Assembly: GCA_016125275.1 (NCBI GenBank)
Contig: WGMB01000004.1
Coordinates: 186,001 to 250,000, forward strand
Length of the DNA: 64,000 nucleotides
Direction of reading: 5' to 3'
Source: Acidobacteriota bacterium
Lineage (GTDB): Bacteria; Acidobacteriota; Terriglobia; Bryobacterales; UBA6623
The translations under genes were made by a program, and so were the position numbers. Below, in pieces: positions 1 through 64,000 of the stretch. The notes beneath the pieces were generated by a model that worked only from the letters and a program-made list of their open reading frames with translations, did no database searches and was not told the origin of the DNA. Each line of letters begins with the position of its first letter. Position 1 is the stretch's first letter.

Positions 1-8
1 GGTTCGCC

Positions 9-506
9 ATGCCCCAACCGATCGAGCTCCACGTCAACGGCCGAACACGAACGGTGACGACCGAACCGGACCGCCCTTTGCTGGAGGTTCTGCGGGAGGA
101 TCTGGCCGTGCAGGGGGTGAAGTACGGCTGCGGCGAAGGTCAGTGCCGAGCCTGCACGGTGCTGCTGGACGGACGGCCGACGCCTTCGTGCCTGACGCCG
201 GTCTCGCGGGCGGCGGGCAAGACGATCGTCAGCATCGAAGGCTTGGCCGAGGGCGAAGAGCTGCACCCGGTGCAGCAGGCCTTTCTGGAGGCGGACGCGA
301 TGCAGTGCGGCTATTGCGTTCCGGGCATGATCTTGACGGCGAAGGCCCTGCTGGAGCGGACTCCGGACCCGTCGGACGAGCAGATCGTCGCCGGGATGAA
401 CGGCAACCTCTGCCGCTGCTGCGGCTACCGCAACATCGTGAAGGCCGTGCGGCTGGCGGCGGAAGGAAAGAAGAGAGCGGAGGCGCGCCATGCCGAGCTC
501 GTTTGA
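9..506 (+). CDS. iorA: (2Fe-2S)-binding subunit of a molybdenum hydroxylase, isoquinoline 1-oxidoreductase alpha-like
   Basis: Small iron-sulfur subunit (165 aa) of a xanthine-oxidase-family hydroxylase. It passes electrons from the molybdenum subunit encoded next. An N-terminal plant-type [2Fe-2S] domain has Cys41, Cys46, Cys49 and Cys61 (motif CGEGQCRAC). A C-terminal helical [2Fe-2S] domain has Cys100, Cys103, Cys135 and Cys137. The second motif reads NLCRCCGY where most relatives have NLCRCTGY, so there is one extra Cys. Length is normal for the family. The stop lies inside the start of the large subunit (17-nt overlap), indicating translational coupling. The substrate cannot be read from the sequence. 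The gene starts 8 nt from the window edge, so upstream partners such as a cytochrome c could be outside. Confidence 0.9.
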   Translation: MPQPIELHVNGRTRTVTTEPDRPLLEVLREDLAVQGVKYGCGEGQCRACTVLLDGRPTPSCLTPVSRAAGKTIVSIEGLAEGEELHPVQQAFLEADAMQCGYCVPGMILTAKALLERTPDPSDEQIVAGMNGNLCRCCGYRNIVKAVRLAAEGKKRAEARHAELV

Positions 507-2634
507 ATTCCAAGAAGACTTGTTCGAGCCCGAGCGCCGGGAGCTGCTGGAAGGGCCGCCGTACCGCTTCGAGCTCGACCGTCGCGAGTGGGCGGCGCTG
601 GTGGGCGCGGGGCTGTGGATCACCGCAGCCGGCAAGACGGCTTACGGGCAGAGCGGCGCGGCGCCGGAGCTCGCGGCGGGAATCCGGCTGCATCTGGGCC
701 AGGACGGAACGATCACGGTACTGACCGGCAAGGTCGACGTGGGGCAGGGCTCGCGAGGGCAGATCCGGCAGGCGGCGGCTGAGGAACTGCGGGTTTCGCC
801 GGAGGCCGTGAGGGTTCGGCTGGCCGATACCGACGTGACGCCGAACGACGGCTCGACGGCCGGCAGCCGCACCACGCCGTCGACGGTTCCGGTGGTGCGC
901 CGGGCCGCTGCGCGAGCGCGGGAGATGCTGCTCGGGGCGGCGGCGCAGGCTTGGGGGACCGAGCCGAGCCGGCTGACGGTTCGCGACGGCGCGGTGACGG
1001 AGCCGGGCGGCGAGCGGCGGATGAGCTATGCCGACTTGGCTCGCTCGCCGGGCGCGGCCGACGTGCGCGATGAAGGCGCGCCGCGGCAGCCGCCGCTGAC
1101 GCCGGTCGAGCAGTGGCGCACGCTGGGCCGGCCGGAGGGTAAGGCCGACGGGCGAGCGATCGTCACCGGGCGGCATGAGTACCCGTCGGACATACGGCGC
1201 CCGGGGATGCTCTACGGCGCCGTGCTGCGGGCGCCTAGCTATGGGGCTCGGTTGCTCTCCGTGGATCTCGCGCCGGCGAAGGCGCTGGGCGCGGCGGCGG
1301 TCCACGATGGAGAGCTCGCGGGCTGCGCGGCCGAGACCTCCTACCAGGCCCGCAAGGCCCTGGCGGCGATGGCGGCGACGGCCCGGTGGGAAGAGTCTCC
1401 GCAACCGTCGAGCGATGAGCTGACGGAGCATCTGCGGCGGACGGCCCAGCGGGAGGGCTCGGGGCGTTCGGGGCCGCGGCGCGAGGAGCGCGGTTCGCTC
1501 GAGCAGGGCTTTGCCGCGGCGGAGAAGACGGTTTCGGCGAGCTACTCGATTCCGTATATCCAGCATGCGCCGATGGAGCCTCGGGCGGCCGTGGCGGAGT
1601 GGGCGGACGGCAAGTTGACGGTGTGGACGGGCACGCAGCGGCCGTTCGGCGTGCGAGAGCAGTTGATGGAGGCGTTTCGGCTGCCGGCGGGGAAGGCGAG
1701 GGTGATCGTGCCCGATACGGGCGGCGGTTTTGGCGGCAAGCACACCGGCGAGGCGGCGATCGAGGCGGCGCGGCTGGCGAAGGCGGTCGGCAAGCCGGTT
1801 TCGTTGCGCTGGACGCGCCAGGAGGAGCTGGCCTGGGCCTACTTCCGGCCGGCCGGCGTGTGGGACGTGCGGGCGGGGCTGGCGGGCGGCAAGATCGTCG
1901 CCTGGGACTTTGCGTGCTTCAACGCGGGGACGGCCGGGATGGAGTCGCCCTACGCGGCGCCGCATGCGCGCACGCAGTATTTTCCTTGTGACTCGCCGCT
2001 GCGGGAGGGCTCGTACCGGGGCATCGCGGCGACGGGCAACAACTTCGCCCGCGAGACGTTCGTGGATGAGCTGGCCGAGGCGGCTGGGGCCGATCCGCTG
2101 GCGTTTCGGCTGGACAACCTATCCGACGAGCGACTGCGGAACGTGCTGACGGCGGCTGCGGAAGCGTTCGGCTGGGAGCGGCGGCGGACGGGGAGAGGCG
2201 TCGGGGCGGGGATCGCGGGCGGCGTGGAAAAGGGTTCGTATGTGGCGGCCTGCGTGGAGCTGGCCGTCGAGGGCGAGGCGATCCGGATTCGGCGGCTGGT
2301 GGCGGCGTTCGAGTGCGGGGCGATCCAGAACCCGCTGAACCTGCGGGCGCAGGTGGAAGGAGCGCTGATCCAGGGGCTGGGCGGGGCGTTGCTCGAAGAA
2401 GTGCGCTTCGCCGGCGGCCGGCTGCTCAACGCGCGGCTGGCGGACTACCCCGTGCCGCGCTTCGCGGACGCGCCGCCGATGGAGGTCGTGCTGCTCGACC
2501 GGCCGGACCTGCCGTCGGCGGGAGCGGGCGAGACGCCGATCATCGCCGTGGCGCCGGCGATCGCGAACGCCTACCAGGCGGCGACGGGAGTGCGGGCGCG
2601 GGCGCTGCCGGTCCGGGCGAAAGCTTCTTCTTGA
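490..2634 (+). CDS. iorB: Molybdopterin-binding subunit of xanthine dehydrogenase family, isoquinoline 1-oxidoreductase beta-like
   Basis: Large catalytic subunit (714 aa) of an IorAB-type molybdenum hydroxylase, which hydroxylates N-heteroaromatics or aldehydes with water-derived oxygen. Near residues 33-60 a twin-arginine motif (DRREW) precedes a hydrophobic stretch, which suggests Tat export of the folded AB complex, as is known for this subfamily. The cofactor loop GGGFGGKHTGE lies around residue 413. It overlaps iorA by 17 nt. No cytochrome c partner follows. Instead the gene ends directly before the promoter of the ilv cluster. Family assignment is secure, substrate unknown. Confidence 0.88.
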   Translation: MPSSFEFQEDLFEPERRELLEGPPYRFELDRREWAALVGAGLWITAAGKTAYGQSGAAPELAAGIRLHLGQDGTITVLTGKVDVGQGSRGQIRQAAAEELRVSPEAVRVRLADTDVTPNDGSTAGSRTTPSTVPVVRRAAARAREMLLGAAAQAWGTEPSRLTVRDGAVTEPGGERRMSYADLARSPGAADVRDEGAPRQPPLTPVEQWRTLGRPEGKADGRAIVTGRHEYPSDIRRPGMLYGAVLRAPSYGARLLSVDLAPAKALGAAAVHDGELAGCAAETSYQARKALAAMAATARWEESPQPSSDELTEHLRRTAQREGSGRSGPRREERGSLEQGFAAAEKTVSASYSIPYIQHAPMEPRAAVAEWADGKLTVWTGTQRPFGVREQLMEAFRLPAGKARVIVPDTGGGFGGKHTGEAAIEAARLAKAVGKPVSLRWTRQEELAWAYFRPAGVWDVRAGLAGGKIVAWDFACFNAGTAGMESPYAAPHARTQYFPCDSPLREGSYRGIAATGNNFARETFVDELAEAAGADPLAFRLDNLSDERLRNVLTAAAEAFGWERRRTGRGVGAGIAGGVEKGSYVAACVELAVEGEAIRIRRLVAAFECGAIQNPLNLRAQVEGALIQGLGGALLEEVRFAGGRLLNARLADYPVPRFADAPPMEVVLLDRPDLPSAGAGETPIIAVAPAIANAYQAATGVRARALPVRAKASS

Positions 2635-2653
2635 CAAGACAACGGTTTCGGTG

Positions 2654-2683
2654 TTGACCGTTTGCGCGACGGCCCGCTACACT
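2654..2683 (+). promoter_or_regulatory. Sigma-70-type promoter of the ilv leader
   Basis: TTGACC at 2654-2659 and TACACT at 2678-2683 are separated by 18 nt. They lie just after the iorB stop and about 450 nt before ilvB. Transcription would begin near 2690 and give a long leader containing the Ile/Val-rich peptide and the terminator below. Small inverted repeats such as CAGAG-N4-CTCTG lie early in the leader. Confidence 0.6.
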
Positions 2684-2823
2684 CGAAAGTAGATCTTTCG
2701 CTCAGAGGTTTCTCTGACGCGAGATGTGGCGTGGACATGAACAGAAGGGGCGCTTTCGGAAAGGCGACGGTCGGTCGCAAGGCTTCAACGCCTTGCCGTT
2801 CGCCGCGAGAGCGGTCGAACGCG

Positions 2824-2949
2824 ATGACTCAGCTCATCTCGGAAACCAGCGCGCCGGCTCCGGTCGAGATCGACCCGGAGAACGAACCCTTCGCCATCAT
2901 TCGAATTAACGGCTCCATCGTAATCGTAGCGGTAGGAAGCCCCGGCTGA
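2824..2949 (+). CDS. ilv operon leader peptide, Ile/Val-rich (attenuation control)
   Basis: A 41-codon reading frame between promoter and terminator. Its second half reads FAIIRINGSIVIVAVG: five Ile and three Val in 16 residues, the signature of a ribosome-mediated attenuator sensing charged tRNA-Ile and tRNA-Val. The run uses ATT and GTA codons that are unusual in this GC-rich genome, where the neighbouring genes mostly use ATC, GTG and GTC. The stop TGA is about 40 nt before the terminator hairpin, the expected geometry. The ATG at 2824 has only a weak purine-rich upstream stretch (gagagcgg). The frame is open upstream to 2662, so the exact start is uncertain. Not expected to be a functional protein. 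Confidence 0.75.
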   Translation: MTQLISETSAPAPVEIDPENEPFAIIRINGSIVIVAVGSPG

Positions 2950-2988
2950 TGGTCTCTTCTCCACGAGTTTGATCGAGAACTTCCAGAG

Positions 2989-3032
2989 AGGCCGCCGCCG
3001 GGGCGAAAAAGGGACCGGTTGGCGGCCTTTTT
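2989..3032 (+). terminator. Intrinsic terminator/attenuator in the ilv leader
   Basis: GGCCGCC at 2990-2996 pairs with GGCGGCC at 3021-3027 and is followed by TTTTT at 3028-3032. Inside, CCGG (2998-3001) pairs with CCGG (3015-3018), extending the stem. It sits between the Ile/Val-rich leader peptide and ilvB, about 105 nt before the ilvB start. Its natural reading is a conditional terminator rather than the end of a gene. Confidence 0.8.
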
Positions 3033-3137
3033 CTTGCCTCGCCCAGGGGCCGCGAGACCGAGTGAGACAGGGTTGAGGCGTGTAGGAGGCTCGGGCCGCC
3101 AGGCCGGCGCGAGCGGGAAGACGGAGACTGGAACGAC

Positions 3138-4871
3138 ATGGCGTTGATGACTGGCGCACAGATTTTGATCGAAGCTTTGGCCCGCGAAGGGGCTGAGGTG
3201 ATCTTCGGTTACCCGGGCGGCGTGACGCTGCCGATCTACGACGTACTCTATGACCACCCGCTGCGCCACATCCTGGTGCGGCACGAAGAGAACGCGGCGT
3301 TCATGGCGCAAGGCTTCGCGCGCACGACCGGCAAGGTCGGCGTTTGCATGGCGACCTCCGGTCCCGGCGCGACGAATCTGACGACCGGCTTGGTGGACGC
3401 GCTGATGGACTCGATTCCGATCGTGGCGATCACCGGCCAGGTGCCGCAGGCGCTGATCGGGCGCGACGCCTTCCAGGAAGCCGACACGTTCGGCATCACG
3501 CGGGCGGCGACCAAGCACAACTATCTCGTCAAGGACATCGACGAGCTGGCGCAGGTGATCCACGAGGCCTTCCACATCGCGATCTCGGGACGCCCCGGGC
3601 CGGTTCTGGTGGACATCACCAAGGACGTGCTGACCGGCAAGGGACGCTTTACGCCGGTGAGCGAGCTGCGTCCGCTGCGCGGCTATGAGCTGCAGCTCGA
3701 CCCGGAGGCGACGGCGATCGAAGAAGCCGCGGCCTTTGTGTGGGAAGGCGAGCGGCCATTGATCTACGCCGGCGGCGGCGTGATCGCGGCGGACGCCTCC
3801 GACGAGGTGGTGGAGCTGTCGGAGATTCTGGGCTGCCCGCTGGTGCACACGGTGATGGGTCACGGCATGATGCGGCCGGATCACCCGAACTACGTGTCGA
3901 TGCTCGGCATGCACGGCGGCTACGCGGCCAACATGGCGATCACCGAGTGCGACACGATCATCGGCGTGGGCGTGCGGTTCGACGACCGCGTGACGGGCCG
4001 GCTGGACCGGTTTGCGCCGCACGCGCGGGTGCTGCACATCGACGTGGACCCGGCGGAGATCAACAAGAACCGGCGCGCCGACGTGGGCGTGGTGGGCGAC
4101 GCCAAGCGGGTGCTCAAGAAGCTGAACGCGAAGCTGCGCGAGACGGCTTCAGAGCGCGCCGACGAGAACGCCAAGGCGCGGACGGCCTGGCACAAGCAGG
4201 TGTTTGGGTGGAAGCGCGAGCACCCGTTCGACTACGAGCCGTCGCTGGACGAGATCAAGCCGCAGTACCTGATGCAGCGGCTGGACCACTTCATGGGCGG
4301 CGAGTCGATCATGGCGGTGGACGTGGGCCAGCACCAGATGTGGGCGGCGCAGTGGGTGCGCTTCAACAAGCCCCGGCTGTGGCAGTCCTCGAGCGGTCTG
4401 GGCTCGATGGGCTTCGGCCTGCCGGCGGCGATGGGCGCCGCGGTGGCGAACCCGGACAAGACGGTGGTGGCGCTGTGTGGCGACGGCGGCTTCATGATGG
4501 CGCAGCCGGAGCTGGCGACGATCGCGGCGAACAACCTGCCGGTGAAGGTCGTGATCATGAACAACGGCACGCTCGGCATGGTGCGCCAGTGGCAGGAGCT
4601 GTTCTACAAGGAGCGCTACAGCCAGGTGCAGATGTCGGACGGTTTTCCGGACATTCCGATGCTGGCGGCGGCCTTCGGCCTGAAGGGGACGACGGTGCGC
4701 AACCCGGCGGACCTGGACGACAAGCTGCGCGAGGCGTTCGAGGAGCCGGGGCCGTTCGTGCTCAACATTCACGTGACTCCGAAGGAGTGCGTGTACCCGA
4801 TGGTTCCGGCCGGCGGAGCGCTGTCAGATATGATTTTGGGGCCGCAGAAGCCCGTCATGGCCGGCGACTAG
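3138..4871 (+). CDS. ilvB: Acetolactate synthase, large catalytic subunit
   Basis: ThDP-dependent enzyme (577 aa) that condenses two pyruvates to acetolactate (Val/Leu), or pyruvate and 2-oxobutyrate to acetohydroxybutyrate (Ile). The N-terminal ThDP-binding domain has GYPGGVTLPIYD and RHEEN with the activating Glu near residue 50. A central FAD/transhydrogenase-type domain follows. The C-terminal ThDP domain carries GDGGF and a downstream NN pair for Mg/diphosphate binding. Length is typical. It is first in an ilvB-ilvN-ilvC run behind the attenuator at 2989-3032, so expression should fall when charged Ile/Val tRNA is plentiful. Confidence 0.97.
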   Translation: MALMTGAQILIEALAREGAEVIFGYPGGVTLPIYDVLYDHPLRHILVRHEENAAFMAQGFARTTGKVGVCMATSGPGATNLTTGLVDALMDSIPIVAITGQVPQALIGRDAFQEADTFGITRAATKHNYLVKDIDELAQVIHEAFHIAISGRPGPVLVDITKDVLTGKGRFTPVSELRPLRGYELQLDPEATAIEEAAAFVWEGERPLIYAGGGVIAADASDEVVELSEILGCPLVHTVMGHGMMRPDHPNYVSMLGMHGGYAANMAITECDTIIGVGVRFDDRVTGRLDRFAPHARVLHIDVDPAEINKNRRADVGVVGDAKRVLKKLNAKLRETASERADENAKARTAWHKQVFGWKREHPFDYEPSLDEIKPQYLMQRLDHFMGGESIMAVDVGQHQMWAAQWVRFNKPRLWQSSSGLGSMGFGLPAAMGAAVANPDKTVVALCGDGGFMMAQPELATIAANNLPVKVVIMNNGTLGMVRQWQELFYKERYSQVQMSDGFPDIPMLAAAFGLKGTTVRNPADLDDKLREAFEEPGPFVLNIHVTPKECVYPMVPAGGALSDMILGPQKPVMAGD

Positions 4872-4905
4872 CCGGAAGAGGAAGGACTCCGGAGAGGACC
4901 AAGCC

Positions 4906-5469
4906 ATGAAGAAACAGCTCATTTCCCTGCTGGTGGAGAATCAGCCCGGTGCGCTGATGCGGGTGGCCGGCGTGCTGACCTCGCGCGGCTACAACATCGA
5001 GAGCCTGACGGTGGCCAAGACGCTCGATCCGACGCTGTCGTCGATGACGATCGTGGTGGACGACGTCAGCGACGACAACCGCGAGCTGCTGATCAAGCAG
5101 ATCACGCGGCTGGTGAACGTGATCAAGGCCGTGGATTTGACCGATTCGAAGTCGGTGCAGCGCGAGCTCGCCTTGATCAAGGTGAGCTCGGTGCGGCCGG
5201 AGCTGCGCTCGGCGCTGACCAAGGAAGCCGAGATCTTCCGCGCGCGGATCGTGGACGTGGCGCCGACGCACTACACGCTCGAGGTGACCGGCTCGCCGGA
5301 CAAGATCGAGGCGTTGATCGACCTGTTGCATCACTACGGCGACGTGGAGATGATTCGGTCGGGCTCGATGGCGATGGCGCGGATGCCGAAGAATCAGTTG
5401 CCGACGCCGATGTTCCGGATGGACGCCGACGAGGCGTCGATCGAGACGGCCGTCGATTCGCAGGGCTAA
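4906..5469 (+). CDS. ilvN: Acetolactate synthase, small regulatory subunit
   Basis: Regulatory subunit (187 aa) of acetolactate synthase. The N-terminal ACT domain begins [20 protein letters not shown] (from residue 2) and binds the feedback inhibitor, usually valine. The C-terminal half is the ALS_ss_C domain that activates the catalytic subunit. Length is of the longer IlvH type. It lies 34 nt after ilvB, with a purine-rich ribosome site (gaggaccaagcc) before its ATG. Co-transcription with ilvB and ilvC is expected. Confidence 0.96.
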
Positions 5470-5481
5470 GAGAAGGTTTTG

Positions 5482-5515
5482 GGCCGGGCCGGCGGCGGCA
5501 GGCCGCGGCCCGGCC
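5482..5515 (+). other. Strong intercistronic hairpin between ilvN and ilvC
   Basis: GGCCGGGCC at 5482-5490 pairs perfectly with GGCCCGGCC at 5507-5515, with further GC pairing inside. No T-run follows, so it is not a standard intrinsic terminator. It may stabilise or process the ilvBN message, or lower ilvC expression. The ilvC ribosome site lies about 20 nt downstream. Confidence 0.5.
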
Positions 5516-5548
5516 TCTCACAGAAGAAGAAGGAAGGAGAAGCAAGTT

Positions 5549-6565
5549 TTGGCGCTACCGATTTACTACGAACCCGACGGCGACCTGTCGCACTTGAACG
5601 GCAAGACCGTCGCCGTGATTGGCTATGGCAGCCAGGGTCACGCTCATTCGCTCAACCTCAAGGAGAGCGGCGTCGATGTCGTCGTGGGCCTGTATGAGGG
5701 CTCGAAGTCGTGGCCCAAGGCCGAGCAGGCCGGTCTGCGGGTGATGACGACGGCGGACGCCGCCAAGGCCGCCGACCTGGTGATGATTCTGGTCGCCGAC
5801 CACATCCAGGCGGACCTGTACAACGAGCACGTGGCTCCGAACCTGAAGCCCGGCGCGGCGCTGCTGTTTGCGCACGGCTTCAACGTGCACTTCGGCTTCA
5901 TCGATCCCCGCAAGGACATCGATGTGCTGATGGTGGCCCCGAAGGCGCCGGGTCACCGCGTCCGCGAGCTGTTCGAAGAGGGCGTGGGCGTGCCGGGCTT
6001 GCTGGCCGTTGCGCAGGACTCGACCGGCAACGCGAAGAATCTCGGCTTGGCCTACGCCAAGGGCATCGGCTGCCTGAAGGCGGGCGTGATCGAGACGACG
6101 TTCAAGGAAGAGACCGAGACGGATCTGTTCGGCGAGCAGGCGGTGCTGTGCGGCGGGACGGCGGAGCTGATCCGCGCCGGCTTCCAGACGCTGGTCGACG
6201 CCGGGTACGCGCCGGAGATGGCGTACTTCGAGTGCCTGCACGAGCTGAAGCTGATCGTGGACCTGATCTACGAAGGCGGCTTGAACTACATGCGCTACTC
6301 GGTGTCGGACACGGCCGAGTACGGCGACTACACGCGGGGGCCGCGGGTGGTGGACCAGCATGTGCGCGACGCCATGAAGCAGGTGCTCACGGAGATCCAG
6401 ACCGGGCAGTTCGCCAATGAGTGGATGGCCGAGAACCGGGCGGGCCGCCAGAAGTTCCTGGCGACGCGCAAGGCGCAGCAGGATCAGCAGATCGAGGAAG
6501 TGGGCGCGAAGCTCCGCTCGATGATGCCGTTCCTGAAGCGGAAGAAGGAGATGCCGACGGCGTAA
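5549..6565 (+). CDS. ilvC: Ketol-acid reductoisomerase, class I (NADP+)
   Basis: Isomerises and reduces acetolactate or acetohydroxybutyrate to the dihydroxy-acid (Val, Leu, Ile pathways). It is 338 aa, the short class I form. The N-terminal Rossmann motif is [13 protein letters not shown]. The C-terminal knotted helical domain carries the acidic metal ligands (region [14 protein letters not shown] and the later [18 protein letters not shown]). The start is TTG at 5549, supported by AAGGAGA 9 nt upstream. No ATG fits the conserved N-terminus. Third gene of the attenuated ilv run. ilvD and ilvE are not in this window. Confidence 0.97.
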
Positions 6566-6597
6566 GGGCGGTCGGAAGTTGGCCTTTGAGCCCCGGC

Positions 6598-7146
6598 ATG
6601 CGTTCCCTGCGCCTCGATCTGTTGAGCAGCGGACGCATTCCGGGGATCTCGATCGGAGGCGGCGCAGCCTTGGCGGAGGCCGCGGCGCAGTGCCTGACGA
6701 GGGCGGGATTTGCGTCCAGGGCTCCATTCGAGCTCCGCGGCGATATCTCAGCTGAAGAGATCGAGATCGAGATCGAGTTCGAGCCGCCGAGCCTGGCCGT
6801 CGAGCGCTTCTGGGCGGACGAACGGAAAGCGATCGAGTTTGGGGCCGAAGCCGTTGCGGCCCTACTGGTGGAGGAGCTGACTTCGTGGACGATCGCTCGG
6901 CGGTCTCGCATCGGGACAGGGTTCGACCACTGGTTGGTTCCGAAAGGCGGTATGGCCGGCGACCTGTATCAGGAGAGCGCCAAGCTGGAGGTTTCCGGGA
7001 TTTTCGAGGCGGCCGACTCTCGGCTCGGTGCTAGAGTGAGGGCAAAATTGCAGCAGGCGCGGCGCACTCGCTCGGATTTGGTTCTGGTTGCGATGGTCGT
7101 TCGCTTTCGCCCGCCGACTGCGGAGGTTCGCATCGAATGGATCTGA
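6598..7146 (+). CDS. Conserved-type protein of unknown function, first of a gene pair
   Basis: A 182-aa soluble protein with no signal peptide. No family with known activity was recognised. Visible features are an N-terminal LDLLSSGRIPG segment, an acidic EEIEIEIEFEPP run near residue 55, and a central GTGFDHWLVPKG segment followed by AKLEVSGIF. Similar GxDxWL...LEVSGI patterns occur in proteins of unknown function that neighbour small TPR-like proteins (recollection, not searched). It ends by overlapping the next gene by 10 nt, so the two are probably translated together. It begins 32 nt after ilvC, within the amino-acid operon. Confidence 0.6.
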   Translation: MRSLRLDLLSSGRIPGISIGGGAALAEAAAQCLTRAGFASRAPFELRGDISAEEIEIEIEFEPPSLAVERFWADERKAIEFGAEAVAALLVEELTSWTIARRSRIGTGFDHWLVPKGGMAGDLYQESAKLEVSGIFEAADSRLGARVRAKLQQARRTRSDLVLVAMVVRFRPPTAEVRIEWI

Positions 7147-7535
7147 ACCAAATGCACGACAGGGCCATGGACCTTGCAGCGCAGGCGGATCAAGCCGGCT
7201 TTGCGGGGGATGCCAACAAGGCGGCCGAGGCTTTGCGGCAGGCGTATCTGCTGGAGAGGCAGGTCGCCGACTCCATTGCCGACCGGGAGAACTACGAACC
7301 CAGCCGGTCCGTCGTTCACCGTAGCGCGGCTTGGCTGGCGGTGCAGAACGGGCGGTTCCAGGAAGCGATCGAGCTGGCGAGGCGAGGCTTGACGGCCCAT
7401 TCCCCGGCGGCGATCGCCGGCGAGTTGGAAGAGGTCTTGCGCACCGCTCTGTTGGAGGCGGGCCGGGAAGCTGCGGCGGCGTTCGACAAGGAGATCGCCC
7501 CCATGGCTCAGAACGAGCCGGACCGCGCTCTGTAG
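7137..7535 (+). CDS. Small helical TPR-like protein of unknown function, second of a gene pair
   Basis: 132 aa and predominantly alpha-helical. The pattern DQAGFAGDANKAAEALRQAYLLERQVAD followed, about 40 residues later, by AWLAVQNGRFQEAIELARRGL resembles two tetratricopeptide-like helix pairs. No enzyme motif is visible. It overlaps the preceding unknown gene by 10 nt and precedes cimA by about 150 nt. The overlap suggests that the two products act together. No link to Ile/Val synthesis is evident beyond position. Confidence 0.6.
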   Translation: MDLNQMHDRAMDLAAQADQAGFAGDANKAAEALRQAYLLERQVADSIADRENYEPSRSVVHRSAAWLAVQNGRFQEAIELARRGLTAHSPAAIAGELEEVLRTALLEAGREAAAAFDKEIAPMAQNEPDRAL

Positions 7536-7688
7536 CGCCGTCGTTGCCGACAGTGCGCGGCGTGTTCCGGCGGTTGAGCCGTCGGCTCGAGAGGTTTTGC
7601 GAAAGGCGAGGGAGATGGCTCCCGATAGTGCGATGTTTGGATGAGCGGCTCGGAGTCGAGCCGAGTTTTATGGACAGGTGATTCTCAA

Positions 7689-9290
7689 ATGCGAGTAGCA
7701 ATCTACGACACCACCCTCCGCGACGGCACTCAGGGAGAAAACGTCAATTTCTCCGTGGACGACAAGCTGCGCATTGCACGCCGGTTGGATGAGCTCGGGA
7801 TTGACTATATTGAGGGCGGTTGGCCGGGCTCGAACCCGCGCGACCGGGACTTCTTCGCCGCGGCCAAGAGTCTGAAGCTGACGCATGCCAAGATGGCCGC
7901 CTTCGGCTCCACGCGGCACGCCAAGAACAAGGTCGAAGAGGACGAGAACGTCCGGCAGTTGCTCGAGTCCGAGACGCCGGTGGTGACGATCTTCGGCAAG
8001 AGCTGGAATCTGCACACCGAGCGGGCTCTGCGGGTGACCGAGCAGCAGAACCTGGAGATGATCGGCAGCACGGTGGGTTACCTCAAGGCCAACGGCCGTG
8101 AGGTGATCTACGACGCCGAGCACTTCTTCGACGGCTACAAGGGCAGCCGCGAGTTCGCGCTGCGGACGCTGGAAGCCGCGCAGCAGGCCGGCGCCGACGC
8201 GCTGGTGCTGTGCGACACCAACGGCGGCACGCTGCCGGGCGAGCTGGCCGAGATCGTGGCCGATGTGCGCAAGCATTTCGGCGGGATTCTGGGCATCCAC
8301 ACCCACAACGACTCCGAGGTGGCCGTGGCCAACGCGATCGCCGCGGTGGAGCTGGGCTGCTCGCAGGTGCAGGGCACGATCAACGGCTACGGCGAGCGCT
8401 GCGGCAACTCGAACCTGGTGTCGATCATCGCCAACCTGGAGCTGAAGCTCGGCCATACCTGCGTGGGGCCGGACAAGCTGAAGCAGCTCACCAAGCTGGC
8501 GAACTTCGTGGCCGACACGGCGAACTTGGAAGTGGCCAACGGGGCGGCGTTCGTGGGTAAGTCGGCGTTCGCGCACAAGGGCGGCATCCACGTGTCGGCG
8601 GTGCTGCGCGACGCGTCCACCTACGAGCACTGCGAGCCGGAAGCGGTGGGCAATAAGCGGCGGGTGCTGGTGAGCGATCTGTCGGGCCGGGCGAACATCG
8701 TCTTCAAGCTCGAGGAGAAGGGTTGGGCGGAGAAGCTCGATCCGGAGGCGCGCAAGAATCTGCTCGAGCGGATCAAGGAGATGGAGAACGAGGGCTACGA
8801 GCTGGAGGCGGCCGAGGGGTCGTTCGAGCTGCTCGTGCGCGAGGCGCTGCTGCCCGACCACTTCCTGTTCGATCTCGAGAAGATGAGCGTGGTCACCGAG
8901 AAGAAGGGCATGGACCGCACCAGCCACAAGGTGGAGATGGTGGTGAAGACGCGCGAGGGGCAGCGCTGGGCGGAGGAGACCTCCGAGGGCGGGCCGTTCG
9001 ACGCGATGGCGCGGGCGCTGCGCAAGTGCCTGAGCGAGGTCTACCCGCAGGCGCTGGACGTGACGCTGACCGACTACAAGGTGCGCGTGCTGGACGCCTA
9101 CAAAGGCACGGCGGCGAAGGTGCGCGTGCTGGTGACGTGGAAGGACGGCGCCGAGACCTGGACGACGGTCGGGGTGTCCGACGACGTGCTCGAGGCGAGC
9201 TGGAAGGCGCTGGTGGATTCGCTGAAGCTGGAGCTGCTGCGGCTGCGGGATGCGCAGGCCGAGCAGGCGAAGGCCGAAACGGTGGCGTAG
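7689..9290 (+). CDS. cimA: Citramalate synthase
   Basis: Condenses pyruvate and acetyl-CoA to (R)-citramalate, the first step of threonine-independent isoleucine synthesis. LeuCD would act next. It is 533 aa from ATG 7689, where the family begins MRVAIYDTTLRDGTQGEN. The longer frame from 7641 adds unlike residues and is not used. Motifs: DTTLRDG near residue 6, the HTHND metal site around residue 205, HKGGIHVSA around residue 297, and a C-terminal LeuA-allosteric-type domain. Length and the EGGWPGSNPRD motif favour the long CimA type over 2-isopropylmalate synthase. An AGGTGA sequence lies 8 nt before the start. Confidence 0.93.
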   Translation: MRVAIYDTTLRDGTQGENVNFSVDDKLRIARRLDELGIDYIEGGWPGSNPRDRDFFAAAKSLKLTHAKMAAFGSTRHAKNKVEEDENVRQLLESETPVVTIFGKSWNLHTERALRVTEQQNLEMIGSTVGYLKANGREVIYDAEHFFDGYKGSREFALRTLEAAQQAGADALVLCDTNGGTLPGELAEIVADVRKHFGGILGIHTHNDSEVAVANAIAAVELGCSQVQGTINGYGERCGNSNLVSIIANLELKLGHTCVGPDKLKQLTKLANFVADTANLEVANGAAFVGKSAFAHKGGIHVSAVLRDASTYEHCEPEAVGNKRRVLVSDLSGRANIVFKLEEKGWAEKLDPEARKNLLERIKEMENEGYELEAAEGSFELLVREALLPDHFLFDLEKMSVVTEKKGMDRTSHKVEMVVKTREGQRWAEETSEGGPFDAMARALRKCLSEVYPQALDVTLTDYKVRVLDAYKGTAAKVRVLVTWKDGAETWTTVGVSDDVLEASWKALVDSLKLELLRLRDAQAEQAKAETVA

Positions 9291-9306
9291 CCCTGACGGC
9301 GGATCG

Positions 9307-9741
9307 ATGCCGGACGTCTTCTCGAAGAAGAAGCGGTCCTGGATCATGGGCCGGGTGAAGAGCGAAAACACCCGGCCCGAGATGCGTGTGCGGCGGCGAT
9401 TGCACGCGCTGGGGTTTCGTTTTCGGCTGCATCGGGCGGACCTGCCGGGTAAGCCGGATCTCACGCTTCCCAAGTACAAGACGGTGATCTTTGTGCACGG
9501 GTGCTTTTGGCATGGGCACCCGGGGTGCAAGCACGCCGATTTGCCGGCTTCCAACCGGGAGTATTGGGTGAAGAAGATCGGGCGGAACGTGGCGCGGGAC
9601 GCCAAGAACCGGGCGCTGCTGGAGGAGAGGGGCTGGCGGGTGCTGGTGCTGTGGGAGTGCCGGATCCGGACGGCGGAGGGGTTGGAGGGGGAGTTGGGGC
9701 CTCTTGTTGCGAGCGGACTGACACCGCCGGCGCTATCCTAA
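9307..9741 (+). CDS. vsr: Very short patch repair (Vsr) endonuclease
   Basis: Vsr-type DNA mismatch endonuclease (144 aa), which nicks 5' of the T in T:G mismatches left by deamination of 5-methylcytosine. Family motifs are clear: SENTRPEMRVRRRLHALGFR, the catalytic-region LPGKPDLTLPKYKTVIFVHG, CFWHGHPGCKHA with zinc-ligand Cys/His, and GWRVLVLWECRI. ATG 9307 is chosen because the product then starts MPDVFSKKKRSWIMGRVKS, the conserved N-terminus. It follows cimA by 16 nt. No cytosine methyltransferase gene occurs in the window, so it is either a solo Vsr or its partner lies elsewhere. Confidence 0.9.
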   Translation: MPDVFSKKKRSWIMGRVKSENTRPEMRVRRRLHALGFRFRLHRADLPGKPDLTLPKYKTVIFVHGCFWHGHPGCKHADLPASNREYWVKKIGRNVARDAKNRALLEERGWRVLVLWECRIRTAEGLEGELGPLVASGLTPPALS

Positions 9742-9764
9742 GCGGCAAGGACATCTTGACTGTG

Positions 9765-10085
9765 ATGACTCCGAGAGTAGTGATCGACCGGAAGGCGCAG
9801 GCCGAAATCAAGAACGCCGTCGAAACGGTCCAGTCGGAATGGGCCCCCGATGTGGTGCGAATCCGCTACAACCTCGGGGAAGACTGGACGGAAGACCCCT
9901 CGATCTTCTTCCGAATCGTGCTATCCGATGAGGCCAGCGCGCCGAGCCGGTTGCGAGAAACGAGCGCGGGCGTCAAGAAACGGCTGGTCGAAGCCGTTGA
10001 TCCCTACGATCTGGGCCTTCAAGCCTACTTCAACTTCCGCAGCAGCTCGGAACAGGCCGAGAGCGGCGATGCGGCGTGGAACTGA
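9765..10085 (+). CDS. Small protein of unknown function paired with a HEPN gene
   Basis: 106 aa. It starts at ATG 9765, with GTG 9762 an equal alternative. The conserved-looking core is VVRIRYNLGEDWTEDPSIFF followed by RIVLSDE, and the end reads GLQAYFNFRSSSEQA. No characterised domain was recognised. Nucleotidyltransferase (MNT) motifs are absent, so it is not an obvious MNT antitoxin. It stops 3 nt before the HEPN gene, so the two are probably one operon. It may be a partner or antitoxin of the HEPN protein, as an inference from gene order only. A TATCCT hexamer lies about 30 nt upstream. Confidence 0.6.
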   Translation: MTPRVVIDRKAQAEIKNAVETVQSEWAPDVVRIRYNLGEDWTEDPSIFFRIVLSDEASAPSRLRETSAGVKKRLVEAVDPYDLGLQAYFNFRSSSEQAESGDAAWN

Positions 10086-10088
10086 CGC

Positions 10089-10583
10089 ATGGCCTTCGCG
10101 GACGATTTGTTGCAGCAGGCGCGCCAGCTCTTCAAGCTCGACCGGAGAAAACCCAAACAGGCTAGTTTGCGCCGGGCCGTCTCGACCGCGTATTACGCCC
10201 TCTTTCACCTCCTCGTCTCAGAGACGGTGCAGAATTGGAAACGACCATCGGAGCGAGGAGCGCTGGCCCGGATGTTCGATCACGCCCGGATGAAGAAGGC
10301 GTGCACCAGGAAGCGAGACGAACTCAGCGGATACCTGAAGCAATTGCCGGCCTCCGATCCCGGAAGGCTCAACGTCGAGCATCTACAGTTCGTGGCGGCC
10401 ACGTTCATCGACATGCAGCAGGATCGGCATACCGCCGACTACGACAACGCCACCACGTGGACTCGCACCGACGTCAACGAAAAGATCGAATCCGTGGAGG
10501 AAGCCTTTGCGCGGTGGGCGGTGATTCGTCACGAACCAGCCGCGCAAGGCTTCCTCGTCACCCTTCTGATCCGAGATCGCTGA
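10089..10583 (+). CDS. HEPN-domain protein, putative toxin of a two-gene module
   Basis: 164 aa. The segment KQASLRRAVSTAYYALFHLL near residues 20-40 is typical of HEPN proteins of the type that carry an AYYAxFH helix. HEPN domains are often RNases or RNA-binding parts of toxin-antitoxin and defence systems. The canonical Rx4-6H catalytic motif is not obvious (RRAVSTAYYALFH has a longer R-to-H spacing), so activity is uncertain. It follows the 106-aa partner by 3 nt and faces a convergent protease operon whose end is 6 nt away. Vsr sits directly upstream, giving a small accessory cluster. Confidence 0.65.
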   Translation: MAFADDLLQQARQLFKLDRRKPKQASLRRAVSTAYYALFHLLVSETVQNWKRPSERGALARMFDHARMKKACTRKRDELSGYLKQLPASDPGRLNVEHLQFVAATFIDMQQDRHTADYDNATTWTRTDVNEKIESVEEAFARWAVIRHEPAAQGFLVTLLIRDR

Positions 10584-10589
10584 CGCTCA

Positions 10590-12107
10590 TCAGCCCTTCT
10601 TCGGGTACTCCATCGTCATGGGGTCGGGTAGCGGGATGTACTCGATTTCCTTGCCGCCGGCTAGCTTTTGGAAGCTGAACTCGGGCTTGTCGGGGTTGCC
10701 GGCCAGCATGGCCTTTACATCGCCCACGCCCAGGATCAGCATCTTGTCGGGCATCAGGTACTTTTGGGCGACGCGCAGCACGTCGTCCGCGGTGACGGCG
10801 CTGACCCGGGCGCGGTAGTTCTTCCAGTAGTCCTTCTCGCGGCCGGTGTATTCGTCCTCGGCGAAGGTGCCCGCCACTTGGCCGGCGGTGGCGAAGTAGC
10901 GCGGGAAGATCTCGGTGAGGTAGCTCTTGGCTTGGTCGAGCTCATCCTGGCCGACCTTTTCCTGGCGAATCCGCTCGACTTCGCCCAGCACCAGCGTGGC
11001 GGCTTGGGCGCAGCGCGAGTTTTCCGACTGGAAATAGGCCGTGAAGGCGCCGGGATAGTAGGTTCCCGGCGAGAAGTCCGAGCCGGCGCTGTAGGCCAAG
11101 CCCTCGTCGGAGCGCACCCGCGACATGATGCGCGAGGAGAAGCCGCCGCCGCCGAGGATGTAGTTCATGATGCCGACGGCGATCTGGTCCGGGTTGGAGC
11201 GCTGGATACCCAGGTGGCCGATGCGGACCTGCGACTGATTGTTGTCCGGCTTCTCCACCATGTAGACGCCCGGCTTGGGCTGGTAGGTCGGCTTGGGGAC
11301 GTCGGGGACCTGCGGGTTGGCCGAGCCGGGCCAGTCGCCCTCGAGGGCGGCGTTGAGCCGCTTGACCATGTCGTCGGTATCGAAGTCGCCCGACACCGAG
11401 AAGATCATCGACGAGGGGTGGAAGTAGCGGTCGTGGAACGAGCGCATGCCCTCGATGGTGATGGCTTCGAGGGTCGCTTTCGTGACCTCGCGGGTCGAGA
11501 AGAAGTCGTCGCCTCGCAGCAGCCGGCGGTACTCGCGGCTGATGATGCCGCCGGTGTCGTCGTTGCGGCGTTCCATCGACTGCAGCACGCCGGCCTTGGC
11601 GATCTGAAACCGCTGCGGGTCGAAGCCGGGGTGGCGGAGCATGTCAAAGAACAGCTCGAGCGAGCGGTCGAGGTTGGCCGCGAGGCAGTCAACCGAGCCG
11701 CCGCCGGAGGTGTCGCCGATGCTGGAGCCGACGTTGGTGGCGAGGAAGGCGGCCTCCTCGTCGAACTCGCGGGCGGACAGCGAAGTCGTGCCGCCGGAGC
11801 GCATCTGCGAACCGGTCATGGAAGCCAAGCCGGTGAGCTCTTCCGGTTCCAGGTATTCGCCGGTCTTGACGGTGACCGAGACGGTCACCAGCGGTAACTG
11901 ATGGTCCTCGACCAAGTAGGCGACCGCGCCGTGGGCGAGCTCGCGGCGGTACTTGCTCGGCTCGGGCGGCTCGAATGACAGAGGGGGGAACTCGAGCAGC
12001 CGGGGATGAGCGGGGATTCCGTCGGCGGCGCGGAGCCAGCCGGCGGAGAGAGCCGCGCCCGTGGTCAGTCGGAGCCAGTCGCGTCGGTTGAGAGCTCGTT
12101 GATTCAC
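10590..12107 (-). CDS. M16 family peptidase-like protein, non-catalytic partner
   Basis: 505 aa with a Tat-type signal (NRRDWLRLTTGAALSAGWLRA, RR at 8-9), hence periplasmic or envelope. It has the two-domain M16 fold signature, but where the zinc motif HxxEH is expected it reads LASMTGSQMRSGG, with no His pair. A late RGxR-like region (SSRIMSRVRSDEGLAYSAGS) typical of the substrate-binding half is present. It overlaps the upstream zinc-bearing paralogue by 4 nt (ATGA). The pair therefore resembles bacterial M16 heterodimers in which one subunit holds zinc and the other binds substrate. Confidence 0.88.
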   Translation of the reverse strand: MNQRALNRRDWLRLTTGAALSAGWLRAADGIPAHPRLLEFPPLSFEPPEPSKYRRELAHGAVAYLVEDHQLPLVTVSVTVKTGEYLEPEELTGLASMTGSQMRSGGTTSLSAREFDEEAAFLATNVGSSIGDTSGGGSVDCLAANLDRSLELFFDMLRHPGFDPQRFQIAKAGVLQSMERRNDDTGGIISREYRRLLRGDDFFSTREVTKATLEAITIEGMRSFHDRYFHPSSMIFSVSGDFDTDDMVKRLNAALEGDWPGSANPQVPDVPKPTYQPKPGVYMVEKPDNNQSQVRIGHLGIQRSNPDQIAVGIMNYILGGGGFSSRIMSRVRSDEGLAYSAGSDFSPGTYYPGAFTAYFQSENSRCAQAATLVLGEVERIRQEKVGQDELDQAKSYLTEIFPRYFATAGQVAGTFAEDEYTGREKDYWKNYRARVSAVTADDVLRVAQKYLMPDKMLILGVGDVKAMLAGNPDKPEFSFQKLAGGKEIEYIPLPDPMTMEYPKKG

Positions 12108-13675
12108 TGTTGACCTCCGTCGCCCTGCGGGCCTTCGGTGGGCGCGGGCGCGCCTTCTGCGTCCTTGGTGTAGTAGATCAAGGTGTTGCTGTTCTCCGGA
12201 CGGAAGTACTTGCGCACCACGCGGCGCACGTCTTCGGCCGTGACGGCCTGGATGCGGTCGGAGAACTCGTTGATGTTGGACCAGTCGCCCAGAGCGTCGT
12301 AGGAGAGCAACTGGATCATGAGGCTGAACTTGGACTTGAGCTTGCGGAAGTCGCCGGCGAGCTGCTGGTTCTTGACCTTTTGCAGCTCTCGGTCGCCGAC
12401 GAGCTCGTCGCGCAACACGTCCATCTCCTTGAGCAGGGCCTTCTCCACGTCCTCGGGAGTGTGCGGCGGGCGGGCCACGCCGACCAGCTCGAAGTAGCCG
12501 TCGTACTTGAGGCCGTTGACGCCGGCGCCGGCCTGCAGGGCCACCTGCTGCTCGAGCACCAGCGATTTATAGAGGCGGCCGGTGCGACCGTTGAGCAGGT
12601 TGCCCAGCACCAGCAGCGGCGGCTCGTCCTTGTTGGCGTCCGGCACGGTGTGGTAGCGAACGGTGACCTGGGGACGAGTCTCGGCCTCGGCGGTCATGCG
12701 CTTCTGGGCGAGCTGCGGAATCTCGCGGGTGCGGATCGGCTCGGGCTGGCGCGGGTTGCGCTTCAAGCGGCCGAAATACTTCTCGGCCAGGGCGATGGCG
12801 ACGTCGGGATCGAAGTCGCCGACCAGGCTGGCGGTGATGTTGTTGGGCGCGTAGTAGAGGCCGAAGAAGTCGAGCGCTTCTTCGCGGGTGAGCCCTTCGA
12901 GGTCGCTGGGCCAGCCGATGACGGGCCAGCTATAGGGCGAGGCCATCCAGAACATGGCGTCGAACTGCTCGTCGATCTTGCCGGTGGGGGTGGAGTCGAC
13001 GCGCAGCCGGCGCTCCTCGTGCACGACGTCGCGCTCGCTGTAGAACTCGCGGAAGACGGGGTTGAGCAGGCGGTCGGACTCGATCCAGAACCAGAGCTCG
13101 AGCTTGTTGGCCGGGACGTTGATGAAGTAGACCGTCATGTCGTTGGACGTGCCGGCGTTCATGCCGGAGGCGCCGGCGCTGCTGTAGAGCCGGTCGATCT
13201 CGTCCTTGACGATGAGCTCGCGCTGGCTCTGGATGAGCCCGGCGAAGGTCTTGAGCAACTCGTTGTGACGCTCGGAGCGGACGGCCGGATCGTGCGGATC
13301 GTCGATCAGCCCGCGGCGATACTTTTCGAGCAGAATCTGCTCTTCCTGGCGGATCTGGCCGCGCACCTTGTCGAGCTCGGCGATGGTCGCCAAGTCCTTG
13401 TCGATGTCCTTGGTGCCGATGGTGCGGGTGCCCTTGAACATCATGTGCTCGAACAGGTGGGCCACGCCGGTGACGCCGGGGCGCTCGTTGACCGAGCCGA
13501 CCTTGGCCACCCAGCCGGCGGCGACGTTGGGGTCGCCTTTCTCCGGCAACAGCAGGAACTTCATGCCGTTGGAGAGGGTGTGGACAATGGGCTCGACATC
13601 CTGGGCCGCCGAGGGCGGGGGCGACAGCGTCGCAGCGAGGAGCATCGCCGGAAGGAGGAGATTTCTGGGCTGCAT
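12104..13675 (-). CDS. M16 family zinc metallopeptidase, catalytic subunit
   Basis: 523 aa with a Sec-type signal peptide (LLLPAMLLAATLSPPPSAAQ). The inverted zinc motif HLFEH is at residues 73-77 (His73, Glu76, His77), with an acidic helix further on for the third ligand. It is the upstream gene of a two-gene operon and is translationally coupled to the motif-less M16 paralogue at 10590-12107. Likely role is degradation of small peptides or misfolded envelope proteins. The specific substrate is unknown. On its own strand, CATAAT lies about 16 nt before the ATG and may be the -10 element. Confidence 0.92.
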   Translation of the reverse strand: MQPRNLLLPAMLLAATLSPPPSAAQDVEPIVHTLSNGMKFLLLPEKGDPNVAAGWVAKVGSVNERPGVTGVAHLFEHMMFKGTRTIGTKDIDKDLATIAELDKVRGQIRQEEQILLEKYRRGLIDDPHDPAVRSERHNELLKTFAGLIQSQRELIVKDEIDRLYSSAGASGMNAGTSNDMTVYFINVPANKLELWFWIESDRLLNPVFREFYSERDVVHEERRLRVDSTPTGKIDEQFDAMFWMASPYSWPVIGWPSDLEGLTREEALDFFGLYYAPNNITASLVGDFDPDVAIALAEKYFGRLKRNPRQPEPIRTREIPQLAQKRMTAEAETRPQVTVRYHTVPDANKDEPPLLVLGNLLNGRTGRLYKSLVLEQQVALQAGAGVNGLKYDGYFELVGVARPPHTPEDVEKALLKEMDVLRDELVGDRELQKVKNQQLAGDFRKLKSKFSLMIQLLSYDALGDWSNINEFSDRIQAVTAEDVRRVVRKYFRPENSNTLIYYTKDAEGAPAPTEGPQGDGGQQ

Positions 13676-13802
13676 GAGCGAGTTGCTTTCGATTATGACG
13701 AATGAAGCGGCCCGGCGGTCACGGAAAAGAAGAACGTTACGCGCGGACCCGGGGCGGCGGCGTACGACGCCCAGCCGACGGACCAGGGCCGGCGGCGCAC
13801 GA

Positions 13803-13829
13803 TGTCACACGCGGCGGGCTCGTCTCGTC
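13803..13829 (+). promoter_or_regulatory. ECF41-type promoter of the sigma factor gene (autoregulation)
   Basis: TGTCACA at 13803-13809 and CGTC at 13826-13829 are separated by exactly 16 nt. This equals the TGTCACA-N16-CGTC promoter described for ECF41 sigma factors. It lies about 28 nt before the start of an ECF41-type sigma gene, as expected for autoregulation. Confidence 0.8.
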
Positions 13830-13857
13830 TTGCTTGCAGAGAATGACACTGCCAGGA

Positions 13858-14739
13858 ATGGAAAGGTCCACACAGCCCCAACCCGAAGCCGCCTTCGAGC
13901 CGCTGCGCCCGATGCTGCTGCGCATCGCCTACCGCATGCTCGGGTCGGTGGCCGACGCCGAGGACGCCGTGCAGGAGGCCTTTCTGCGCTGGCTCGACGC
14001 CGACCGGCAGGCGGTACGCGAGCCGGAGGCGTTCCTGCGCCGGGTGGTGACGCGGTTGTGCCTGGATACGCTCAAGTCGGCGCGGCGGCGTCGGGAGACC
14101 TACGTCGGCCCATGGCTGCCGGAGCCGACGCTCGAGAGCGAGGTCGAGGACGAGGCCGACGACATCACGCTGCCGCTGATGTTGGCGCTGGAGAGGCTGT
14201 CTCCGCTGGAGCGCGCGGCGTTTCTGCTGCACGACGTGTTTGGCGTGAGCTTTGACGAGATTGCGGACACGATCGGCCGGGAGCCTGCGGCGTGCCGGCA
14301 GCTCGCCAGCCGGGCGCGTCAGCACGTGCGCGGCGAGCGTCCGCGCTTTCGGGTTTCCAAACAAAGAGGACTGGAGATCGCGACGGCCTTCTTTGCCGCC
14401 AGCCGGGCGGGCGACATGGCGGAGCTGCGCGAGCTGCTGGCGGCTGATGTGACGACCTACGCCGACGGCGGCGGCCGCGTGCCGGCGACGAGAGAGCCGG
14501 TGGAGGGGCGCGAGGCCGTGCTGGCCCTGCACTCCTCGCTGGCGCGCCTGTTCGCGCGGCGGATGTCCACGCTGGTGCGCTACGCCTTCGTCAACGGCCT
14601 GCCCGGCTTCGTGACGATCGAGGAGGGCTCGACGCTGCAGACCACGGCGCTGGAGATCGAGGACGACCGAATCGTCGCCATCTACGTGGTCCGCAACCCG
14701 GACAAGCTGCGGCGCCTGGGCGCGCCGCTGGTTCAGTAA
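13858..14739 (+). CDS. ECF41-family RNA polymerase sigma factor with SnoaL-like C-terminal domain (SigJ-like)
   Basis: About 293 aa. Sigma region 2 (LLRIAYRMLGSVADAEDAVQ) and region 4 (LSPLERAAFLLHDVFGVSFD then EIADTIGREPAACRQLASRA) are followed by a SnoaL/NTF2-like extension. Its hallmark ECF41 motifs are present: DGGG (YADGGGRVP) and NPDKL at the extreme C-terminus. In ECF41 proteins this extension both activates and restrains the sigma factor in place of an anti-sigma. The start at 13858 is chosen because it lies just downstream of the predicted transcription start. ATG 13843 is an alternative. The usual COE-type partner gene is replaced by the flavodoxin-like gene 34 nt downstream. Confidence 0.9.
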   Translation: MERSTQPQPEAAFEPLRPMLLRIAYRMLGSVADAEDAVQEAFLRWLDADRQAVREPEAFLRRVVTRLCLDTLKSARRRRETYVGPWLPEPTLESEVEDEADDITLPLMLALERLSPLERAAFLLHDVFGVSFDEIADTIGREPAACRQLASRARQHVRGERPRFRVSKQRGLEIATAFFAASRAGDMAELRELLAADVTTYADGGGRVPATREPVEGREAVLALHSSLARLFARRMSTLVRYAFVNGLPGFVTIEEGSTLQTTALEIEDDRIVAIYVVRNPDKLRRLGAPLVQ

Positions 14740-14773
14740 CAGCGGGCCGAGCCCCCAGGAGACCTCTATCCCG

Positions 14774-15373
14774 ATGCCGAATACAACCGTTGCGATCGTT
14801 TTCCATAGCGGATACGGCCACACCCGCCGACAAGCCGAAGCCGTGCGCTGCGGCGTGGAGCAGGTGGCGGAGGCCCGCGCACTGCTGTTGAGCGTGGATG
14901 AGGCTCCCGCCCGGTGGGCCGAGCTGGCGGCGGCGGACGCCATCATCTTCGGGACGCCGACTTACATGGCGGGGCCGTCGGCGGCTTTCAAGGCCTTTCA
15001 GGAGGCGACCTCGCACGCGGTGATGGCCCAGGGGCTGGCGTGGAAGGACAAGATCGCCGCCGGCTTCACGAACTCCGGGGCGCGCTCGGGCGACAAGCTG
15101 GCGACGCTGATCCAGCTCGCTCTGTTCGCCGCGCAGCACGGCATGCACTGGGTGAACCTGGATTTGCCGCCGGCCAACAACTCCACTCGCGGCTCGGAGG
15201 AGGAGCTCAACCGCCTGGGGTTCTGGCTGGGGGCCGGAGCGCAGTCGAACACCGACCAAGGGCCGGAGCTGGCGCCGCCGGAGTCGGATCTGGCCACGGC
15301 GCGGCATCTGGGCCGGCGCGTGGCCGAGGCGACTCGGCAGTTCGTCCGCGGCCGGGCGACCGTTGGAGTTTGA
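14774..15373 (+). CDS. Flavodoxin/NADPH-dependent FMN reductase family protein (WrbA-like)
   Basis: 199-aa flavodoxin-fold protein. The N-terminal FMN phosphate loop is HSGYGHTRRQAEAV (near residue 11). A second FMN-contact segment, FGTPTYMAGPSAAFKAF, starts near residue 57, and FTNSGARSGDK near residue 97 contributes the isoalloxazine-side loop. It resembles WrbA-type NAD(P)H:quinone oxidoreductases. It lies 34 nt downstream of the ECF41 sigma gene and no separate promoter was seen, so it is the likely regulated partner, a redox protein in place of the more usual carboxymuconolactone decarboxylase, oxidoreductase or epimerase partners. Confidence 0.82.
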   Translation: MPNTTVAIVFHSGYGHTRRQAEAVRCGVEQVAEARALLLSVDEAPARWAELAAADAIIFGTPTYMAGPSAAFKAFQEATSHAVMAQGLAWKDKIAAGFTNSGARSGDKLATLIQLALFAAQHGMHWVNLDLPPANNSTRGSEEELNRLGFWLGAGAQSNTDQGPELAPPESDLATARHLGRRVAEATRQFVRGRATVGV

Positions 15374-15442
15374 TCGCGGGCGGGGAATCGCGGGTTGAGG
15401 GCGCGTGCGGCGCTGCGGCTTGATATCGTTAAAAGTCGCGAT

Positions 15443-17326
15443 ATGCCCATGCCCTCCCATCGCCGAGATTTCCTGAAAGTTTCCGCCGCCCTGGCCGCGG
15501 CGTCCGCGTTGCCCGCCGCCGGGGAGAAGCCCAGCGAGTGGCCCTCGTATGGGGGCGATCCGCACAATGCGCGGTTCTCGCCGCTGAAGCAGATCGACAC
15601 GTCCAACGTGGGCGATCTGGAGATCGCCTGGGAGCTCGAGACGCTGCCGGCGAACACTCGGCCCATCGGCATGATCGAGTGCACGCCGATCGTGGTGGAC
15701 GGGGTGATGTATCTCTCTGGATACGGTCTCTACACCCACGCCGTGGAGGCGCACACGGGCAAGGTGATCTGGACGAACCAGGGCTTTGACGAGGGCGGCC
15801 GCAGCCGGACCCGGGCGGCGGGCGTGTCGCGCGGGGTGGTGAACTGGGAGGACGGCAAGACCCAGCGCATCTTCGCGCCGGTGCGCGAGCACATCCTGTC
15901 GATCGACCGCGCCACGGGCAAGCTCGATGACGCTTTCGGCACGGGTGGCGGCGTGGACCTGAACCAGGGGCTGGACCGCGAGCTGGGCGAAGGCGAGTCG
16001 GTGGTTTCGACCACGCCGGGCGTCGTGTTCGAGGACCTTCTGATCGTCCCCACGCGCAACGGCGAAGGGCCGTCGAAGGCCGCGCCGGGGCACATTCGGG
16101 CCTATGACTGCCGCACGGGCAAGCGGCGCTGGATCTTCCACACGATCCCGCACCCGGGCGAGTTCGGGTACGAGACGTGGTCGAAGGATTCCTGGAAGGA
16201 GTCCGGCGGCGCCAACTGCTGGGGCGGCATGGCGGTGGACCATGAGCGCGGCTTGGTGTTCGTGGCGACGGGCTCGCCGACGTTCGACTTTTGGGGCGGC
16301 CGGCGCAAGGGGCAGAACCTGTTCGGTAACTGCATACTGTGTCTGGACGCGCGCACCGGCGAGCGCAAATGGCACTTCCAGATCGTGCATCACGACTTGT
16401 GGGACTACGATCTGCCGTGTCCGCCGAACCTGGTGACGGTGATGCACAACGGCCGTCCGGCCGACGCCGTGGCGCAGGTGGGCAAGACCGGCTGGGTGTA
16501 TCTGCTGGACCGCGTGACGGGCGAGCCGCTGTACCCGATCGAGGAGCGGCCCGTGCCGAGCTCGACGGTTCCGGGGGAAGAGGCTTGGCCGACGCAGCCG
16601 TTCCCGACGAAGCCGCCGGCGTTCTCGCGGCAGTACATGGGGCCGAGCGACGTGGCCAATCTGTCGCCGGAGTCGCGCAAGTATCTGGAAGAAGAGCGCC
16701 TGAAAGACATTGTGTTTGGAACGATGTTCACGCCGCCGCGCGTCAACCAAGAGGTGATCTGCTTCCCCGGCTACCACGGCGGAGGGCTGTGGGGCGGCGC
16801 GAGCTGGCGACAGGACCAGGGCGTGATGTACGTGAACCACAACGAGATTCCGTGGAGCCTGAAGCTGGTGCCGGCCAAGGAGGGCGCGGACTACCCCTAC
16901 GAGCACACCGGCTACCTGCGGCCGGGCGACCAGAACGACTACCCGGCGATCACGCCGCCGTGGGGACGGATTTCGGCGATCGACCTGAACCGTTGCGAGA
17001 TCCTGTGGCAGGCGCCGCTGGGCGAGTACAAAGAGCTGACAGCGAAAGGGATTCCGCCGACGGGCACCTACATGCGGGGCGGCAACATCGCCACCGGCGG
17101 CGGGCTGCTGTTCACCTCCGGTACGCTGGACAACGTGTTCCGGGCCTACGACCAGCGCAACGGCAAGGTGCTGTGGGAGACCGAGCTGGGCGGCGGCGGC
17201 TACGCCACGCCATGCACCTATGAGGCGGGGGGCAAGCAGTACGTGGTGGTGGCGACCAGCCCCCGCTCGGACGCCAAAGGGAAGGGGCCGCAGGCCGGGT
17301 TCACTGCGTTTGCGTTGCCGGGATGA
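15443..17326 (+). CDS. PQQ-dependent (quinoprotein) dehydrogenase, Tat-exported
   Basis: 627 aa from ATG 15443, giving a Tat signal (SHRRDFLKVSAALAAASALP). The rest is an eight-bladed quinoprotein propeller: WPSYGGDPHNARFSPLKQI marks the first blade, GGANCWGGMAVD the mid region, and TPCTYEAGGKQYVVVA the last blade. It oxidises an alcohol, sugar or aldehyde in the periplasm. The substrate is not readable. It lacks a fused cytochrome c domain. Its stop overlaps the start of a pentahaem cytochrome by 4 nt, which probably serves as electron acceptor. A TATCGT hexamer lies 13 nt before the ATG. Confidence 0.87.
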   Translation: MPMPSHRRDFLKVSAALAAASALPAAGEKPSEWPSYGGDPHNARFSPLKQIDTSNVGDLEIAWELETLPANTRPIGMIECTPIVVDGVMYLSGYGLYTHAVEAHTGKVIWTNQGFDEGGRSRTRAAGVSRGVVNWEDGKTQRIFAPVREHILSIDRATGKLDDAFGTGGGVDLNQGLDRELGEGESVVSTTPGVVFEDLLIVPTRNGEGPSKAAPGHIRAYDCRTGKRRWIFHTIPHPGEFGYETWSKDSWKESGGANCWGGMAVDHERGLVFVATGSPTFDFWGGRRKGQNLFGNCILCLDARTGERKWHFQIVHHDLWDYDLPCPPNLVTVMHNGRPADAVAQVGKTGWVYLLDRVTGEPLYPIEERPVPSSTVPGEEAWPTQPFPTKPPAFSRQYMGPSDVANLSPESRKYLEEERLKDIVFGTMFTPPRVNQEVICFPGYHGGGLWGGASWRQDQGVMYVNHNEIPWSLKLVPAKEGADYPYEHTGYLRPGDQNDYPAITPPWGRISAIDLNRCEILWQAPLGEYKELTAKGIPPTGTYMRGGNIATGGGLLFTSGTLDNVFRAYDQRNGKVLWETELGGGGYATPCTYEAGGKQYVVVATSPRSDAKGKGPQAGFTAFALPG

Positions 17327-17883
17327 GAGTGGGCGGAGTGCAGGGCAAGCTGGATCGCGTCCTGACGGGCGCCGCGGTGTTGCTGGTTCTCGGCGGCGTG
17401 TTGGCGGTAGGGCAGGTCTCCCGGACGCCTCCGCAGGAGAACAAGGCTTTCGAGCCTGGCGAGCCGGTGGAGCAGCCGTTGCCTTACAGCCACAAGCTGC
17501 ACGTGGGGCTGGGGTTGAAGTGCCGGGATTGCCACACGATTCCGGACCCGGGCGACTTCGCCACCTATCCGGCCGAGGCCAAGTGCACGGCCTGCCACGC
17601 GGCGATCAAGACCGACAGCCCGCACATTCAGAAGCTGTTGGCGGCGGAGAAGGCCGGCGAGCCGATCGCTTGGAACAGGGTCTACCAGTTGCCGGAGTAC
17701 GTCTACTTCTCCCATGCGGTGCATGTGATCGACGCCAAGGTGGAGTGCTCGGCTTGCCACGGCGATGTGGCTTCCCGGGATGTGCTGTTCCAGGAAAAGC
17801 CCATCTCGATGTACTCCTGCATGGGCTGCCATACCAAGTACGACGCCCCGAACGACTGCGAGCTCTGCCACGACACGCACTGA
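17323..17883 (+). CDS. Pentahaem c-type cytochrome (cytochrome c3/NapC-NrfH-like), membrane anchored
   Basis: 186 aa with one N-terminal membrane segment (VLTGAAVLLVLGGVLAVGQV) and five CxxCH haem sites: CRDCH, CTACH, CSACH, CMGCH and CELCH. Distal His residues such as YSHKLHVGL and YFSHAVHVI suggest bis-His haems, as in cytochrome c3-type proteins. It overlaps the quinoprotein gene by 4 nt (ATGA), so the two are coupled, and it is the likely electron carrier from PQQ dehydrogenase to the membrane chain. A multihaem class III-like cytochrome is an unusual partner for a quinoprotein, which normally uses a monohaem cytochrome. Confidence 0.88.
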   Translation: MRVGGVQGKLDRVLTGAAVLLVLGGVLAVGQVSRTPPQENKAFEPGEPVEQPLPYSHKLHVGLGLKCRDCHTIPDPGDFATYPAEAKCTACHAAIKTDSPHIQKLLAAEKAGEPIAWNRVYQLPEYVYFSHAVHVIDAKVECSACHGDVASRDVLFQEKPISMYSCMGCHTKYDAPNDCELCHDTH

Positions 17884-18018
17884 GGGCGCGGACACCCACT
17901 GACAGGCGCGACGCTTGCTGAGCGCGGCCTGTCGGATTTCCTCTTCGGACTGCGCAGTCTTTGATGGGGGAGACGCCCGCGAAGGAGCCCTCCTCCCGGC
18001 TCCAGGAGGGAGCCACAG

Positions 18019-18990
18019 ATGGTTCGATCTCTTTTGATTTCCCTGGTACTGACTGCGGCGGGCTCTGCGTTGGGCGCCGCCGAAATGTTTCCTCTGAACC
18101 CCGGATCGGTGTGGGAGTACCGCGCCGAAGGCGGGCAGTCGCTGGTCATCAAGACCGGGCTGACCCAGCTCTACTCCGAAGGGCGGACGTACGCGCGGTT
18201 GACCGGCTATGTGGACGAGCCGGTGTGGGCCCGTTTGAACGAGGCTGGGAACCTGGTGTATCTGGACGAGGAGACCCGCAACGAACACGTGCTGACGTCG
18301 TTCGAGCGGCCGTCGCCGGGCTGGTACGAGGCCCCGCTGCGGGGCTGCGCCCAGGAGAGCCGGCCGCATAGCGACGTCTCTTACGCCGGGCCGACGGGGC
18401 GGCTCGAAGGCGTGATGCCGGTTCGGTATCGCAACTTCTCGTGCGCCGACGCCGGCCTCGAAGTGGAGCTGTTCGCCGCGAACGTGGGCATGGTGAGCCG
18501 GACGGTGACGACGCTGGCCGGTCCGATGGAATACAAGCTGGCCTACGCCGACACGGGGTCGGTGCAGCTCGCTCTTCGGCGGGCAGTGACGCTGCGGCTG
18601 GCGCTCGAGCCGCAGGGCAAGGACGCCATCCTCGCGACGATGCGGCTGACGGGGGACCCGGACGTCGCGCCGAAGATCGAGCTCGCCTCGTCGCAGGAAG
18701 TCGAGGCGGTGTTGCGGGATGCGACCGGACGCGTCGTGTGGCGCTGGTCCGACGGGAGGGTGTTCCTGCCGGCGACGATGACGCGGCAAGCCTTCAACCT
18801 GAGCTGGGAGATGGAGATTCCGCTCGGCGCCGGCGCGGACCGGTTACCGGCCGGCCAGTATACGGTGGAGGCTTGGCTGAACACCGTGGGGCCGGAGCCG
18901 CGCTACCGCACGATGGCGGATCTGACTGTGGAGCCGGAGGCGGTGGCTGCGCGGACGGTTCGGCCGCTGCGGGCTCGGTCGCGGCAGTAG
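18019..18990 (+). CDS. Secreted protein with C-terminal BsuPI-like domain
   Basis: 323 aa with a clear signal peptide (SLLISLVLTAAGSALGAAE). The N-terminal part begins FPLNPGSVWEYRAEGGQ, a pattern common in secreted acidobacterial proteins of unknown function. The C-terminal part (about residues 190-310) resembles the BsuPI beta-sandwich (intracellular proteinase inhibitor fold), with VLRDATGRVVWRWSDGRVF and LPAGQYTVEAWL. Its role is unknown. BsuPI domains often act as adhesion or interaction modules. GGAGGG lies about 8 nt before the ATG. It faces a convergent small membrane-protein pair across a hairpin. Confidence 0.72.
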   Translation: MVRSLLISLVLTAAGSALGAAEMFPLNPGSVWEYRAEGGQSLVIKTGLTQLYSEGRTYARLTGYVDEPVWARLNEAGNLVYLDEETRNEHVLTSFERPSPGWYEAPLRGCAQESRPHSDVSYAGPTGRLEGVMPVRYRNFSCADAGLEVELFAANVGMVSRTVTTLAGPMEYKLAYADTGSVQLALRRAVTLRLALEPQGKDAILATMRLTGDPDVAPKIELASSQEVEAVLRDATGRVVWRWSDGRVFLPATMTRQAFNLSWEMEIPLGAGADRLPAGQYTVEAWLNTVGPEPRYRTMADLTVEPEAVAARTVRPLRARSRQ

Positions 18991-19000
18991 TTGACTCGGC

Positions 19001-19040
19001 AGGGGAGGGCGATCGCGCGGAGACCGCATCGCTCTCCCCT
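19001..19040. terminator. Candidate bidirectional terminator hairpin between convergent genes
   Basis: AGGGGAGGGCGAT at 19001-19013 pairs with ATCGCTCTCCCCT at 19028-19040 (13 pairs, one G-T). It lies in the 61-bp gap between the BsuPI-like gene (+) and the small membrane-protein operon (-). No T-run flanks it, so termination is inferred from position and stem strength only. Confidence 0.5.
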
Positions 19041-19051
19041 ACAGGCGGAGG

Positions 19052-19288
19052 CTACTTGGCTTCCGCCGGCGGATTGACCGCCTGCTCGCCGCCTCGCCGC
19101 AGCAGCCACGGCGCGGCGGCGGCCGTCGCCAGCAAGACTCCCAAGACGCCGGAGAAGATCAGGGCCATCTCGATCGAGGTCATCAGGCCGAGCGCCACGA
19201 TGGTGAAGAGGATCATCAAGGCCGCCACGAGATAGTCGACGGCCTGGGTCAGTGCGTTGTGTTCCGGCGAATTCTGTTCGGTGCTCAT
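19052..19288 (-). CDS. Small membrane protein, unknown function
   Basis: 78 aa with two predicted membrane helices, about residues 18-37 (YLVAALMILFTIVALGLMTS) and 42-61, then a short charged tail. No family recognised. Its start overlaps the end of the upstream 156-aa membrane-protein gene by 4 nt (ATGA), so they form a coupled pair that may act as one membrane complex. Confidence 0.6.
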   Translation of the reverse strand: MSTEQNSPEHNALTQAVDYLVAALMILFTIVALGLMTSIEMALIFSGVLGVLLATAAAAPWLLRRGGEQAVNPPAEAK

Positions 19289-19755
19289 CGTTGGTTCTCC
19301 CGGAGGGCCCCGGTTCGACCGGGCGTCCTCGCATTCCCTCGCAGCGCTCCGGCGAACACGGGCGCGGCGGAGTGCGCTCCCGGTCCGGCGGGCGAAAAGC
19401 TGGACAGGCCGCCGACCGGAATCCAGGTCGAGGCGGCAAAGATCGCGCCGCAGGCCAGCGGCAAGGCGACGCCGAGCTTGACGGCGGCGCCGGCGGAATC
19501 GTCATCGAGCAGTCGGGCGGCTTGGCTGTGCTCCCGCGGGGCGGGGCGCTCGCTCGGCCAGTAGCGCAGGGCCAGCGCAAAGACGGCGAGCTGCCCGAGC
19601 GCACCGACCAGCACCACTTGCAGGGGGTCCGCCGAGACCAGGACGCCGAGGCCGCCGGCGAGGCCGGAGAGCGTGAGGAAGACCACTCCGACAGGACCGG
19701 ATTTCCAGATCGCGGCGTCGTTTTCCTCTGCGGGGCTTTCGGTGGGGCGGGCCAT
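19285..19755 (-). CDS. Small membrane protein, unknown function (operon leader gene)
   Basis: 156 aa with three hydrophobic segments: SGPVGVVFLTLSGLAGGLGV, then DPLQVVLVGALGQLAVFALA, then a third around residues 92-115. The C-terminus is Pro/Gly/Arg-rich and probably disordered. No recognisable family. It precedes and overlaps the 78-aa membrane protein. The 605-bp region upstream contains no convincing gene. Confidence 0.55.
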   Translation of the reverse strand: MARPTESPAEENDAAIWKSGPVGVVFLTLSGLAGGLGVLVSADPLQVVLVGALGQLAVFALALRYWPSERPAPREHSQAARLLDDDSAGAAVKLGVALPLACGAIFAASTWIPVGGLSSFSPAGPGAHSAAPVFAGALRGNARTPGRTGALRENQR

Positions 19756-20219
19756 GGCGTTGTCCTCGAAAGCTTCAGGCCGGGAGTCGGGATCGCAGGC
19801 CGGTCAAGCGGCCGGACTCCGCGAAAAGTCGCTCGGATTGACGAGCGGGAGCGGAGAGATTGCGAAATCCCTGGCCTTTTCTCCTTGTGATATTCCGAAA
19901 CGATGTGTCGGCGAGCGCGGCCTGTTTGTGGGTCGGCGATGGTTTCTTGCAGAGAGTCGCGAGGAGGAGGTCCATCGAAGCGAGCCCGCGGCGGCGGCTG
20001 AGCCCTGCTGCGGAACTGATTGATAGAGATCGGGTTAGAGAGGATTCCCGGGAGCCCGTCGTCGCGCCGCACGAGGCGCTGATTGCAGCGTCTTGGGCTC
20101 GAAACAGACTGAGGTCGGGAAAAATCATGGCGGCAACCTCTGCGCGATCGTTTCTCTAGAGTCGAATTTTCCAACAGATTCATAGAAAAATCCATGGTAC
20201 GTAGGAGCCTTTGTTTGGC

Positions 20220-20287
20220 AGGTCAATGCTTGAGTAAAGCTAGTACCAGAGGTCAAAGGCCCCAGGAGATTCCTAGGCAAAGGTCAA
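20220..20287 (+). repeat. Three AGGTCAA direct repeats upstream of the YdeP-like gene; 19756-20360 otherwise without genes
   Basis: AGGTCAA occurs at 20220-20226, 20250-20256 and 20281-20287, spaced 30 and 31 nt, roughly three helical turns, so all face the same side of the DNA. They end about 73 nt before the molybdoenzyme start and lie in the only AT-richer part of the 605-bp intergenic region (19756-20360). This is the layout of an operator for a cooperative regulator. No regulator gene is adjacent. Open frames in the rest of the region show no coding character. Confidence 0.45.
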
Positions 20288-20360
20288 GGGGACGAGGGGT
20301 TCGCGGGAGTGTGGGCGGGTGCGTTTCCGGGCCGCCAGGCGGTGCGCTAGCATACGCTCG

Positions 20361-22586
20361 ATGCCGAGACGCCGCCGTTCGACCCTGGAGCTGGCCTACA
20401 GCCCCGCTCCGTTCGGGTTGGGACAGACCAAGCCGCACCACTATCTGGACATGCTGCGCATCGTCTGGACCAACCGGGACAATCTGGGCTACGCCTGGAA
20501 GGTCCTCAACCAAGGCGTGTGCGACGGCTGCGCCCTGGGGACGACGGGGCTGAAGGACTGGACCATCGACGGCACGCACCTTTGCATGGTGCGGCTGGAG
20601 CTGCTGCGGCTGAATACGATGGGCGCGCTGGACCACGCCCGGCTGGCGGATGCGGACGGCTTGCGGTCGATGAGCTCGCGGGAGCTGCGGGAGCTGGGAC
20701 GGCTGGCGTATCCGATGCGGCGGCGCAAGGGTGAGCAGGGCTTTACGCGCGTCGGCTGGGAGGAGCTGTGGCGGGACGTTGGGGAGCGCTGGCGCGGGTT
20801 CGACCCGGCCCGGACGTTCCTCTACCTGACCAGCCGAGGCATCACGAACGAGGTCTACTACACGGCGCAGAAGGTGATGCGGTACCTGGGCTCGCCGCAC
20901 GTCGACAACTCCGCGCGGCTGTGCCATTCGCCCTCGACCGCCGGCCTCAAGCAGACACTGGGCGTGGCGGCGACGACTTGTTCATACAAGGACTGGTTCG
21001 AGTCCGATCTGATCGTCTTTTTCGGCTCGAATCCGGCGAATGATCAGCCGGTCTCGCTCAAATACCTGCACGAAGCGCGCAAACGCGGCGCGCGGGTGCT
21101 GCTGGTGAACGCCTACCGAGAGCCGGGGATGCAGCGCTATTGGATTCCGTCGAATGCCGACGCGGCGGTGTTCGGGGCGAAGATCAGCGACGCGAACTAT
21201 CTGGTGAAGGTCGGCGGCGACTTGGCGTTCTTGAACGCCGTGCAGAAGGTGATTCTGGACAAGGGCTGGCAGAAACAGGAGTTTCTGGACGCCGCCGTCA
21301 ACGGGCTGGCGGAGCTGCGCGCCAACCTGGACGAGCAGCCGATGGAGGCGTTGCTGGCGCGGGCCGGCGTGAAGCTGGAGGAGGTGGAGGCGTTCGCCCG
21401 CGAGGTGGCCGAGGCGGAGACGGGCGTCTTCGTGTGGTCGATGGGGATTACGCAGCACGCCCACGGTGCGGACACGGTCGCCGCGATCGTCAACCTGGGG
21501 CTGCTGCGGGAATTCGTGGGCCGGCCGGGCTGCGGGATGATGCCGATTCGAGGGCACTCCGGCGTGCAGGGTGGAGCCGAGATGGGGGCTTACGCAACGG
21601 CTCTGCCGGGCGGGCTGGCAGTGACCCCCGAAAACGCGGCGCGGTTCGAAGAGCTGTGGGGCTTTCCGGTGCCGGGGCGGCCGGGCTGGACGACGGTGGA
21701 GGCGCTGGAGGCGGCCGAGCGCGGCGAGCTGGACGCGCTGTACTGCATCGGCGGCAATTTCCTGGAGACCATGCCGCGGCCGGAGCTGATCGAGTCCGGG
21801 CTCGCGAAGATTCCGCTGCGGCTGCATAGCGACATCGTGGTGACGTCGCAAATGCTGGTGGAGCCGGCCGATACGGTCTACCTGTTGCCGGCCCGGACGC
21901 GCTACGAGCAGCGCGACGGCGGCACGGAGACGAGCACCGAGCGGCGGGTGATCTACTCGCCGGAGATTGCGGGCCACGTGGTCGGCGAGGCGGGCTCGGA
22001 GTGGGAGATGCTGCTGGAGCTGGCGCGCGCGGTGCGCCCCGAAAGCTACCAGAAGGTGCATTTCGACAACGGTGCGGCGATCCGCGAAGACATCGCGCGG
22101 TCGATTCCGGCGTATCAGGGGATCGAGAAGCTCTCCCGGCAGGGCGATCAGTTCCAGTGGGGAGGGCCGGCGCTGTGTACGGACCGGCGCTTCCCGACGA
22201 CCGACGGCAAGGCGCGGTTCGCGATCGTACGGCCGCCGAAGCTGGGCGAGGCCGAGCCGGCCGGGACGTTCATCATCGCCACCCGGCGGGGCAAGCAGTT
22301 CAACTCGATGATCCAGTTGGATCGCGATCCCTTGACCGGCGCCGAGCGGAACCACATTTTCGTTTCGCCGACCGACGCGGCCCGACTGGGGCTCCGTCGC
22401 GACGATCCGGTGGTGGTGCGCAACGAGTTCGGCGAGTACAGGGGCCGGGCGTTTCCGGCCGAGGTGGCCGCGGGCACGCTGCAGGGGCACTGGCCAGAGC
22501 TGCTGCCGCTGATTCCAAGCGGGCGGGTGGACCCGCAGGGCGGCGTGCCGGATTACAACGCGCGGGTGACGCTGGAAAAGGGCTGA
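20361..22586 (+). CDS. Molybdopterin oxidoreductase of the FdhF/YdeP family
   Basis: 741 aa from ATG 20361. Homologous to the YdeP branch of formate-dehydrogenase-alpha-like enzymes: it opens with an SPAPFGLGQTKPHHYLDML segment, keeps a Cys motif CDGCALG near residue 55, has molybdopterin-binding LTSRGITNEVYYTAQK and FFGSNPANDQP, and ends with the MoCo dinucleotide-binding domain. There is no Sec or Tat signal, so it is cytoplasmic. YdeP is linked to acid resistance in E. coli, but its reaction is unknown. TAGCAT lies 7 nt before the ATG, consistent with a leaderless message. The AGGTCAA repeats upstream may regulate it. Confidence 0.9.
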   Translation: MPRRRRSTLELAYSPAPFGLGQTKPHHYLDMLRIVWTNRDNLGYAWKVLNQGVCDGCALGTTGLKDWTIDGTHLCMVRLELLRLNTMGALDHARLADADGLRSMSSRELRELGRLAYPMRRRKGEQGFTRVGWEELWRDVGERWRGFDPARTFLYLTSRGITNEVYYTAQKVMRYLGSPHVDNSARLCHSPSTAGLKQTLGVAATTCSYKDWFESDLIVFFGSNPANDQPVSLKYLHEARKRGARVLLVNAYREPGMQRYWIPSNADAAVFGAKISDANYLVKVGGDLAFLNAVQKVILDKGWQKQEFLDAAVNGLAELRANLDEQPMEALLARAGVKLEEVEAFAREVAEAETGVFVWSMGITQHAHGADTVAAIVNLGLLREFVGRPGCGMMPIRGHSGVQGGAEMGAYATALPGGLAVTPENAARFEELWGFPVPGRPGWTTVEALEAAERGELDALYCIGGNFLETMPRPELIESGLAKIPLRLHSDIVVTSQMLVEPADTVYLLPARTRYEQRDGGTETSTERRVIYSPEIAGHVVGEAGSEWEMLLELARAVRPESYQKVHFDNGAAIREDIARSIPAYQGIEKLSRQGDQFQWGGPALCTDRRFPTTDGKARFAIVRPPKLGEAEPAGTFIIATRRGKQFNSMIQLDRDPLTGAERNHIFVSPTDAARLGLRRDDPVVVRNEFGEYRGRAFPAEVAAGTLQGHWPELLPLIPSGRVDPQGGVPDYNARVTLEKG

Positions 22587-22591
22587 GCGGC

Positions 22592-23074
22592 TCAGACGTC
22601 GATGCGGCGGTGCTCTCGCCCGAAGCCGCATTCGAACACCTGTTGCACGAAATCCCAGGAGATGGGCTCGGGGACGAAGAACTCGAGCCCGCCGCCCACC
22701 CAGCCCGGCACGAGCCGCGATGGCGCCGCGCGACCAGGACCCCACAGCCGGGGCACGGTCGACACGTTGACGAGCAGGCAGCGATCGTAGAGGTCTGGTA
22801 AGCCTAGCTCGCGCGAGGCCTGCCAGCTCGAATAGGCAGTCGGCGTGAGATGGCAGGCAGGGACGCCGAGCCGGCCCGTCCGCTTGATCTGGTCGAGGGC
22901 GGCTCGGGAGGTGAAGTGCAGCAGCGGCCCGTAAGTGTTGGCGACCGAAGAGCCGCTGCAAAAGTCCTTGCGGTCGGCATCCTGCTCGTACAATGATCTT
23001 GCCGACGCCGTGGCGGGCTCCCAACGGTAGGCGTCAAGGATCTGGGCTAGATCGTCGGTCACGGGGCGGCGCAT
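22592..23074 (-). CDS. Unknown protein with a HYD1-like (ADP-ribosyltransferase-type toxin) signature
   Basis: 160 aa, no signal peptide. LLHFTSRAALDQIKRTGRLG followed by VPACHLTP and, near the end, WVGGGLEFFVPEPI follows the order seen in HYD1-type toxin domains (YHYT..GL..I..SG, then a ..LTP.. strand, then G.EY.VP.PI). This is pattern recognition only and weak. The ORF could equally be a stand-alone protein of another fold. It is convergent with the YdeP-like gene (5-nt gap) and divergent from the 124-aa gene, with which it shares an overlapping -10 region. No immunity gene was recognised next to it. Confidence 0.6.
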   Translation of the reverse strand: MRRPVTDDLAQILDAYRWEPATASARSLYEQDADRKDFCSGSSVANTYGPLLHFTSRAALDQIKRTGRLGVPACHLTPTAYSSWQASRELGLPDLYDRCLLVNVSTVPRLWGPGRAAPSRLVPGWVGGGLEFFVPEPISWDFVQQVFECGFGREHRRIDV

Positions 23075-23101
23075 GCTCCGTGGGGGGGCAGGCGGCTCTG
23101 C

Positions 23102-23110
23102 TAGAGTCTA
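23102..23110. promoter_or_regulatory. Overlapping divergent -10 elements (TAGAGTCTA)
   Basis: TAGAGT on the + strand (23102-23107) and TAGACT on the - strand (23110-23105) overlap in a palindromic TAGAGTCTA between the divergent genes that start at 23074 (-) and about 23140 (+). Both fit the TANNNT -10 pattern seen before other genes here. -35 boxes are not clear. Confidence 0.4.
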
Positions 23111-23139
23111 AACGTTACAGGCGAGGAGCGTCGATAGTC

Positions 23140-23514
23140 ATGGTAGGGCCGCAGCCTTCGACTTATAGGGAGCGCTCCTTGAGCAACTTGACCGAAGCGA
23201 TCGAGCGCGCCGCCGCGCAGGCGGGCCTGGAGCCCCGCGCTGCGGCGGCTTTGGGCGACAGCGTGGAGTGGGTGTGGGGCGCCGCCGCCGAGGCGCCCTG
23301 GATTCGCGAGGTGGCGATCTCGGCGTTTCCGGGTGCTGAGACGACCGAGGTCCGGGTCAGCTCGATGAGCTGGCGGCCGGGCGACCGCGAGGGCGCCAGT
23401 CGGCGCGTCTACTTCGGGCGGTCCTATGATCTGACCTGCATCGAGCCGGCCGCCCTGGCCGGGGATCTGGAAGAACCCCTGCGTTCGGCCTGGCGGGACG
23501 TGCAAGCGGGCTGA
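23140..23514 (+). CDS. Hypothetical protein
   Basis: 124 aa from ATG 23140, with GAGGAG about 11 nt upstream. TTG 23179 (product SNLTEAIERAAAQAGL...) is an alternative. The frame extends upstream to 22993, but that part lies antisense to the divergent gene and is not used. The product is a small acidic soluble protein with DSVEWVWGAAAEAPWIREVA and a beta-rich second half. No family recognised. It ends 38 nt before a secreted-protein operon. Confidence 0.5.
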   Translation: MVGPQPSTYRERSLSNLTEAIERAAAQAGLEPRAAAALGDSVEWVWGAAAEAPWIREVAISAFPGAETTEVRVSSMSWRPGDREGASRRVYFGRSYDLTCIEPAALAGDLEEPLRSAWRDVQAG

Positions 23515-23552
23515 AGGCCCGCGCGGCCCGCGCTGATACAATGCGGGTCGGA

Positions 23553-24350
23553 ATGAACGCCTGTCTCCGCGCCGGACTGCTGGGGTTGATCGCCCTGGCG
23601 ATGGTTTCGGCCCAGCCTCACAAGATCGTCTTTCTGGGTTCGACCGAAGGGTTGCAGGGCGCGATCCAGGTCGGCGCCGAAGAAGCGCGACTGCAGGCGG
23701 ACTTTCTCAACATCCAACTGCAGTTCGAGCAGGACCGCGATCCGGCTCACGCCGGCAACTACGCCGACGCCCACGCGGTGATCGTGAACGGCACGCCCGA
23801 CGAGGTGCTGGAGGCGGCGCGGGCTCTCTCCGACCCCGGCGTGCCGGTGCTCAACGTGGGAACGGGCGACAACGAGCTGCGCACCGAGTGCCGGGCGAAC
23901 CTGTTCCACATAGCCCCCAGCGACAAGATGCTGGCCGACGCGGTGGCGCAATGGCGCAAGACGCATCCGGACGCCAAGGACGTTCGGGCGCAGGCCTGGC
24001 ATCCGGAGTTTGTGAAGTTCGCCGCTCGCGAGCTCAACAACCGCTATCGCAAGGCGACCGGCATGGAGATGTCCGACGCGGCCTGGGCCGTGTGGGCGGC
24101 TTACCGGTTGGTGACGACGGCGATCGTGAACGAGCCCGAGGCGACGCCGAAGCGGCTGGTCGAGTATTTCCGCGACGAGTTGGAGTTCGATTCGCAGAAA
24201 GGCGTCTTCTCGACGTTTCGCGAGACGGGCGAGATGCGGCAGGCGCTGCTGATCGTGGCGGAGGGCAAGCTCGCCGGGGAGGCGCCGGTGCGCGGCGCGG
24301 CGGCCTCGGATGATCTCGATTCGCTCGGCGTTCAGGAGTGCAAGCCATGA
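23553..24350 (+). CDS. Periplasmic binding-protein-like protein of a PQQ-associated ABC system
   Basis: About 265 aa from ATG 23553 (ATG 23541 is in frame, but a TACAAT -10-like hexamer overlaps it). The N-terminal signal is RAGLLGLIALAMVSAQ. The fold resembles type I periplasmic binding proteins (KIVFLGSTEGLQGAIQVGAE, VPVLNVGTGDNELR, FHIAPSDKMLADAV). Taken with the beta-propeller protein that overlaps it, it matches the proteins that accompany PQQ-dependent alcohol dehydrogenase systems. The ligand is unknown. It is first of a four-gene coupled run with the propeller protein, a dihaem peroxidase and an ABC ATPase. Confidence 0.75.
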   Translation: MNACLRAGLLGLIALAMVSAQPHKIVFLGSTEGLQGAIQVGAEEARLQADFLNIQLQFEQDRDPAHAGNYADAHAVIVNGTPDEVLEAARALSDPGVPVLNVGTGDNELRTECRANLFHIAPSDKMLADAVAQWRKTHPDAKDVRAQAWHPEFVKFAARELNNRYRKATGMEMSDAAWAVWAAYRLVTTAIVNEPEATPKRLVEYFRDELEFDSQKGVFSTFRETGEMRQALLIVAEGKLAGEAPVRGAAASDDLDSLGVQECKP

Positions 24351-25297
24351 TTCGAACCCTATTGCTCGCAGCCGTTCTGGTCGCGCCACTGTTGGCGCAT
24401 GAGCCCACTCACCGGCTCTTCGTGACCAACGAAGAGGACAACACGGTCTCGGTGATCGACAGCCGCACGCATGAGCTGGTGAAGACGATCAATGTCGGCG
24501 AGAGGCCTCGCGGCATTGGCTTTTCGCCTGACCACTCAACGGTGTACGTGGCTTTGGGCGACGAGAATGCCATCGCCGAGATCGACTCGACCTCCCTCGA
24601 GCTGCTGCGCAAGATTCCGGCCGGGTCGGACCCGGAGGCCTTCGCCGTACACCCGAACGGGCACATCTACCTGTCGAACGAGGATTCGGGTCTGGCCAGC
24701 GTGCTGGACCCGAAGAACGGCGAGATTCTGGCGGAAGTGAAGGTCGGCATCGAGCCCGAAGGGGTGTCGGTGACGCCGGACGGCAAGCGCGTGATGGTGA
24801 CGAGCGAATCGACGTCGATGGTGCACGTGATCCGCGTGCCCGAGCACACGATCGAGGCAAACATTCTGGTGGGCGCGCGTCCGCGGGAGGTGGCCTTCTC
24901 GCCGGACGGCAAGTACGGTTATGTGAGCTGCGAAGTGGGCGGCGAGGTCGTGAAGTTCGAGGTGGAGACGGCGAAGATCGTGGCGCGCAAAAAGCTGCGG
25001 CGCGAGATCAAGCTGGTGAAGCCGAAGGGCGTCCGCTGGGGGCCTGACGGGCGGATCTGGGTGGCGACGGGACGCGGCGACGTGGTGGCGGTGCTCAACG
25101 CAGACACGCTGGAGCTGGAGAACACGATTCCGGTGGGGCGCAGGACCTGGGGCATGGCGTTCTCAGGCGACGGCAAGACGCTGTTTGTGACCAACGGGCT
25201 CGACAATTCGCTGTCAGTGATCGATGTAGCCTCGGCCAAGGAGACCCAAAAGATTCCGACGGGAGGCATGCCGTGGGGCGTGATCCTCGACGACTGA
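24347..25297 (+). CDS. Secreted YVTN-type beta-propeller protein (PQQ-catabolism-associated type)
   Basis: 316 aa with a signal peptide (TLLLAAVLVAPLLAHE) and about seven YVTN-like repeats, for example NTVSVIDSRTHELVKTINVG, then RGIGFSPDHSTVYVAL and NSLSVIDVASAKETQKIPTG. It lies in the periplasm. The start ATG overlaps the previous stop by 4 nt. Such propellers recur beside PQQ-dependent dehydrogenases and their ABC proteins, with unknown biochemical function. Structural binding or scaffolding is inferred. A quinoprotein dehydrogenase lies about 7 kb upstream at 15443. Confidence 0.85.
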   Translation: MIRTLLLAAVLVAPLLAHEPTHRLFVTNEEDNTVSVIDSRTHELVKTINVGERPRGIGFSPDHSTVYVALGDENAIAEIDSTSLELLRKIPAGSDPEAFAVHPNGHIYLSNEDSGLASVLDPKNGEILAEVKVGIEPEGVSVTPDGKRVMVTSESTSMVHVIRVPEHTIEANILVGARPREVAFSPDGKYGYVSCEVGGEVVKFEVETAKIVARKKLRREIKLVKPKGVRWGPDGRIWVATGRGDVVAVLNADTLELENTIPVGRRTWGMAFSGDGKTLFVTNGLDNSLSVIDVASAKETQKIPTGGMPWGVILDD

Positions 25298-26226
25298 TTT
25301 TGCTGGCGCTGCTGCTGGCGGCTCCGGGCTGGGCCGGCGGGGCGAAACCGACGATCCAAGAAGCGATCGGCTGGCGGCTGTTCTTCGAGCCGGCGCTGTC
25401 GCGGCCGGGCAACTACTCCTGCGCCACTTGCCACATCCCTTCCAAGGGATTCGAGGGCGGCGAGCCCCTGGGGCGCGGCGCGCACGGCGACCCGTTGGGC
25501 CGTAACACGCCGACGGTGGTGAACCTGGCGGATACGGACTTGCTGTTTTGGGACGGGCGGGCGAGCTCTCTGGAGGAGCAGGCGTCCGGGCCGATGACGA
25601 ACCCCAAGGAAATGGACATGACGCTCGACCTGGTGGTCGAGCGGGTGCGGTCGCTGCGGCGCTACCGCGAGGCGTTCGCGAAGATGGGCGTCGAAAAGCC
25701 GACGGTCGATGACATCGCCGGGGCCATTGCGGCCTTCGAGCGGCGGCTGACGACGGGGCCGACGACGTTCGACCGCTGGATTCACGGCGACCGCTCGGCG
25801 CTCAACGAGCAGCAGGAGCGCGGCCGGCTGCTGTTCTTCACCAAGGGCGACTGCGCCCTGTGCCACAACGGGGCCAACCTGAGCGACGGGGACTTCCACA
25901 ACCTAGGAACCGGCACGCCGGAGGATCAGGGCCGTTACGCGATCGAGAAGGAAGACTACTACAAGGGCGCCTTCAAGACGCCGGCCCTGCGCAACTGGAA
26001 GGGCCGGGAGCCTTTCTTCCACGACGGGCGCTTCAAGACGCTGCGGGACGTGCTGGAGTTCTACTCCAACCCGCCGGACAGCGGCGTGGGCGAGCGGGAG
26101 ATCGAGCCGAAGGCCTTCAGCGAGCAGGAGATCGACGACTTGATCGCCTTTCTGGAGACCCTCAACGGCGACTGGCCGGATCTGAAACCTTTCGAGCAGG
26201 CCTGGAAGGCGCTGGGTGTCGAGTGA
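25273..26226 (+). CDS. Di-haem cytochrome c peroxidase / MauG-family protein
   Basis: 317 aa with a signal peptide (LILLALLLAAPGWAGG) and two haem-binding motifs, CATCH (around residue 55) and CALCH (around residue 195). Family features are GNTPTVVNLADTDLLFWDGR (here RNTPTVVN) and FKTPALRNWKGREPFFHDGR. Periplasmic. It may reduce peroxide or carry out a MauG-like oxidation. GTG 25273 is the first usable start and overlaps the propeller gene by 25 nt. A start further in would lose the signal peptide. It overlaps the ABC ATPase by 4 nt. Confidence 0.88.
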   Translation: MGRDPRRLILLALLLAAPGWAGGAKPTIQEAIGWRLFFEPALSRPGNYSCATCHIPSKGFEGGEPLGRGAHGDPLGRNTPTVVNLADTDLLFWDGRASSLEEQASGPMTNPKEMDMTLDLVVERVRSLRRYREAFAKMGVEKPTVDDIAGAIAAFERRLTTGPTTFDRWIHGDRSALNEQQERGRLLFFTKGDCALCHNGANLSDGDFHNLGTGTPEDQGRYAIEKEDYYKGAFKTPALRNWKGREPFFHDGRFKTLRDVLEFYSNPPDSGVGEREIEPKAFSEQEIDDLIAFLETLNGDWPDLKPFEQAWKALGVE

Positions 26227-26918
26227 CTGACATTGCCTCCGTTTCGCCGCTGATTCGCGCGGAGGGGCTGGCCAAGCGCTACCCCTCGGGCGGCGGCGTG
26301 CTGACCGTTTTCCAGGGCGTCTCGTTCGAGCTCTACCCGGGGCAGAGCGTCGCGCTGGTGGGCGAGTCCGGGGCGGGCAAGTCCACCCTGCTGCATCTGC
26401 TGGGGGCGCTGGACCTGCCGAGCGAAGGGACGATCCGCTTCGAGGGGCGGCCGCTGCAGGACGCCTCCGACGCCGAACTGGCGCGCTACCGCAACGAGCA
26501 GGTCGGCTACGTCTGGCAGAGCTACCACTTGCTGCCGGAGTTCACCGCGCTCGAGAACGTGATCATGCCGTTGCTGATCGCCGGCCGCAAACGGGCGGAC
26601 GTAGAGCCCGCGGGCAGCCAGGCGCTGCAAAGGATGGGCTTGGGGGCCCGGGAGACGCACCAGGCCGGGGAGCTTTCCGGCGGCGAGCAGCAGAGGGTGG
26701 CGATCGCCCGGGCTCTGGTGAGAGATCCGCGGCTGGTGCTGGCCGACGAGCCGACCGGCAACCTGGACCACCGCACCGGTGAGGCGATCATCTCGCAACT
26801 CTTGGCTTTGCCGCGAGATGCGGGCGTGGCGTTCGTAATGGCCACCCATAATTTGGACTTTGCGCGCCTGTGCGATCGGGTATTTCACGTCTCCGCCGGC
26901 GGGTTGACGGTGGAATAA
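26223..26918 (+). CDS. ABC transporter ATP-binding protein (LolD/MacB type), no permease adjacent
   Basis: 231 aa from GTG 26223. Walker A is GESGAGKST, the Q-loop region YVWQSYHLLPEFTALENVI, the signature LSGGEQQRVAIARAL, and Walker B LVLADEPTGNLDHRTGE. The sequence is of the LolD/MacB/FtsE class, whose partners are type VII (MacB-like) permeases. No permease gene follows: the next 430 bp are non-coding, then a TonB receptor begins. It is coupled to the MauG-like gene by a 4-nt overlap. It may serve a permease encoded elsewhere. Confidence 0.9.
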   Translation: MTDIASVSPLIRAEGLAKRYPSGGGVLTVFQGVSFELYPGQSVALVGESGAGKSTLLHLLGALDLPSEGTIRFEGRPLQDASDAELARYRNEQVGYVWQSYHLLPEFTALENVIMPLLIAGRKRADVEPAGSQALQRMGLGARETHQAGELSGGEQQRVAIARALVRDPRLVLADEPTGNLDHRTGEAIISQLLALPRDAGVAFVMATHNLDFARLCDRVFHVSAGGLTVE

Positions 26919-27052
26919 CCGGCGCTCCCCTCGGTCCGAACCTCTCCAAACCCCTTGCAGGAAAGCCGCCGGAGCCCGTTCGGGGCCGAGCTGCGGGCGG
27001 GCGGTTTGTCGGCCGGGCCGGCAGGAAATCGTTCGATATCGAGAAAAAGTTG

Positions 27053-27082
27053 TTGCAGCTCGGAGAAATTCGAGAATATACT
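27053..27082 (+). promoter_or_regulatory. Putative promoter of the TonB-receptor gene; 26919-27348 intergenic
   Basis: TTGCAG at 27053-27058 and TATACT at 27077-27082 (18-nt spacer) lie in a locally AT-richer stretch within the 430-bp intergenic region. Transcription would start near 27089, giving a leader of about 260 nt before the receptor. No open frame with coding character is seen in the region. Confidence 0.5.
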
Positions 27083-27348
27083 TGCCTCGCCGGATGACTT
27101 CTCGGGGTTTTCTCCGGCGCTCTTTCCTCCCGGCTGAGGGATCGGCGAGGTCCGTTCGTCCATTCTGCTGACCGCTCCCGCGGCTGTCGCAAGACGGCGG
27201 AAGCGGCGCGCCCATAACCAATGGGTCGCGGCCTTCCGGGGCGGCGACTCGCGAGCCGTGGTGTGTCGTCAACACCCGGCGCCACTTTCGACCGTTCAAC
27301 GAAGGCGGGGCGCGCTAGTGCTGGCGGCCTCGTTTGGGGAGGTCCCTG

Positions 27349-30300
27349 GTGCGCATCGATCGGCAACTGCATCCTGTTCTGTCTCTGAGCCTGCGGCTCC
27401 AACTCTTGGCGGGCGCTCTGCTGTTGGCGCCCGATCCCGGGCTGGCGCAAGAGTATCGCGGGCGCATTCAAGGCGTGGTCGCGGACACCAGCCAGGCGGT
27501 CGTGCCCGGCGCTACGGTGGTGCTGACCAATGACGCGACGGGCGTCGCGAATACTCGCGAAACCGACAGCAACGGGCGCTATCTGTTCGACTTGGTGCTG
27601 CCCAGCCGCTACACGCTGACGGTGGAGATCGAGGGCTTCAACCGCTTTGCGCAGTCGGGCATTCTGGTCGAGAACCGCAGCGACATCACGGTGAACGTGG
27701 AGCTTTCCGTGGGCGCCGTCTCCGAGACGGTGACGGTGACGCAGGCGCCGGTGCAGGTGAAGTTCAACGATCCTTCGATGGACCTGACGGTGGACAACCA
27801 GATGGTGAAGGACCTGCCGATCGTGGCGCGCAACCCGTTTACGCTGGTGCTGCTGAATCCGGCGGTGAGCAACCGCTACGGCACCACCCGCAATCCGTTC
27901 TTCATGTGGGCGGCCAGCCAGGTGGACGTGGGCGGGCCGACGAGCACCAAGAACGACGTGCTGGTGGACGGCATGCCGGCGATGTTGGGCCCGAAGGGCT
28001 CCTACGCCCCGCCGATGGACGCCACCAGCGAGGTGACCGTGCAGCAGAACGCGGTCGATGCCGAGTACGGCCACAGCGCGGGCGGCATCTTGAACGTCTC
28101 GATGAAGTCGGGCACGAATGATCTGCACGGGACGCTGTACTACTTCGGCCGCAACCCGGTGTTCAACGCCGTGTCGAACCCGACCACGCGGGCTCCCAAC
28201 CTGGTCCGCAACCACATCGGCGGCGGCAGCGTGGGCTGGGCGCCGCTCAAGAACCGGATCTTCCACTTCGCGGCCTACGAGCAATGGGCGCAGAAGGACC
28301 CGCGCAGCACGCAGCGGCGCATGATGACCCCGCAGGAGCAGGCCGGCGACTTCTCGAACTCGCTGAACATCAACGGCGGACCGCGGCTGATCTATGACCC
28401 CTGGACGTCGCAACTCAACGGCACGACGGCGACGCGCAGCCCCTTCCCGAACAACACGATCCCGCAGACGCGGATGGACCCGACCGCGCAGCAACTGCTG
28501 GGGCAGATGTGGGGGCCAAACCGGGCCGGCTCGGACGTGACCGGGCTCAACAACTTCGCCGCCGCCTTTACCCGCAACATCAACTACTTCAACCTCAGCA
28601 ACCGCGGCGACTTCGTGATCTCCGACAAGCTGACGACGTTCTTCCGGTTCAGCCGTTTCCGGACGACGCTCGAGGACCCGAACTGGACGCCGAACAACTC
28701 GCGCATCTTCCCGAACGACAACGGCGGCGTGATGCACTCGCTGAACATCTCGGGCGACCTGATCTATACGATCAACCCGTCGACGGTGCTCAACATCCGC
28801 GGCAACTACACCTCGCTGAACGACGACTACGACGCGCCGGCGCAGCAGGCCACGCTGGCCGACTACGCCGAGCTGTTTCCGGGGCATGACTTCTACTCGA
28901 AGTACCTGGACTTCGGCGCGCCGTTCTACTTTCCCGGCGTGACGATCGCCGGCGGCAGCCCGGGCGGCGGATACGGCAAGTCGAGCTGGTGGTTCCAGCA
29001 TCCGCAGCAGTACTTCGGGGCGGCCAAGATCTCCAAGTTCGCGGGCAAGCACTACTTCAAGGCCGGCGCGGAGTATCGTACGTTGCGCACCGACGCGATT
29101 CGGCCGCGGACGTTCCTGTTCACCTTCAACGAGAACGAGACGGCCGACACGTTCATCAACCCCAATACGCGGCTGAGCGGCGACGGCTGGGCGAGCTTCT
29201 TGCTGGGGGCCATCAACCCCGACAACTCCTGGGGCGCCACTGAGCCCTTCAAGAAGGACACGGTGCAGTACTACGCGGGCTTCGTGCAGGACGACATCAA
29301 GCTGACCGGCAACATCACCATTAACCTGGGGCTGCGGTATGAGCTCGAGACGGCCATCTACGACCGCGGCGGCAGCTTCGGCGACTCGACCTTCGAGCCG
29401 AACCGGTATTCGCGCGGTCTGGACGTGAGCAACCCGATTCCGGAGTTTCAGGGCGCCGGAGCGCCGGTGATTCCGGCCGAAGCGACGGCGCTGATGACGC
29501 AGCCGTACAGCTTCAACGGCGCGTGGACCTTCACCGACGCCGACAACCGCGGGATGTGGAATCCGCAGAAGAACATCTTCCTGCCGAGGGTGGGGACGGC
29601 GATCCGCATCGACAGCCGGACCTCGCTGCGGCTGGGCTGGGCTCGCTACAACACGCCTCCGTCGTTGCAGAGGCCCAGCGGAGACATTCTGGGCAGCACG
29701 CCGGTGCCAGGCTTCTCCGCCTCGACGCCGATTGCGCCGAACCTGGAGGGCGTACCGCAGCAGGCGCTGAGCAACCCCTTCCCGACGGATGTGAACCCGG
29801 TGGTGGCTCCGGTGGGCAAGGGCGACGGCCGCTACACGACGATGGGCGGCGATGCGATTTGGGACAACCGCAGCTTCGTGAATCAGATCAACGACCGCAT
29901 CAACGTGTCTTTCCAGCGCGAGACGATCAACCGGATTCTGGTGGACGTGACGTTCTTCTCGAACTTCGGCAAGAACCTGCCCTACAACCTGGAGCTGAAC
30001 CAGGTGGACCCGGCGGTGATCAACGCCCAGGGGGCTGCGCTGAACCAGCAGGTGACGAATCCGTTCTATCAACTGCTGCCGGTGAACCAGATGCGCGGAC
30101 AACTGCGCAGCCAGCGGACGGTGGCGCTGCGGCAACTGCTCAAGCCCTATCCGCACTACAACACGGTGCGCCAGGTGAACACCAACGGCGTTCGCAACCG
30201 CTACAACGCGCTGCAGATCCGGGCGCAGCGGCCGTTCGCCAACGGCTTCAACTTCCTGGTCGCCTACAACTACAACCGCGAGCGGACCGAGGAGTTCTTC

Positions 30301-30870
30301 AACAAGGAAGAGCAGTTCGTCAACGAATTCCAGTACGTCAACAGCACGCGGCCGCGGCACCGCATGACCGTGGCCGGGACCTACGAGTTTCCAATCGGAA
30401 AGGGTCGCAAGTACCTAGGGCAGGCCAACTCGGTGGTGGACGCGGTGCTGGGCGGCTGGGTGACGAGCTGGATCTACACCTACCAGGCCGGCGAGCAGTT
30501 GCGGTTCGGAATGATGGAGGTGGTCGGCGACCCCAAGATCGACAACCCGGACAAGTGGGGCTACATGTTCAACCCGGACGCCTTCAAGTTCATCCAGAAC
30601 TCGGACTTCAAGGTGCGCACCAACCCGTTCACCTACCCGGGCGTGCTGGGGCCGGGGCTGAAGAACCTGGACATCAATCTGGCGAAGTCGTTCCAGATCG
30701 ACGAGAGGTTCCGGCTGGAGTTGAAGATGGAGGCTTACAACGTGTCCAACACGTTCACGGGCGCGAATCCGACGACGAACATCACGAGCGGCAACTTCGG
30801 CCGGGTGACCAGCCAGGCGGCGGGACAGTTGGGCCGGGAGTTTCAGTACAACATCCGGCTGCACTTCTAA
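27349..30870 (+). CDS. Oar-like TonB-dependent outer-membrane receptor with carboxypeptidase-regulatory-like domain
   Basis: 1173 aa from GTG 27349, which has GGGGAGG 6 nt upstream. TTG 27334 would add five residues. A signal peptide (LAGALLLAPDPGLAQ) is followed by a CarboxypepD-type beta-sandwich (GVVADTSQAVVPGATVVLTN then SNGRYLFDLVLPSRYTLTVE), a plug domain (TSEVTVQQNAVDAEYGHSAG) and a long beta-barrel ending in an aromatic residue (NIRLHF). This architecture and size are typical of the very numerous acidobacterial receptors, probably for oligosaccharide or other large-substrate uptake. No SusD partner is seen. It is the longest gene in the window and stands alone. Confidence 0.93.
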   Translation: MRIDRQLHPVLSLSLRLQLLAGALLLAPDPGLAQEYRGRIQGVVADTSQAVVPGATVVLTNDATGVANTRETDSNGRYLFDLVLPSRYTLTVEIEGFNRFAQSGILVENRSDITVNVELSVGAVSETVTVTQAPVQVKFNDPSMDLTVDNQMVKDLPIVARNPFTLVLLNPAVSNRYGTTRNPFFMWAASQVDVGGPTSTKNDVLVDGMPAMLGPKGSYAPPMDATSEVTVQQNAVDAEYGHSAGGILNVSMKSGTNDLHGTLYYFGRNPVFNAVSNPTTRAPNLVRNHIGGGSVGWAPLKNRIFHFAAYEQWAQKDPRSTQRRMMTPQEQAGDFSNSLNINGGPRLIYDPWTSQLNGTTATRSPFPNNTIPQTRMDPTAQQLLGQMWGPNRAGSDVTGLNNFAAAFTRNINYFNLSNRGDFVISDKLTTFFRFSRFRTTLEDPNWTPNNSRIFPNDNGGVMHSLNISGDLIYTINPSTVLNIRGNYTSLNDDYDAPAQQATLADYAELFPGHDFYSKYLDFGAPFYFPGVTIAGGSPGGGYGKSSWWFQHPQQYFGAAKISKFAGKHYFKAGAEYRTLRTDAIRPRTFLFTFNENETADTFINPNTRLSGDGWASFLLGAINPDNSWGATEPFKKDTVQYYAGFVQDDIKLTGNITINLGLRYELETAIYDRGGSFGDSTFEPNRYSRGLDVSNPIPEFQGAGAPVIPAEATALMTQPYSFNGAWTFTDADNRGMWNPQKNIFLPRVGTAIRIDSRTSLRLGWARYNTPPSLQRPSGDILGSTPVPGFSASTPIAPNLEGVPQQALSNPFPTDVNPVVAPVGKGDGRYTTMGGDAIWDNRSFVNQINDRINVSFQRETINRILVDVTFFSNFGKNLPYNLELNQVDPAVINAQGAALNQQVTNPFYQLLPVNQMRGQLRSQRTVALRQLLKPYPHYNTVRQVNTNGVRNRYNALQIRAQRPFANGFNFLVAYNYNRERTEEFFNKEEQFVNEFQYVNSTRPRHRMTVAGTYEFPIGKGRKYLGQANSVVDAVLGGWVTSWIYTYQAGEQLRFGMMEVVGDPKIDNPDKWGYMFNPDAFKFIQNSDFKVRTNPFTYPGVLGPGLKNLDINLAKSFQIDERFRLELKMEAYNVSNTFTGANPTTNITSGNFGRVTSQAAGQLGREFQYNIRLHF

Positions 30871-30891
30871 CGCCGCGGCGGCGATGGGGAA

Positions 30892-31437
30892 CTAGCGAAA
30901 GAGCTCGTCGAGCTCGATCTCGAGACCGGGCAGAGCGTCTCCGCCGAGGAGGCGCTCTCCTTTTTTGACGGCCTGCACGCGGCCGTCGGCCGTCCGCACC
31001 ATCACGGCGGACTCTTCCGGCAGGACGACCCAGGCCAGCCGGCAACCGGCCTCGAAGTACTCGTCGAGCTTGCGCAGGATGTCGGAGAGGGCGTCCTCGG
31101 GCGAGCGGACTTCCACGACGAGATCGGGCGAGCGTTCGAGATAGGGGGACTCGGCGTCGCCGTCGCGCTCGAGAACGGCACAGACGTCGGGGAGGCGGAA
31201 ACGCAGCTCGCCGTCGATCGAGAAACGGCAGTGCAGCTCGACCGCCGCGTAGCCGCCGGGATGCGAGTCGAAGTACTCGTCGAGCTTGCGATAGCAACGC
31301 CCTTGGATTCTGCCGTGGTCTTTGGTGCCCATCGCTCGCTGAACGACCCTCCCGCCGACGTACTCGCTGTGCGCGTACGCCGGGTTGTGCAGATACTCCT
31401 CGACGGAGACGTTGAGGGCGATGGCCGGCGCGCTCAT
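30892..31437 (-). CDS. Uma2 family (DUF820) putative endonuclease
   Basis: 181 aa with the PD-(D/E)xK-like Uma2 pattern: SEYVGGRVVQRAMGTKDHGR near the start, LRFRLPDVCAVLER (active-site Asp), then SPDLVVEVRSPEDALSDI (catalytic ExK-like region, here EVRSP) and KLDEYFEAGCRLAWVVLPEE. The family is widespread in cyanobacteria and other multi-copy carriers and its biological role is unclear. TATACT lies 7 nt before its ATG on the - strand, consistent with a leaderless transcript, and overlaps the -10 of the divergent gene at 31458. Confidence 0.87.
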   Translation of the reverse strand: MSAPAIALNVSVEEYLHNPAYAHSEYVGGRVVQRAMGTKDHGRIQGRCYRKLDEYFDSHPGGYAAVELHCRFSIDGELRFRLPDVCAVLERDGDAESPYLERSPDLVVEVRSPEDALSDILRKLDEYFEAGCRLAWVVLPEESAVMVRTADGRVQAVKKGERLLGGDALPGLEIELDELFR

Positions 31438-31443
31438 GGCTGC

Positions 31444-31452
31444 TAGTATATC
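31444..31452. promoter_or_regulatory. Overlapping divergent -10 elements in a 20-bp gap
   Basis: Only 20 bp separate the starts of the Uma2 gene (-) and the Gfo/Idh gene (+). The - strand reads TATACT (31450-31445), 7 nt before its ATG. The + strand reads TAGTAT (31444-31449) or TATATC (31447-31452), 8 or 5 nt before its ATG. Both genes would be leaderless, and the two -10 elements overlap. Confidence 0.5.
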
Positions 31453-31457
31453 GGCCG

Positions 31458-32774
31458 ATGACTCGGCGCTCTTTTGTCTCCTCGGCCGCGATGCTGGCCG
31501 CTCAATCCACGCTTTCGGCCGCTGACCCGTTGCGGGTGGGCATTATCGGCGTGGGCAATATCGGCACGCGCCACCTGGAGCGGCGGCTGCTGCCGATGGA
31601 GCGGCAGGACGGCATTCTAAAGGTCGTGGCGGCGAGCGACATCTACGATCGCGCCAAGTTTCGGGCGCAAGAGATGATCGGGCTGAGCCCGCGGGACATC
31701 CATCACGACTACAAGGATTTGCTGGCTCGCAAGGACGTGGACGCGGTGGTCATCGCGACGCCGGACCACTGGCACGCGCCGATGGCGATCGACGCCATGG
31801 AGGCCGGCAAGGACGTCTACCTCGAGAAGCCGATGTCGCGGACGATTCCCGAGGCCAAGGCGATCGTGGAGGCCGTGAACCGGACCGGCCGCGTGTTGCA
31901 GGTGGGCAGCCAGTGGGTCTCCGACGAGGGCTACCTGAAGGCCCGCGAGGTCTTTGAGAGCGGTCTGATCGGCGACCTGGTGTGGCTGCAGTCGTCGTAT
32001 TCGATGAACCATCCCGACGGCGTCTGGCAGTACTACGTGGACGAAGAGGCCAACCCGGAGACGGTGGATTGGGAACGCTTTACCGGCTCGGCGCCGGAGC
32101 AGCCGTTCTCCGGGGAGCGATTCTTCCGCTGGCGCAAGTATTGGGATTTTTCGGGCGGCATGGCGACGGACTTCTTCTATCACCGTCTGAGCCCGCTGCT
32201 GGCGGTGGTGGGGCCGCAGTTTCCGCTGCGGGTGACCGCTTCGGGCGGGGTGTGGCACTTCCAGAACCGCCAAGTGCCCGATACGTATTCGACGACGATC
32301 GAGTACGACGGCTTCGGCTGCACGATCTTCGGGTCGTGCGCGGCGGGGAATCCCAACCGCTACCACCCGCCGGTGATCTACGGCCAGAAAGGGTCAATCG
32401 AGTATCGCGCCGGCAGCATCCTGGTCACCCCGGAGCGGGAGTACCTGGCCGATTTCAAGCGGCAGGCCGGCGACGAGAAGCTGGTGTACGAGGTGGACAA
32501 CCGGGACCAGCAGACGGCGCGAACGGCCCACATGCTGAACTTTCTGGAGTGTGTGAAGACTCGCGAAAAGCCTAGGCTGCACGCTGAGTTCGGGTACCAG
32601 GTGATGACGGCCATCAAGCTCGGGGTGGACGGCTACCGGCAGGGGCGGGTGATGGCGTTCGACCCGGCCAGCCAAAGGGTGCTGGACCAGCCGCCGCCGC
32701 GCCAGGGCGAGTACGAGGGCGATGGGAGCAACCCGCCGGACGCTCCGGCGGCCTACCAGAAGCGCCACATCTGA
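31458..32774 (+). CDS. Gfo/Idh/MocA family oxidoreductase, exported
   Basis: 438 aa. An N-terminal Tat-like signal (TRRSFVSSAAMLAAQSTLSA) precedes a Rossmann domain (VGIIGVGNIGTRH) with the Gfo/Idh landmarks ATPDHWHAPMAIDAMEAGKD then VYLEKPMSRTIPEAKAIVEA (EKP). The C-terminal domain is the usual alpha/beta sheet. NAD(P)-dependent sugar or cyclitol oxidoreductase; substrate unknown. Exported paralogues of this family are frequent in Acidobacteria and Planctomycetes. There is no ribosome site, and the predicted -10 ends 5 to 8 nt before the ATG. Confidence 0.9.
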   Translation: MTRRSFVSSAAMLAAQSTLSAADPLRVGIIGVGNIGTRHLERRLLPMERQDGILKVVAASDIYDRAKFRAQEMIGLSPRDIHHDYKDLLARKDVDAVVIATPDHWHAPMAIDAMEAGKDVYLEKPMSRTIPEAKAIVEAVNRTGRVLQVGSQWVSDEGYLKAREVFESGLIGDLVWLQSSYSMNHPDGVWQYYVDEEANPETVDWERFTGSAPEQPFSGERFFRWRKYWDFSGGMATDFFYHRLSPLLAVVGPQFPLRVTASGGVWHFQNRQVPDTYSTTIEYDGFGCTIFGSCAAGNPNRYHPPVIYGQKGSIEYRAGSILVTPEREYLADFKRQAGDEKLVYEVDNRDQQTARTAHMLNFLECVKTREKPRLHAEFGYQVMTAIKLGVDGYRQGRVMAFDPASQRVLDQPPPRQGEYEGDGSNPPDAPAAYQKRHI

Positions 32775-32824
32775 GGAGTCCGCGGACATTTGCGGGCCGG
32801 GCGGCGCGGGCTTATCATTGGCCC

Positions 32825-34321
32825 GTGATCCGTTCCATCCTGCTGCTGCCGCTGCTGTGCTTCGCGCTGGTCGCCGACGTGGTCGAGCAAGGCCCCAAGG
32901 ATTCCGCGCCGTCGGGGTTGCTGGCCGGCGTGGCGCGCGTGGACATCTCGCCGCCGGTCGGGATCGCCCAGATGAACTGGGGGTCGCAGACCCACATCGA
33001 GGCCGTCGGCGTCGATCCGGCCGGCATGGTCGCCACCGCCCTTGTTCTGTCTGACGGGCGGCAGAAGTTCGCGATGGTCGACATCGACCGGCTGTTCGTG
33101 AACGGGCTGGAGGAGGCCATCGAACGGGCCGCGGCGAAGACCGGTATTCCGGCGGCGCACATCCGGCTGGCCGCCACCCACACGCACGCCGGCGCCATGG
33201 TGACGCCGGCCAAGGGACCCCGCGGCGTGGACCTGACGCCCTACGTGGACATGGAGGAGCGCTACCGCGAGCAGCTCGTCGACAAAGTGGCCGGCGTGAT
33301 CCAGGCGGCCGACCGGGCGCTCCAGCCGGCGCACCTGTGGGGTGAGAGAGGGCAAGGGACGATCAACATCAACCGCCGCGTGCGCGCGCAGGACGGCAAT
33401 CCGCCGGCGGTCGGTCGTAACCCCCACGGCTACGTGGATCGCACGCTGACGGTCTTCCGGATCGACGACGCGGAGGGGCGTCCGCTGGCCGTGCTGGCGA
33501 ACTACCAGTGCCACGGGACGGTGCTGGCCTACGAGAACAAGTTCATCTCCCCGGACTGGGTGGGGATGACCCGCAAGGTGGTGGAAGACGCCTTGCCGGG
33601 CTCGCTGTGCCTGTTCTTTCAGGGGGCGGCCGGCAACCAGGGGCCGATCGAAGGGTTTACGGGCGATTTGGACGTGCCGCATCGGCTGGGCCGGACGCTG
33701 GGGCACCAGATCGCGGCGTTGGCGCTGCAGATCGAGACCGTGCGCCGCGAGCCGACATTCGAGGGCTTCGTCGAATCCACGGCCTACCAAGCCAAGCAGC
33801 ATTGGCGGGTGAAGGGACCGCGCGACCAGACGCTGCGGTTCGCGTCGAAGATCATCGACGTGCCGCGCCGAACCTATTCGGCGGCGGAGATCGACGACAT
33901 GGCGACGCGGCTGGCGCGGGCGCAGCGGCAGCTCGCGGACGCCGAGAAGAGCGGCGACGATTGGAAGATTGCGCAGGCGGGCGCCCGCGTACGGCGCTTT
34001 GACGACTTGCTGACGCTGTGGAAGGCCCCGGTGAACCCCTCGCCGCGCCGGGTGGAGCTGCAGGCGCTGCGGATCGGCGAGCTGGCGCTGGTGGCGATGC
34101 CGGGCGAGCCGTTCGCCGAGATCGGCGCGGCGGTCCGCGAGCAGTCGCCATTCGCGATCACGATGTTCTGCGGCTACTCCGACGGTGCGGGCGGGGACTA
34201 CATGCCGACCGCGGACGAGTATCAGTACGGAGGCTACGAGGTCGAGCGCACGCTCTACAACCCGGGCGCGGACGAGGCGGTGGTGCGCGGCGCGCTGGAA
34301 TTGCTGCGCTCGCTGCGGTGA
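32825..34321 (+). CDS. Neutral/alkaline ceramidase-like secreted hydrolase
   Basis: 498 aa with a short signal (SILLLPLLCFALVAD). It matches the N-terminal domain of neutral/alkaline non-lysosomal ceramidases: AGVARVDISPPVGI near the start, the metal-ligand loop AATHTHAGAM (two His), NYQCHGTVL (His), and FFQGAAGNQGP. The zinc-amidase core is present, but ceramide as the substrate is not shown, and bacterial relatives may act on other amides. The GTG start has TATCAT ending 6 nt upstream and no ribosome site, a clear leaderless candidate. Confidence 0.85.
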   Translation: MIRSILLLPLLCFALVADVVEQGPKDSAPSGLLAGVARVDISPPVGIAQMNWGSQTHIEAVGVDPAGMVATALVLSDGRQKFAMVDIDRLFVNGLEEAIERAAAKTGIPAAHIRLAATHTHAGAMVTPAKGPRGVDLTPYVDMEERYREQLVDKVAGVIQAADRALQPAHLWGERGQGTININRRVRAQDGNPPAVGRNPHGYVDRTLTVFRIDDAEGRPLAVLANYQCHGTVLAYENKFISPDWVGMTRKVVEDALPGSLCLFFQGAAGNQGPIEGFTGDLDVPHRLGRTLGHQIAALALQIETVRREPTFEGFVESTAYQAKQHWRVKGPRDQTLRFASKIIDVPRRTYSAAEIDDMATRLARAQRQLADAEKSGDDWKIAQAGARVRRFDDLLTLWKAPVNPSPRRVELQALRIGELALVAMPGEPFAEIGAAVREQSPFAITMFCGYSDGAGGDYMPTADEYQYGGYEVERTLYNPGADEAVVRGALELLRSLR

Positions 34322-34399
34322 GCCCGAGGGCTTCGCCGCGAAGGGAAGGGAAGGGCGCTCGGCGCCGCGTAGTACGATGAGAGTTTCCTGCGCGACGGA

Positions 34400-35944
34400 A
34401 TGGAAACTGATTTTCTGGTCATCGGAGCCGGCGTCGCCGGGTTACGCGCAGCGATCGAAGCCTCGGAAGCGGGTCGAGTCCTCGTCCTCACCAAGGATCG
34501 GCTGACCGAGTCCGCCTCCGAGTATGCGCAGGGCGGCATCGCCGTGGCGCTCAGCGACGACGACCTCGTCAGCCTTCACGAACAGGACACGATCCAAGCC
34601 GGCGCGGGCCTTTGTGATCCCGAAGCGGTGCGGGTGCTCGTCGAGGAAGGGCCGCCGGAGATCCAGAAGCTGATCGGCTGGGGCGTGGAGTTCGACAAAG
34701 AGGGCGGCCGGCTCGAGTTCACCCAGGAGGGGGCTCACAGCCGGCGCAGGATCCTGCACGCCCAGGGCGACTCAACCGGGCGCGAGATCGCGCGGACGCT
34801 CTTCCAGAAGGCGCGCACGATTCCGAACATCCGCTTCCGGAGCTTCTCGGCCGTGGCGGACCTGATCGAGCGTGGGGGCGAGATCCACGGCGCTTTGGCC
34901 TGGGACGAGAAAGAGCGGCGGCTGATCCCGATTTGGGCGCGGGCGGTCCTGCTGGCCACCGGCGGGCTGGGCTGCGCCTACTGGGAGACCACCAATCCGG
35001 ACGTGGCGACGGGCGACGGTGTGGCGATGGCTTGGCGGGCCGGCGCGGCGATCGGCGACATCGAGATGGTGCAGTTCCACCCGACGGCGCTGTTTCTGGA
35101 AGGCGCGCCGCGGTTTCTGCTGTCGGAGGCCTTGCGGGGCGAGGGGGCCTACCTGCGCAACGCCGCCGGAGAGCGCTTCATGGAGCGCTACGACCCCAGA
35201 GCCGAGCTGGCGCCGCGCGACATCGTATCGCGGGCGATCGTGGCGGAGATGCACCGCATGGAGACCGGCCCGGTGTATCTGGACCTGACCCACTTGCCGG
35301 CGGACTTCGCCGCGCGCCGCTTTCCGCGGATCTACAGCACCTGCCTGCACTACGGCGTGGATCTAGCGAAGCAGCCGGCGCCGGTGCATCCGGCCGCGCA
35401 CTACGCCATGGGCGGGGTGTGGACGGACCGCGACGGACAGTCGACGCTGCCGGGGCTGTTTGCCGCCGGGGAGGCCGCTTGCACGGGCGTCCACGGGGCG
35501 AACCGGCTGGCGAGCAACTCGTTGCTCGAGGGGCTGGTGTTTGGGGCGCGGGCCGGGGCGGCCATGCGAGGGCGGGAGCGCCCGCCGGAGGCCGAAGCAG
35601 CGCCGCCGGCCCGGGAGGCGACGCCGTTGCCGGCCAACGCGGTCTTCAATCTGCGGCGTTTGGCGTGGCGCTACGCCGGCATCGAGCGCTCGGGCGAAGG
35701 GCTGCGGGAAGGGCTGGAGGAGCTGCGGAAGCTGGAGCCCCACTTCCATCACGATTTGGCGCGGAACAGCCGACAAGGATTTGAGGCGGACAACCTCTAC
35801 GCCGTGATTTCCTTGATCGCCCGATGCGCCCTGGCTCGCGAAGAGAGCCGCGGGGCCCACTACCGCTCCGACTTTCCGGAGGCCGTGCCGGAGCTGTGCA
35901 AGCATTCGCGGATCGCCCTGGGCGGTTCGGTGGAGTTCGTCTGA
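34400..35944 (+). CDS. nadB: L-aspartate oxidase
   Basis: FAD-dependent enzyme (514 aa) that oxidises L-aspartate to iminoaspartate, the first step of de novo NAD synthesis. FAD-binding motif VIGAGVAGLRAAIEASEAGR near residue 7, the SEYAQGGIAVAL loop, HPTALFLEGAPRFLLSEALR in the capping region, and HYAMGGVWTDRDGQSTLPGL near residue 335. The C-terminal helical domain is complete. nadA and nadC are not nearby. TACGAT lies 21 nt before the ATG. Confidence 0.94.
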   Translation: METDFLVIGAGVAGLRAAIEASEAGRVLVLTKDRLTESASEYAQGGIAVALSDDDLVSLHEQDTIQAGAGLCDPEAVRVLVEEGPPEIQKLIGWGVEFDKEGGRLEFTQEGAHSRRRILHAQGDSTGREIARTLFQKARTIPNIRFRSFSAVADLIERGGEIHGALAWDEKERRLIPIWARAVLLATGGLGCAYWETTNPDVATGDGVAMAWRAGAAIGDIEMVQFHPTALFLEGAPRFLLSEALRGEGAYLRNAAGERFMERYDPRAELAPRDIVSRAIVAEMHRMETGPVYLDLTHLPADFAARRFPRIYSTCLHYGVDLAKQPAPVHPAAHYAMGGVWTDRDGQSTLPGLFAAGEAACTGVHGANRLASNSLLEGLVFGARAGAAMRGRERPPEAEAAPPAREATPLPANAVFNLRRLAWRYAGIERSGEGLREGLEELRKLEPHFHHDLARNSRQGFEADNLYAVISLIARCALAREESRGAHYRSDFPEAVPELCKHSRIALGGSVEFV

Positions 35945-35964
35945 AGCCTGGAGCCTTTGCCGCC

Positions 35965-37365
35965 TTGTCGACGTCACAGCCCATCGAGCTTCCCGAAAAC
36001 GCCTTGCCGGCTTCGCTGCAAGGTCTGCTGGCGGGCGTAGCCCTCCACAGGGGCTTTTTGGACGCCGACTACCTGGCTGCGATGGCGGCGGCGGTGGACG
36101 AAGCCTGGACGGTGGACCGGGTGGACGAGCTGATCGAGATCCTGGAGAGCAAGGCCGCGCTGTGGGACTGCGGCTCGGGCGTCTTCCAGATCGAGGCAAA
36201 GTTCGCCGAGCGGCTGCGGGCGCGGGAAACCTCGCCGGCCGAGCGAGACGCCTGGGCGGCGGAGCTGGTGCGGGCGATGGCGAGCCTGGCCGCCTGGCTG
36301 GCGCCGCTGGATTGGCACGAGCAGCGCGTTCCCTACACCGTCCATCGCTTGAACGTGCAGGAGGCGGTCGAGCACGCCCGCCGGCTGGGCATGGGCGAAG
36401 AGTTGCTGGCGCTGCTGGAGGTGAGCGCCGAGTGCTCGCTGAGCGCAGGGCTGCTGGACGAGGCCGCGGCGCTGTACGACGAGATCGTCGCGAGCACCGA
36501 GAGCGCCGAGGATTCCGAGGTGCAGGCGGCCGCCTGCCACCAGCGCGGGCTGGTGGCGCAGCAGCAGGGGCGCTACGACGAGGCGGCCCGCTGGTACGGC
36601 CGCGCGCTCGAGATCGAGGAGCGCATCGGCGACCTGCATGGGGCGGCGATGAGCGAGCACCAGATGGCGAGGCTGGAGCAGGAGCGCGGCCGGCTGGAAG
36701 AGGCGGAGTCGCTGTTTCTGCGGGCGGTGGCCGGTTTGGAGCAGGCCGGCGACGCCGAGCACGCGGCGGTGGCATGGCGTCAGCTCGGCCAGCTCGCCCA
36801 GGGACGCGGCGACCGGGCCCGCGCCAAGCGCCTGTATGAGCGCTCGCTGGAGCGCGCCCAAGACGTCGAGAGCGTTTGGGAGCAGGCCAACACGTTGCAC
36901 CAGATGGGTCTGCTCGCGCATGAGTCGGGCCAGACCGTGGAGGCTCGACTGCGCTACGAGCGCGCCATTGAGCTGCGCGAGGCCGATGACGAAGCTGACG
37001 AGGCGGCGGCGGACTACCGCCAGCTCGGCGTGCTGGCATTGGAACAGGGCGACTTGGGCGAGGCCGAGCGGCTGCTGCGCAAGTCCTACGGCAGCGAGCG
37101 GAGGCGCGGCAACGACTCCGGCGCGGCTATGGCTCTGGCCTTGCTCGGCGTGCTGGCGGCCCGGCAGGGCGACTTTCCGGTGGCCGGCCGGCGGCTGATC
37201 CGCGCCACGGCGGTGCACCAGGCGCTGGGCGAGAAGGCCTTGCTGGACCAGAGCGCGGCGTACTTCTTGAAGATCTGGCGGCGCTCGACCGACGCCACCC
37301 GCGCCGAGCTGCGAGGGCAGTGGGAGGCCGCCGGGCTGGAGTGGCCGCAGGGCCTGCCCGACTGA
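35965..37365 (+). CDS. Tetratricopeptide-repeat protein
   Basis: About 466 aa. Several TPR units cover roughly residues 150-440, for example GRYDEAARWYGRALEIEERI, GRLEEAESLFLRAVAGLEQA and GQTVEARLRYERAIELREAD. No enzymatic domain or signal peptide is seen. The start is uncertain: TTG 35965 with GGAG 10 nt upstream is taken, and GTG 35896 (overlapping nadB) is possible. It begins 20 nt after nadB and may be co-transcribed. The closing residues abut rarA. Likely a scaffold or regulator; partner unknown. Confidence 0.75.
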   Translation: MSTSQPIELPENALPASLQGLLAGVALHRGFLDADYLAAMAAAVDEAWTVDRVDELIEILESKAALWDCGSGVFQIEAKFAERLRARETSPAERDAWAAELVRAMASLAAWLAPLDWHEQRVPYTVHRLNVQEAVEHARRLGMGEELLALLEVSAECSLSAGLLDEAAALYDEIVASTESAEDSEVQAAACHQRGLVAQQQGRYDEAARWYGRALEIEERIGDLHGAAMSEHQMARLEQERGRLEEAESLFLRAVAGLEQAGDAEHAAVAWRQLGQLAQGRGDRARAKRLYERSLERAQDVESVWEQANTLHQMGLLAHESGQTVEARLRYERAIELREADDEADEAAADYRQLGVLALEQGDLGEAERLLRKSYGSERRRGNDSGAAMALALLGVLAARQGDFPVAGRRLIRATAVHQALGEKALLDQSAAYFLKIWRRSTDATRAELRGQWEAAGLEWPQGLPD

Positions 37366-37406
37366 AGGTCCCCCCGCGGAACCCGCTAGACTCAGGACAA
37401 CCCGCC

Positions 37407-38741
37407 GTGAGTCTGTTCGATCACCCCGTCGACCACGCTTCCTCCGACGAACCGGACCTCTCCCGCCCTCTGGCGGAGCGGATGCGTCCGCGCGCCATCG
37501 AGGAGTATGTGGGCCAGGAACACCTGCTGGCGCCGGGAAAGCCCCTGCGGCTGCAGATCGAGCGCGACCAGATCGGGTCGATGATCTTTTGGGGACCTCC
37601 GGGCGTGGGCAAGACGACGCTGGCGCAGTTGATTGCGCGGGCTTCGCAGGCCGACTTTGTGCCGTTCAGCGGCGTGCTGTCCTCCATCAAAGAGGTGAAG
37701 GAAGTGATGCTGGTGGCGCAGCGGCGCCGGCAGAGCGGCCACCGCACGATCGTCTTCATCGACGAGATCCACCGCTTCAACAAAGCCCAGCAGGACGCCT
37801 TTCTGCCCTATGTGGAGCGGGGCGACGTGACGCTGATCGGGGCGACGACCGAGAATCCGTCCTTCGAGGTGATCTCGGCGCTGCTCTCGCGGGCCAAGGT
37901 GTATGTGCTGCATGAGCTGGGGCACAGGGACCTGGAAGGCATTCTGCGGCGGGCCTTGGAGGACAAGGAAAAGGGCTTGGGGGCGATGGACCTGCGGGTC
38001 TCCGACGAGGCTCTGGACCGCATCGCGGTGCTGGCCAACGGCGACGCCCGCGCGGCGCTGCAGACACTGGAGACGGCGGCGTTGTCGAGCGAGGACGGGA
38101 CGATCGACGAGCGCCTGGTGGGCGATGTGCTGCAACGCAAGACGTTGCGGTACGACAAGACCGGCGAGGAGCACTACAACGTCATTTCAGCGTTGCACAA
38201 GTCGATCCGCTCGTCGGACCCGGACGCGGCGCTGTACTGGCTCACGCGGATGCTCGAAGGCGGCGAGGATCGGCTGTTCATCGGGCGGCGGCTGGTGCGG
38301 ATCGCCTCCGAGGATGTGGGATTGGCGGACCCGAGAGCGCTGGAGCAGGCGCTGGCGGCGGTGGAGGCGTTTCGGCTGATCGGCGAGCCGGAGGGAGACT
38401 TGGCGCTGGTGCAGGCGGCGGTGTATTTGGCGCTGGCGCCGAAGTCCGATTCGATCTACAAGGCGTTGGCGGAGGCCGAGAAGGACGTGCAGAGGACAGC
38501 CGCCGAGCCGGTGCCGCTGCACCTGCGCAACGCTCCGACCAAGCTGATGAAGGAGCTGGACTACGGCAAGGGGTACCAGCACGCGCACCAGTTTCCCGAA
38601 GCCGTGGTGGACATGGAGTGTCTACCGCCGAGCCTGAAGGGGCGGCAGTACTACCATCCCAGCAGCCGCGGGGTGGAGCAGCGGATTCAGGAGCGGCTGG
38701 CGGAGCTGCGGCGGAAGAAGCGCGAGCAGGACGGGGAATAG
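37407..38741 (+). CDS. rarA: Replication-associated recombination protein A (MgsA/RarA AAA+ ATPase)
   Basis: 444 aa from GTG 37407. AAA+ protein acting at stalled replication forks. Walker A GPPGVGKTTLAQLIA (about residue 63), Walker B IVFIDEIHRFNKAQQDAFLP, sensor GATTENPSFEV, and the C-terminal tetramerisation region ending EKDVQRTAAEPVPLHLRNAP then LMKELDYGKGYQHAH. Length is typical. The frame is open to 37320, but family alignment supports VSLFDHPVD as the N-terminus. TAGACT lies 14 nt before the GTG. Confidence 0.95.
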   Translation: MSLFDHPVDHASSDEPDLSRPLAERMRPRAIEEYVGQEHLLAPGKPLRLQIERDQIGSMIFWGPPGVGKTTLAQLIARASQADFVPFSGVLSSIKEVKEVMLVAQRRRQSGHRTIVFIDEIHRFNKAQQDAFLPYVERGDVTLIGATTENPSFEVISALLSRAKVYVLHELGHRDLEGILRRALEDKEKGLGAMDLRVSDEALDRIAVLANGDARAALQTLETAALSSEDGTIDERLVGDVLQRKTLRYDKTGEEHYNVISALHKSIRSSDPDAALYWLTRMLEGGEDRLFIGRRLVRIASEDVGLADPRALEQALAAVEAFRLIGEPEGDLALVQAAVYLALAPKSDSIYKALAEAEKDVQRTAAEPVPLHLRNAPTKLMKELDYGKGYQHAHQFPEAVVDMECLPPSLKGRQYYHPSSRGVEQRIQERLAELRRKKREQDGE

Positions 38742-38783
38742 GCGGGGAACTTTCGTGGCGCGCCGAGTGTCTGTAAGGGCGCG

Positions 38784-39503
38784 ATGCAACAGGAAGTTGG
38801 GTTTGACATTCAGATGTATTGCGACTGGAACGATGACCTTCGCCTTTGCGGAGTCCAGTCCAGCGAGCTTCTTCAGATAGCCGTCACCGCGTTTGTCATT
38901 CTGCTGTTCTTCTCTCCGACCATCTTGGGGTTCCTCTTCGAGCGCCTTGGCTGGAGGCGCGAGGAGGCGTGGCCGTTTGCGGTGCCGACGAGATTCGAGA
39001 ACGGCTATTTGGCTCTACTGGGCGCGCTGATGTTTGCATCTCTGCTGTGGGCTCTGGTCCCTCCAGCCGAAGGCTTGTTCTCCAACCCCGTGGACCGCGC
39101 GTTGGCCGAGCTCACGCAGTTGGGGCAGAGCGCCACGCAGGCGCTCGCTTGCGCCGCTGTCGTAGGCGGGCCGTTGTTTCTGGTTGGCTTCCTGCAGTAC
39201 GCCTTGGAGCGCCGGCTCGGAAAGGGGAACTCTTCGCTGCTGTTGGGAGCGGCGACAGTTTCGGTGGCGTTGGGGCTCGGCGTGATGGACTCGATCCGTG
39301 CGGATGTTTTGCTCTTTGGCGGGATGATCGGAGCATCGCTGATCGTCGCGTATCGGTCAGTCCCGCGCTTGGCGGTTTGGGCGGGAGGAGTGGCGGGAGG
39401 ATTCTTCTTGGTTGCCGCCGCCATCCAGGTGGTCACGGTGGTCGCAGCAGGCGCGTACGAATCGGCGGCGGCCGTCGGCGGGCTGCTGGCTCGTTCTTGG
39501 TAG
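38784..39503 (+). CDS. Polytopic membrane protein, unknown function
   Basis: 239 aa with about five or six membrane helices: around 28-50 (LLQIAVTAFVILLFFSPTIL), 75-93, 120-142, 150-170, 175-190 and 198-222. Two Cys near the N-terminus (MYCDWNDDLRLCGV) precede the first helix. No recognised family. It follows rarA by 42 nt and is convergent with the next gene. Base composition is slightly less GC-rich than its neighbours. Confidence 0.6.
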   Translation: MQQEVGFDIQMYCDWNDDLRLCGVQSSELLQIAVTAFVILLFFSPTILGFLFERLGWRREEAWPFAVPTRFENGYLALLGALMFASLLWALVPPAEGLFSNPVDRALAELTQLGQSATQALACAAVVGGPLFLVGFLQYALERRLGKGNSSLLLGAATVSVALGLGVMDSIRADVLLFGGMIGASLIVAYRSVPRLAVWAGGVAGGFFLVAAAIQVVTVVAAGAYESAAAVGGLLARSW

Positions 39504-39533
39504 CCGTACAGGAAGCTCCGGCCCAGCGAGGCT

Positions 39534-40058
39534 TCAGGGCTGCGGTTCTTCGGGCTGCTGGATGCGGCGCGGTTCGAGCGAGCGGATCTGCATCTCGCGG
39601 TCGGGCGTATTCAGGTCCTCCGCATTCACGAAGACGGAGTGGATGACCGTGGCCTCCACGTCCACCGAGCTCTCGATGCGCACGAAGCCGTTGGGAATGG
39701 GCTTGCGCTGGCCGCGCACGAACTTTTGGGCCAGCGCGAGGCGGTCGATCTCGCCGCAGCCCAGCCGAATGGCCCCGTCCGGCTCGAGGGTGATCTCCAG
39801 GGCCTCGCCGAGGTTTTGCGGCGGGGACTGGTCGGGAGGAACGGCTTCCACCGCGCTGATGCGGAGCTGGGCCGATTCACCGGAAAGGTTGTAGAGGCTG
39901 ACCTCGGTGTCGAAGCAAGTGTCCCCAATGCAGTCCTGGTACGGCAGCGGCGCCGACGTCGCCCGGGAGCACAAATACTTGGTGGCGTAGAGAAAACCCT
40001 CGGCCGCCGGCGCCGGGGCGGCGGCCAAGCCGAGCAAGATCCAATAGCGTGCGGTCAT
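39534..40058 (-). CDS. Secreted hypothetical protein
   Basis: 174 aa with a signal peptide (YWILLGLAAAPAPAAEG). Four Cys in the mature N-terminal third (LCSRATSA, YQDCIGDTCF, RLGCGEI) may form disulfides. It is beta-rich, with LYNLSGESAQLRISAVEAV and an acidic, Pro-rich C-terminus. No known family. GGGAGGA lies about 13 nt before the ATG on the - strand. Confidence 0.6.
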   Translation of the reverse strand: MTARYWILLGLAAAPAPAAEGFLYATKYLCSRATSAPLPYQDCIGDTCFDTEVSLYNLSGESAQLRISAVEAVPPDQSPPQNLGEALEITLEPDGAIRLGCGEIDRLALAQKFVRGQRKPIPNGFVRIESSVDVEATVIHSVFVNAEDLNTPDREMQIRSLEPRRIQQPEEPQP

Positions 40059-40121
40059 GACGATCGAACGTCCTCCCGCGGGCTCAGACGGTGGGGCCGG
40101 GCCGAGGGTTTCTCTGGAAAT

Positions 40122-41234
40122 CTAGCCGAGCGCGCGATCCAGCGCCTCGCAGAAGAAGTACTCGCCCCACATCACCGATTCGCCCACGCCGAGGTTCTTG
40201 TCGAGGTGGTAGATGCCTTCCTTCAAGATGCCTTCCCAGCCGGGGGTCTCCGAGGCCAGATAGGGCGGCGTGGCCAGGGTGACGAGCATGCGCTTGGCGG
40301 CGTTGTCGTACAGCACGGCCTTGGCTTGGTCCGGAACGGCTTCGCGGAGCCGCAGCAGGCCGGCGGCGACGATGGCGGCGGCGGAGGATTCGCGGCGCTG
40401 CTCAACTTCCGGCGGGAAGTCGTAGTCCATCAGGGGCACGCCGTCGGCGGGGGTGTTGAGGATGTAGTAGTCCGCGCAGGCTTGGGCGGTTTGCAGGAAG
40501 CGCGCGTCGCCGGTGGCCTGGTAGACGGAGGTGAAGCCGTAGATGGCCCAGGCCAGGCCGCGCGACCAGCAGGAGTCCGAGCGGTAGCCCTGCTGGGTGG
40601 ATTGGCGCAGGAACTCGCCGGTTTCCAGATTGAAGATGCCTTCGTGGGACGAGCTGCCGTCGCCGCGGATCAGGCGCTTGCGGCTGGTGAGGCAGTGCTT
40701 GATCGCCACGTCGAGCAGGGCCTGGTCGCCGGTCTTCTGGGCGGCGTAGACGATGATGCCGACGTTGGCCATGATGTCGATGAACAGCGACTCGGGGCCC
40801 ATGAACGACGACAGGTACTCGCCCTTCTGCTTGAAGCGCAGGGCCAGCGTCTGGCCGGCCCTGACGACGACGTCGTCGAGCGCCTGCTCGCCGGTCAGCG
40901 CGTGCCAGCGGTGGTAGGTGGAGAAGAAGATGAAGCCGAGGTCGTGGACGTCTCGGTCGTGCTTGCGCTCCTCGAGCGGGCGGGAGTAGCGCTCGCCGAG
41001 CTCGAACCACTTCTTGTCCCCGGTGCGCTTGGCGAAGATCCACATCATGCCCGGCAGAAAGCCGTCGCACCAACGCGTCCAAGCCTCCTTGCTGTGCCGC
41101 CACTTACCGCCTTCGGTGTACATGGGGTAGAAGTCGGGGTCGCGCTCGACCTGGGCGGCGACCTGCTTCTGGGCGAACGCCATGGCGGCTTCGCAGGGCT
41201 TGCGCCAATCGGATTCGGGAACGAGTTGGATCAT
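40122..41234 (-). CDS. Glycoside hydrolase family 88 (unsaturated glucuronyl/galacturonyl hydrolase-like)
   Basis: 370 aa, an (alpha/alpha)6-barrel enzyme of the GH88 family that hydrolyses unsaturated uronic-acid ends produced by polysaccharide lyases. Catalytic-region motifs: DVHDLGFIFFS (Asp corresponding to the UGL Asp88 position) and FIDIMANVGIIVYAA (Asp149-like). RGLAWAIYGFTSVY and aromatic residues line the barrel. No signal peptide, so cytoplasmic or released. An oligogalacturonate-lyase-like gene occurs at 51.9 kb, suggesting pectin-type substrates. TAAACT lies 9 nt before the ATG on the - strand. Confidence 0.88.
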   Translation of the reverse strand: MIQLVPESDWRKPCEAAMAFAQKQVAAQVERDPDFYPMYTEGGKWRHSKEAWTRWCDGFLPGMMWIFAKRTGDKKWFELGERYSRPLEERKHDRDVHDLGFIFFSTYHRWHALTGEQALDDVVVRAGQTLALRFKQKGEYLSSFMGPESLFIDIMANVGIIVYAAQKTGDQALLDVAIKHCLTSRKRLIRGDGSSSHEGIFNLETGEFLRQSTQQGYRSDSCWSRGLAWAIYGFTSVYQATGDARFLQTAQACADYYILNTPADGVPLMDYDFPPEVEQRRESSAAAIVAAGLLRLREAVPDQAKAVLYDNAAKRMLVTLATPPYLASETPGWEGILKEGIYHLDKNLGVGESVMWGEYFFCEALDRALG

Positions 41235-41447
41235 AGAAGGGCCAGTTTAGCGCGGGGAAAGGGAAGGGTGAGGGCGGGTGTTTCGTTCTCCTCGGGACCC
41301 GGGGCCGAAAGCCCCGCGCTATGGGAATGGCGCTCCGATGAGCGGAGCCGGGCCCTGCAGCCCACGGTTCACGGTTCGCGGTTCACGAGGAGTCGCCCCC
41401 ATCCCGATTTATTTATACTGATAATAAGATCATAAAAAATTATCAAT

Positions 41448-41477
41448 TTGCTTAATGAGTACGGGCCTCGCTATGCT
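41448..41477 (+). promoter_or_regulatory. Promoter of leuCD with AT-rich upstream element
   Basis: TTGCTT at 41448-41453 and TATGCT at 41472-41477 with an 18-nt spacer. Just upstream, 41407-41449 is exceptionally AT-rich for this genome (includes ATAATAAGATCATAAAAAAT), like an UP element. GAGG lies 11 nt before the GTG start. No leader peptide or attenuator resembling the ilv one was found here. Confidence 0.6.
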
Positions 41478-41501
41478 AGCGGTTTCGAGGTCAAGTTTGC
41501 A

Positions 41502-42914
41502 GTGAGCCAACCGAAAACGCTGTTCGAGAAGATTTGGGACGATCACGTCGTCGTTCAGGAAGCCGGTTCGCCGGCCGTCCTCTACATTGATCTGCACCTG
41601 GTGCATGAGGTCACTTCGCCGCAGGCGTTCCAGGGGTTGCGGGATCGCGGCCTGCGGGTGCGGCGTCCGGACCACACCCAGGCGACGATGGATCACTCCA
41701 TCCCCACCACCGACAACCGGTTGCGGATCATCGAGGACCCCATCGCGCGCAAGCAGGTGGAGCAGTTGCGGATCAACTGCCAGGAGTTCGGCGTGCCGCT
41801 GGCCGATATGGGCGGCCTGGACCAGGGCATCGTACACGTGATCGGGCCGGAGCTCGGCCTCACGCAACCCGGCATGACGGTGGTTTGCGGCGACAGCCAC
41901 ACCTCCACGCACGGCGCCTTCGGGGCGCTGGCCTTCGGCATCGGCACCACCGAGGTGGAGCACGTGTTGGCGACGCAGTGCCTGCTGCAGAACAAGCCCA
42001 AGACGGCCGAGGTGCGCTTTGTGGGCAAGGCGCCGGCGGGCGTGGGCGCGAAGGACTTGATCCTGGCGTTGATTGCGCAGATCGGGGTGGGCGGCGGCAC
42101 GGGCTACGTGCTCGAGTACACCGGCGAGGCCATCAGCGAGCTCTCGATGGAGGGCCGCATGACGCTGTGCAACATGTCGATCGAGGGCGGCGCCCGGGCG
42201 GGCATGATCGCTCCCGACGACGTGACGTTCGAGTACCTGAAGGGCCGGCCCCGCGCGCCGCAGGGCGCCGATTGGGACGCCGCGGTGGAGCGCTGGCGGC
42301 AGTTGCCGTCGGACCCCGGGGCGGTTTACGACAAGACGATCCTCGTAGACGTCTCGAAGCTCGAGCCGATGATCACCTACGGCACCAATCCGGGCCAGGG
42401 CGTGGGCATTTCGCAGCCGCTGCCGGACCCGGCGCACCTCGCGGACTCCAACCAGAGCGCGGCCCTGAAGAAGTCGCTCGCCTACATGGCGCTCGAGGCG
42501 GGCAAGCCGTTGCTGGGCCAGCCGATCGACGTGGTCTTCATCGGGAGCTGCACGAACTCGCGCATCAGCGACCTGCGCGACGCCGCCAAGGTGCTGCAGG
42601 GACGCAAGGTGAGCGACAAGGTACGGCTGATGGTCGTGCCCGGCTCGGAGAAGGTGAAGAAGCAGGCCGAGGAAGAAGGCCTGCCGGAGATCTTCAAGGC
42701 GGCCGGCGCGGAGTGGCGCCAGGCGGGCTGCTCGATGTGCATCGCCATGAACGGCGACCAGCTCACGCCGGGCCAGTACAGCGTGTCGACCTCGAACCGC
42801 AACTTCGAGGGCCGGCAGGGCAAGGGCGGCCGGACGTTTCTGGCGAGCCCGGTGACCGCGGCCGCCTCGGCCATCGAAGGCGCCGTGGCCGACCCCCGCA
42901 AGTATCTGAGCTAG
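41502..42914 (+). CDS. leuC: 3-isopropylmalate dehydratase, large subunit
   Basis: 470 aa from GTG 41502, where the conserved N-terminus begins ([13 protein letters not shown]). Aconitase-family isomerase converting 2- to 3-isopropylmalate (leucine), and citramalate to 3-methylmalate in the pyruvate route to isoleucine that cimA initiates. [4Fe-4S] ligands are Cys in [18 protein letters not shown] and the CSMCIAMN pair near residue 410. [19 protein letters not shown] near residue 128 is typical. leuD follows 15 nt downstream. Confidence 0.96.
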
Positions 42915-42929
42915 AGGAAGAAGACAGAC

Positions 42930-43535
42930 ATGGAACCCATTACTCGTTTCCAGGGCAAAGTCGTCCCGCTGCCGGTGCGCGACATCGACACCGATCAGAT
43001 CATCCCGGCGCGCTTCCTCAAGACGATCGACAAGGACGGCTTGGGCAAGAGCCTGTTCTGCGACTGGCGCTATCTCTCGAGCGGCGACCCGAACCCGGAC
43101 TTCATCCTGAACCAGCCGCGCGCGGAGGGTTCGACGATCCTGCTGGCCGGTGACAACTTCGGCTGTGGCAGCTCGCGAGAGCACGCGCCGTGGGCGCTGA
43201 TGGGCTTTGGCTTCCGGGCGGTGATCTCGACCAGCTTTGCCGACATTTTCAAGGGAAACTGCCTGAAGAACGGGCTGCTGCCGATCGTGGTGGACGAGGC
43301 GACCTCGGCCGAGCTGTTCGAGGCGGCCAAGGCGGATGAGAACCTGCAGTTGACGATCGACTTGGAGTCGCAGACGCTGACGCTGCCCAGCGGCCGGTCG
43401 GTGGAGTTTCCGATCGACGCCTTCTCGAAGAAGTGCCTGCTGGCGGGCGTGGATCAGCTCGGCTACATCCAGAACCTGATGCCGTCGATCGAGGCCTACG
43501 AGGCGCGCGTCGGCGACCGCGTGACGACGGTTTAG
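42930..43535 (+). CDS. leuD: 3-isopropylmalate dehydratase, small subunit
   Basis: 201 aa. Small swivel subunit of the isopropylmalate isomerase. Conserved motifs are DIDTDQIIPARFLK near residue 15, then GDNFGCGSSREHAPWALMGF (about residues 72-91) and FADIFKGNCLKNGLLPI. GAGGAAGAAGA upstream gives a good ribosome site. It pairs with leuC. leuA and leuB are not in the window. Confidence 0.96.
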   Translation: MEPITRFQGKVVPLPVRDIDTDQIIPARFLKTIDKDGLGKSLFCDWRYLSSGDPNPDFILNQPRAEGSTILLAGDNFGCGSSREHAPWALMGFGFRAVISTSFADIFKGNCLKNGLLPIVVDEATSAELFEAAKADENLQLTIDLESQTLTLPSGRSVEFPIDAFSKKCLLAGVDQLGYIQNLMPSIEAYEARVGDRVTTV

Positions 43536-43683
43536 CGGAACGCCAGGTTCGCGGCCCGGGCTCCCTCCGCGAGAAACGGGGGGCGCTCGGGCCGGAATCT
43601 TCCGAGGGGCATACGACCCGGGTAAGACTCGGATGAACCGTTGGTACTAAAGAAAAAATTGGCGCCGACGGGCCATTGCGTCG

Positions 43684-43701
43684 CTCAGGCGAAAACCTGA
43701 G
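43684..43701 (+). other. Small hairpin just upstream of a 98-aa gene
   Basis: CTCAGGcgaaaaCCTGAG forms a 6-bp stem with a 6-nt loop, 9 nt before the ATG at 43711 and in the place of a ribosome site. It could control translation of that gene. No known riboswitch consensus was recognised in the 175-nt region after leuD. Confidence 0.35.
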
Positions 43702-43710
43702 AATGTCGCT

Positions 43711-44007
43711 ATGGAATCGCCCAAGGCCAAGATTCACCAAGTCGGTCGCCAGATGCTCCACCTCGTCGTCGAGAAGATCGAAGGCTCCACAGACTACCTG
43801 GGTCTGATGGAGGGAGGCGGCATTTGCCTGGCCAACTCGTTCCCGTCCGAGGCGGAGGCCGAAGTGTGGCTCCACAACATGTTCGCCCGCCTGCACCCGA
43901 CGCACTGCTGCGGCTTCGGCTGCATCCGGCTGCCGGAGTCGGAGTTCCTGGCGCCGCTGGAGGATCTGGAGCGGCTGGTCGAGGTGGAAGACCACCGGCC
44001 TTTGTAA
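43711..44007 (+). CDS. Small protein of unknown function
   Basis: 98 aa, soluble. It contains EAEAEVWLHNMFARLHPTHC followed by CGFGCIRLPE, with three clustered Cys that could bind metal or form a disulfide. No recognised family. There is no Shine-Dalgarno sequence, and a small hairpin precedes the ATG. It lies between leuD and a Tat-exported enolase-like gene, with no evident link to either. Confidence 0.55.
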   Translation: MESPKAKIHQVGRQMLHLVVEKIEGSTDYLGLMEGGGICLANSFPSEAEAEVWLHNMFARLHPTHCCGFGCIRLPESEFLAPLEDLERLVEVEDHRPL

Positions 44008-44079
44008 GGTTTTTCCCTGTTCTCGTCCGGGTGAGGCGAGGCCCACGGCGGACCGCCGGTCTGCTATCTTGGGCTCGCC

Positions 44080-45465
44080 ATGAAGAATCGATTCTCCCGC
44101 CGAGGGTTGTTCCAGACCCTCTCCGCCGCCGCGGCGACCAGCGCCGGAGGATTGGCTCCCGCAGCCGCCTTTGCGGCTCCCGCCGTGGTCGGCTCGAGTA
44201 AGACCGACGTCACGAAGGTCGAGCGCATCTGGGTCGACATTCCGTTCCGACCCGTTCCCAAGCGTCACATGCACCGCGAGCGTCCTGGGTGGACGCTGTT
44301 CGAGATCACCAAAGCGACGCTGGCCAACGGTGTGGTGGGCTTTGGCGAATCGATGGTGCAGTACGGCGGCCGGCCGCTCGACGACCGCATCGTGCGGCGG
44401 GTGGTGGGCAAGCCGGCGGCCGAGAGCATGTGGGACGACTCGATCGGCACGGGGCTGCAAGTGGCTCTGTTCGACGCCGTGGGCAAGTCCAACGACGTCC
44501 CGATCCACCGCCTACTGGGGCGCAAGGTGCGCGACAGAGCCTACATGAGCTGGTGGGCCTGCGACCAGCCGGGCTCGGACTGGGTGCTGGAGTGCAAAGA
44601 CGCCGTGGCCGCCGGCTACACAGCGTTCAAGGCCAAGGCGCGCTCCTGGTTCGACCTCGACGAGCAGTGCCGGGTGCTGACGCCCACCCTGCCGGACTAC
44701 TTTCAGATCGACTTCGACTTCAACTCGCTGCTGCTGGACTCCGGCCACGCCGGGCCCTACCTGAAGAGCCTGGAGAAGTATCGCCACATGGCGATCTTCG
44801 AGTCGCCGATTCCGCAGGAGGACGTGGAAGGCAACAAGCTGCTGCGACGCATGACGAGCATTCCGATTGCGATGCACTACGGCTCGCCGCCGATCATGAC
44901 GGCTCTGCGCGAGGAAGTCTGCGACGGGTTCGTGATCGGCGGCGGAGCGAGCCGAGTGATCGAGAACGGCACGATCGCGGGCGTGGCGAACAAGTCCTTC
45001 TGGCTGCAACTGGTGGGCACGGGCATCACCGCGACCTGGGCCATGCATTTGGCGGCGGTGCTCTCGCACGCCCGCTGGCCGGCGATCAACTGCAACAACT
45101 TGTACGAGAACCAGCTCATCAAGCCGGGAATCACGCTTTTCAACGGGACGGCGCCGATTCCAGACGCGCCCGGGCTGGGCGTGGACCTCGACGAGGACGC
45201 GGTGGAGCGCTACCGGATCGAGCCGCTCAAGCAGCAGCGCGAGCCTCCCAAGGACATCTTGCTGTCGATCCGGTTCCCGTCGGGCGCGACGGCCTACTAC
45301 GTGAGCGCGGCCGAGTACCGGGCGGACTTTCTGGCCGGGCGCATGCCGGGCTTCGCCGCGGGCGTCTACATGGAAGAGATTCCGAACGACGGCGGCAAGA
45401 CCTGGAAGGAGCTGCACGACAAGGCCCTGCAGAAGGGCTTCCAGGTGGCCGGGCGGCCGATCTAA
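44080..45465 (+). CDS. Tat-exported enolase-superfamily protein (mandelate racemase/muconate lactonizing-like)
   Basis: 461 aa. Tat signal RFSRRGLFQTLSAAAATSAG. The enolase-superfamily capping and barrel domains follow: FKAKA gives the KxK pair at Lys184/Lys186, DFDFNSLL gives Asp211/213, and FESPIPQED gives Glu241. At the third metal-ligand position, where MR/MLE enzymes have Glu or Asp, the segment reads IPIAMHYG (His266), so the metal site may be altered. Likely an acid-sugar dehydratase relative; substrate unknown. TATCTT ends 9 nt before the ATG and there is no ribosome site. Confidence 0.85.
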   Translation: MKNRFSRRGLFQTLSAAAATSAGGLAPAAAFAAPAVVGSSKTDVTKVERIWVDIPFRPVPKRHMHRERPGWTLFEITKATLANGVVGFGESMVQYGGRPLDDRIVRRVVGKPAAESMWDDSIGTGLQVALFDAVGKSNDVPIHRLLGRKVRDRAYMSWWACDQPGSDWVLECKDAVAAGYTAFKAKARSWFDLDEQCRVLTPTLPDYFQIDFDFNSLLLDSGHAGPYLKSLEKYRHMAIFESPIPQEDVEGNKLLRRMTSIPIAMHYGSPPIMTALREEVCDGFVIGGGASRVIENGTIAGVANKSFWLQLVGTGITATWAMHLAAVLSHARWPAINCNNLYENQLIKPGITLFNGTAPIPDAPGLGVDLDEDAVERYRIEPLKQQREPPKDILLSIRFPSGATAYYVSAAEYRADFLAGRMPGFAAGVYMEEIPNDGGKTWKELHDKALQKGFQVAGRPI

Positions 45466-45490
45466 GACACGCCGGTCCGCCCCTCGGCGC

Positions 45491-46702
45491 TCACTTCTTG
45501 CAGTGGAAGGACTCGCCGGAGACCTGATAGGCCACGTCGAGCTGCGGCGTCTCCAGTCGCCGATAGCCCTGGAAGCGGGACTCCATGGCGAAGTGCAGGG
45601 CGCCGGTGACCAGCAGAGTGCGCTCGACGGGATAGGTCGGCTTGCCGGTCTTGAACATCGGCTCGATCGCCTTGAGCAGACAGGTGAAGTTGGTCTTGTT
45701 CTCGTCGCTGGTCCAGAGCATGGACGCGAGGGGTTCGGCGCGGCCTTCGATCTCGATGGCCACGTTGAAGTCGTGGAAGGCGCCGGGAATGACGAAAGTG
45801 GCGGTCTGAATGCCGTCGTTGTGCTCGACGACGAAGACGCCGGGGTCTTTGACGAGCTCGCGGACGTTGCCGGGCTCGCGGGTTTGACTGGCCGCCAGGG
45901 CGGCGTCGAACAGGCGCTGCGCCCAGGGCGTGCGGTCGAGGAAGCGCCAGACGTCCTCGCCGTCGAAGGCCTGCACCGCGCGCACGCCGGTTTCGCCGCC
46001 CTTGCGGCGCTCGACGAAGCACTGCACGGTCTCGAGCAGGTGGAAGCCGTAGCTGTCTCGATTGCCCCAGCCTAGCGCCACGGCGTGCTTGACGGGCGCC
46101 CCGAGCGGGACCTCGATCTCGGGTTCGCGGTACATGACGGGGATCGACGAGCCGGCCATGAAGGGGAAGTCGAGCTCGCGGGAGAGCGCGACCATGCGCT
46201 GGGCCTGGACCCAGCTCCAGGAAAGGTGCTTGTCGTTGAATACGGGCGCGGACCTGCCGGTGGCGCGAAAGGCGTCCGTGATTTCGAGGAAGAGCTCGTA
46301 GCGGGGATAGAGGTGCTGCCCCTTCTCGTTCCAGGGGTAGTCGCCGTGCTCGCCGATGAGCAGCACGCCGTCCACGGCCAGCTCCTTGCCGCCCAGGGTG
46401 AGGGCTTCGTAGACGGTCTCGTAGACGGGGATGCCGGCCTCGCGTCCCCAACGGCGGCTGAGGTCGTTCTCCGGCGTCTGATGGGTGAACATCGAGGCGA
46501 TCTCGAAATCCGGCTTGGGCGACTTGTCGTCGTAGTCGTAGCCGTGCAGGCATTTGCCGAGGATGGAACGGGCGTGGCTGGCGCGGCTGCCCTCCCACAG
46601 CACGGTCATGATGGCGGCGATCCGCTTGGGACGAGCGGCCGAGGCGGAGGGCGCCGCTAGGCCGGCGGCGAGCGTGGATCCGACGAAGCAACGACGGGTC
46701 AT
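45491..46702 (-). CDS. Tat-exported protein of unknown function
   Basis: 403 aa with a Tat-like signal (TRRCFVGSTLAAGLAAPSAS). Recognisable segments include PKRIAAIMTVLWEGSRASHA, VDGVLLIGEHGDYPWNEKGQ and FPFMAGSSIPVMYREPEIEV. Similar proteins are frequent in Acidobacteria and Planctomycetes and are annotated only as hypothetical (recollection). No enzymatic motif was recognised. TACGAT lies 10 nt before the ATG on the - strand. It is convergent with the enolase-like gene. Confidence 0.7.
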   Translation of the reverse strand: MTRRCFVGSTLAAGLAAPSASAARPKRIAAIMTVLWEGSRASHARSILGKCLHGYDYDDKSPKPDFEIASMFTHQTPENDLSRRWGREAGIPVYETVYEALTLGGKELAVDGVLLIGEHGDYPWNEKGQHLYPRYELFLEITDAFRATGRSAPVFNDKHLSWSWVQAQRMVALSRELDFPFMAGSSIPVMYREPEIEVPLGAPVKHAVALGWGNRDSYGFHLLETVQCFVERRKGGETGVRAVQAFDGEDVWRFLDRTPWAQRLFDAALAASQTREPGNVRELVKDPGVFVVEHNDGIQTATFVIPGAFHDFNVAIEIEGRAEPLASMLWTSDENKTNFTCLLKAIEPMFKTGKPTYPVERTLLVTGALHFAMESRFQGYRRLETPQLDVAYQVSGESFHCKK

Positions 46703-46826
46703 AATGCAGGGAATCGTAGCGCAGGAGCGCTCGGGCGCGCCGGAGACGGACCCCGGGCGGCCGGGTGAACGCGTGATAGGCGCGTGATAGACTCAGCGCG
46801 CGAGAGGAGAGCTTGGAGGAGGTCCA

Positions 46827-47678
46827 GTGAACGCAACCGAATGGGCGGCCGTCGTCAACCGCACCGTCGAGGCGCAGATCGAACGCCTGATCGGGTTTTT
46901 GCCGGACTTGGCCGCGGCGCTGGCGATCATTCTGGTGGGTTGGGCGTTGGCCTTGCTGGCGAGGGGCTTGGTCCGCCGGATCGCCACGCTGATCGTGGGA
47001 CGGCTGTCGCAGCGCGCCGAGCTGCAGCGTGGGCTGGAGCAGGGCGGCATGCGGACGCGGCTGCCGGCGCTGGTGGGCTATGTGGCCTTCTGGGCGGTGC
47101 TGCTGCTGTTCATCGCCGCCGGCGTGGAGCAGTTGGGCGTCACGGCGGTGTCATTACTGCTCAGCCAAGCGGCCTACTATCTTCCGCGGCTGCTGGTGGG
47201 CGTGTTGATCGTGGCCGCCGGCATGGTGTTCGGGGACTTTGCGGCGCAGTGGGCCAGCGTGGCGATGTCGCCGATCGGAGTGGTGCAGTCGCAGGCGCTG
47301 GGCAGGGCTCTGCAGGTGCTGGTGGTCGCCATCGCGGTGGTGGTGGCGGCGGATCAGGTGGGCATCCAGAGCACGTTTCTGATGCTGGCGTTCAGTATCG
47401 CCTTGCTGGTTTCGATGGGCGGCGTGGCTTTGGCGTTCGCCATCGGGTGCGGGCCTATTGTGGGCAACGTGGTGGCGGCGCACTACGTGGCGAAGCGGCT
47501 GGAGAGAGGGCAACGCGCGCGGGTCGGCGAGAGTGAGGGCTCGATTTCGGAGATCACGGCGACCTTCGTGGTGCTGAAGACCGACCACGGCGAGACGCTG
47601 GTGCCGGCGCGGCGCTTCATGGAGGAGCCGGCCGACATCGGCCCCGGCGCCGTGGAGCGACCCGGAGCCGAACAGTGA
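46827..47678 (+). CDS. Mechanosensitive-channel-like membrane protein (TM-helix-repeat, MscS-related)
   Basis: 283 aa from GTG 46827, with GGAGGAGG about 8 nt upstream. Three or four hydrophobic segments: about 20-45 (LPDLAAALAIILVGWALALL), 80-105, 110-135 and 165-215. The repeated ILVGWALALLARGLVRR and LIVAAGMVFGDFAAQWAS units resemble the TM-helix repeat found in MscS-related proteins. The C-terminal EISEITATFVVLKTD segment (here GSISEITATFVVLKTDHGET) resembles the MscS beta domain. It overlaps the next gene (GTGA) and heads an operon with two MgtE-N-like proteins. Confidence 0.75.
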   Translation: MNATEWAAVVNRTVEAQIERLIGFLPDLAAALAIILVGWALALLARGLVRRIATLIVGRLSQRAELQRGLEQGGMRTRLPALVGYVAFWAVLLLFIAAGVEQLGVTAVSLLLSQAAYYLPRLLVGVLIVAAGMVFGDFAAQWASVAMSPIGVVQSQALGRALQVLVVAIAVVVAADQVGIQSTFLMLAFSIALLVSMGGVALAFAIGCGPIVGNVVAAHYVAKRLERGQRARVGESEGSISEITATFVVLKTDHGETLVPARRFMEEPADIGPGAVERPGAEQ

Positions 47679-48547
47679 GAGAGCTCGAGCTGCGGCTGGT
47701 TCGCCGCTTCTTGCGCGACCACCCGGCCGATGCGGCCCGGGCGCTGGAGGGAGTTTCGGCGGAGGAGCGCGCCGACCTGCTGGGCGACGAGCCGCCGGAG
47801 AGCGCGGCGGAGATTCTGCGGTTGCTGCTGCCGGCCGCCGCGGCCGAGGCCTTGCAGGCGATGGAGATCCGCTCGGCGGTGGCGCTGCTGGCGCGAATGC
47901 CGCCCGGGCAGGCCGCGCAAAAGGTCCGGCGGCTCTCGTGGGCGACCCAGGACGCGCTGCTGCGAGCCGTGCCGGCGCCATGGCACAAGCCGCTGGAGAG
48001 AGCCCTGGCCACTCCGGCCTTTACGGCCGGCGCGTTGATGCAGCGGCATCCGCCGGCCCTGGCCGAAGACCTCACGGCCCCCGAGGCGTTGGCGGAGGTC
48101 GAGCGGCGGCCCGGGCAACTGGCTTTCGACGTCTTCGTGATCGAGCGGCACAGCGGGCGGCTGACCGGGCGCACGGATCTGGCGGAGCTGCACAAAGCCT
48201 CGCCGGCGCGCACCTTGTCGGGGCTGATGCATCCGCGACCCGCTTCGATCTCCGCCGACGCGCTGGCCGTCGGACTTCCGCGGGACCCCCTCTGGCTGCG
48301 CCATGAGACCTTGCCGGTGACCGATGCGCTCGGGCTGCTGGTCGGCAGTCTGTCTCACCGAGCCCTGCGGGCGCTGCTGGGCGAGGGCGACCGCCCCAGC
48401 GGCTTGGCGTCGCCGGTGGTGGAGGCGACGGAGCTGGTGTGGTCCGGCTATATGGCGGCGCTCGATGTGGCGACGACGCTGCTGCGGCGTCCGCAACCGG
48501 CGCCGGAGAAGAGCCTGGAGGCCGAGGAGGCCCTCGATGGCGCGTAA
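47675..48547 (+). CDS. Soluble MgtE N-domain/CBS-like protein
   Basis: 290 aa with no membrane helices. The first 130 residues are helical with MgtE-superhelix-like repeats (HPADAARALEGVSAEERADL, then AAAEALQAMEIRSAVALLAR and MPPGQAAQKVRRLSW). The second half resembles CBS modules (FDVFVIERHSGRLTGRTDLA, SLSHRALRAL). In MgtE these parts sense Mg2+ in the cytoplasm. Here the transporter's membrane domain is missing. Coupled to the channel gene by a 4-nt overlap and to a second small MgtE-N-like gene by 11 nt, suggesting a separate sensor for the channel. Confidence 0.65.
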   Translation: MRELELRLVRRFLRDHPADAARALEGVSAEERADLLGDEPPESAAEILRLLLPAAAAEALQAMEIRSAVALLARMPPGQAAQKVRRLSWATQDALLRAVPAPWHKPLERALATPAFTAGALMQRHPPALAEDLTAPEALAEVERRPGQLAFDVFVIERHSGRLTGRTDLAELHKASPARTLSGLMHPRPASISADALAVGLPRDPLWLRHETLPVTDALGLLVGSLSHRALRALLGEGDRPSGLASPVVEATELVWSGYMAALDVATTLLRRPQPAPEKSLEAEEALDGA

Positions 48548-48872
48548 GATCGCCGAGCGCACCTTGCTGAGACTGGCGCAGGCCTACGCGGCAGGCTTTC
48601 CGGCGGAGGTGGCGGAGGCCCTGGAGGAGGCCGAGACCGACGAGGCGGCGAGCTTCCTGGCCAGCATCGAGGCCTCGGCGAGCCTGGAGGTTCTGACGGC
48701 CGCTCCGGACGCTGTGGCCGCCGCCCTGTTGGCCGGGATGGAGCCGGAGGCATGCGAACGGCTGGCGCGGCGGTTGGATCGCGGGCGCTTGGCGCGCTGG
48801 ACGAAACTTTCGCCGGGGCTGGCCGCGCGGCTGGCGTCGGACCCGCCGTCCCCGACCGAGGCCGAGGACTGA
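48537..48872 (+). CDS. Small MgtE N-domain-like helical protein
   Basis: 111 aa, all-helical, with repeats of the same kind as the preceding gene (YAAGFPAEVAEALEEAETDE, then LEVLTAAPDAVAAALLAGM and EPEACERLARRLDRGRL). No membrane segment. The start lies 11 nt inside the previous gene, so translation is coupled. Third gene of the channel operon. Likely a protein-protein or Mg-sensing partner; this is inference from the repeat pattern. Confidence 0.6.
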   Translation: MARKIAERTLLRLAQAYAAGFPAEVAEALEEAETDEAASFLASIEASASLEVLTAAPDAVAAALLAGMEPEACERLARRLDRGRLARWTKLSPGLAARLASDPPSPTEAED

Positions 48873-48879
48873 GCCCGGT

Positions 48880-50286
48880 CTACAGAAAGATCATCCGGGA
48901 GCGGATGGCGACGAGCGCGAACAGCAGCACGGCGTAGGCGGCCGAGCGCCAGCCGGGGCTCCAGCGGGCGAGCTCGAAGCCGACCAGGGCCAGGCTCAGG
49001 GGCTGCAGGAAGAGCCAGACGCGGGCGGTCTCGGCCCGCAGCAGCCCCGAGACGTCGACGATGAAGAGGGTCCCCACGGCGGCGACGGTGAAGGCGCGCA
49101 GACGCCAGTCTCCGCCCGAGCCGCGAAGCTGACGGACCAGGAACAGCGTGACGATGCCGAAGCAGGCCCAGCCGGATGCCAGGAAGAAGTCGTAGACGTC
49201 CCAGATCACGGTGAGCCGCCAGGGCCTGTTCCAGGCGCCGGCCAAGCCTTCTTGGATGCGCATGGACGCACGCAACGCGGCGAGGTGGTCGTAGCCCGTC
49301 ACCGCCCAAAGCAAGGCGAACAGGACCAGGCAGACGCCGCCGCCTACCGCCGAAGCCTCCACGAAGCGGCGCAAAGCGGGGCCACGCTCGGCGCCGAAGG
49401 CGAGCGGCGCCAGCGCCAGCAGCAGGAAGCAGGCGCCGAGCGTGAGGAAGCTGTGGGTGAACAGCAGCGCCAGCGTGAGCAGGGCCCCGAATCCGGCGGC
49501 CCAGGCGCGGCGGCCGTCCCAGCAAGCGCCGATCCACAGCAGGCAGAGCCCGAGGGTGAAGACCGGATAGACGGCGTCGAACGATCCCAGCATATGCACG
49601 ACGCCCGGCAGCGGCGTCCAGGCGGCCGCTGCGGCAAAGCCCGCTAAGGGAAAGCCCGAAACCCGTCGAACTAGGCTGTAGAGCAGAGGAATCGCCAAGC
49701 CGCCCAGCAGAGCCAGGAACACGCCGCCCCACTGCGCGCCGGCTTCCGGCCCAAGCAAACTGTTCCAGAGCCCGTAGTAGAGGATCGGCCCGGGCGGGTG
49801 CGTCTGGGCGTGACCGATCATGCCGCCGAGGCGCTGCGGGTAGTCGGCCAGCCAGGGGCCCAGGGCGTCAATCCGGACGGCCTCGGTGTGGTAGGAGGTG
49901 ATGTCGGGGTGGCGGACCCGTTCGCCCACGATGCCGAGCCCCTGCTCGCTCAGTGAGGTAAAACCCACGATCAATCCGACGTGCAACACGACGAGCAACG
50001 CCAGGGGGGCGAAGATCGGCTTTTCGTTCTCGACCTGCTGATCGGCCCAGTACAGCGCCGCCCAGACGACCAAGGCGGCCGCGGCGAACAGCGCCGGCCG
50101 GCCGTCGTAGTAGCGCCAAGGCCAATAGGGAGCGCCATTTATGAACGGAAACCGGACCAGCGCCAGCAGCGCGGGGATGACGCCGCTCGCCAGCGCGAGG
50201 GCCTTGCCCCAGGGGAAGCTCGGCGCGGGGGCGGACGGAGCCGCGGACGCTCTGGGCGGCCGAACGGGCCTGGATCTCTTACTCAC
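48880..50286 (-). CDS. Polytopic membrane protein, GT-C-like (glycosyltransferase fold) candidate
   Basis: 468 aa with about 11-12 membrane helices. The first large loop after the second or third helix has acidic residues (VRHPDITSYHTEAVRIDALG) and HPPGPILYYGLWNSLLG, a pattern seen in ArnT/PMT-like GT-C proteins that use polyprenyl-phosphate sugars. Assignment to a specific family is not secure. The N-terminus is basic and Pro/Ala-rich. It is divergent from the CPA2 antiporter. Confidence 0.6.
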   Translation of the reverse strand: MSKRSRPVRPPRASAAPSAPAPSFPWGKALALASGVIPALLALVRFPFINGAPYWPWRYYDGRPALFAAAALVVWAALYWADQQVENEKPIFAPLALLVVLHVGLIVGFTSLSEQGLGIVGERVRHPDITSYHTEAVRIDALGPWLADYPQRLGGMIGHAQTHPPGPILYYGLWNSLLGPEAGAQWGGVFLALLGGLAIPLLYSLVRRVSGFPLAGFAAAAAWTPLPGVVHMLGSFDAVYPVFTLGLCLLWIGACWDGRRAWAAGFGALLTLALLFTHSFLTLGACFLLLALAPLAFGAERGPALRRFVEASAVGGGVCLVLFALLWAVTGYDHLAALRASMRIQEGLAGAWNRPWRLTVIWDVYDFFLASGWACFGIVTLFLVRQLRGSGGDWRLRAFTVAAVGTLFIVDVSGLLRAETARVWLFLQPLSLALVGFELARWSPGWRSAAYAVLLFALVAIRSRMIFL

Positions 50287-50356
50287 GGTGCGCCGGTCCT
50301 GGATCGTGTCGGGGGGCGAGGCTGATGTCTCGTACAGACCCTCCCGCGGCGTCGTT

Positions 50357-50425
50357 GTGAGCCCGGTAAGGACAGTGATATTGTACGGAAGTGCGTGGAA
50401 CGGCGCGAATTGGCCGCCGTTCCAG
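50357..50425 (+). promoter_or_regulatory. Putative promoter and structured leader of the antiporter gene
   Basis: TTGTGA at 50357-50362 and TATTGT at 50381-50386 (18-nt spacer) would start transcription near 50393. Right there GGAACGGC (50399-50406) pairs perfectly with GCCGTTCC (50418-50425). The leader then continues about 85 nt to the ATG. A structured leader before a K+ or Na+ antiporter suggests regulation, but no known riboswitch consensus could be matched. Confidence 0.4.
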
Positions 50426-50509
50426 AGAGTCGTTCGCCCAAAGCCGTTGCTTCCCCGAATAGCCCGAAAAATGCCTTCTCCGTCGCGGAGCTAGGCCGGA
50501 AGGTCACCC

Positions 50510-51856
50510 ATGAACAAGCTGCTTGGATATCTGTTCTGCGTCGGCGTGCTGCTGGCGCCTCTGTTTGGCGCGGCCGAAGGCGCCGAAGAAGCCTCCGCCC
50601 ATCACGTGGCGACCTTCCTGTTCGAGATCGTGGCGGTCTTGATCGCGGCCAAGATCGGCGGCGAGCTGTTCGAGCGCGTCAAGCAGCCGGCGGTGCTCGG
50701 CGAGTTGGTCTTTGGCATGGTGCTGGGCAACCTGAACTTGATTGGGCTGACGTTCATGAGCGGCTTCAAGAACGACGAGTTTCTGAGCCTGGCGGCGGAG
50801 ATCGGCGTGATCCTGCTGCTGTTTGAAGTGGGCTTGGAGTCGAATATCGACGAGCTGCTGGCGGTGGGCTCTTCGGCCATGCTGGTGGCGGTGCTGGGCG
50901 TGATCGCGCCGGTGATTCTGGGCTACGGCGTGTCGATGTGGTTTCTGCCGGAGGCGGCCTGGTACGTGCACCTGTTCGTGGGCGCGACGCTGGCGGCGAC
51001 GAGCGTGGGCATTACGGCGCGCGTGCTCAAGGACATGCGGAAGATGGACACCAAGGAAGCCCGCATCATTCTGGGCGCGGCGGTGGTGGACGACGTGCTG
51101 GGCCTGATCATTCTGGCGGTGGTGAGCGGCCTGGTTCGCTCGATCGACAAGGGCGCCGCGGCGGGCGTGGACATGATGGCCGTGCTGATGATCGTGGGCA
51201 AGGCGATCGCCTTCCTGGCCGTGGCTGTCATCGCCGGCAGGGCGCTGGCGGGCCGGGTGCTGCACTTTGGCTCGAGAGCCAAGGTGGGCGGCGTGCCGGT
51301 GGTGTTGTCGGTGGCTTACTGCTTCTTGATGGCGGGCTTGGCGGAGACGATCGGCCTGGCGGCGATCGTGGGCGCCTTCGCCGCGGGCTTGGTGCTCGAC
51401 AATGCGCACTACCAGGGCTACCAGGAGATGCGCACCAAGCACATCGAAGAGCTGCTGGCGCCGATCAGCGCGATCTATGTGCCGGTGTTCTTCGTGCTGA
51501 TGGGCCTGCGCGTGGACCTGAGCGTGTTCGCTTCCATCCCGGTGCTCGAGTTCGCCTTCTGGCTCAGCATGGCGGCCATTCTGGGCAAGCAGGTGTGCGC
51601 CCTGGGCGTGCTCGAGAAGGGCTTGAACCGCATCGCCATCGGCGTGGGCATGATTCCGCGCGGCGAGGTGGGCCTGATCTTCGCCGGCATCGGCGCGACG
51701 CTGACCGTGGGCGGCGCCGCGGTCTTCTCGTCGGAGACCTTCTCGGCGATGGTCGTGATGGTGATGGTCACCACCCTGGCAACGCCTCCGCTGCTGAAGG
51801 CGATGTTCGCCAAGACCAAGACGCCGGCGAGCGGCGCAGGCAGCGCGCGCTCGTAG
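50510..51856 (+). CDS. Cation:proton antiporter, CPA2 family
   Basis: 448 aa with about 12-13 membrane helices, after a signal-like first segment (LLGYLFCVGVLLAPLFGAAE). CPA2/Kef-NapA landmarks are PAVLGELVFGMVLGNL near residue 65, a helix with ILLLFEVGLESN, then AATSVGITARVLKD and the ion-binding ILGAAVVDDVLGLI with paired Asp. No C-terminal RCK/TrkA domain, so it is the short form. Exchanges Na+ or K+ for H+ at the inner membrane. GGCCGGAAGG provides a ribosome site. Confidence 0.92.
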   Translation: MNKLLGYLFCVGVLLAPLFGAAEGAEEASAHHVATFLFEIVAVLIAAKIGGELFERVKQPAVLGELVFGMVLGNLNLIGLTFMSGFKNDEFLSLAAEIGVILLLFEVGLESNIDELLAVGSSAMLVAVLGVIAPVILGYGVSMWFLPEAAWYVHLFVGATLAATSVGITARVLKDMRKMDTKEARIILGAAVVDDVLGLIILAVVSGLVRSIDKGAAAGVDMMAVLMIVGKAIAFLAVAVIAGRALAGRVLHFGSRAKVGGVPVVLSVAYCFLMAGLAETIGLAAIVGAFAAGLVLDNAHYQGYQEMRTKHIEELLAPISAIYVPVFFVLMGLRVDLSVFASIPVLEFAFWLSMAAILGKQVCALGVLEKGLNRIAIGVGMIPRGEVGLIFAGIGATLTVGGAAVFSSETFSAMVVMVMVTTLATPPLLKAMFAKTKTPASGAGSARS

Positions 51857-51878
51857 CGCGCCGCGGCCGGCAGGGCCT

Positions 51879-53102
51879 CTACAAGTCGCTGGTGTCGACG
51901 ATGTAGAGGTTGATCCGGCCGCTCTCCTGGCTGGTGAACAGGATCTTCGTGCCGTCCTGGTTCCACACCGGGCGCGGCTCGTTGAGGTACTTGCGCGCCG
52001 GGAACCACAGGCCCCAGTTGCGGAACGGGAAGCGCTCGTCGGCCGGCAGCTCCGGCTTGGCTCCCAGCGGAATCGTCACCAGCGGGCGAATAGTCCCGGC
52101 CTTCAAGTCGATGAGCGCGAGGCCGTTGCCGAGCGGCCCGCCGTAGACGTCGGTCACGACCAAGTGCTGCTTGAGCGGGTGGTAGCTGGGGTGTCCGGCC
52201 GGGACGTGCTCGGCGTCGAATGCGACGCGCTCCACGCCGGTCTTGGCGTCGACCTCGATCAGCGTCTGCACGTTCGTCAAGGGGTCGTGGCGCGGGAACA
52301 GGATCGCCTGCCCGTCAGGCCGCCAAGTGGGATGGTGGAGGTCGCCGGCCAGCCACTGCAACTGCTGGGTGGCGAAATCGTAGACGAACACCTCGACCAG
52401 CTTCGGAAAGTCCTCGGTGGTGCGGTGCACGATCATCACGCGGTCGCCGGTGGGGCTGAACCGGGTGTTCTGCAGCACCGACGGGTTGTTGACCGTGAGG
52501 GCGCGATTGGGCGTCAGCGCCAGCGCGCGCTCGAGCGTCACCAGCGGCTGGTACTCCTTCTTGGCGAGGTCGTAGACGCCTTGCTCCAGGCCCGTGCCGC
52601 AGGAGAGCTTTTTGCCGTCCGGGCTCAGGCGGGTGCAGGGGACCGGCGTGTTGACGCGTTCGACCGGGCCGCCCTCGACTGAGACGCGCGCCATGACGCT
52701 GGGGCCGGAGCGGTTGTCCATGAAGTAGACGTACTTGCCGTCGGGGCCCCAGAGCTGGTTGACGCCCACGTGATAGTGCCCCTTGAGCCCGGCGACGAGC
52801 TTGCGCTCGTCGCCGCCGTCGGCGTCCATCACCCACAGCGAGCCCGGGTAGCGGCCGGTCGCCGTCAGCGTGTCGACCTGCGGGTCGAAGCGGAAGAAGG
52901 CGATGCGGGTTTCGTCGGGCGACCAGGGCGAGACGAAGTAGTAGTGATGGTTTTCGTGCTGCGAGCTGACGAAGCGGGTGATCTTGGCGCCGGTGACCGG
53001 ATCGGTGAGGTGCTGGAGGCGGGATTGGGCGGCCGACGGGCCGGCGGCGGCGACCAACAGGAGCAGCAGCGGAGCCAGCACGGGGCGGGGGCGTTGTGAC
53101 AT
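51879..53102 (-). CDS. Oligogalacturonate-lyase-like secreted beta-propeller protein
   Basis: 407 aa with a signal peptide (LAPLLLLLVAAAGPSAAQ). It is a seven-bladed propeller with WD40/PD40-type blades: WSPDETRIAFFRFDPQVD, WGPDGKYVYFMDN, TRLSPDGKKLSCGTG and the last blade NQDGTKILFTSQESGRINLY. The beginning (HLTDPVTGAKITRFVSS) and the end (SGRINLYIVDTSDL) match oligogalacturonate lyase-type proteins, but the catalytic residues were not verified. Probable role in pectin-fragment binding or cleavage. TAGCGT lies 7 nt before the ATG on the - strand and there is no ribosome site. Confidence 0.8.
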   Translation of the reverse strand: MSQRPRPVLAPLLLLLVAAAGPSAAQSRLQHLTDPVTGAKITRFVSSQHENHHYYFVSPWSPDETRIAFFRFDPQVDTLTATGRYPGSLWVMDADGGDERKLVAGLKGHYHVGVNQLWGPDGKYVYFMDNRSGPSVMARVSVEGGPVERVNTPVPCTRLSPDGKKLSCGTGLEQGVYDLAKKEYQPLVTLERALALTPNRALTVNNPSVLQNTRFSPTGDRVMIVHRTTEDFPKLVEVFVYDFATQQLQWLAGDLHHPTWRPDGQAILFPRHDPLTNVQTLIEVDAKTGVERVAFDAEHVPAGHPSYHPLKQHLVVTDVYGGPLGNGLALIDLKAGTIRPLVTIPLGAKPELPADERFPFRNWGLWFPARKYLNEPRPVWNQDGTKILFTSQESGRINLYIVDTSDL

Positions 53103-53193
53103 TTCGGATACGCTAGCACAGGCCGGAAAAACCGATCGACCGGCGGAGGGGAACAGCCGTATTCTAGGAGCGGTTAGGGAGGAACGCCGCTCG

Positions 53194-54105
53194 ATGGACT
53201 GGATCGCCTCGATGCCCGGCCCACAGTTTCTGGGCCTCTATTTCGTCGTTATCGCAGCGACTCTGGCGGCCTGCTGGGCCGCACTGCGGACGGTTTCGGG
53301 CGACGGACCCGAGCCGATGGTTCCGGTGAATCCGGACCCCTACCAACTGGCTTGGCTGCGGGGCGGCGACGACGAGGTCGCGCGGCTGGCGATCATCGAT
53401 CTGGCGCGGCGGGGCCTGCTGCACGAGAGTCCCGGCCGGGGGCTGCTGGGCAAGCCGCGGGTGCGCCCGAGCAAGGAGCCCCCGCCGAGGGGCCTGGCGG
53501 CGGGTCCGCGCATGGTGATGGAAGCTTTCAAGCAGCACGATCTGCCGCTGGCAGGGATGCTCAAGCAGGCCGCGTTTCGCGACGCCGTGCGGTCGATCGT
53601 CGATCCGATCGCGGCGCAGTTTGGGGACAGCTTTCTGGTTTCGAGCGCGCAGCGGCTCTACGTCTTCGGTTTCGGCGCGCTGGCGATACTGGGGCTGGGC
53701 GGCTACAAGCTGGTTGTGGCGTTGTCCAAGGGCCGCACGAACGTGGGGTTCCTGTGCCTGTTCGCGCTGATTGGAACGGGCGTGTTGTGGGCCTTGACGC
53801 GGGCGCGACTCAACAGCCGGGGTCGGCTGTACCTGGAGCGGGCCAAGGGCGCCTATCGGGAGCTCGAGACGCGGCCCAAGATGGAGGGAACCGGGCTCCA
53901 GCCGCAGGAGCTGCTGCTGGCGGTGGCTCTGTTCGGGGCGCCGGTGCTGCTGGGCGGTCCGGACATGATGTACGCCTCGATGTTGGGCGAGGACTTGCGG
54001 CGCCGGACCTCCGGCTGGACCGACACGAGCTCGGGCAGCTCTTGCAGCAGCTCTGACAGCGGCGGCGGTTGTGGCGGCGGCTGCGGCGGTTGCGGCGGCG
54101 AATAG
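53194..54105 (+). CDS. TIGR04222-type membrane protein with Cys/Gly/Ser-rich C-terminal tail, putative substrate of the DUF692 enzyme
   Basis: 303 aa. An N-terminal membrane helix at about residues 11-31 is followed by NPDPYQLAWLRGGDDEVARL (residues 46-65), the hallmark of the TIGR04222 domain. Two further helices lie at about 155-177 and 184-203. The tail after residue 279 is low-complexity: Ser-rich, then Gly/Cys-rich, with Cys284, Cys293, Cys297 and Cys300 spaced CGGGCGGC near the end. Such tails are a known feature of this family and have no assigned function. The stop is immediately followed by the DUF692 start. Cys are the usual targets of DUF692 enzymes, so the tail is a candidate modification site (inference). 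Confidence 0.82.
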   Translation: MDWIASMPGPQFLGLYFVVIAATLAACWAALRTVSGDGPEPMVPVNPDPYQLAWLRGGDDEVARLAIIDLARRGLLHESPGRGLLGKPRVRPSKEPPPRGLAAGPRMVMEAFKQHDLPLAGMLKQAAFRDAVRSIVDPIAAQFGDSFLVSSAQRLYVFGFGALAILGLGGYKLVVALSKGRTNVGFLCLFALIGTGVLWALTRARLNSRGRLYLERAKGAYRELETRPKMEGTGLQPQELLLAVALFGAPVLLGGPDMMYASMLGEDLRRRTSGWTDTSSGSSCSSSDSGGGCGGGCGGCGGE

Positions 54106-54954
54106 GTGGAGAGGGCGACGGAGCTTCCGGCGCTGGGCGTCGGCCTGGGGTACCGGCCGGCGCTGCATGGCGGGATCTTTCGCCACCGGCCGAGTCTGGA
54201 TCTGCTGGAGATCACGATCGACCACTACCTGGAGGCGTCGCCGGAGAAGCGGGACGAGCTGGAGCTGCTGAGGGCGCACTTTCCGCTGATTCCGCATGGG
54301 CTGAACCTGTCACTGGGCAGCGCCGAGGGGCTCGACGGCCGCTACCTGGACGCCGTGGCGGCCGTGGTAGAGCGGTTGAATCCGCCGTGGTGGAGCGAGC
54401 ATGTCGCCTTCACCCGCGCCGGCGGCGTGGAGATCGGGCACCTGGCGCCGCTGCCGCGCAGCGAGGAGGCTCTCGATGCGTTGTGCGCCAATATCGCCGT
54501 GGCGCGCCGAGCGATCGCGGCGCCGCTGATCCTCGAGAACATCACCACGACGATGGATCTGCCGGGCGCGGAGATGTCCGAGGCGGAATTTCTGAAGGCC
54601 TTGTGCGAGCGCGCCGATTGCGGGCTGCTGCTCGACGTGACGAACCTGTGGCTCAACGCGACGCGGCTGGGTCTCGACCCGGAAGCGGCGCTCGACGAGC
54701 TGCTGGCGGCCTGCGGAGAGCGCGTGGTGCAGTTGCACTTTGTGGGGCCGGAGCGGCGCGGGCGGGAGTGGACCGACACGCACGGCGGGGCCATGACCGA
54801 GGAGGTCTGGCGGCTGCTCGACAGGACCCTGGCCGGAGCGCCGGTGCGCGCCGCCATCCTGGAGAGGGACCAGGCCTTCCCGCCGTTCGGCGAGTTGCTG
54901 GCCGAGGTCGAGCGCGCCCGCGAGAGCGGCCGCCGCGAGAGGCTATGGGCCTAG
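54106..54954 (+). CDS. DUF692 family multinuclear non-haem iron oxidase (MNIO)
   Basis: 282 aa TIM-barrel protein of the DUF692 family, which includes MbnB (methanobactin), TglH and the bufferin enzymes, Fe-dependent oxidases that modify Cys or nearby residues in ribosomal peptides. Metal-ligand motifs are all present in order: PHGLNLSLG (His), WSEHVAFT (Glu-x-His region), LENITTTM (Glu, Asn), LLLDVTNLWLN (Asp, Asn), QLHFVGPE (His), WTDTHGG (Asp, His) and LERDQAFPPF (Glu). GTG start directly after the upstream stop. Overlaps the next gene by 10 nt. Complete length. Strong assignment; the substrate is inferred from context. Confidence 0.93.
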   Translation: MERATELPALGVGLGYRPALHGGIFRHRPSLDLLEITIDHYLEASPEKRDELELLRAHFPLIPHGLNLSLGSAEGLDGRYLDAVAAVVERLNPPWWSEHVAFTRAGGVEIGHLAPLPRSEEALDALCANIAVARRAIAAPLILENITTTMDLPGAEMSEAEFLKALCERADCGLLLDVTNLWLNATRLGLDPEAALDELLAACGERVVQLHFVGPERRGREWTDTHGGAMTEEVWRLLDRTLAGAPVRAAILERDQAFPPFGELLAEVERARESGRRERLWA

Positions 54955-55436
54955 AGGCGCTGCAGCGAGAGCTGGCGGCGCGGGCGACCGGTCGGCCGGC
55001 GGCGGGCGAGAACCCCGGGTTGCCGCCGGCGGACCAACTGGAGAGCTTTGCGGCGGCGCTGGTCCGCAAGAGAGCCCGGGAGGTGCGGGAGCTGCTGCCG
55101 CGTACGGCGCGCTTACTCGGCGAGCGCTTCGACGGCCTGTTTGGCGAATATGCCGAGGGCCGCCCGACCGAGGGGCCGCAGCGGCACCGGCGGGACGCGG
55201 TCGCCTTCGCCGCCAGCCTACGGGAGCGCGGCCAGGCGGCGGGCGAGACCGCCCGCTATGAGGCTTCGTGGTTGGAGATGGGGCTGGGCAGGCGGGTTCT
55301 GCTGCGAAAGTTTCCGGCCGGGGCGATCGAGGACGGCGCGGACGGGTACGTGGTCGTTTTGTGGTGGCGCGGGCTCAGGGGGAGGGTTCGGGCGCTGCAC
55401 TGGCCGCCGAAGCGGCCCGCGAGCCGGTCGTTGTAG
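54945..55436 (+). CDS. Partner protein of the DUF692 enzyme, BufC/SCO6045-like
   Basis: 163 aa from ATG 54945, overlapping the DUF692 gene by 10 nt. The core segment KRAREVRELLPRTARLLGER followed by FDGLFGEYAEGRPTEGPQRH and DAVAFAASL resembles the helical partners of DUF692 enzymes (DUF2063/BufC type; in actinobacteria the SCO6045-like protein), which bind the precursor peptide. The end is odd: the last dozen codons run into a 30-bp repeat found again at 58106, and the stop codon itself lies in RHS-derived DNA. The natural C-terminus may therefore have been replaced by a rearrangement. Confidence 0.75.
   Translation: MGLEALQRELAARATGRPAAGENPGLPPADQLESFAAALVRKRAREVRELLPRTARLLGERFDGLFGEYAEGRPTEGPQRHRRDAVAFAASLRERGQAAGETARYEASWLEMGLGRRVLLRKFPAGAIEDGADGYVVVLWWRGLRGRVRALHWPPKRPASRSL
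55390..55419. repeat. 30-bp direct repeat, left copy
   Basis: Thirty bases starting GGGCGCTGCACTGG and ending GCGGCCCG are identical to 58106-58135 in the same orientation (36 bases with one mismatch, C versus T). The repeat contains a hairpin GGCCGCcgaaGCGGCC. The two copies bracket a 2.7-kb stretch of RHS and transposase debris. The right end (GAGCC, 55421-55425) is the junction with the RHS fragment. Confidence 0.75.
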
Positions 55437-55500
55437 CAGTGCTGCACCACAAAGCCCCTGGCGTAGACCGCCGCGGGCCGAGAGAGTCGTGGGGCGGAGG
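55422..55500 (-). pseudogene. RHS-repeat protein fragment (duplicate of part of the main RHS remnant)
   Basis: On the - strand it encodes AAVYARGFVVQHCYNDRL, nearly the same as AAVYASGLVEQHCYNDRL in the RHS remnant at about 57.43-57.49 kb. The DNA match is exact over 24 bases (55422-55445 and 57430-57453). It is cut off after NDRL by the junction with the 3' end of the DUF692-partner gene. Microhomology AGCC/GAGCC lies at the join. Confidence 0.7.
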
Positions 55501-55707
55501 AGCCAAAACGGGGACACCCTTGTCTGTTCCAGCGACGGCCGCTTCGAGTGGAGTCTAAGTGATTAATTGGCAATTACTTACAGTGATACTGGCCTGACTG
55601 GGCTACGGAGCTGCCAATGGGTTCGTCGAGTCGTAAGAGGCTTGGACTCAACGGGATACGATCCGCGTGGCTTCGAAATTGAGTCTGTCCCGGTTGCCCC
55701 GGTTGCC

Positions 55708-55791
55708 CCCTAAAACGTCCTGGCGGTTGTTGCCCCGCTGAGTCAGGTGATGCGGTGCGCCGACCGCCACCACCCGCGCCGCTCTCGGCAT
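55708..55791 (-). pseudogene. Stub of a REP-associated tyrosine transposase (RAYT, IS200-like)
   Basis: The - strand from ATG 55791 reads MPRAARVVAVGAPHHLTQRG followed by NNRQDV, the highly conserved N-terminus of RAYT/Y1 transposases (MPR..R....G.PHH.TQRGN.RQ). The metal-ligand HH pair is present, but similarity ends after about 28 codons and the catalytic Tyr region is absent. Remnant only. The surrounding DNA (55501-55899) shows no other gene. Confidence 0.7.
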
Positions 55792-55899
55792 CGTTCGCCG
55801 GCATTCTCGCACATTTCGCAGCCTATTCGGGCTCCGTCCCCGATCTGCCCTCCCGATCTGCCCGCGTCTTAGTTTCAATCCCCCGAACTGCCCGTGGCC

Positions 55900-56349
55900 T
55901 CACTGGCTCTCTAACTGCCTTCGCCTCTCCCTCAAGATTCTGAGGCTTAGGACGCCGCTGAGCGTTCCCAAGGGGACGGCAAAGACCGACAGCCACGAGA
56001 CAGCAAGAGCGAATTGACTGTAGCGATTCAATAAGACAGTGCGGAGCTTCAACAGGATGCTGGAGGCCCCAGCCAACTGAATGGCTATCACGACCAATGC
56101 GATACCCGAGTGGAGAGCCAGATCCATAGAGGGATCTGAGAAAACCCACGGTCCAGTCTCTTTAGAAATGCGGTCGGAGGCGAGCTTGTAAAGCGTCAAA
56201 AGTATCCTATACGGGATAACTAATCCATACAAGAGACCGATTACCAGAAACGCATCGCTAATTGAAATTAGCACGAGTGCTCCTTTTCGCTCGGTCGAAT
56301 TCGAGCCATGCATCACTTTCTTATTCCTCCAGTGCACATTTATTGACAA
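55900..56349 (-). CDS. Membrane protein of unknown function, candidate immunity gene downstream of RHS debris
   Basis: 149 aa with about four hydrophobic segments (ALVLISISDAFLVIGLLYGL near residue 25, SGIALVVIAIQLAGASSILL, then FALAVSWLSVFAVPLGTLSG). Its base composition is clearly more AT-rich than the window average, indicating foreign origin. It lies downstream of the RHS remnant on the same strand, the position where polymorphic-toxin immunity genes sit, so it may be the immunity protein of a membrane-acting toxin. Not matched to any family. Confidence 0.55.
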   Translation of the reverse strand: MSINVHWRNKKVMHGSNSTERKGALVLISISDAFLVIGLLYGLVIPYRILLTLYKLASDRISKETGPWVFSDPSMDLALHSGIALVVIAIQLAGASSILLKLRTVLLNRYSQFALAVSWLSVFAVPLGTLSGVLSLRILRERRRQLESQ

Positions 56350-56382
56350 GAGGCAGTGAGCGATAGCGACATCGATAGGATG

Positions 56383-56600
56383 TTAAACAATTGACCGCGT
56401 ATGCCAAACCCCCCCGGCGAGAGGGCCCTGTAAATTAGTCGGATTTATCCAAATCGGAGTGATGGGAATGAGAGGTACGCCTTCGACTATACTTCCCGTC
56501 GGTCCAGTCTGTGTTCCCACTCTGGTATACGGTGCCTTGGACACAACTAGTGTACATGCCATAGCCAGCACTTGCGGTCGCCCCTGCGATTGTACCGACG
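56383..56600 (-). pseudogene. Unidentified open frame after the RHS core, possible RHS C-terminal tip remnant
   Basis: The - strand frame ending at 56383 reads QGRPQVLAMACTLVVSKAPY and later VPLIPITPIWINPTNLQGPL. It lies between the RHS core and the putative immunity gene and is more AT-rich than the core, as variable toxin tips often are. It is not in frame with the RHS remnant. No toxin family was recognised. Confidence 0.3.
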
Positions 56601-57704
56601 TCATCTGGTAGTAAACTGCTGTCGGATAGTCAGGCTGGCGTTGTGCCTTCCGGCGCCGCTGTCCTCGACGGCACTGCGGGCCGATAGCGTACCGTCGATC
56701 TCCTCCCACAGGGAAAGTAATCCCGGCGCTGCCTGCCCCCCCCGCCGGCATCGGTCACCAAGCGCGTCGAGCCAAGATGATCCGTCGTGCGGAAGTACGT
56801 CCCGGCAGCTTCATACAGCGTCGCCGTCGTGTATTCCGCCGCCAACTTGCCAAAGGCGTCATACACCCACACCGTAGTCTGGCCGTTGTAGATCTTGCGA
56901 ACGCGCTTCCCCGAAAGCGTCATACCGCGTATTCACCGCTACGCCGGTGGCCGTAAACGCCGTCATCTTGTTGTTGGCGTCATACGTCATCGAGCCCGAG
57001 CCCGGCGTGATCTGCGGGTGCGCCGTCATGTTGCCGGCGTTGTCGTAGGCGATGCCGGTCCCGGTCAGCCGGTTCGTCGTCGCCTGGATCGCGGCCGACG
57101 AGGTGGGCGTCGCCATGTGCAGCGTGTGCCCGGTCGCCCCGCTGATCCAGCGGTTGCCGAAGTGGTCGTACCCGTAGGAGCGGCTCCACTGCGTCACCGC
57201 GCTCTTCGTCTCCGTCGCCGAGGCCAGCCGATTCACCGCGTCGTAAGTATAGGTCTGCGTGACCGACCACGGCGAGCCCGAGCCGTTGTCCGGGGCCCAG
57301 ATCGTCGCCATTACGTTGCCATTGTTCGCCGACGCCGACCCAAATCCCAGCGTCAGGTGCAGCTTATCGGTGGACTGGTTGGCGCAGCTCGACTGCCAGG
57401 CCGCCCCCAGGCGCATCACCGTCGGTTGCAGCCGGTCGTTGTAGCAGTGCTGCTCCACCAGGCCGCTGGCGTAAACCGCCGCGTCCAACCCGCCGTGGTC
57501 GGCGTAGTAGCTCTGCGAGATGTAGCTCGATGAAGCCCCGTTCAGCGCGGTTGAGTAGGTCCGCCCGGCGCTGTCGTGGGTGTGATCGATCTTCTTGCCC
57601 GAGGGATACGTCTCGGACTTGAGCGAGCCGTCGCGGTTGTACTCGTATGAAAACGTGTAGCTGTGCGCAGTCCACGGTGAATCCTGGACGATGGTCGTTT
57701 GCGA
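56601..57704 (-). pseudogene. RHS/YD-repeat protein remnant, frameshifted
   Basis: Reading leftward: SYTFSYEYNRDGSLKSETYP, later AAVYASGLVEQHCYNDRLQP, TYTYDAVNRLASATETKSAV, GNMTAHPQITPGSGSMTYDA, then DHLGSTRLVTDAGG and RDYFP, all typical of the RHS core. It is broken: an extra base in the G4 run (56909-56912 on the + strand as CCCC) shifts the frame at YDAFG, and a second shift follows RDYFPCG near 56700. The N-terminal two thirds of a normal RHS protein are missing. The right end at about 57.7 kb abuts another broken gene. Confidence 0.8.
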
Positions 57705-57927
57705 GGGCTGGCATCGGTCCTTGGTTCCCTATGACGCGATCGTGTGCGCCAAGGCTGCGGACGGCTCCCTCAGCGCAGGCGTCTATTCGACGCAGCGGAT
57801 CGAGATCGAGACAACAGACGCTTCGCGCTACCTCATTGCGCCAAGACAGCAGGCTCGGTTCCTCGCCGAGTTGGCAAGGCATGCTCCCCAGATCCTCGGC
57901 AAACCGATGTTCGGCTCTGTCGTTTGA
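57691..57927 (+). pseudogene. 3' fragment of a gene resembling a bacterial PH-domain protein
   Basis: 78 codons, in which YDAIVCAKAADGSLSAGVYS and RIEIETTDASRYLIAPRQQA then FLAELARHAPQILG look like the last strands and C-terminal helix of a bPH/YdbT-type domain. The expected N-terminal membrane helices are absent, and the 5' end is formed by RHS sequence on the opposite strand. Probably a host gene broken by the RHS segment. Confidence 0.5.
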
Positions 57928-58031
57928 TGGCCGGGCGCGAGAGACGGTGGGAGCGCTCCGGCCAACGCCGGCGCACCGGCGATCGTTCGCAATGATTCGT
58001 GCGGCGTTCGGCGGGCGAGAAGGGCGACTAG

Positions 58032-58199
58032 ATGTCCTTCGACTACGAGAAAGCGATTGTGGATCTGAAGGCGCAGATGACTCAGGGGCCCAAAGAGGCG
58101 GACCGGGGCGCTGCACTGGCCGCCGAAGCGGCCCGTGAGCCCATCCGTCAGAAACCCGCCTTGTTAGGGGAGAGTGTTGGTGCGCAAGAGAGGACTTGA
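58032..58199 (+). pseudogene. Short ORF reading into tRNA-Leu, probably a truncated gene
   Basis: 55 codons from ATG 58032, with GAGAAGGG about 9 nt upstream. The product begins MSFDYEKAIVDLKAQMTQGP and contains GAALAAEAAREP, encoded by the 30-bp repeat. The frame stops inside the oppositely oriented tRNA-Leu gene, so the natural 3' end has been lost. No family recognised. Confidence 0.4.
58106..58135. repeat. 30-bp direct repeat, right copy
   Basis: Identical to 55390-55419, same orientation, including the GGCCGCcgaaGCGGCC hairpin. It lies inside the short ORF at 58032 and 43 bp from the 3' end of tRNA-Leu. Confidence 0.75.
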
Positions 58200-58266
58200 A
58201 CCTCCACGGGAGTTAAATCCCACTAGGACCTGAACCTAGCGCGTCTGCCAATTCCGCCACTTGCGC
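58178..58266 (-). tRNA. tRNA-Leu (anticodon CAG)
   Basis: Read on the - strand it folds as a class II tRNA: acceptor GCGCAAG pairs with CTTGCGC, the D-arm region is GGCGGAATTGGCAGACGC, the anticodon stem CTAGG/CCTAG carries loop TTCAGGT (anticodon CAG, for CTG codons), a long variable arm follows, the T-loop is GTTCAAGTC, and CCA is encoded. Length is 89 nt. CTG is a very common Leu codon in this GC-rich genome. Confidence 0.95.
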
Positions 58267-58334
58267 ACTGGGCGTGAACGTACGAGACGCGACGAAGAAT
58301 CGCCGCGTCAATTTCAATTCAACCGCACTTCTCC

Positions 58335-58368
58335 GGCCGCTGTCAAGCGGCCCCCGGCCGGCCGGGGG
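58335..58368. repeat. Overlapping inverted repeats upstream of the flp genes
   Basis: GGCCGC (58335-58340) and GCGGCC (58347-58352) form a hairpin with loop TGTCAA. A perfect 18-bp palindrome, CCCCCGGCCGGCCGGGGG (58351-58368), overlaps its right arm. It lies between the divergent tRNA-Leu and the pilin genes. It may terminate readthrough or separate the two units. No T-run. Confidence 0.4.
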
Positions 58369-58503
58369 CGATCCGCTGCGCCGTCGCCCTTAAAGAGGGT
58401 CTGCGGCGGGCCGATATGGGTACTGTCGGGTTGGTCAGGCTCCCTGGTACGGAGCGCGGTTTGAGATCCGCCCGGTTTCCATTGAACGAGGAGAACAACT
58501 CAA

Positions 58504-58701
58504 ATGAGCTCGAAACTGAATCTGCTTCTGTTGAAGCTGCGCACGCTCGCCGAGGACGAAGAAGGTCAAGACCTGGTCGAGTACGCGCTGTTGGCGGGGT
58601 TCGTGGCCGTGGCCGCGGGCGCGTTGTTGCCGGCCATCTCGACCAGCATCAGCACGATCTTCTCCCGCATGGGCAGCGTGCTGTCCGCGGCGGCTTCCTA
58701 G
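58504..58701 (+). CDS. flp: Flp/Fap type IVb pilin
   Basis: 65 aa prepilin of a Tad (tight adherence) pilus. The prepilin peptidase motif is canonical: DEEG, cleavage, QDLVEYALLAGFVAVAAGAL, with Gly at -1, Glu at +5 and Tyr at +6, followed by the hydrophobic assembly helix. GAGGAG lies about 12 nt before the ATG. First gene of the pilus operon that extends to the right window edge. Confidence 0.93.
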   Translation: MSSKLNLLLLKLRTLAEDEEGQDLVEYALLAGFVAVAAGALLPAISTSISTIFSRMGSVLSAAAS

Positions 58702-58734
58702 TCCATCTCGGCATTCGATTCTGGAGGCAACACC

Positions 58735-58929
58735 ATGTGGAACTACTGGCAACGCGTCATCATTCGATTCCTGTGCGAGAAGGAAGAGGCGCAGGACTTG
58801 GTCGAGTATGCTCTGCTGGCGGGCGTGGTGGCCGTCGCATCGGGGCTGTTCGCGCCACAGTTGTCAGAGAGCATGGGCGCCATCTACTCGAAGTTGGCCA
58901 CCAAGTTGACCCAGGCCGCGGGCGTCTGA
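58735..58929 (+). CDS. flp: Second Flp-type pilin-like protein, Ala at the cleavage position
   Basis: 64 aa paralogue of the preceding pilin, 33 nt downstream, with GGAGG before the ATG. The processing region reads KEEA, then QDLVEYALLAGVVAVASGLF: the usual Gly at -1 is replaced by Ala, while Glu+5 and Tyr+6 are kept. It may be a slowly processed minor pilin or a pilin with altered peptidase specificity. The N-terminal leader is different from that of the first pilin. Confidence 0.88.
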   Translation: MWNYWQRVIIRFLCEKEEAQDLVEYALLAGVVAVASGLFAPQLSESMGAIYSKLATKLTQAAGV

Positions 58930-59087
58930 GCGCGCCGTCGCCGCGGGTCGTTCGATGGGGCGCAACCGTCCCCCCTCCCCTCCGGTTGCGTCCCTTCTAC
59001 CCCTCTCCCGCATCCATCCGCAACTCCTTGGTTGAAACAGGCGTCCGGCGCTAACGGGCCGTTGGCCGGGAACCGATAGGGTTTGTG

Positions 59088-59963
59088 ATGAGCTCCCGAT
59101 TCGTTCTTGCCCTTGCCATTTCGGCCGGTATGGCCCTGCTGGTCACCGGCATCTTCTACCAGATCGCGATTCGCGACGACGGCGCGCCGCAGGATTTGGC
59201 GGTGACCGAGGTCGTGGTGGCGGTCAAAGATCTGGAAGTCGGCTCCCGCATCGAAGCGACGGATCTGCGTCTGGACGAGTGGCCGGCGACCAAAGTGCCG
59301 GCGGGCTCGTTCCGGGCGCTCGAAGACGTCGTCGACCGCACCGCGGTGAACCGCATCCTGGCCGATGAACCGGTTCTCGAACGGCGCTTGGCGGACAAGG
59401 GCTCCGGGGTCGGCCTGTCGCCCAAGGTTCCCGAAGGCATGCGCGCCATGTCAGTGCGAGTGGACGACGTCAACGGCGTGGCCGGCTTCGTGCTGCCGGA
59501 GGCGCGGGTGGACCTGCTGGTGACGGGGATGCCGCGTGACAACCCGTTGGCGGGCCAGATGACCAAGACGCTGCTGGGCAATGTGCGGGTGCTCTCGGCG
59601 GGCGAACACCTGACGCCGGACGCCTCGGGCCGGCCGCAGAAGGTGCCGGTGGTGACCTTGCTGTTGACGCCCCAGCAGGCCGAGATGGTGACCTTGGCGC
59701 AGGCGCACGGCCGGCTGCAGTTGGTGCTGCGCAACTCCAAGGACCCCGAGACGGCCGATACGACGGGGGTGCGCGAGTCCGAGTTGTTCGGCGGGCCGGC
59801 GCGGACCATCAACGTCGGCAACCCGGCTCCCGCGCCGCCGCCCAAGATGGAGCCGGTGCGCCTGGAGCCTCCGCCTCCGCCGCCGGCGATCGAAGTCGAA
59901 ATGATTCGAGGCAACCAGCGGTCGGTCGAGACCTTCTCGTCCGGCGAGGCCGACGGCCACTAA
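59088..59963 (+). CDS. cpaB: Flp pilus assembly protein CpaB (RcpC)
   Basis: 291 aa from ATG 59088 (GTG 59085 also possible). An N-terminal membrane anchor (FVLALAISAGMALLVTGIFY) is followed by the SAF domain (VVVAVKDLEVGSRIEATDLR) and the CpaB/RcpC core (MRAMSVRVDDVNGVAGFVLP, then VTLLLTPQQAEMVTLAQAHG). The C-terminus is Pro-rich. Periplasmic. In Tad systems it works with the secretin CpaC, which would normally be encoded next but is not here. Confidence 0.92.
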   Translation: MSSRFVLALAISAGMALLVTGIFYQIAIRDDGAPQDLAVTEVVVAVKDLEVGSRIEATDLRLDEWPATKVPAGSFRALEDVVDRTAVNRILADEPVLERRLADKGSGVGLSPKVPEGMRAMSVRVDDVNGVAGFVLPEARVDLLVTGMPRDNPLAGQMTKTLLGNVRVLSAGEHLTPDASGRPQKVPVVTLLLTPQQAEMVTLAQAHGRLQLVLRNSKDPETADTTGVRESELFGGPARTINVGNPAPAPPPKMEPVRLEPPPPPPAIEVEMIRGNQRSVETFSSGEADGH

Positions 59964-60014
59964 AGGCGCTTCCGCCCTGCGCGTTCGTAGAGGCGGCCCC
60001 GAGGAGGCGGAGCG

Positions 60015-61214
60015 ATGAGCGCCATAACCGAAGAATCGGGAACGCCCGTCCGCGCCGTTCTCGTTTGTCCGGACGACGGTCTGTTCCAAGCCCTGCGGGC
60101 GGCTCGCAGCGCGGCGCCGCAGTTCGAGATCGTCGAGGAGATCTCGAGCTACGCCGAAGCGGCGAAGCACGCCGAGCGGTTGGCGCGAATGGACGCCGCC
60201 CTGCTGGACGTGGGCTCGGACCGCACCGAGGCGCTCGGCCTGCTGCGGCGGCTGATCGAGATCAACCCTGACTTCGCGGTCGTGGGCTTGAACCGCTCGA
60301 ACGACCCGGAGACGATTCTGCAATGCCTGCGGGCCGGGGCGGCGGAGTTCCTGTCGAGCCCCTTTCCGCCGCATGACTTGCGGCAGGCGATCCAGAGGAT
60401 CGGCCGGCGGCGCGCGGCCGAGGTTCGGCCGACGGCGCTGCGGCGCGGTAAGCTGCTGGCCTTCGCTCCGGTCAAGGGCGGCTCCGGCGCTACCACGCTG
60501 GCCTATACCGTCGCCTTCCAGATCCAGCGCGAGACGCGCCAGCGGGTGCTGCTGGCGGACCTGAGTCTGTCGGCCGGGGTGATCAGCTTTCTGCTGCGGC
60601 TGCGCACGCAGTACACCCTGATCGACGCTCTGCGGCATTCGAGCCAAATCGACGAGGCGCTGTGGAAGTCGCTGGTGACGACGCATCAGGGCGTGGACGT
60701 GCTGGTGGCGCCGGAGCGTCCCGAGCCGGCGCTGATCGAGCCCTATCCGGTGGAGGCTGTGCTGGAGTTCGCTCGCTCGCTCTATGACTGGGTGATCATC
60801 GACCTCGAGACGGTGTGCGACGCACTGGGTCTGATCGCGGTCAACGCCGCCGACCAGATCAATCTGGTCTGCTCGACGGCGATGCCGTCGCTGTTCCTGA
60901 TGCGGCGCACGATTCCGCTGCTCGAGGAGATGGGTCGCTCGCGGGATCAGATCCAGGTGCTGGTGAACCGGGTCGACCGGCGAGCCGAGCTGTCGATCGA
61001 GGACATGGAGAAGATCTTTCGGGCGTCGGTGACGGCCACCTTTCCCGAAGACAACTCCGGCGTGGAGCGGGCGCTGCGTGAGGGAACGGTGGTGGCCGAC
61101 AACAGCGACCTGGGGAAGAAGACGCGGCAGTTCGTGGCCGAGCTGCTGGGCAAGAAGCCCAAGCAGGCCGGCGGCGCCTTGGGGGCGTTCAAGAGTCTGC
61201 TCGGCGGGGCCTGA
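60015..61214 (+). CDS. cpaE: Flp pilus assembly ATPase CpaE (TadZ-like)
   Basis: 399 aa. The N-terminal atypical receiver-like domain (VLVCPDDGLFQALRAARS, ending GAAEFLSSPFPPHDLRQAIQ) precedes a MinD/ParA-type ATPase domain with the deviant Walker A KGGSGATTLA near residue 153 and DWVIIDLETVCDAL as the Walker B region. TadZ/CpaE localises the pilus machine to a pole. GAGGAGGCGG precedes the ATG. It directly follows cpaB, with no secretin gene between. Confidence 0.92.
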   Translation: MSAITEESGTPVRAVLVCPDDGLFQALRAARSAAPQFEIVEEISSYAEAAKHAERLARMDAALLDVGSDRTEALGLLRRLIEINPDFAVVGLNRSNDPETILQCLRAGAAEFLSSPFPPHDLRQAIQRIGRRRAAEVRPTALRRGKLLAFAPVKGGSGATTLAYTVAFQIQRETRQRVLLADLSLSAGVISFLLRLRTQYTLIDALRHSSQIDEALWKSLVTTHQGVDVLVAPERPEPALIEPYPVEAVLEFARSLYDWVIIDLETVCDALGLIAVNAADQINLVCSTAMPSLFLMRRTIPLLEEMGRSRDQIQVLVNRVDRRAELSIEDMEKIFRASVTATFPEDNSGVERALREGTVVADNSDLGKKTRQFVAELLGKKPKQAGGALGAFKSLLGGA

Positions 61215-61290
61215 GGCGCGGCCGGAAGACGGGCTGCAAGAAAGACCGGCTTCTGCCGATATGCCCTAACGAGGTCCCTCTCCCCCCGCC

Positions 61291-62664
61291 ATGTCCGTCA
61301 CCGAACTCCAACAGCGTCTCCAGTCCAGCAACTGGCAGGATCCCCCCGAAGGCCCGCTGGCGCACCGGCGTCCGGCGCTCGACAGCCGGCGGCAGGATCT
61401 GAAGTTCACCCTGCACCGCAAGCTGCTCGACAAGATCAACTTGGAGGCGCTGGCGTCGATCGAGACCCAGACGCTGCGCAACGAAGTTCGCGGCGCGCTC
61501 TCGCAGCTCATCGATCAGGAGCAGACGCTGCTCAGCGCGGTCGAGCGCAACCAGATCGTGGCCGAGGTGCTCGACGAGGTCTTCGGTCTCGGGCCGCTGG
61601 AGCCGCTGCTGCAGGAGCCGGCGATCTCCGACATTCTCGTCAACGGCCATAAGCAGGTGTATGTGGAGCGCAAGGGGCGCCTCGAACTGTCGAGCGTGAC
61701 CTTCAAAGATGACGCGCACCTGCTGCGGATCATCGACAAGATCGTCAGCCAGGTGGGCCGACGCATCGATGAATCGTCGCCGATGGTGGACGCCCGCTTG
61801 GCCGACGGCTCGCGCGTCAACGCGATCATCCCGCCGCTGGCCGTGGACGGTCCGCTGCTGTCGATCCGCCGTTTCGGCACCGACAAGCTGATGCCGGCCG
61901 ACCTGGTGGACAAGAAGGCGATGACGGCGGAGATGATGCAGTTGCTCGAAGCCTGCGTCCGTTCGCGCCTGAACATCGTGGTGGCCGGCGGCACCGGCTC
62001 GGGCAAGACGACGCTGCTCAACGGCCTGTCGGCGTTCATCTCGCCCAAAGAGCGCATCGTGACGATCGAGGACGCCGCCGAGCTGCAGCTCAAGCAGCCG
62101 CACCTGGCTCGGCTCGAGACGCGTCCGCCGAACATGGAGGGCGGCGGCGCGATCCGGCAGCGAGAGCTGCTGGTGAACGCTCTGCGCATGCGGCCCGACC
62201 GGATCGTGGTCGGCGAGTGCCGCGGCGAGGAAGCCCTCGACATGCTGCAGGCGATGAACACCGGCCACGACGGCTCGATGACGACCGTCCACGCCAACTC
62301 GCCGCGCGACGTGATCATGCGCCTGGAGGTGATGGTCACCATGGCGAGCTCGAACCTGAGCTTGCTGTCGATCCGCCAGCAGGTGGCTTCGGCCATTGAC
62401 GTGATCGTACAGACGGCGAGGCTTTCCGACGGCACCCGCAAAATCATGTCGATCACCGAGGTCGGCGGGCTGGAAGGCGAGACGGTCACGCTGCAGGACC
62501 TGTTCGTGTTCGAGAAGCGCGGGCTCACCGCCAGCGGCGCCGTGCGCGGACGCTTCGCGGCGACGGGCATCCGGCCGCGGTTCTATGAGCGGATGCTGGC
62601 GATGGGCAACGCCCTGCCGGCGGAGGTCTTCGACTCGGTGATGGAAGTGGGAGGCGACGACTGA
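61291..62664 (+). CDS. cpaF: Tad pilus secretion ATPase CpaF (TadA)
   Basis: 457 aa hexameric type II/IV secretion ATPase that powers pilus extension. The N-terminal domain is followed by Walker [21 protein letters not shown] (around residue 232), the Asp box ([20 protein letters not shown]), Walker [21 protein letters not shown] and the His box [15 protein letters not shown]. Stop and start of tadB overlap (TGATG). Complete. Confidence 0.96.
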
Positions 62665-63647
62665 TGGCGCTGCTGATCGTGATCTTCGTCGCGACGCTGG
62701 GCGTGACGGCGTTGACCTGGGGGCTGGTCCAGCGGACCTTCCAGAACCGCGACGCGGCTCGCACGCGCGATCGGCTGGTGGGCCGTGAGCGGACGCCGGC
62801 TAAGGGCGAGGCCGGCAAGGCGCCGGCGCAGCAACTGTTCCTGGGCGAAGGCCAGGACACCAAGCACGTGCTGCGCTGGGCGCTGGCGAAGCTCAACATC
62901 GACCAGGCGCTGCAGAAGCTGATCGAGCAGGCCGGCGTCGGCTGGACTTCCGGCCAAGTGGTGGCGAGCTGCCTGCTGCTGGCGCTGATCGTCTTCAACC
63001 TGTGTTGGTATCTGGCGCCGCCGCAGGTGCGCGAGGTCTCCTTCGTCGTGGCTCTCGGAGCGGCCGCGCTGCCGATCTCGTACCTGCGCCGCACGCGGCG
63101 GAAGCGGACCTACGCCTTCGAGGCGCAGTTTCCCGATGCGTTGCAGTTCATTGCACGGGCGATGCGGGCCGGCCACGCCTTCTCGGTCTCGCTCGAGATG
63201 CTGCACAAGGAGTTCACCGAGCCGCTCGGCGGAGAGTTCCGGCGCACCTTCGAGGAACAGAACCTGGGGCTGCCGATCGACACGGCGCTCGAAAAGCTGG
63301 CCCGAAGAATGCCGCTGCTCGACGTGCAGTTCTTCGTGGCCGCTGTGGTGTTGCAGAAGCGCACCGGCGGCAACCTGGCGGAAATTCTCGACAAGCTGGC
63401 GGTGCTGATCCGCGAGAGGTTCAAGCTGCGCGGACAGATCCGCACGATCAGCGCCCAGGGCCGCATGTCGAGCCTAGTGCTGACGGGGATTCCGGTGGTG
63501 GTGGGCGTGATGATGTACTTCGTCAACCGGGCGCACATGCAGTTCTTTGTGGAAGAAGAGATTGGGCGCTGGATGGCGCTGCTGGCGATCGGTTTCGTGG
63601 CGGTGGGGTACCTCGTCATGCGGCAGATCGTGAACATCGAGGTCTGA
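62664..63647 (+). CDS. tadB: Tad pilus inner-membrane assembly protein TadB
   Basis: 327 aa GspF-type platform protein. Membrane helices: N-terminal (LLIVIFVATLGVTALTWGLV), a pair around 95-140 (VVASCLLLALIVFNLCWYLA, VALGAAALPISYL) and a C-terminal pair (LVLTGIPVVVGVMMYFVNRA, ALLAIGFVAVGYLVMRQIV). The cytoplasmic T2SF domain contains FPDALQFIARAMRAGHAFSV and RTGGNLAEILDKLAVLIRER. Coupled to cpaF by a one-base stop/start overlap. Confidence 0.95.
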   Translation: MALLIVIFVATLGVTALTWGLVQRTFQNRDAARTRDRLVGRERTPAKGEAGKAPAQQLFLGEGQDTKHVLRWALAKLNIDQALQKLIEQAGVGWTSGQVVASCLLLALIVFNLCWYLAPPQVREVSFVVALGAAALPISYLRRTRRKRTYAFEAQFPDALQFIARAMRAGHAFSVSLEMLHKEFTEPLGGEFRRTFEEQNLGLPIDTALEKLARRMPLLDVQFFVAAVVLQKRTGGNLAEILDKLAVLIRERFKLRGQIRTISAQGRMSSLVLTGIPVVVGVMMYFVNRAHMQFFVEEEIGRWMALLAIGFVAVGYLVMRQIVNIEV

Positions 63648-63663
63648 GGGAGGAGGGAGAGCC

Positions 63664-64000
63664 ATGGCGCTGCTGCTGTCGGTCTTGATGTTTGTGTTCG
63701 TGATGTCGCTGCTGTACTTCTTCGGCATGAAGCTGTGGGTGAGCCCCCAGAACGTGGTGGAGAGGGTGCTGGGCGAGGCGCGCCAGACCGAGGCGCGGCA
63801 TCCGAGCCTGGCCTTCCGCGACGTCCTCACGAAGCTCGGCGACTTCGTGCCTTCGTCGCCCGCCGACTTATCGCTGACGCAGAAGCGCCTCTATGCGGCC
63901 GGCTTCCGCACGGCCGGCGCGCTGAAGACGTTTTTGGGCGTGAAGGCGCTGCTGACCTTGCTGATGCCGCTGGCCGCTTGGCTGGCCACCAGCCAGCTGG
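63664..64000 (+). CDS. tadC: Tad pilus inner-membrane assembly protein TadC, cut by window edge
   Basis: The first 112 codons only; the gene continues past the right edge. The N-terminal membrane helix (LLSVLMFVFVMSLLYFFGMK) and the segment LTQKRLYAAGFRTAGALKTF then LGVKALLTLLMPLAAWLA match TadC. GGGAGGAGGGAGA lies just before the ATG, 16 nt after tadB. The T2SF domain would lie beyond the window. Confidence 0.85.
   Translation, partial: MALLLSVLMFVFVMSLLYFFGMKLWVSPQNVVERVLGEARQTEARHPSLAFRDVLTKLGDFVPSSPADLSLTQKRLYAAGFRTAGALKTFLGVKALLTLLMPLAAWLATSQL

Follow-up and report, generated by a model that had tools for sequence, protein, structure and literature searches.

A TIGR04222-MNIO operon in an acidobacterium, with a Cys-tailed membrane protein as the putative substrate

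The closest described relatives of the operon analyzed here are the TIGR04222-MNIO-'PME-type 2' clusters of Antoine et al. 2025 (PMC12452194). In the sections of that paper drawn on here, the C-terminal tail of the TIGR04222 protein is the putative substrate of the MNIO (DUF692) enzyme, the substrate proteins are described as having no signal peptide, and the name 'PME-type 2' is given to partners of the present kind; tiny, homology-less 'adjamnio-V' proteins are also reported at the clusters. Two further MNIO systems invite comparison. TglHI, of the 3-thiaglutamate system, acts on TglA, a peptide that has a single Cys at its C-terminus, and the bufferin system (BufB/BufC) combines an MNIO with a Cys-rich putative substrate.

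The operon described here is in a window of 64,000 nucleotides, the whole stretch of DNA that was analyzed, from an Acidobacteriota bacterium (contig WGMB01000004.1). It belongs to the published class, and shares with the clusters of PMC12452194, as those sections present them, the gene order, the protein families, a Ser/Gly/Cys C-terminal tail proposed as MNIO substrate, and an NGO1945/TglI-related partner with no DUF2063 Pfam match. Because the class is in print, the contrast that an earlier note on this DNA drew between such a substrate and all precursors then described can no longer be upheld. A search of the open-licence PMC literature for MNIO together with membrane-anchored and cysteine-rich found no paper. 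New here, relative to those sections, are the partner fold, the co-occurrence of a small domain, a one-way pattern of tail Cys content, and the likeness to DUF2207_C with the cytoplasmic topology that we favor.

As the earlier note had it, the three same-strand genes lie with no gap or with overlap (Table 1): the GTG start of ORF2 is directly 3' of the ORF1 stop codon, and the ORF3 ATG lies 10 bases inside the 3' end of ORF2, all three reading frames being open. The arrangement suggests a three-gene operon, probably translationally coupled, in which the TIGR04222 membrane protein is encoded first. Might the adjacency be fortuitous? Of 396 genomes of the window's phylum, 19 are above the TIGR04222 cut-off, and in 15 of these (window included) a same-strand MNIO gene is directly downstream. 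This linkage rules out chance adjacency. The operon is compact, and the iron enzyme that it encodes would, with its helper, probably modify cysteines of the membrane-protein tail.

Table 1. Features of the operon and of the adjacent repeat-borne sequence (window positions)
Feature	Coordinates	Strand	Basis
ORF1, TIGR04222 (DUF2207_C-like) membrane protein, 303 aa, putative substrate	53194..54105	+	NCBIfam match, hhalign, AlphaFold2
Low-complexity Cys tail of ORF1, codons for G281-E303	54034..54102	+	sequence
ORF2, MNIO (DUF692, PF05114) enzyme, 282 aa	54106..54954	+	PF05114 match, nine iron ligands
ORF3, MNIO partner (PME-type 2 kind), helical, 163 aa	54945..55436	+	homologous ORFs, AlphaFold2, VIA-align
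Repeated sequence holding the last ~15 codons and stop of the partner gene	55390..55475	+	repeat search, D1, D4

The enzyme is complete, as had been claimed. ORF2 matches PF05114 with 256 bits (gathering score 25), and alignment with TglH, whose iron ligands are given in the cited part of PMC10880893 as H71, H107, E151, D184, N187, H216, D229, H231 and E258, shows that all nine positions are kept (H64, H99, E144, D177, N180, H211, D224, H226 and E253). The nearest NCBIfam enzyme model is BufB (NF050167), but at 212.7 bits ORF2 is below its curated cut-off of 310. The window's system differs from that of the bufferins also in its putative substrate, a TIGR04222 membrane protein, and in its partner, which is not DUF2063 by Pfam.

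Searches of NCBIfam to E 0.1 and of Pfam to E 1 find no family for ORF3, so that the label 'DUF2063' (PME-type 1, BufC) attached to it earlier is not sustained; a PDB sequence search with the partner gave nothing credible. It aligns with 26 further distinct homologous ORFs of related loci, of which two are parts of a single gene. The AlphaFold2 model (pLDDT 88.6) consists of a shortened N-terminal Os1348-like module, DUF2063/TglI-like helices and a short beta domain. In VIA-align, where a Z below ~13 may be unspecific for helical bundles, the top five rows are TglI (Z 9.9, rmsd 7.3, 158 aligned; and Z 9.7, 4.3, 150), NGO1945 (3dee; Z 9.0, 3.3, 122) and MbnC (Z 5.7 and 4.7), the next unrelated entry having Z 4.3. 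The first Foldseek match is likewise NGO1945 (3dee; E 0.0074, prob 1.00). The modeled partner thus folds like TglI, NGO1945 and MbnC, and its position directly after the MNIO gene, the lack of a DUF2063 Pfam match and the NGO1945/TglI-like fold are the traits of PME-type 2. The fold and the conserved linkage support the earlier reading of this helical protein as the partner of the enzyme. The 3' end of its gene lies within sequence that recurs at 58106-58141 and 57430-57483, and the last ~15 codons are repeat-derived; as regards the conserved core, truncation by the repeats is ruled out, since the alignment extends nearly to its end.

ORF1 is a TIGR04222 protein (88.1 bits; curated cut-off 43) with Cys at positions 27, 188, 284, 293, 297 and 300, the last four in the Ser/Gly/Cys tail (about 273-303, 'SSCSSSDSGGGCGGGCGGCGGE') that the earlier note had singled out. 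In relatives the tails mostly finish with a GGGCGGCG-like motif. The AlphaFold2 model has a pLDDT of 86.7, which drops under 50 over most of the tail. The TIGR04222 protein had no match in a search of plasmids, and a PDB sequence search with the TIGR04222 profile A1 gave nothing credible; a match of A1 to a PDB linker construct (E 0.0017) was dismissed, as it covers the low-complexity tail.

Does tail Cys content track the enzyme, as the earlier note asked? In one direction it does: all 24 MNIO-adjacent TIGR04222 proteins carry at least 4 Cys within their final 60 residues, versus 16 of 22 others (Fisher p 0.008; proteins treated as independent, though some are close, G123 and G165 having identical tails). 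The count omits below-cut-off matches, the window itself, three centre genomes (G454, G455, G457) and the contig-end fragment G919:C243, and retains the partial domains G144 and G786, the latter seemingly broken and among the Cys-poor, and the G711 protein, on a 3.8-kb contig. The sampling was done without Actinomycetota, the group with the most reported TIGR04222 proteins. A two-way rule is ruled out by the 16 unlinked proteins, whose tails have 4-11 Cys. For 13 of these 16, the genome has no detected MNIO (completeness is not given for most of the assemblies), which implies that the tail has, or had, an enzyme-independent role. The window tail, with only four Cys, has the fewest among MNIO-linked tails, tied with L090. 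In a post hoc comparison, Ser precedes Cys in 79 of 163 cases in MNIO-linked tails, versus 9 of 89 in unlinked ones (stratified permutation p 0.012; the phylum of L092 is without any MNIO-linked protein); Ser-Cys is absent from two of six MNIO-linked planctomycete tails and present in the MNIO-free G062. L092 is labelled Akkermansia, and its phylum is presumed to be Verrucomicrobiota.

Many of the clusters of PMC12452194, in the sections drawn on here, are without partner genes. In the present sample, by contrast, 52 distinct MNIOs were examined at TIGR04222 loci, which were gathered partly by a Cys-tailed-alignment search and not by HMM sampling alone, and for 47 of them HMM searches find, on the downstream side, a domain of ~60 residues resembling the Os1348/NHLP RiPP precursors. 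Among the loci are some of cyanobacteria (such as L094 and L111). The domain is a stand-alone protein (67 to about 100 aa; for instance at L040 and L082), the N-terminus of a long partner, or fused to the MNIO (4 of the 47; L087 and L200 have such fusions); in 38 cases it overlaps the MNIO gene, is within 60 bases of it or is fused, and the farthest is 1.4 kb away, the start codons in overlapping ORFs being inferred. Only one of 34 MNIO-free TIGR04222 loci has the domain, namely L108, where the partner with the small domain is present and both MNIO and Cys tail are absent. These 34 comprise 29 from a first test and five added later, L108 among them; L097 and L192 are the same locus, L044 and L045 are below-cut-off matches, and several loci are short or end at contig edges. 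Among families, the small proteins and the long-partner N-termini match the Os1348 NHLP clan best. Of the 20 long partners, the window's among them, 15 match NF038399 at E <= 1e-3, as do 10 of the 11 short proteins; the ten proteins with listed scores are all under the curated cut-off of 40 bits. The window's partner (P0001), which has lost most of the domain, gives no family match to NF038399. As compared with the clan in the cited part of PMC7726476, the domain of the relatives lacks a Cys core and occurs as a partner module or enzyme fusion rather than as a precursor. No link of an Os1348-like domain to TIGR04222-MNIO loci was found in the titles and abstract openings listed from the open-licence PMC literature, and the words Os1348, Nif11 and NHLP are absent from PMC12452194.

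On which side of the membrane is the tail? The modeled TM helices of ORF1 are at about 9-34, 153-178 and 185-202. Over 55 representatives, K/R residues average 2.78 per 15 residues after TM1 versus 0.42 before it, being more numerous after TM1 in 52 and equal in 3 (L204, without its N-terminus, was entered as equal). The TM2-TM3 loop is also K/R-rich, with 2.38 per 12 residues, a point against the topology favored below. ORF1 aligns with DUF2207 (PF20990) in hhalign (prob 96.6, E 6.1e-10), and relatives give two sub-cut-off Pfam matches to it. The likeness lies in the C-terminal membrane domain and the Gly-rich tail; DUF2207 proteins differ in having a large N-terminal domain before TM1, and the four DUF2207 tails examined are without Cys. 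Charge bias, DUF2207 homology and the AlphaFold2 model, with its three long TM helices only, favor the cytoplasmic side as the most likely place of the tail and, though not conclusively, disfavor the 'surface-displayed' tail of the earlier note. TM1 would run from outside to inside, the soluble TM1-TM2 domain would be cytoplasmic, TM2 and TM3 would form a hairpin, and the pre-tail stretch would not span the membrane. Foldseek with the TIGR04222 model gave no match at E <= 0.001, so that this topology has no solved relative to back it.

We lean toward a model in which the MNIO and its partner form a cytoplasmic iron holoenzyme, built like TglHI and MbnBC, that would oxidatively modify cysteines in the cytoplasmic C-terminal tail of the TIGR04222 protein, the small domain acting in recognition in trans. 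Tail modification, its chemistry, the topology and a possible role in metal binding at the membrane are what we infer from sequences and models. The tail as the likely substrate, already the view of the earlier note, is supported by the conserved linkage, the partner fold and the uniformly Cys-rich MNIO-linked tails. The system resembles TglHI in its enzyme and its partner; the putative substrate, unlike TglA, is a membrane protein whose tail has several Cys. On the basis of AlphaFold2 modeling and of topology prediction, PMC12452194 assigns the tail to the periplasm; it would then be modified before or during insertion and exported, as bufferins are. An extracytoplasmic tail is possible because the pre-tail stretch is borderline hydrophobic (KD19 at least 1.6 in 30 of the 55 representatives and 1.76 in ORF1), and we give the proposal serious attention while thinking it somewhat improbable: by its charge bias the large domain is on the inside, opposite to the large periplasmic domain of the published account, the corresponding helix of DUF2207 has a lower hydrophobicity (KD19 0.25-1.23 in four proteins), and the pre-tail stretch is modeled as helices of only 11 and 4 residues.

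The Cys-rich tails in genomes without an MNIO match raise another issue, that the tail is an independent thiol or metal-binding element, with the MNIO acting elsewhere or on some tails only. We hold this to be unlikely, given that every MNIO-linked tail counted is Cys-rich, that Cys more often follows Ser in such tails, and that MNIO and Cys tail are jointly absent in L108. Could the small Os1348-like protein be the true precursor, with the TIGR04222 protein merely its anchor or exporter? The family is indeed named for RiPP precursors, but the stand-alone ends are variable and mostly basic, with no Cys in 13 of 20 and one or two in the others, and in the fused forms the domain is followed by 4 to about 20 residues, with no conserved core apparent; in the window's long partner, moreover, a TglI-like fold follows. 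Such a precursor is very improbable. The system might also be real in the relatives and defunct in the window, where the partner is without most of its Os1348-like module, ends in codons within repeats common to the adjacent sequence, and stands beside a tail of just four Cys. Three open frames, nine retained iron ligands and a confidently modeled partner make decay a quite unlikely account.

For the preferred model, of a holoenzyme acting on a cytoplasmic tail, what would guide the enzyme to its substrate? No leader is evident on the TIGR04222 protein, and the recognition element is therefore probably supplied in trans, by the Os1348/NHLP-like domain of the relatives, whether alone, at the partner N-terminus or fused to the enzyme. 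That the domain so enables the MNIO to work in situ, modifying the cytoplasmic C-terminal tail of a protein integral to the membrane, is a tentative proposal. With this domain there is a concrete candidate for the partner that the published survey did not find in many TIGR04222-MNIO clusters. With a cytoplasmic tail, the product could serve as a metal or redox site bound to the membrane inside the cell, and not at the surface. Should the tail prove to be modified, the chemistry of MNIOs extends beyond peptides to full-length integral membrane proteins.

What kind of system do the three genes encode? The earlier note described a TIGR04222 membrane protein, a complete DUF692 iron enzyme (here MNIO) and a helical partner, set without gaps or with overlap, and the coordinates, profile scores and iron ligands bear this out. 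The MNIO can be aligned to TglH, MbnB and the DUF692 structure 3bww, and nine of the nine TglH iron ligands (PMC10880893) are conserved in it. TIGR04222 and PF05114 have one match each in the whole source genome. TIGR04222 membrane proteins adjoining MNIO genes, with Ser/Gly-rich, Cys-containing C-terminal regions as putative substrates, are described by Antoine et al. (2025; PMC12452194), and the window locus falls into their class. The note's RiPP-type interpretation is largely in print already, and it is supported in part.

Features of the window at and near the three-gene locus
Feature	Position	Strand	Remarks
ORF1, TIGR04222 membrane protein	53194-54105	+	TIGR04222 88.1 bits, cut-off 43
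ORF2, MNIO	54106-54954	+	PF05114 256 bits; GTG start immediately after ORF1 stop codon
ORF3, partner	54945-55436	+	ATG inside ORF2 end, 10-base overlap
tRNA gene	58181-58266	-	sole Rfam match in window at gathering threshold

The co-occurrence of TIGR04222 and DUF692 genes that the note proposed to look for is found in other genomes. In the window's phylum 19 of 396 genomes exceed the TIGR04222 cut-off, and in 15 of the 19, window included, an MNIO gene follows directly downstream on the same strand. In three more phyla, sampled around a cyanobacterium, a planctomycete and the genome of locus L092, 11/244, 12/294 and 6/240 genomes passed the cut-off, centre genomes counted. The association is reported to be loose, 490 of 1372 genomes being without MNIO (PMC12452194). 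Tandem TIGR04222 pairs, both with a Cys tail, precede a single MNIO at L094 5932-8060, L111 5908-8054 and L091 5869-7718.

The note proposed testing whether the Cys content of the tail tracks the enzyme; it does so in one direction. Among 46 proteins (window, centre genomes, sub-cut-off matches and one contig-end fragment excluded), at least four Cys lie in the last 60 residues of all 24 proteins with an adjacent MNIO (range 5 to 9), versus 16 of 22 without one (range 4 to 11; Fisher p = 0.008, uncorrected for relatedness). Three of these 16 come from genomes with an MNIO elsewhere, one of them divergent; for the other 13 no MNIO was found in the genome. Since in this sample every adjacent MNIO comes with a Cys tail but not every Cys tail with the enzyme, the tail must have, or must once have had, a role independent of MNIO. 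In a post hoc comparison, Ser stood directly before 79 of the 163 tail Cys of MNIO-linked proteins and before 9 of the 89 of the others (permutation p 0.012, per protein within phyla, also post hoc). Counter to this pattern, one MNIO-free acidobacterial genome (G062) has a Ser-Cys tail, and Ser-Cys is absent from two of six MNIO-linked planctomycete tails. We note also a 916-aa protein with weak TIGR04222 similarity, C-terminal CHSA repeat units and 11 tail Cys (L043); a search of its genome (G144) matched no MNIO.

The tail is predicted to be periplasmic in PMC12452194, whereas we favour the cytoplasm. An alignment of TIGR04222 profiles with DUF2207 proteins spans 197 columns (prob 96.6, E 6.1e-10); PF20990 is matched directly by two of four scanned relatives (E 1.7e-4 and 6.1e-4, under the family cut-off), and a Pfam scan of the window's own protein gave no PF20990 match. 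Across 55 representatives with less than 50% identity, the 15 residues following TM1 contain more K+R than the 15 preceding it in 52 cases, as many in three and fewer in none (2.78 versus 0.42), which would place the domain between TM1 and TM2 inside the cell. The ORF1 model has long helices at 9-34, 153-178 and 185-202, and ahead of the disordered tail only helices 237-247 and 249-252; with three long helices, an inside TM1-TM2 domain would leave the tail in the cytoplasm. Against this stand the K/R-rich TM2-TM3 loop and the borderline hydrophobic stretch 238-256, in which 30 of the 55 reach a 19-residue hydrophobicity score (KD19) of at least 1.6, compared with 53, 53 and 55 for TM1, TM2 and TM3. 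In eight MNIO-free TIGR04222 proteins (L178, L179, L181, L194, L195, L210, L120, L038) the N-terminus is extended by about 200 residues that include a conserved D(Q/K)(A/V)WHLHL...YW-like motif; Pfam scans of three of them (L178, L194, L038) gave no match to the extension.

What is the partner? Profile searches matched ORF3 to no NCBIfam or Pfam family. An iterated search from it gave 38 matches in related loci, duplicates included, and 26 other distinct partner ORFs were aligned, two being pieces of one gene (L112 8413-8973, split by mutation or sequencing error). With the AlphaFold2 model (pLDDT 88.6), the best Foldseek match is NGO1945 (3dee; E 0.0074, prob 1.00), none reaching E <= 0.001. 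The top five VIA-align rows are TglI (Z 9.9, 9.7), 3dee (9.0) and MbnC (5.7, 4.7), the sixth chain scoring 4.3, in a range (Z below about 13) where helical bundles can match unspecifically. From these rankings the modelled ORF3 is most likely a TglI/MbnC-type partner ending in a short beta domain, as PME-type 2 partners are reported to do; these accompany at least 10% of TIGR04222 clusters (PMC12452194).

Partner genes are apparently missing from many TIGR04222-MNIO clusters (PMC12452194). At seemingly partnerless loci we find an ORF of 67 to about 100 aa right downstream of the MNIO; its products may be the proteins published as 'adjamnio-V'. Its domain of about 60 residues has NF038399 (NCBIfam; Os1348 family, NHLP clan) as best family. 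Most short proteins (10 of 11) and long partners (15 of 20) match that family at E <= 1e-3 (best 3.8e-10), with bit scores, read for ten proteins, below the 40-bit cut-off. An uniterated HMM from five short proteins also detects the N-termini of long partners (E <= 1.1e-6) except the window's. TIGR04222 loci yielded 52 distinct MNIO ORFs: 20 with the short version (L112, a split long partner, among them), 24 with a long partner (including the window, where the HMM does not detect the module), four fusions, three with none and one at a contig end. Detection of the domain succeeded at 47 of these 52: 38 overlapping, within 60 bases or fused, three within 250 bases and six at 434 to 1393 bases. 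In 29 of 34 MNIO-free TIGR04222 loci the HMM (2,212 ORFs) gave no match; among the other five the domain was matched in one, L108, where (5983-7672) a TIGR04222 gene minus its Cys tail runs straight into the partner gene, with no MNIO in the 12.7-kb locus. This looks like deletion of tail end and MNIO together.

The C-terminal fusions of MNIO to the domain (L087, L029, L197, L200; weak or partial in L029 and L197) speak for the domain acting together with the enzyme. One might think of the short proteins as precursors, which is unlikely since they have 0-2 Cys and no conserved core. Taken with the fusions, this suggests, from sequence, a recognition element provided in trans. Among the papers listed in searches of open-licence PMC literature, no title or opening of an abstract connects Os1348-like domains with the TIGR04222-MNIO system.

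The window copy may be reduced or decaying. About 20 residues of the module are missing from its partner, which has no NF038399 match, and the four tail Cys of its membrane protein are the fewest among MNIO-linked TIGR04222 proteins, tied with L090. Further copies of the sequence that holds the partner's last 15 or so codons and stop lie at 58106-58141 and 57430-57483 (36 and 54 bases, 91-97% identical), and the reading frames of this region (55390-57490) look like remains of an Rhs-type gene. Frames and iron ligands are intact.

Three points on TIGR04222-MNIO systems go beyond print: a small Os1348-like module, a link from enzyme to Cys tail that runs in one direction, and the predicted cytoplasmic topology.
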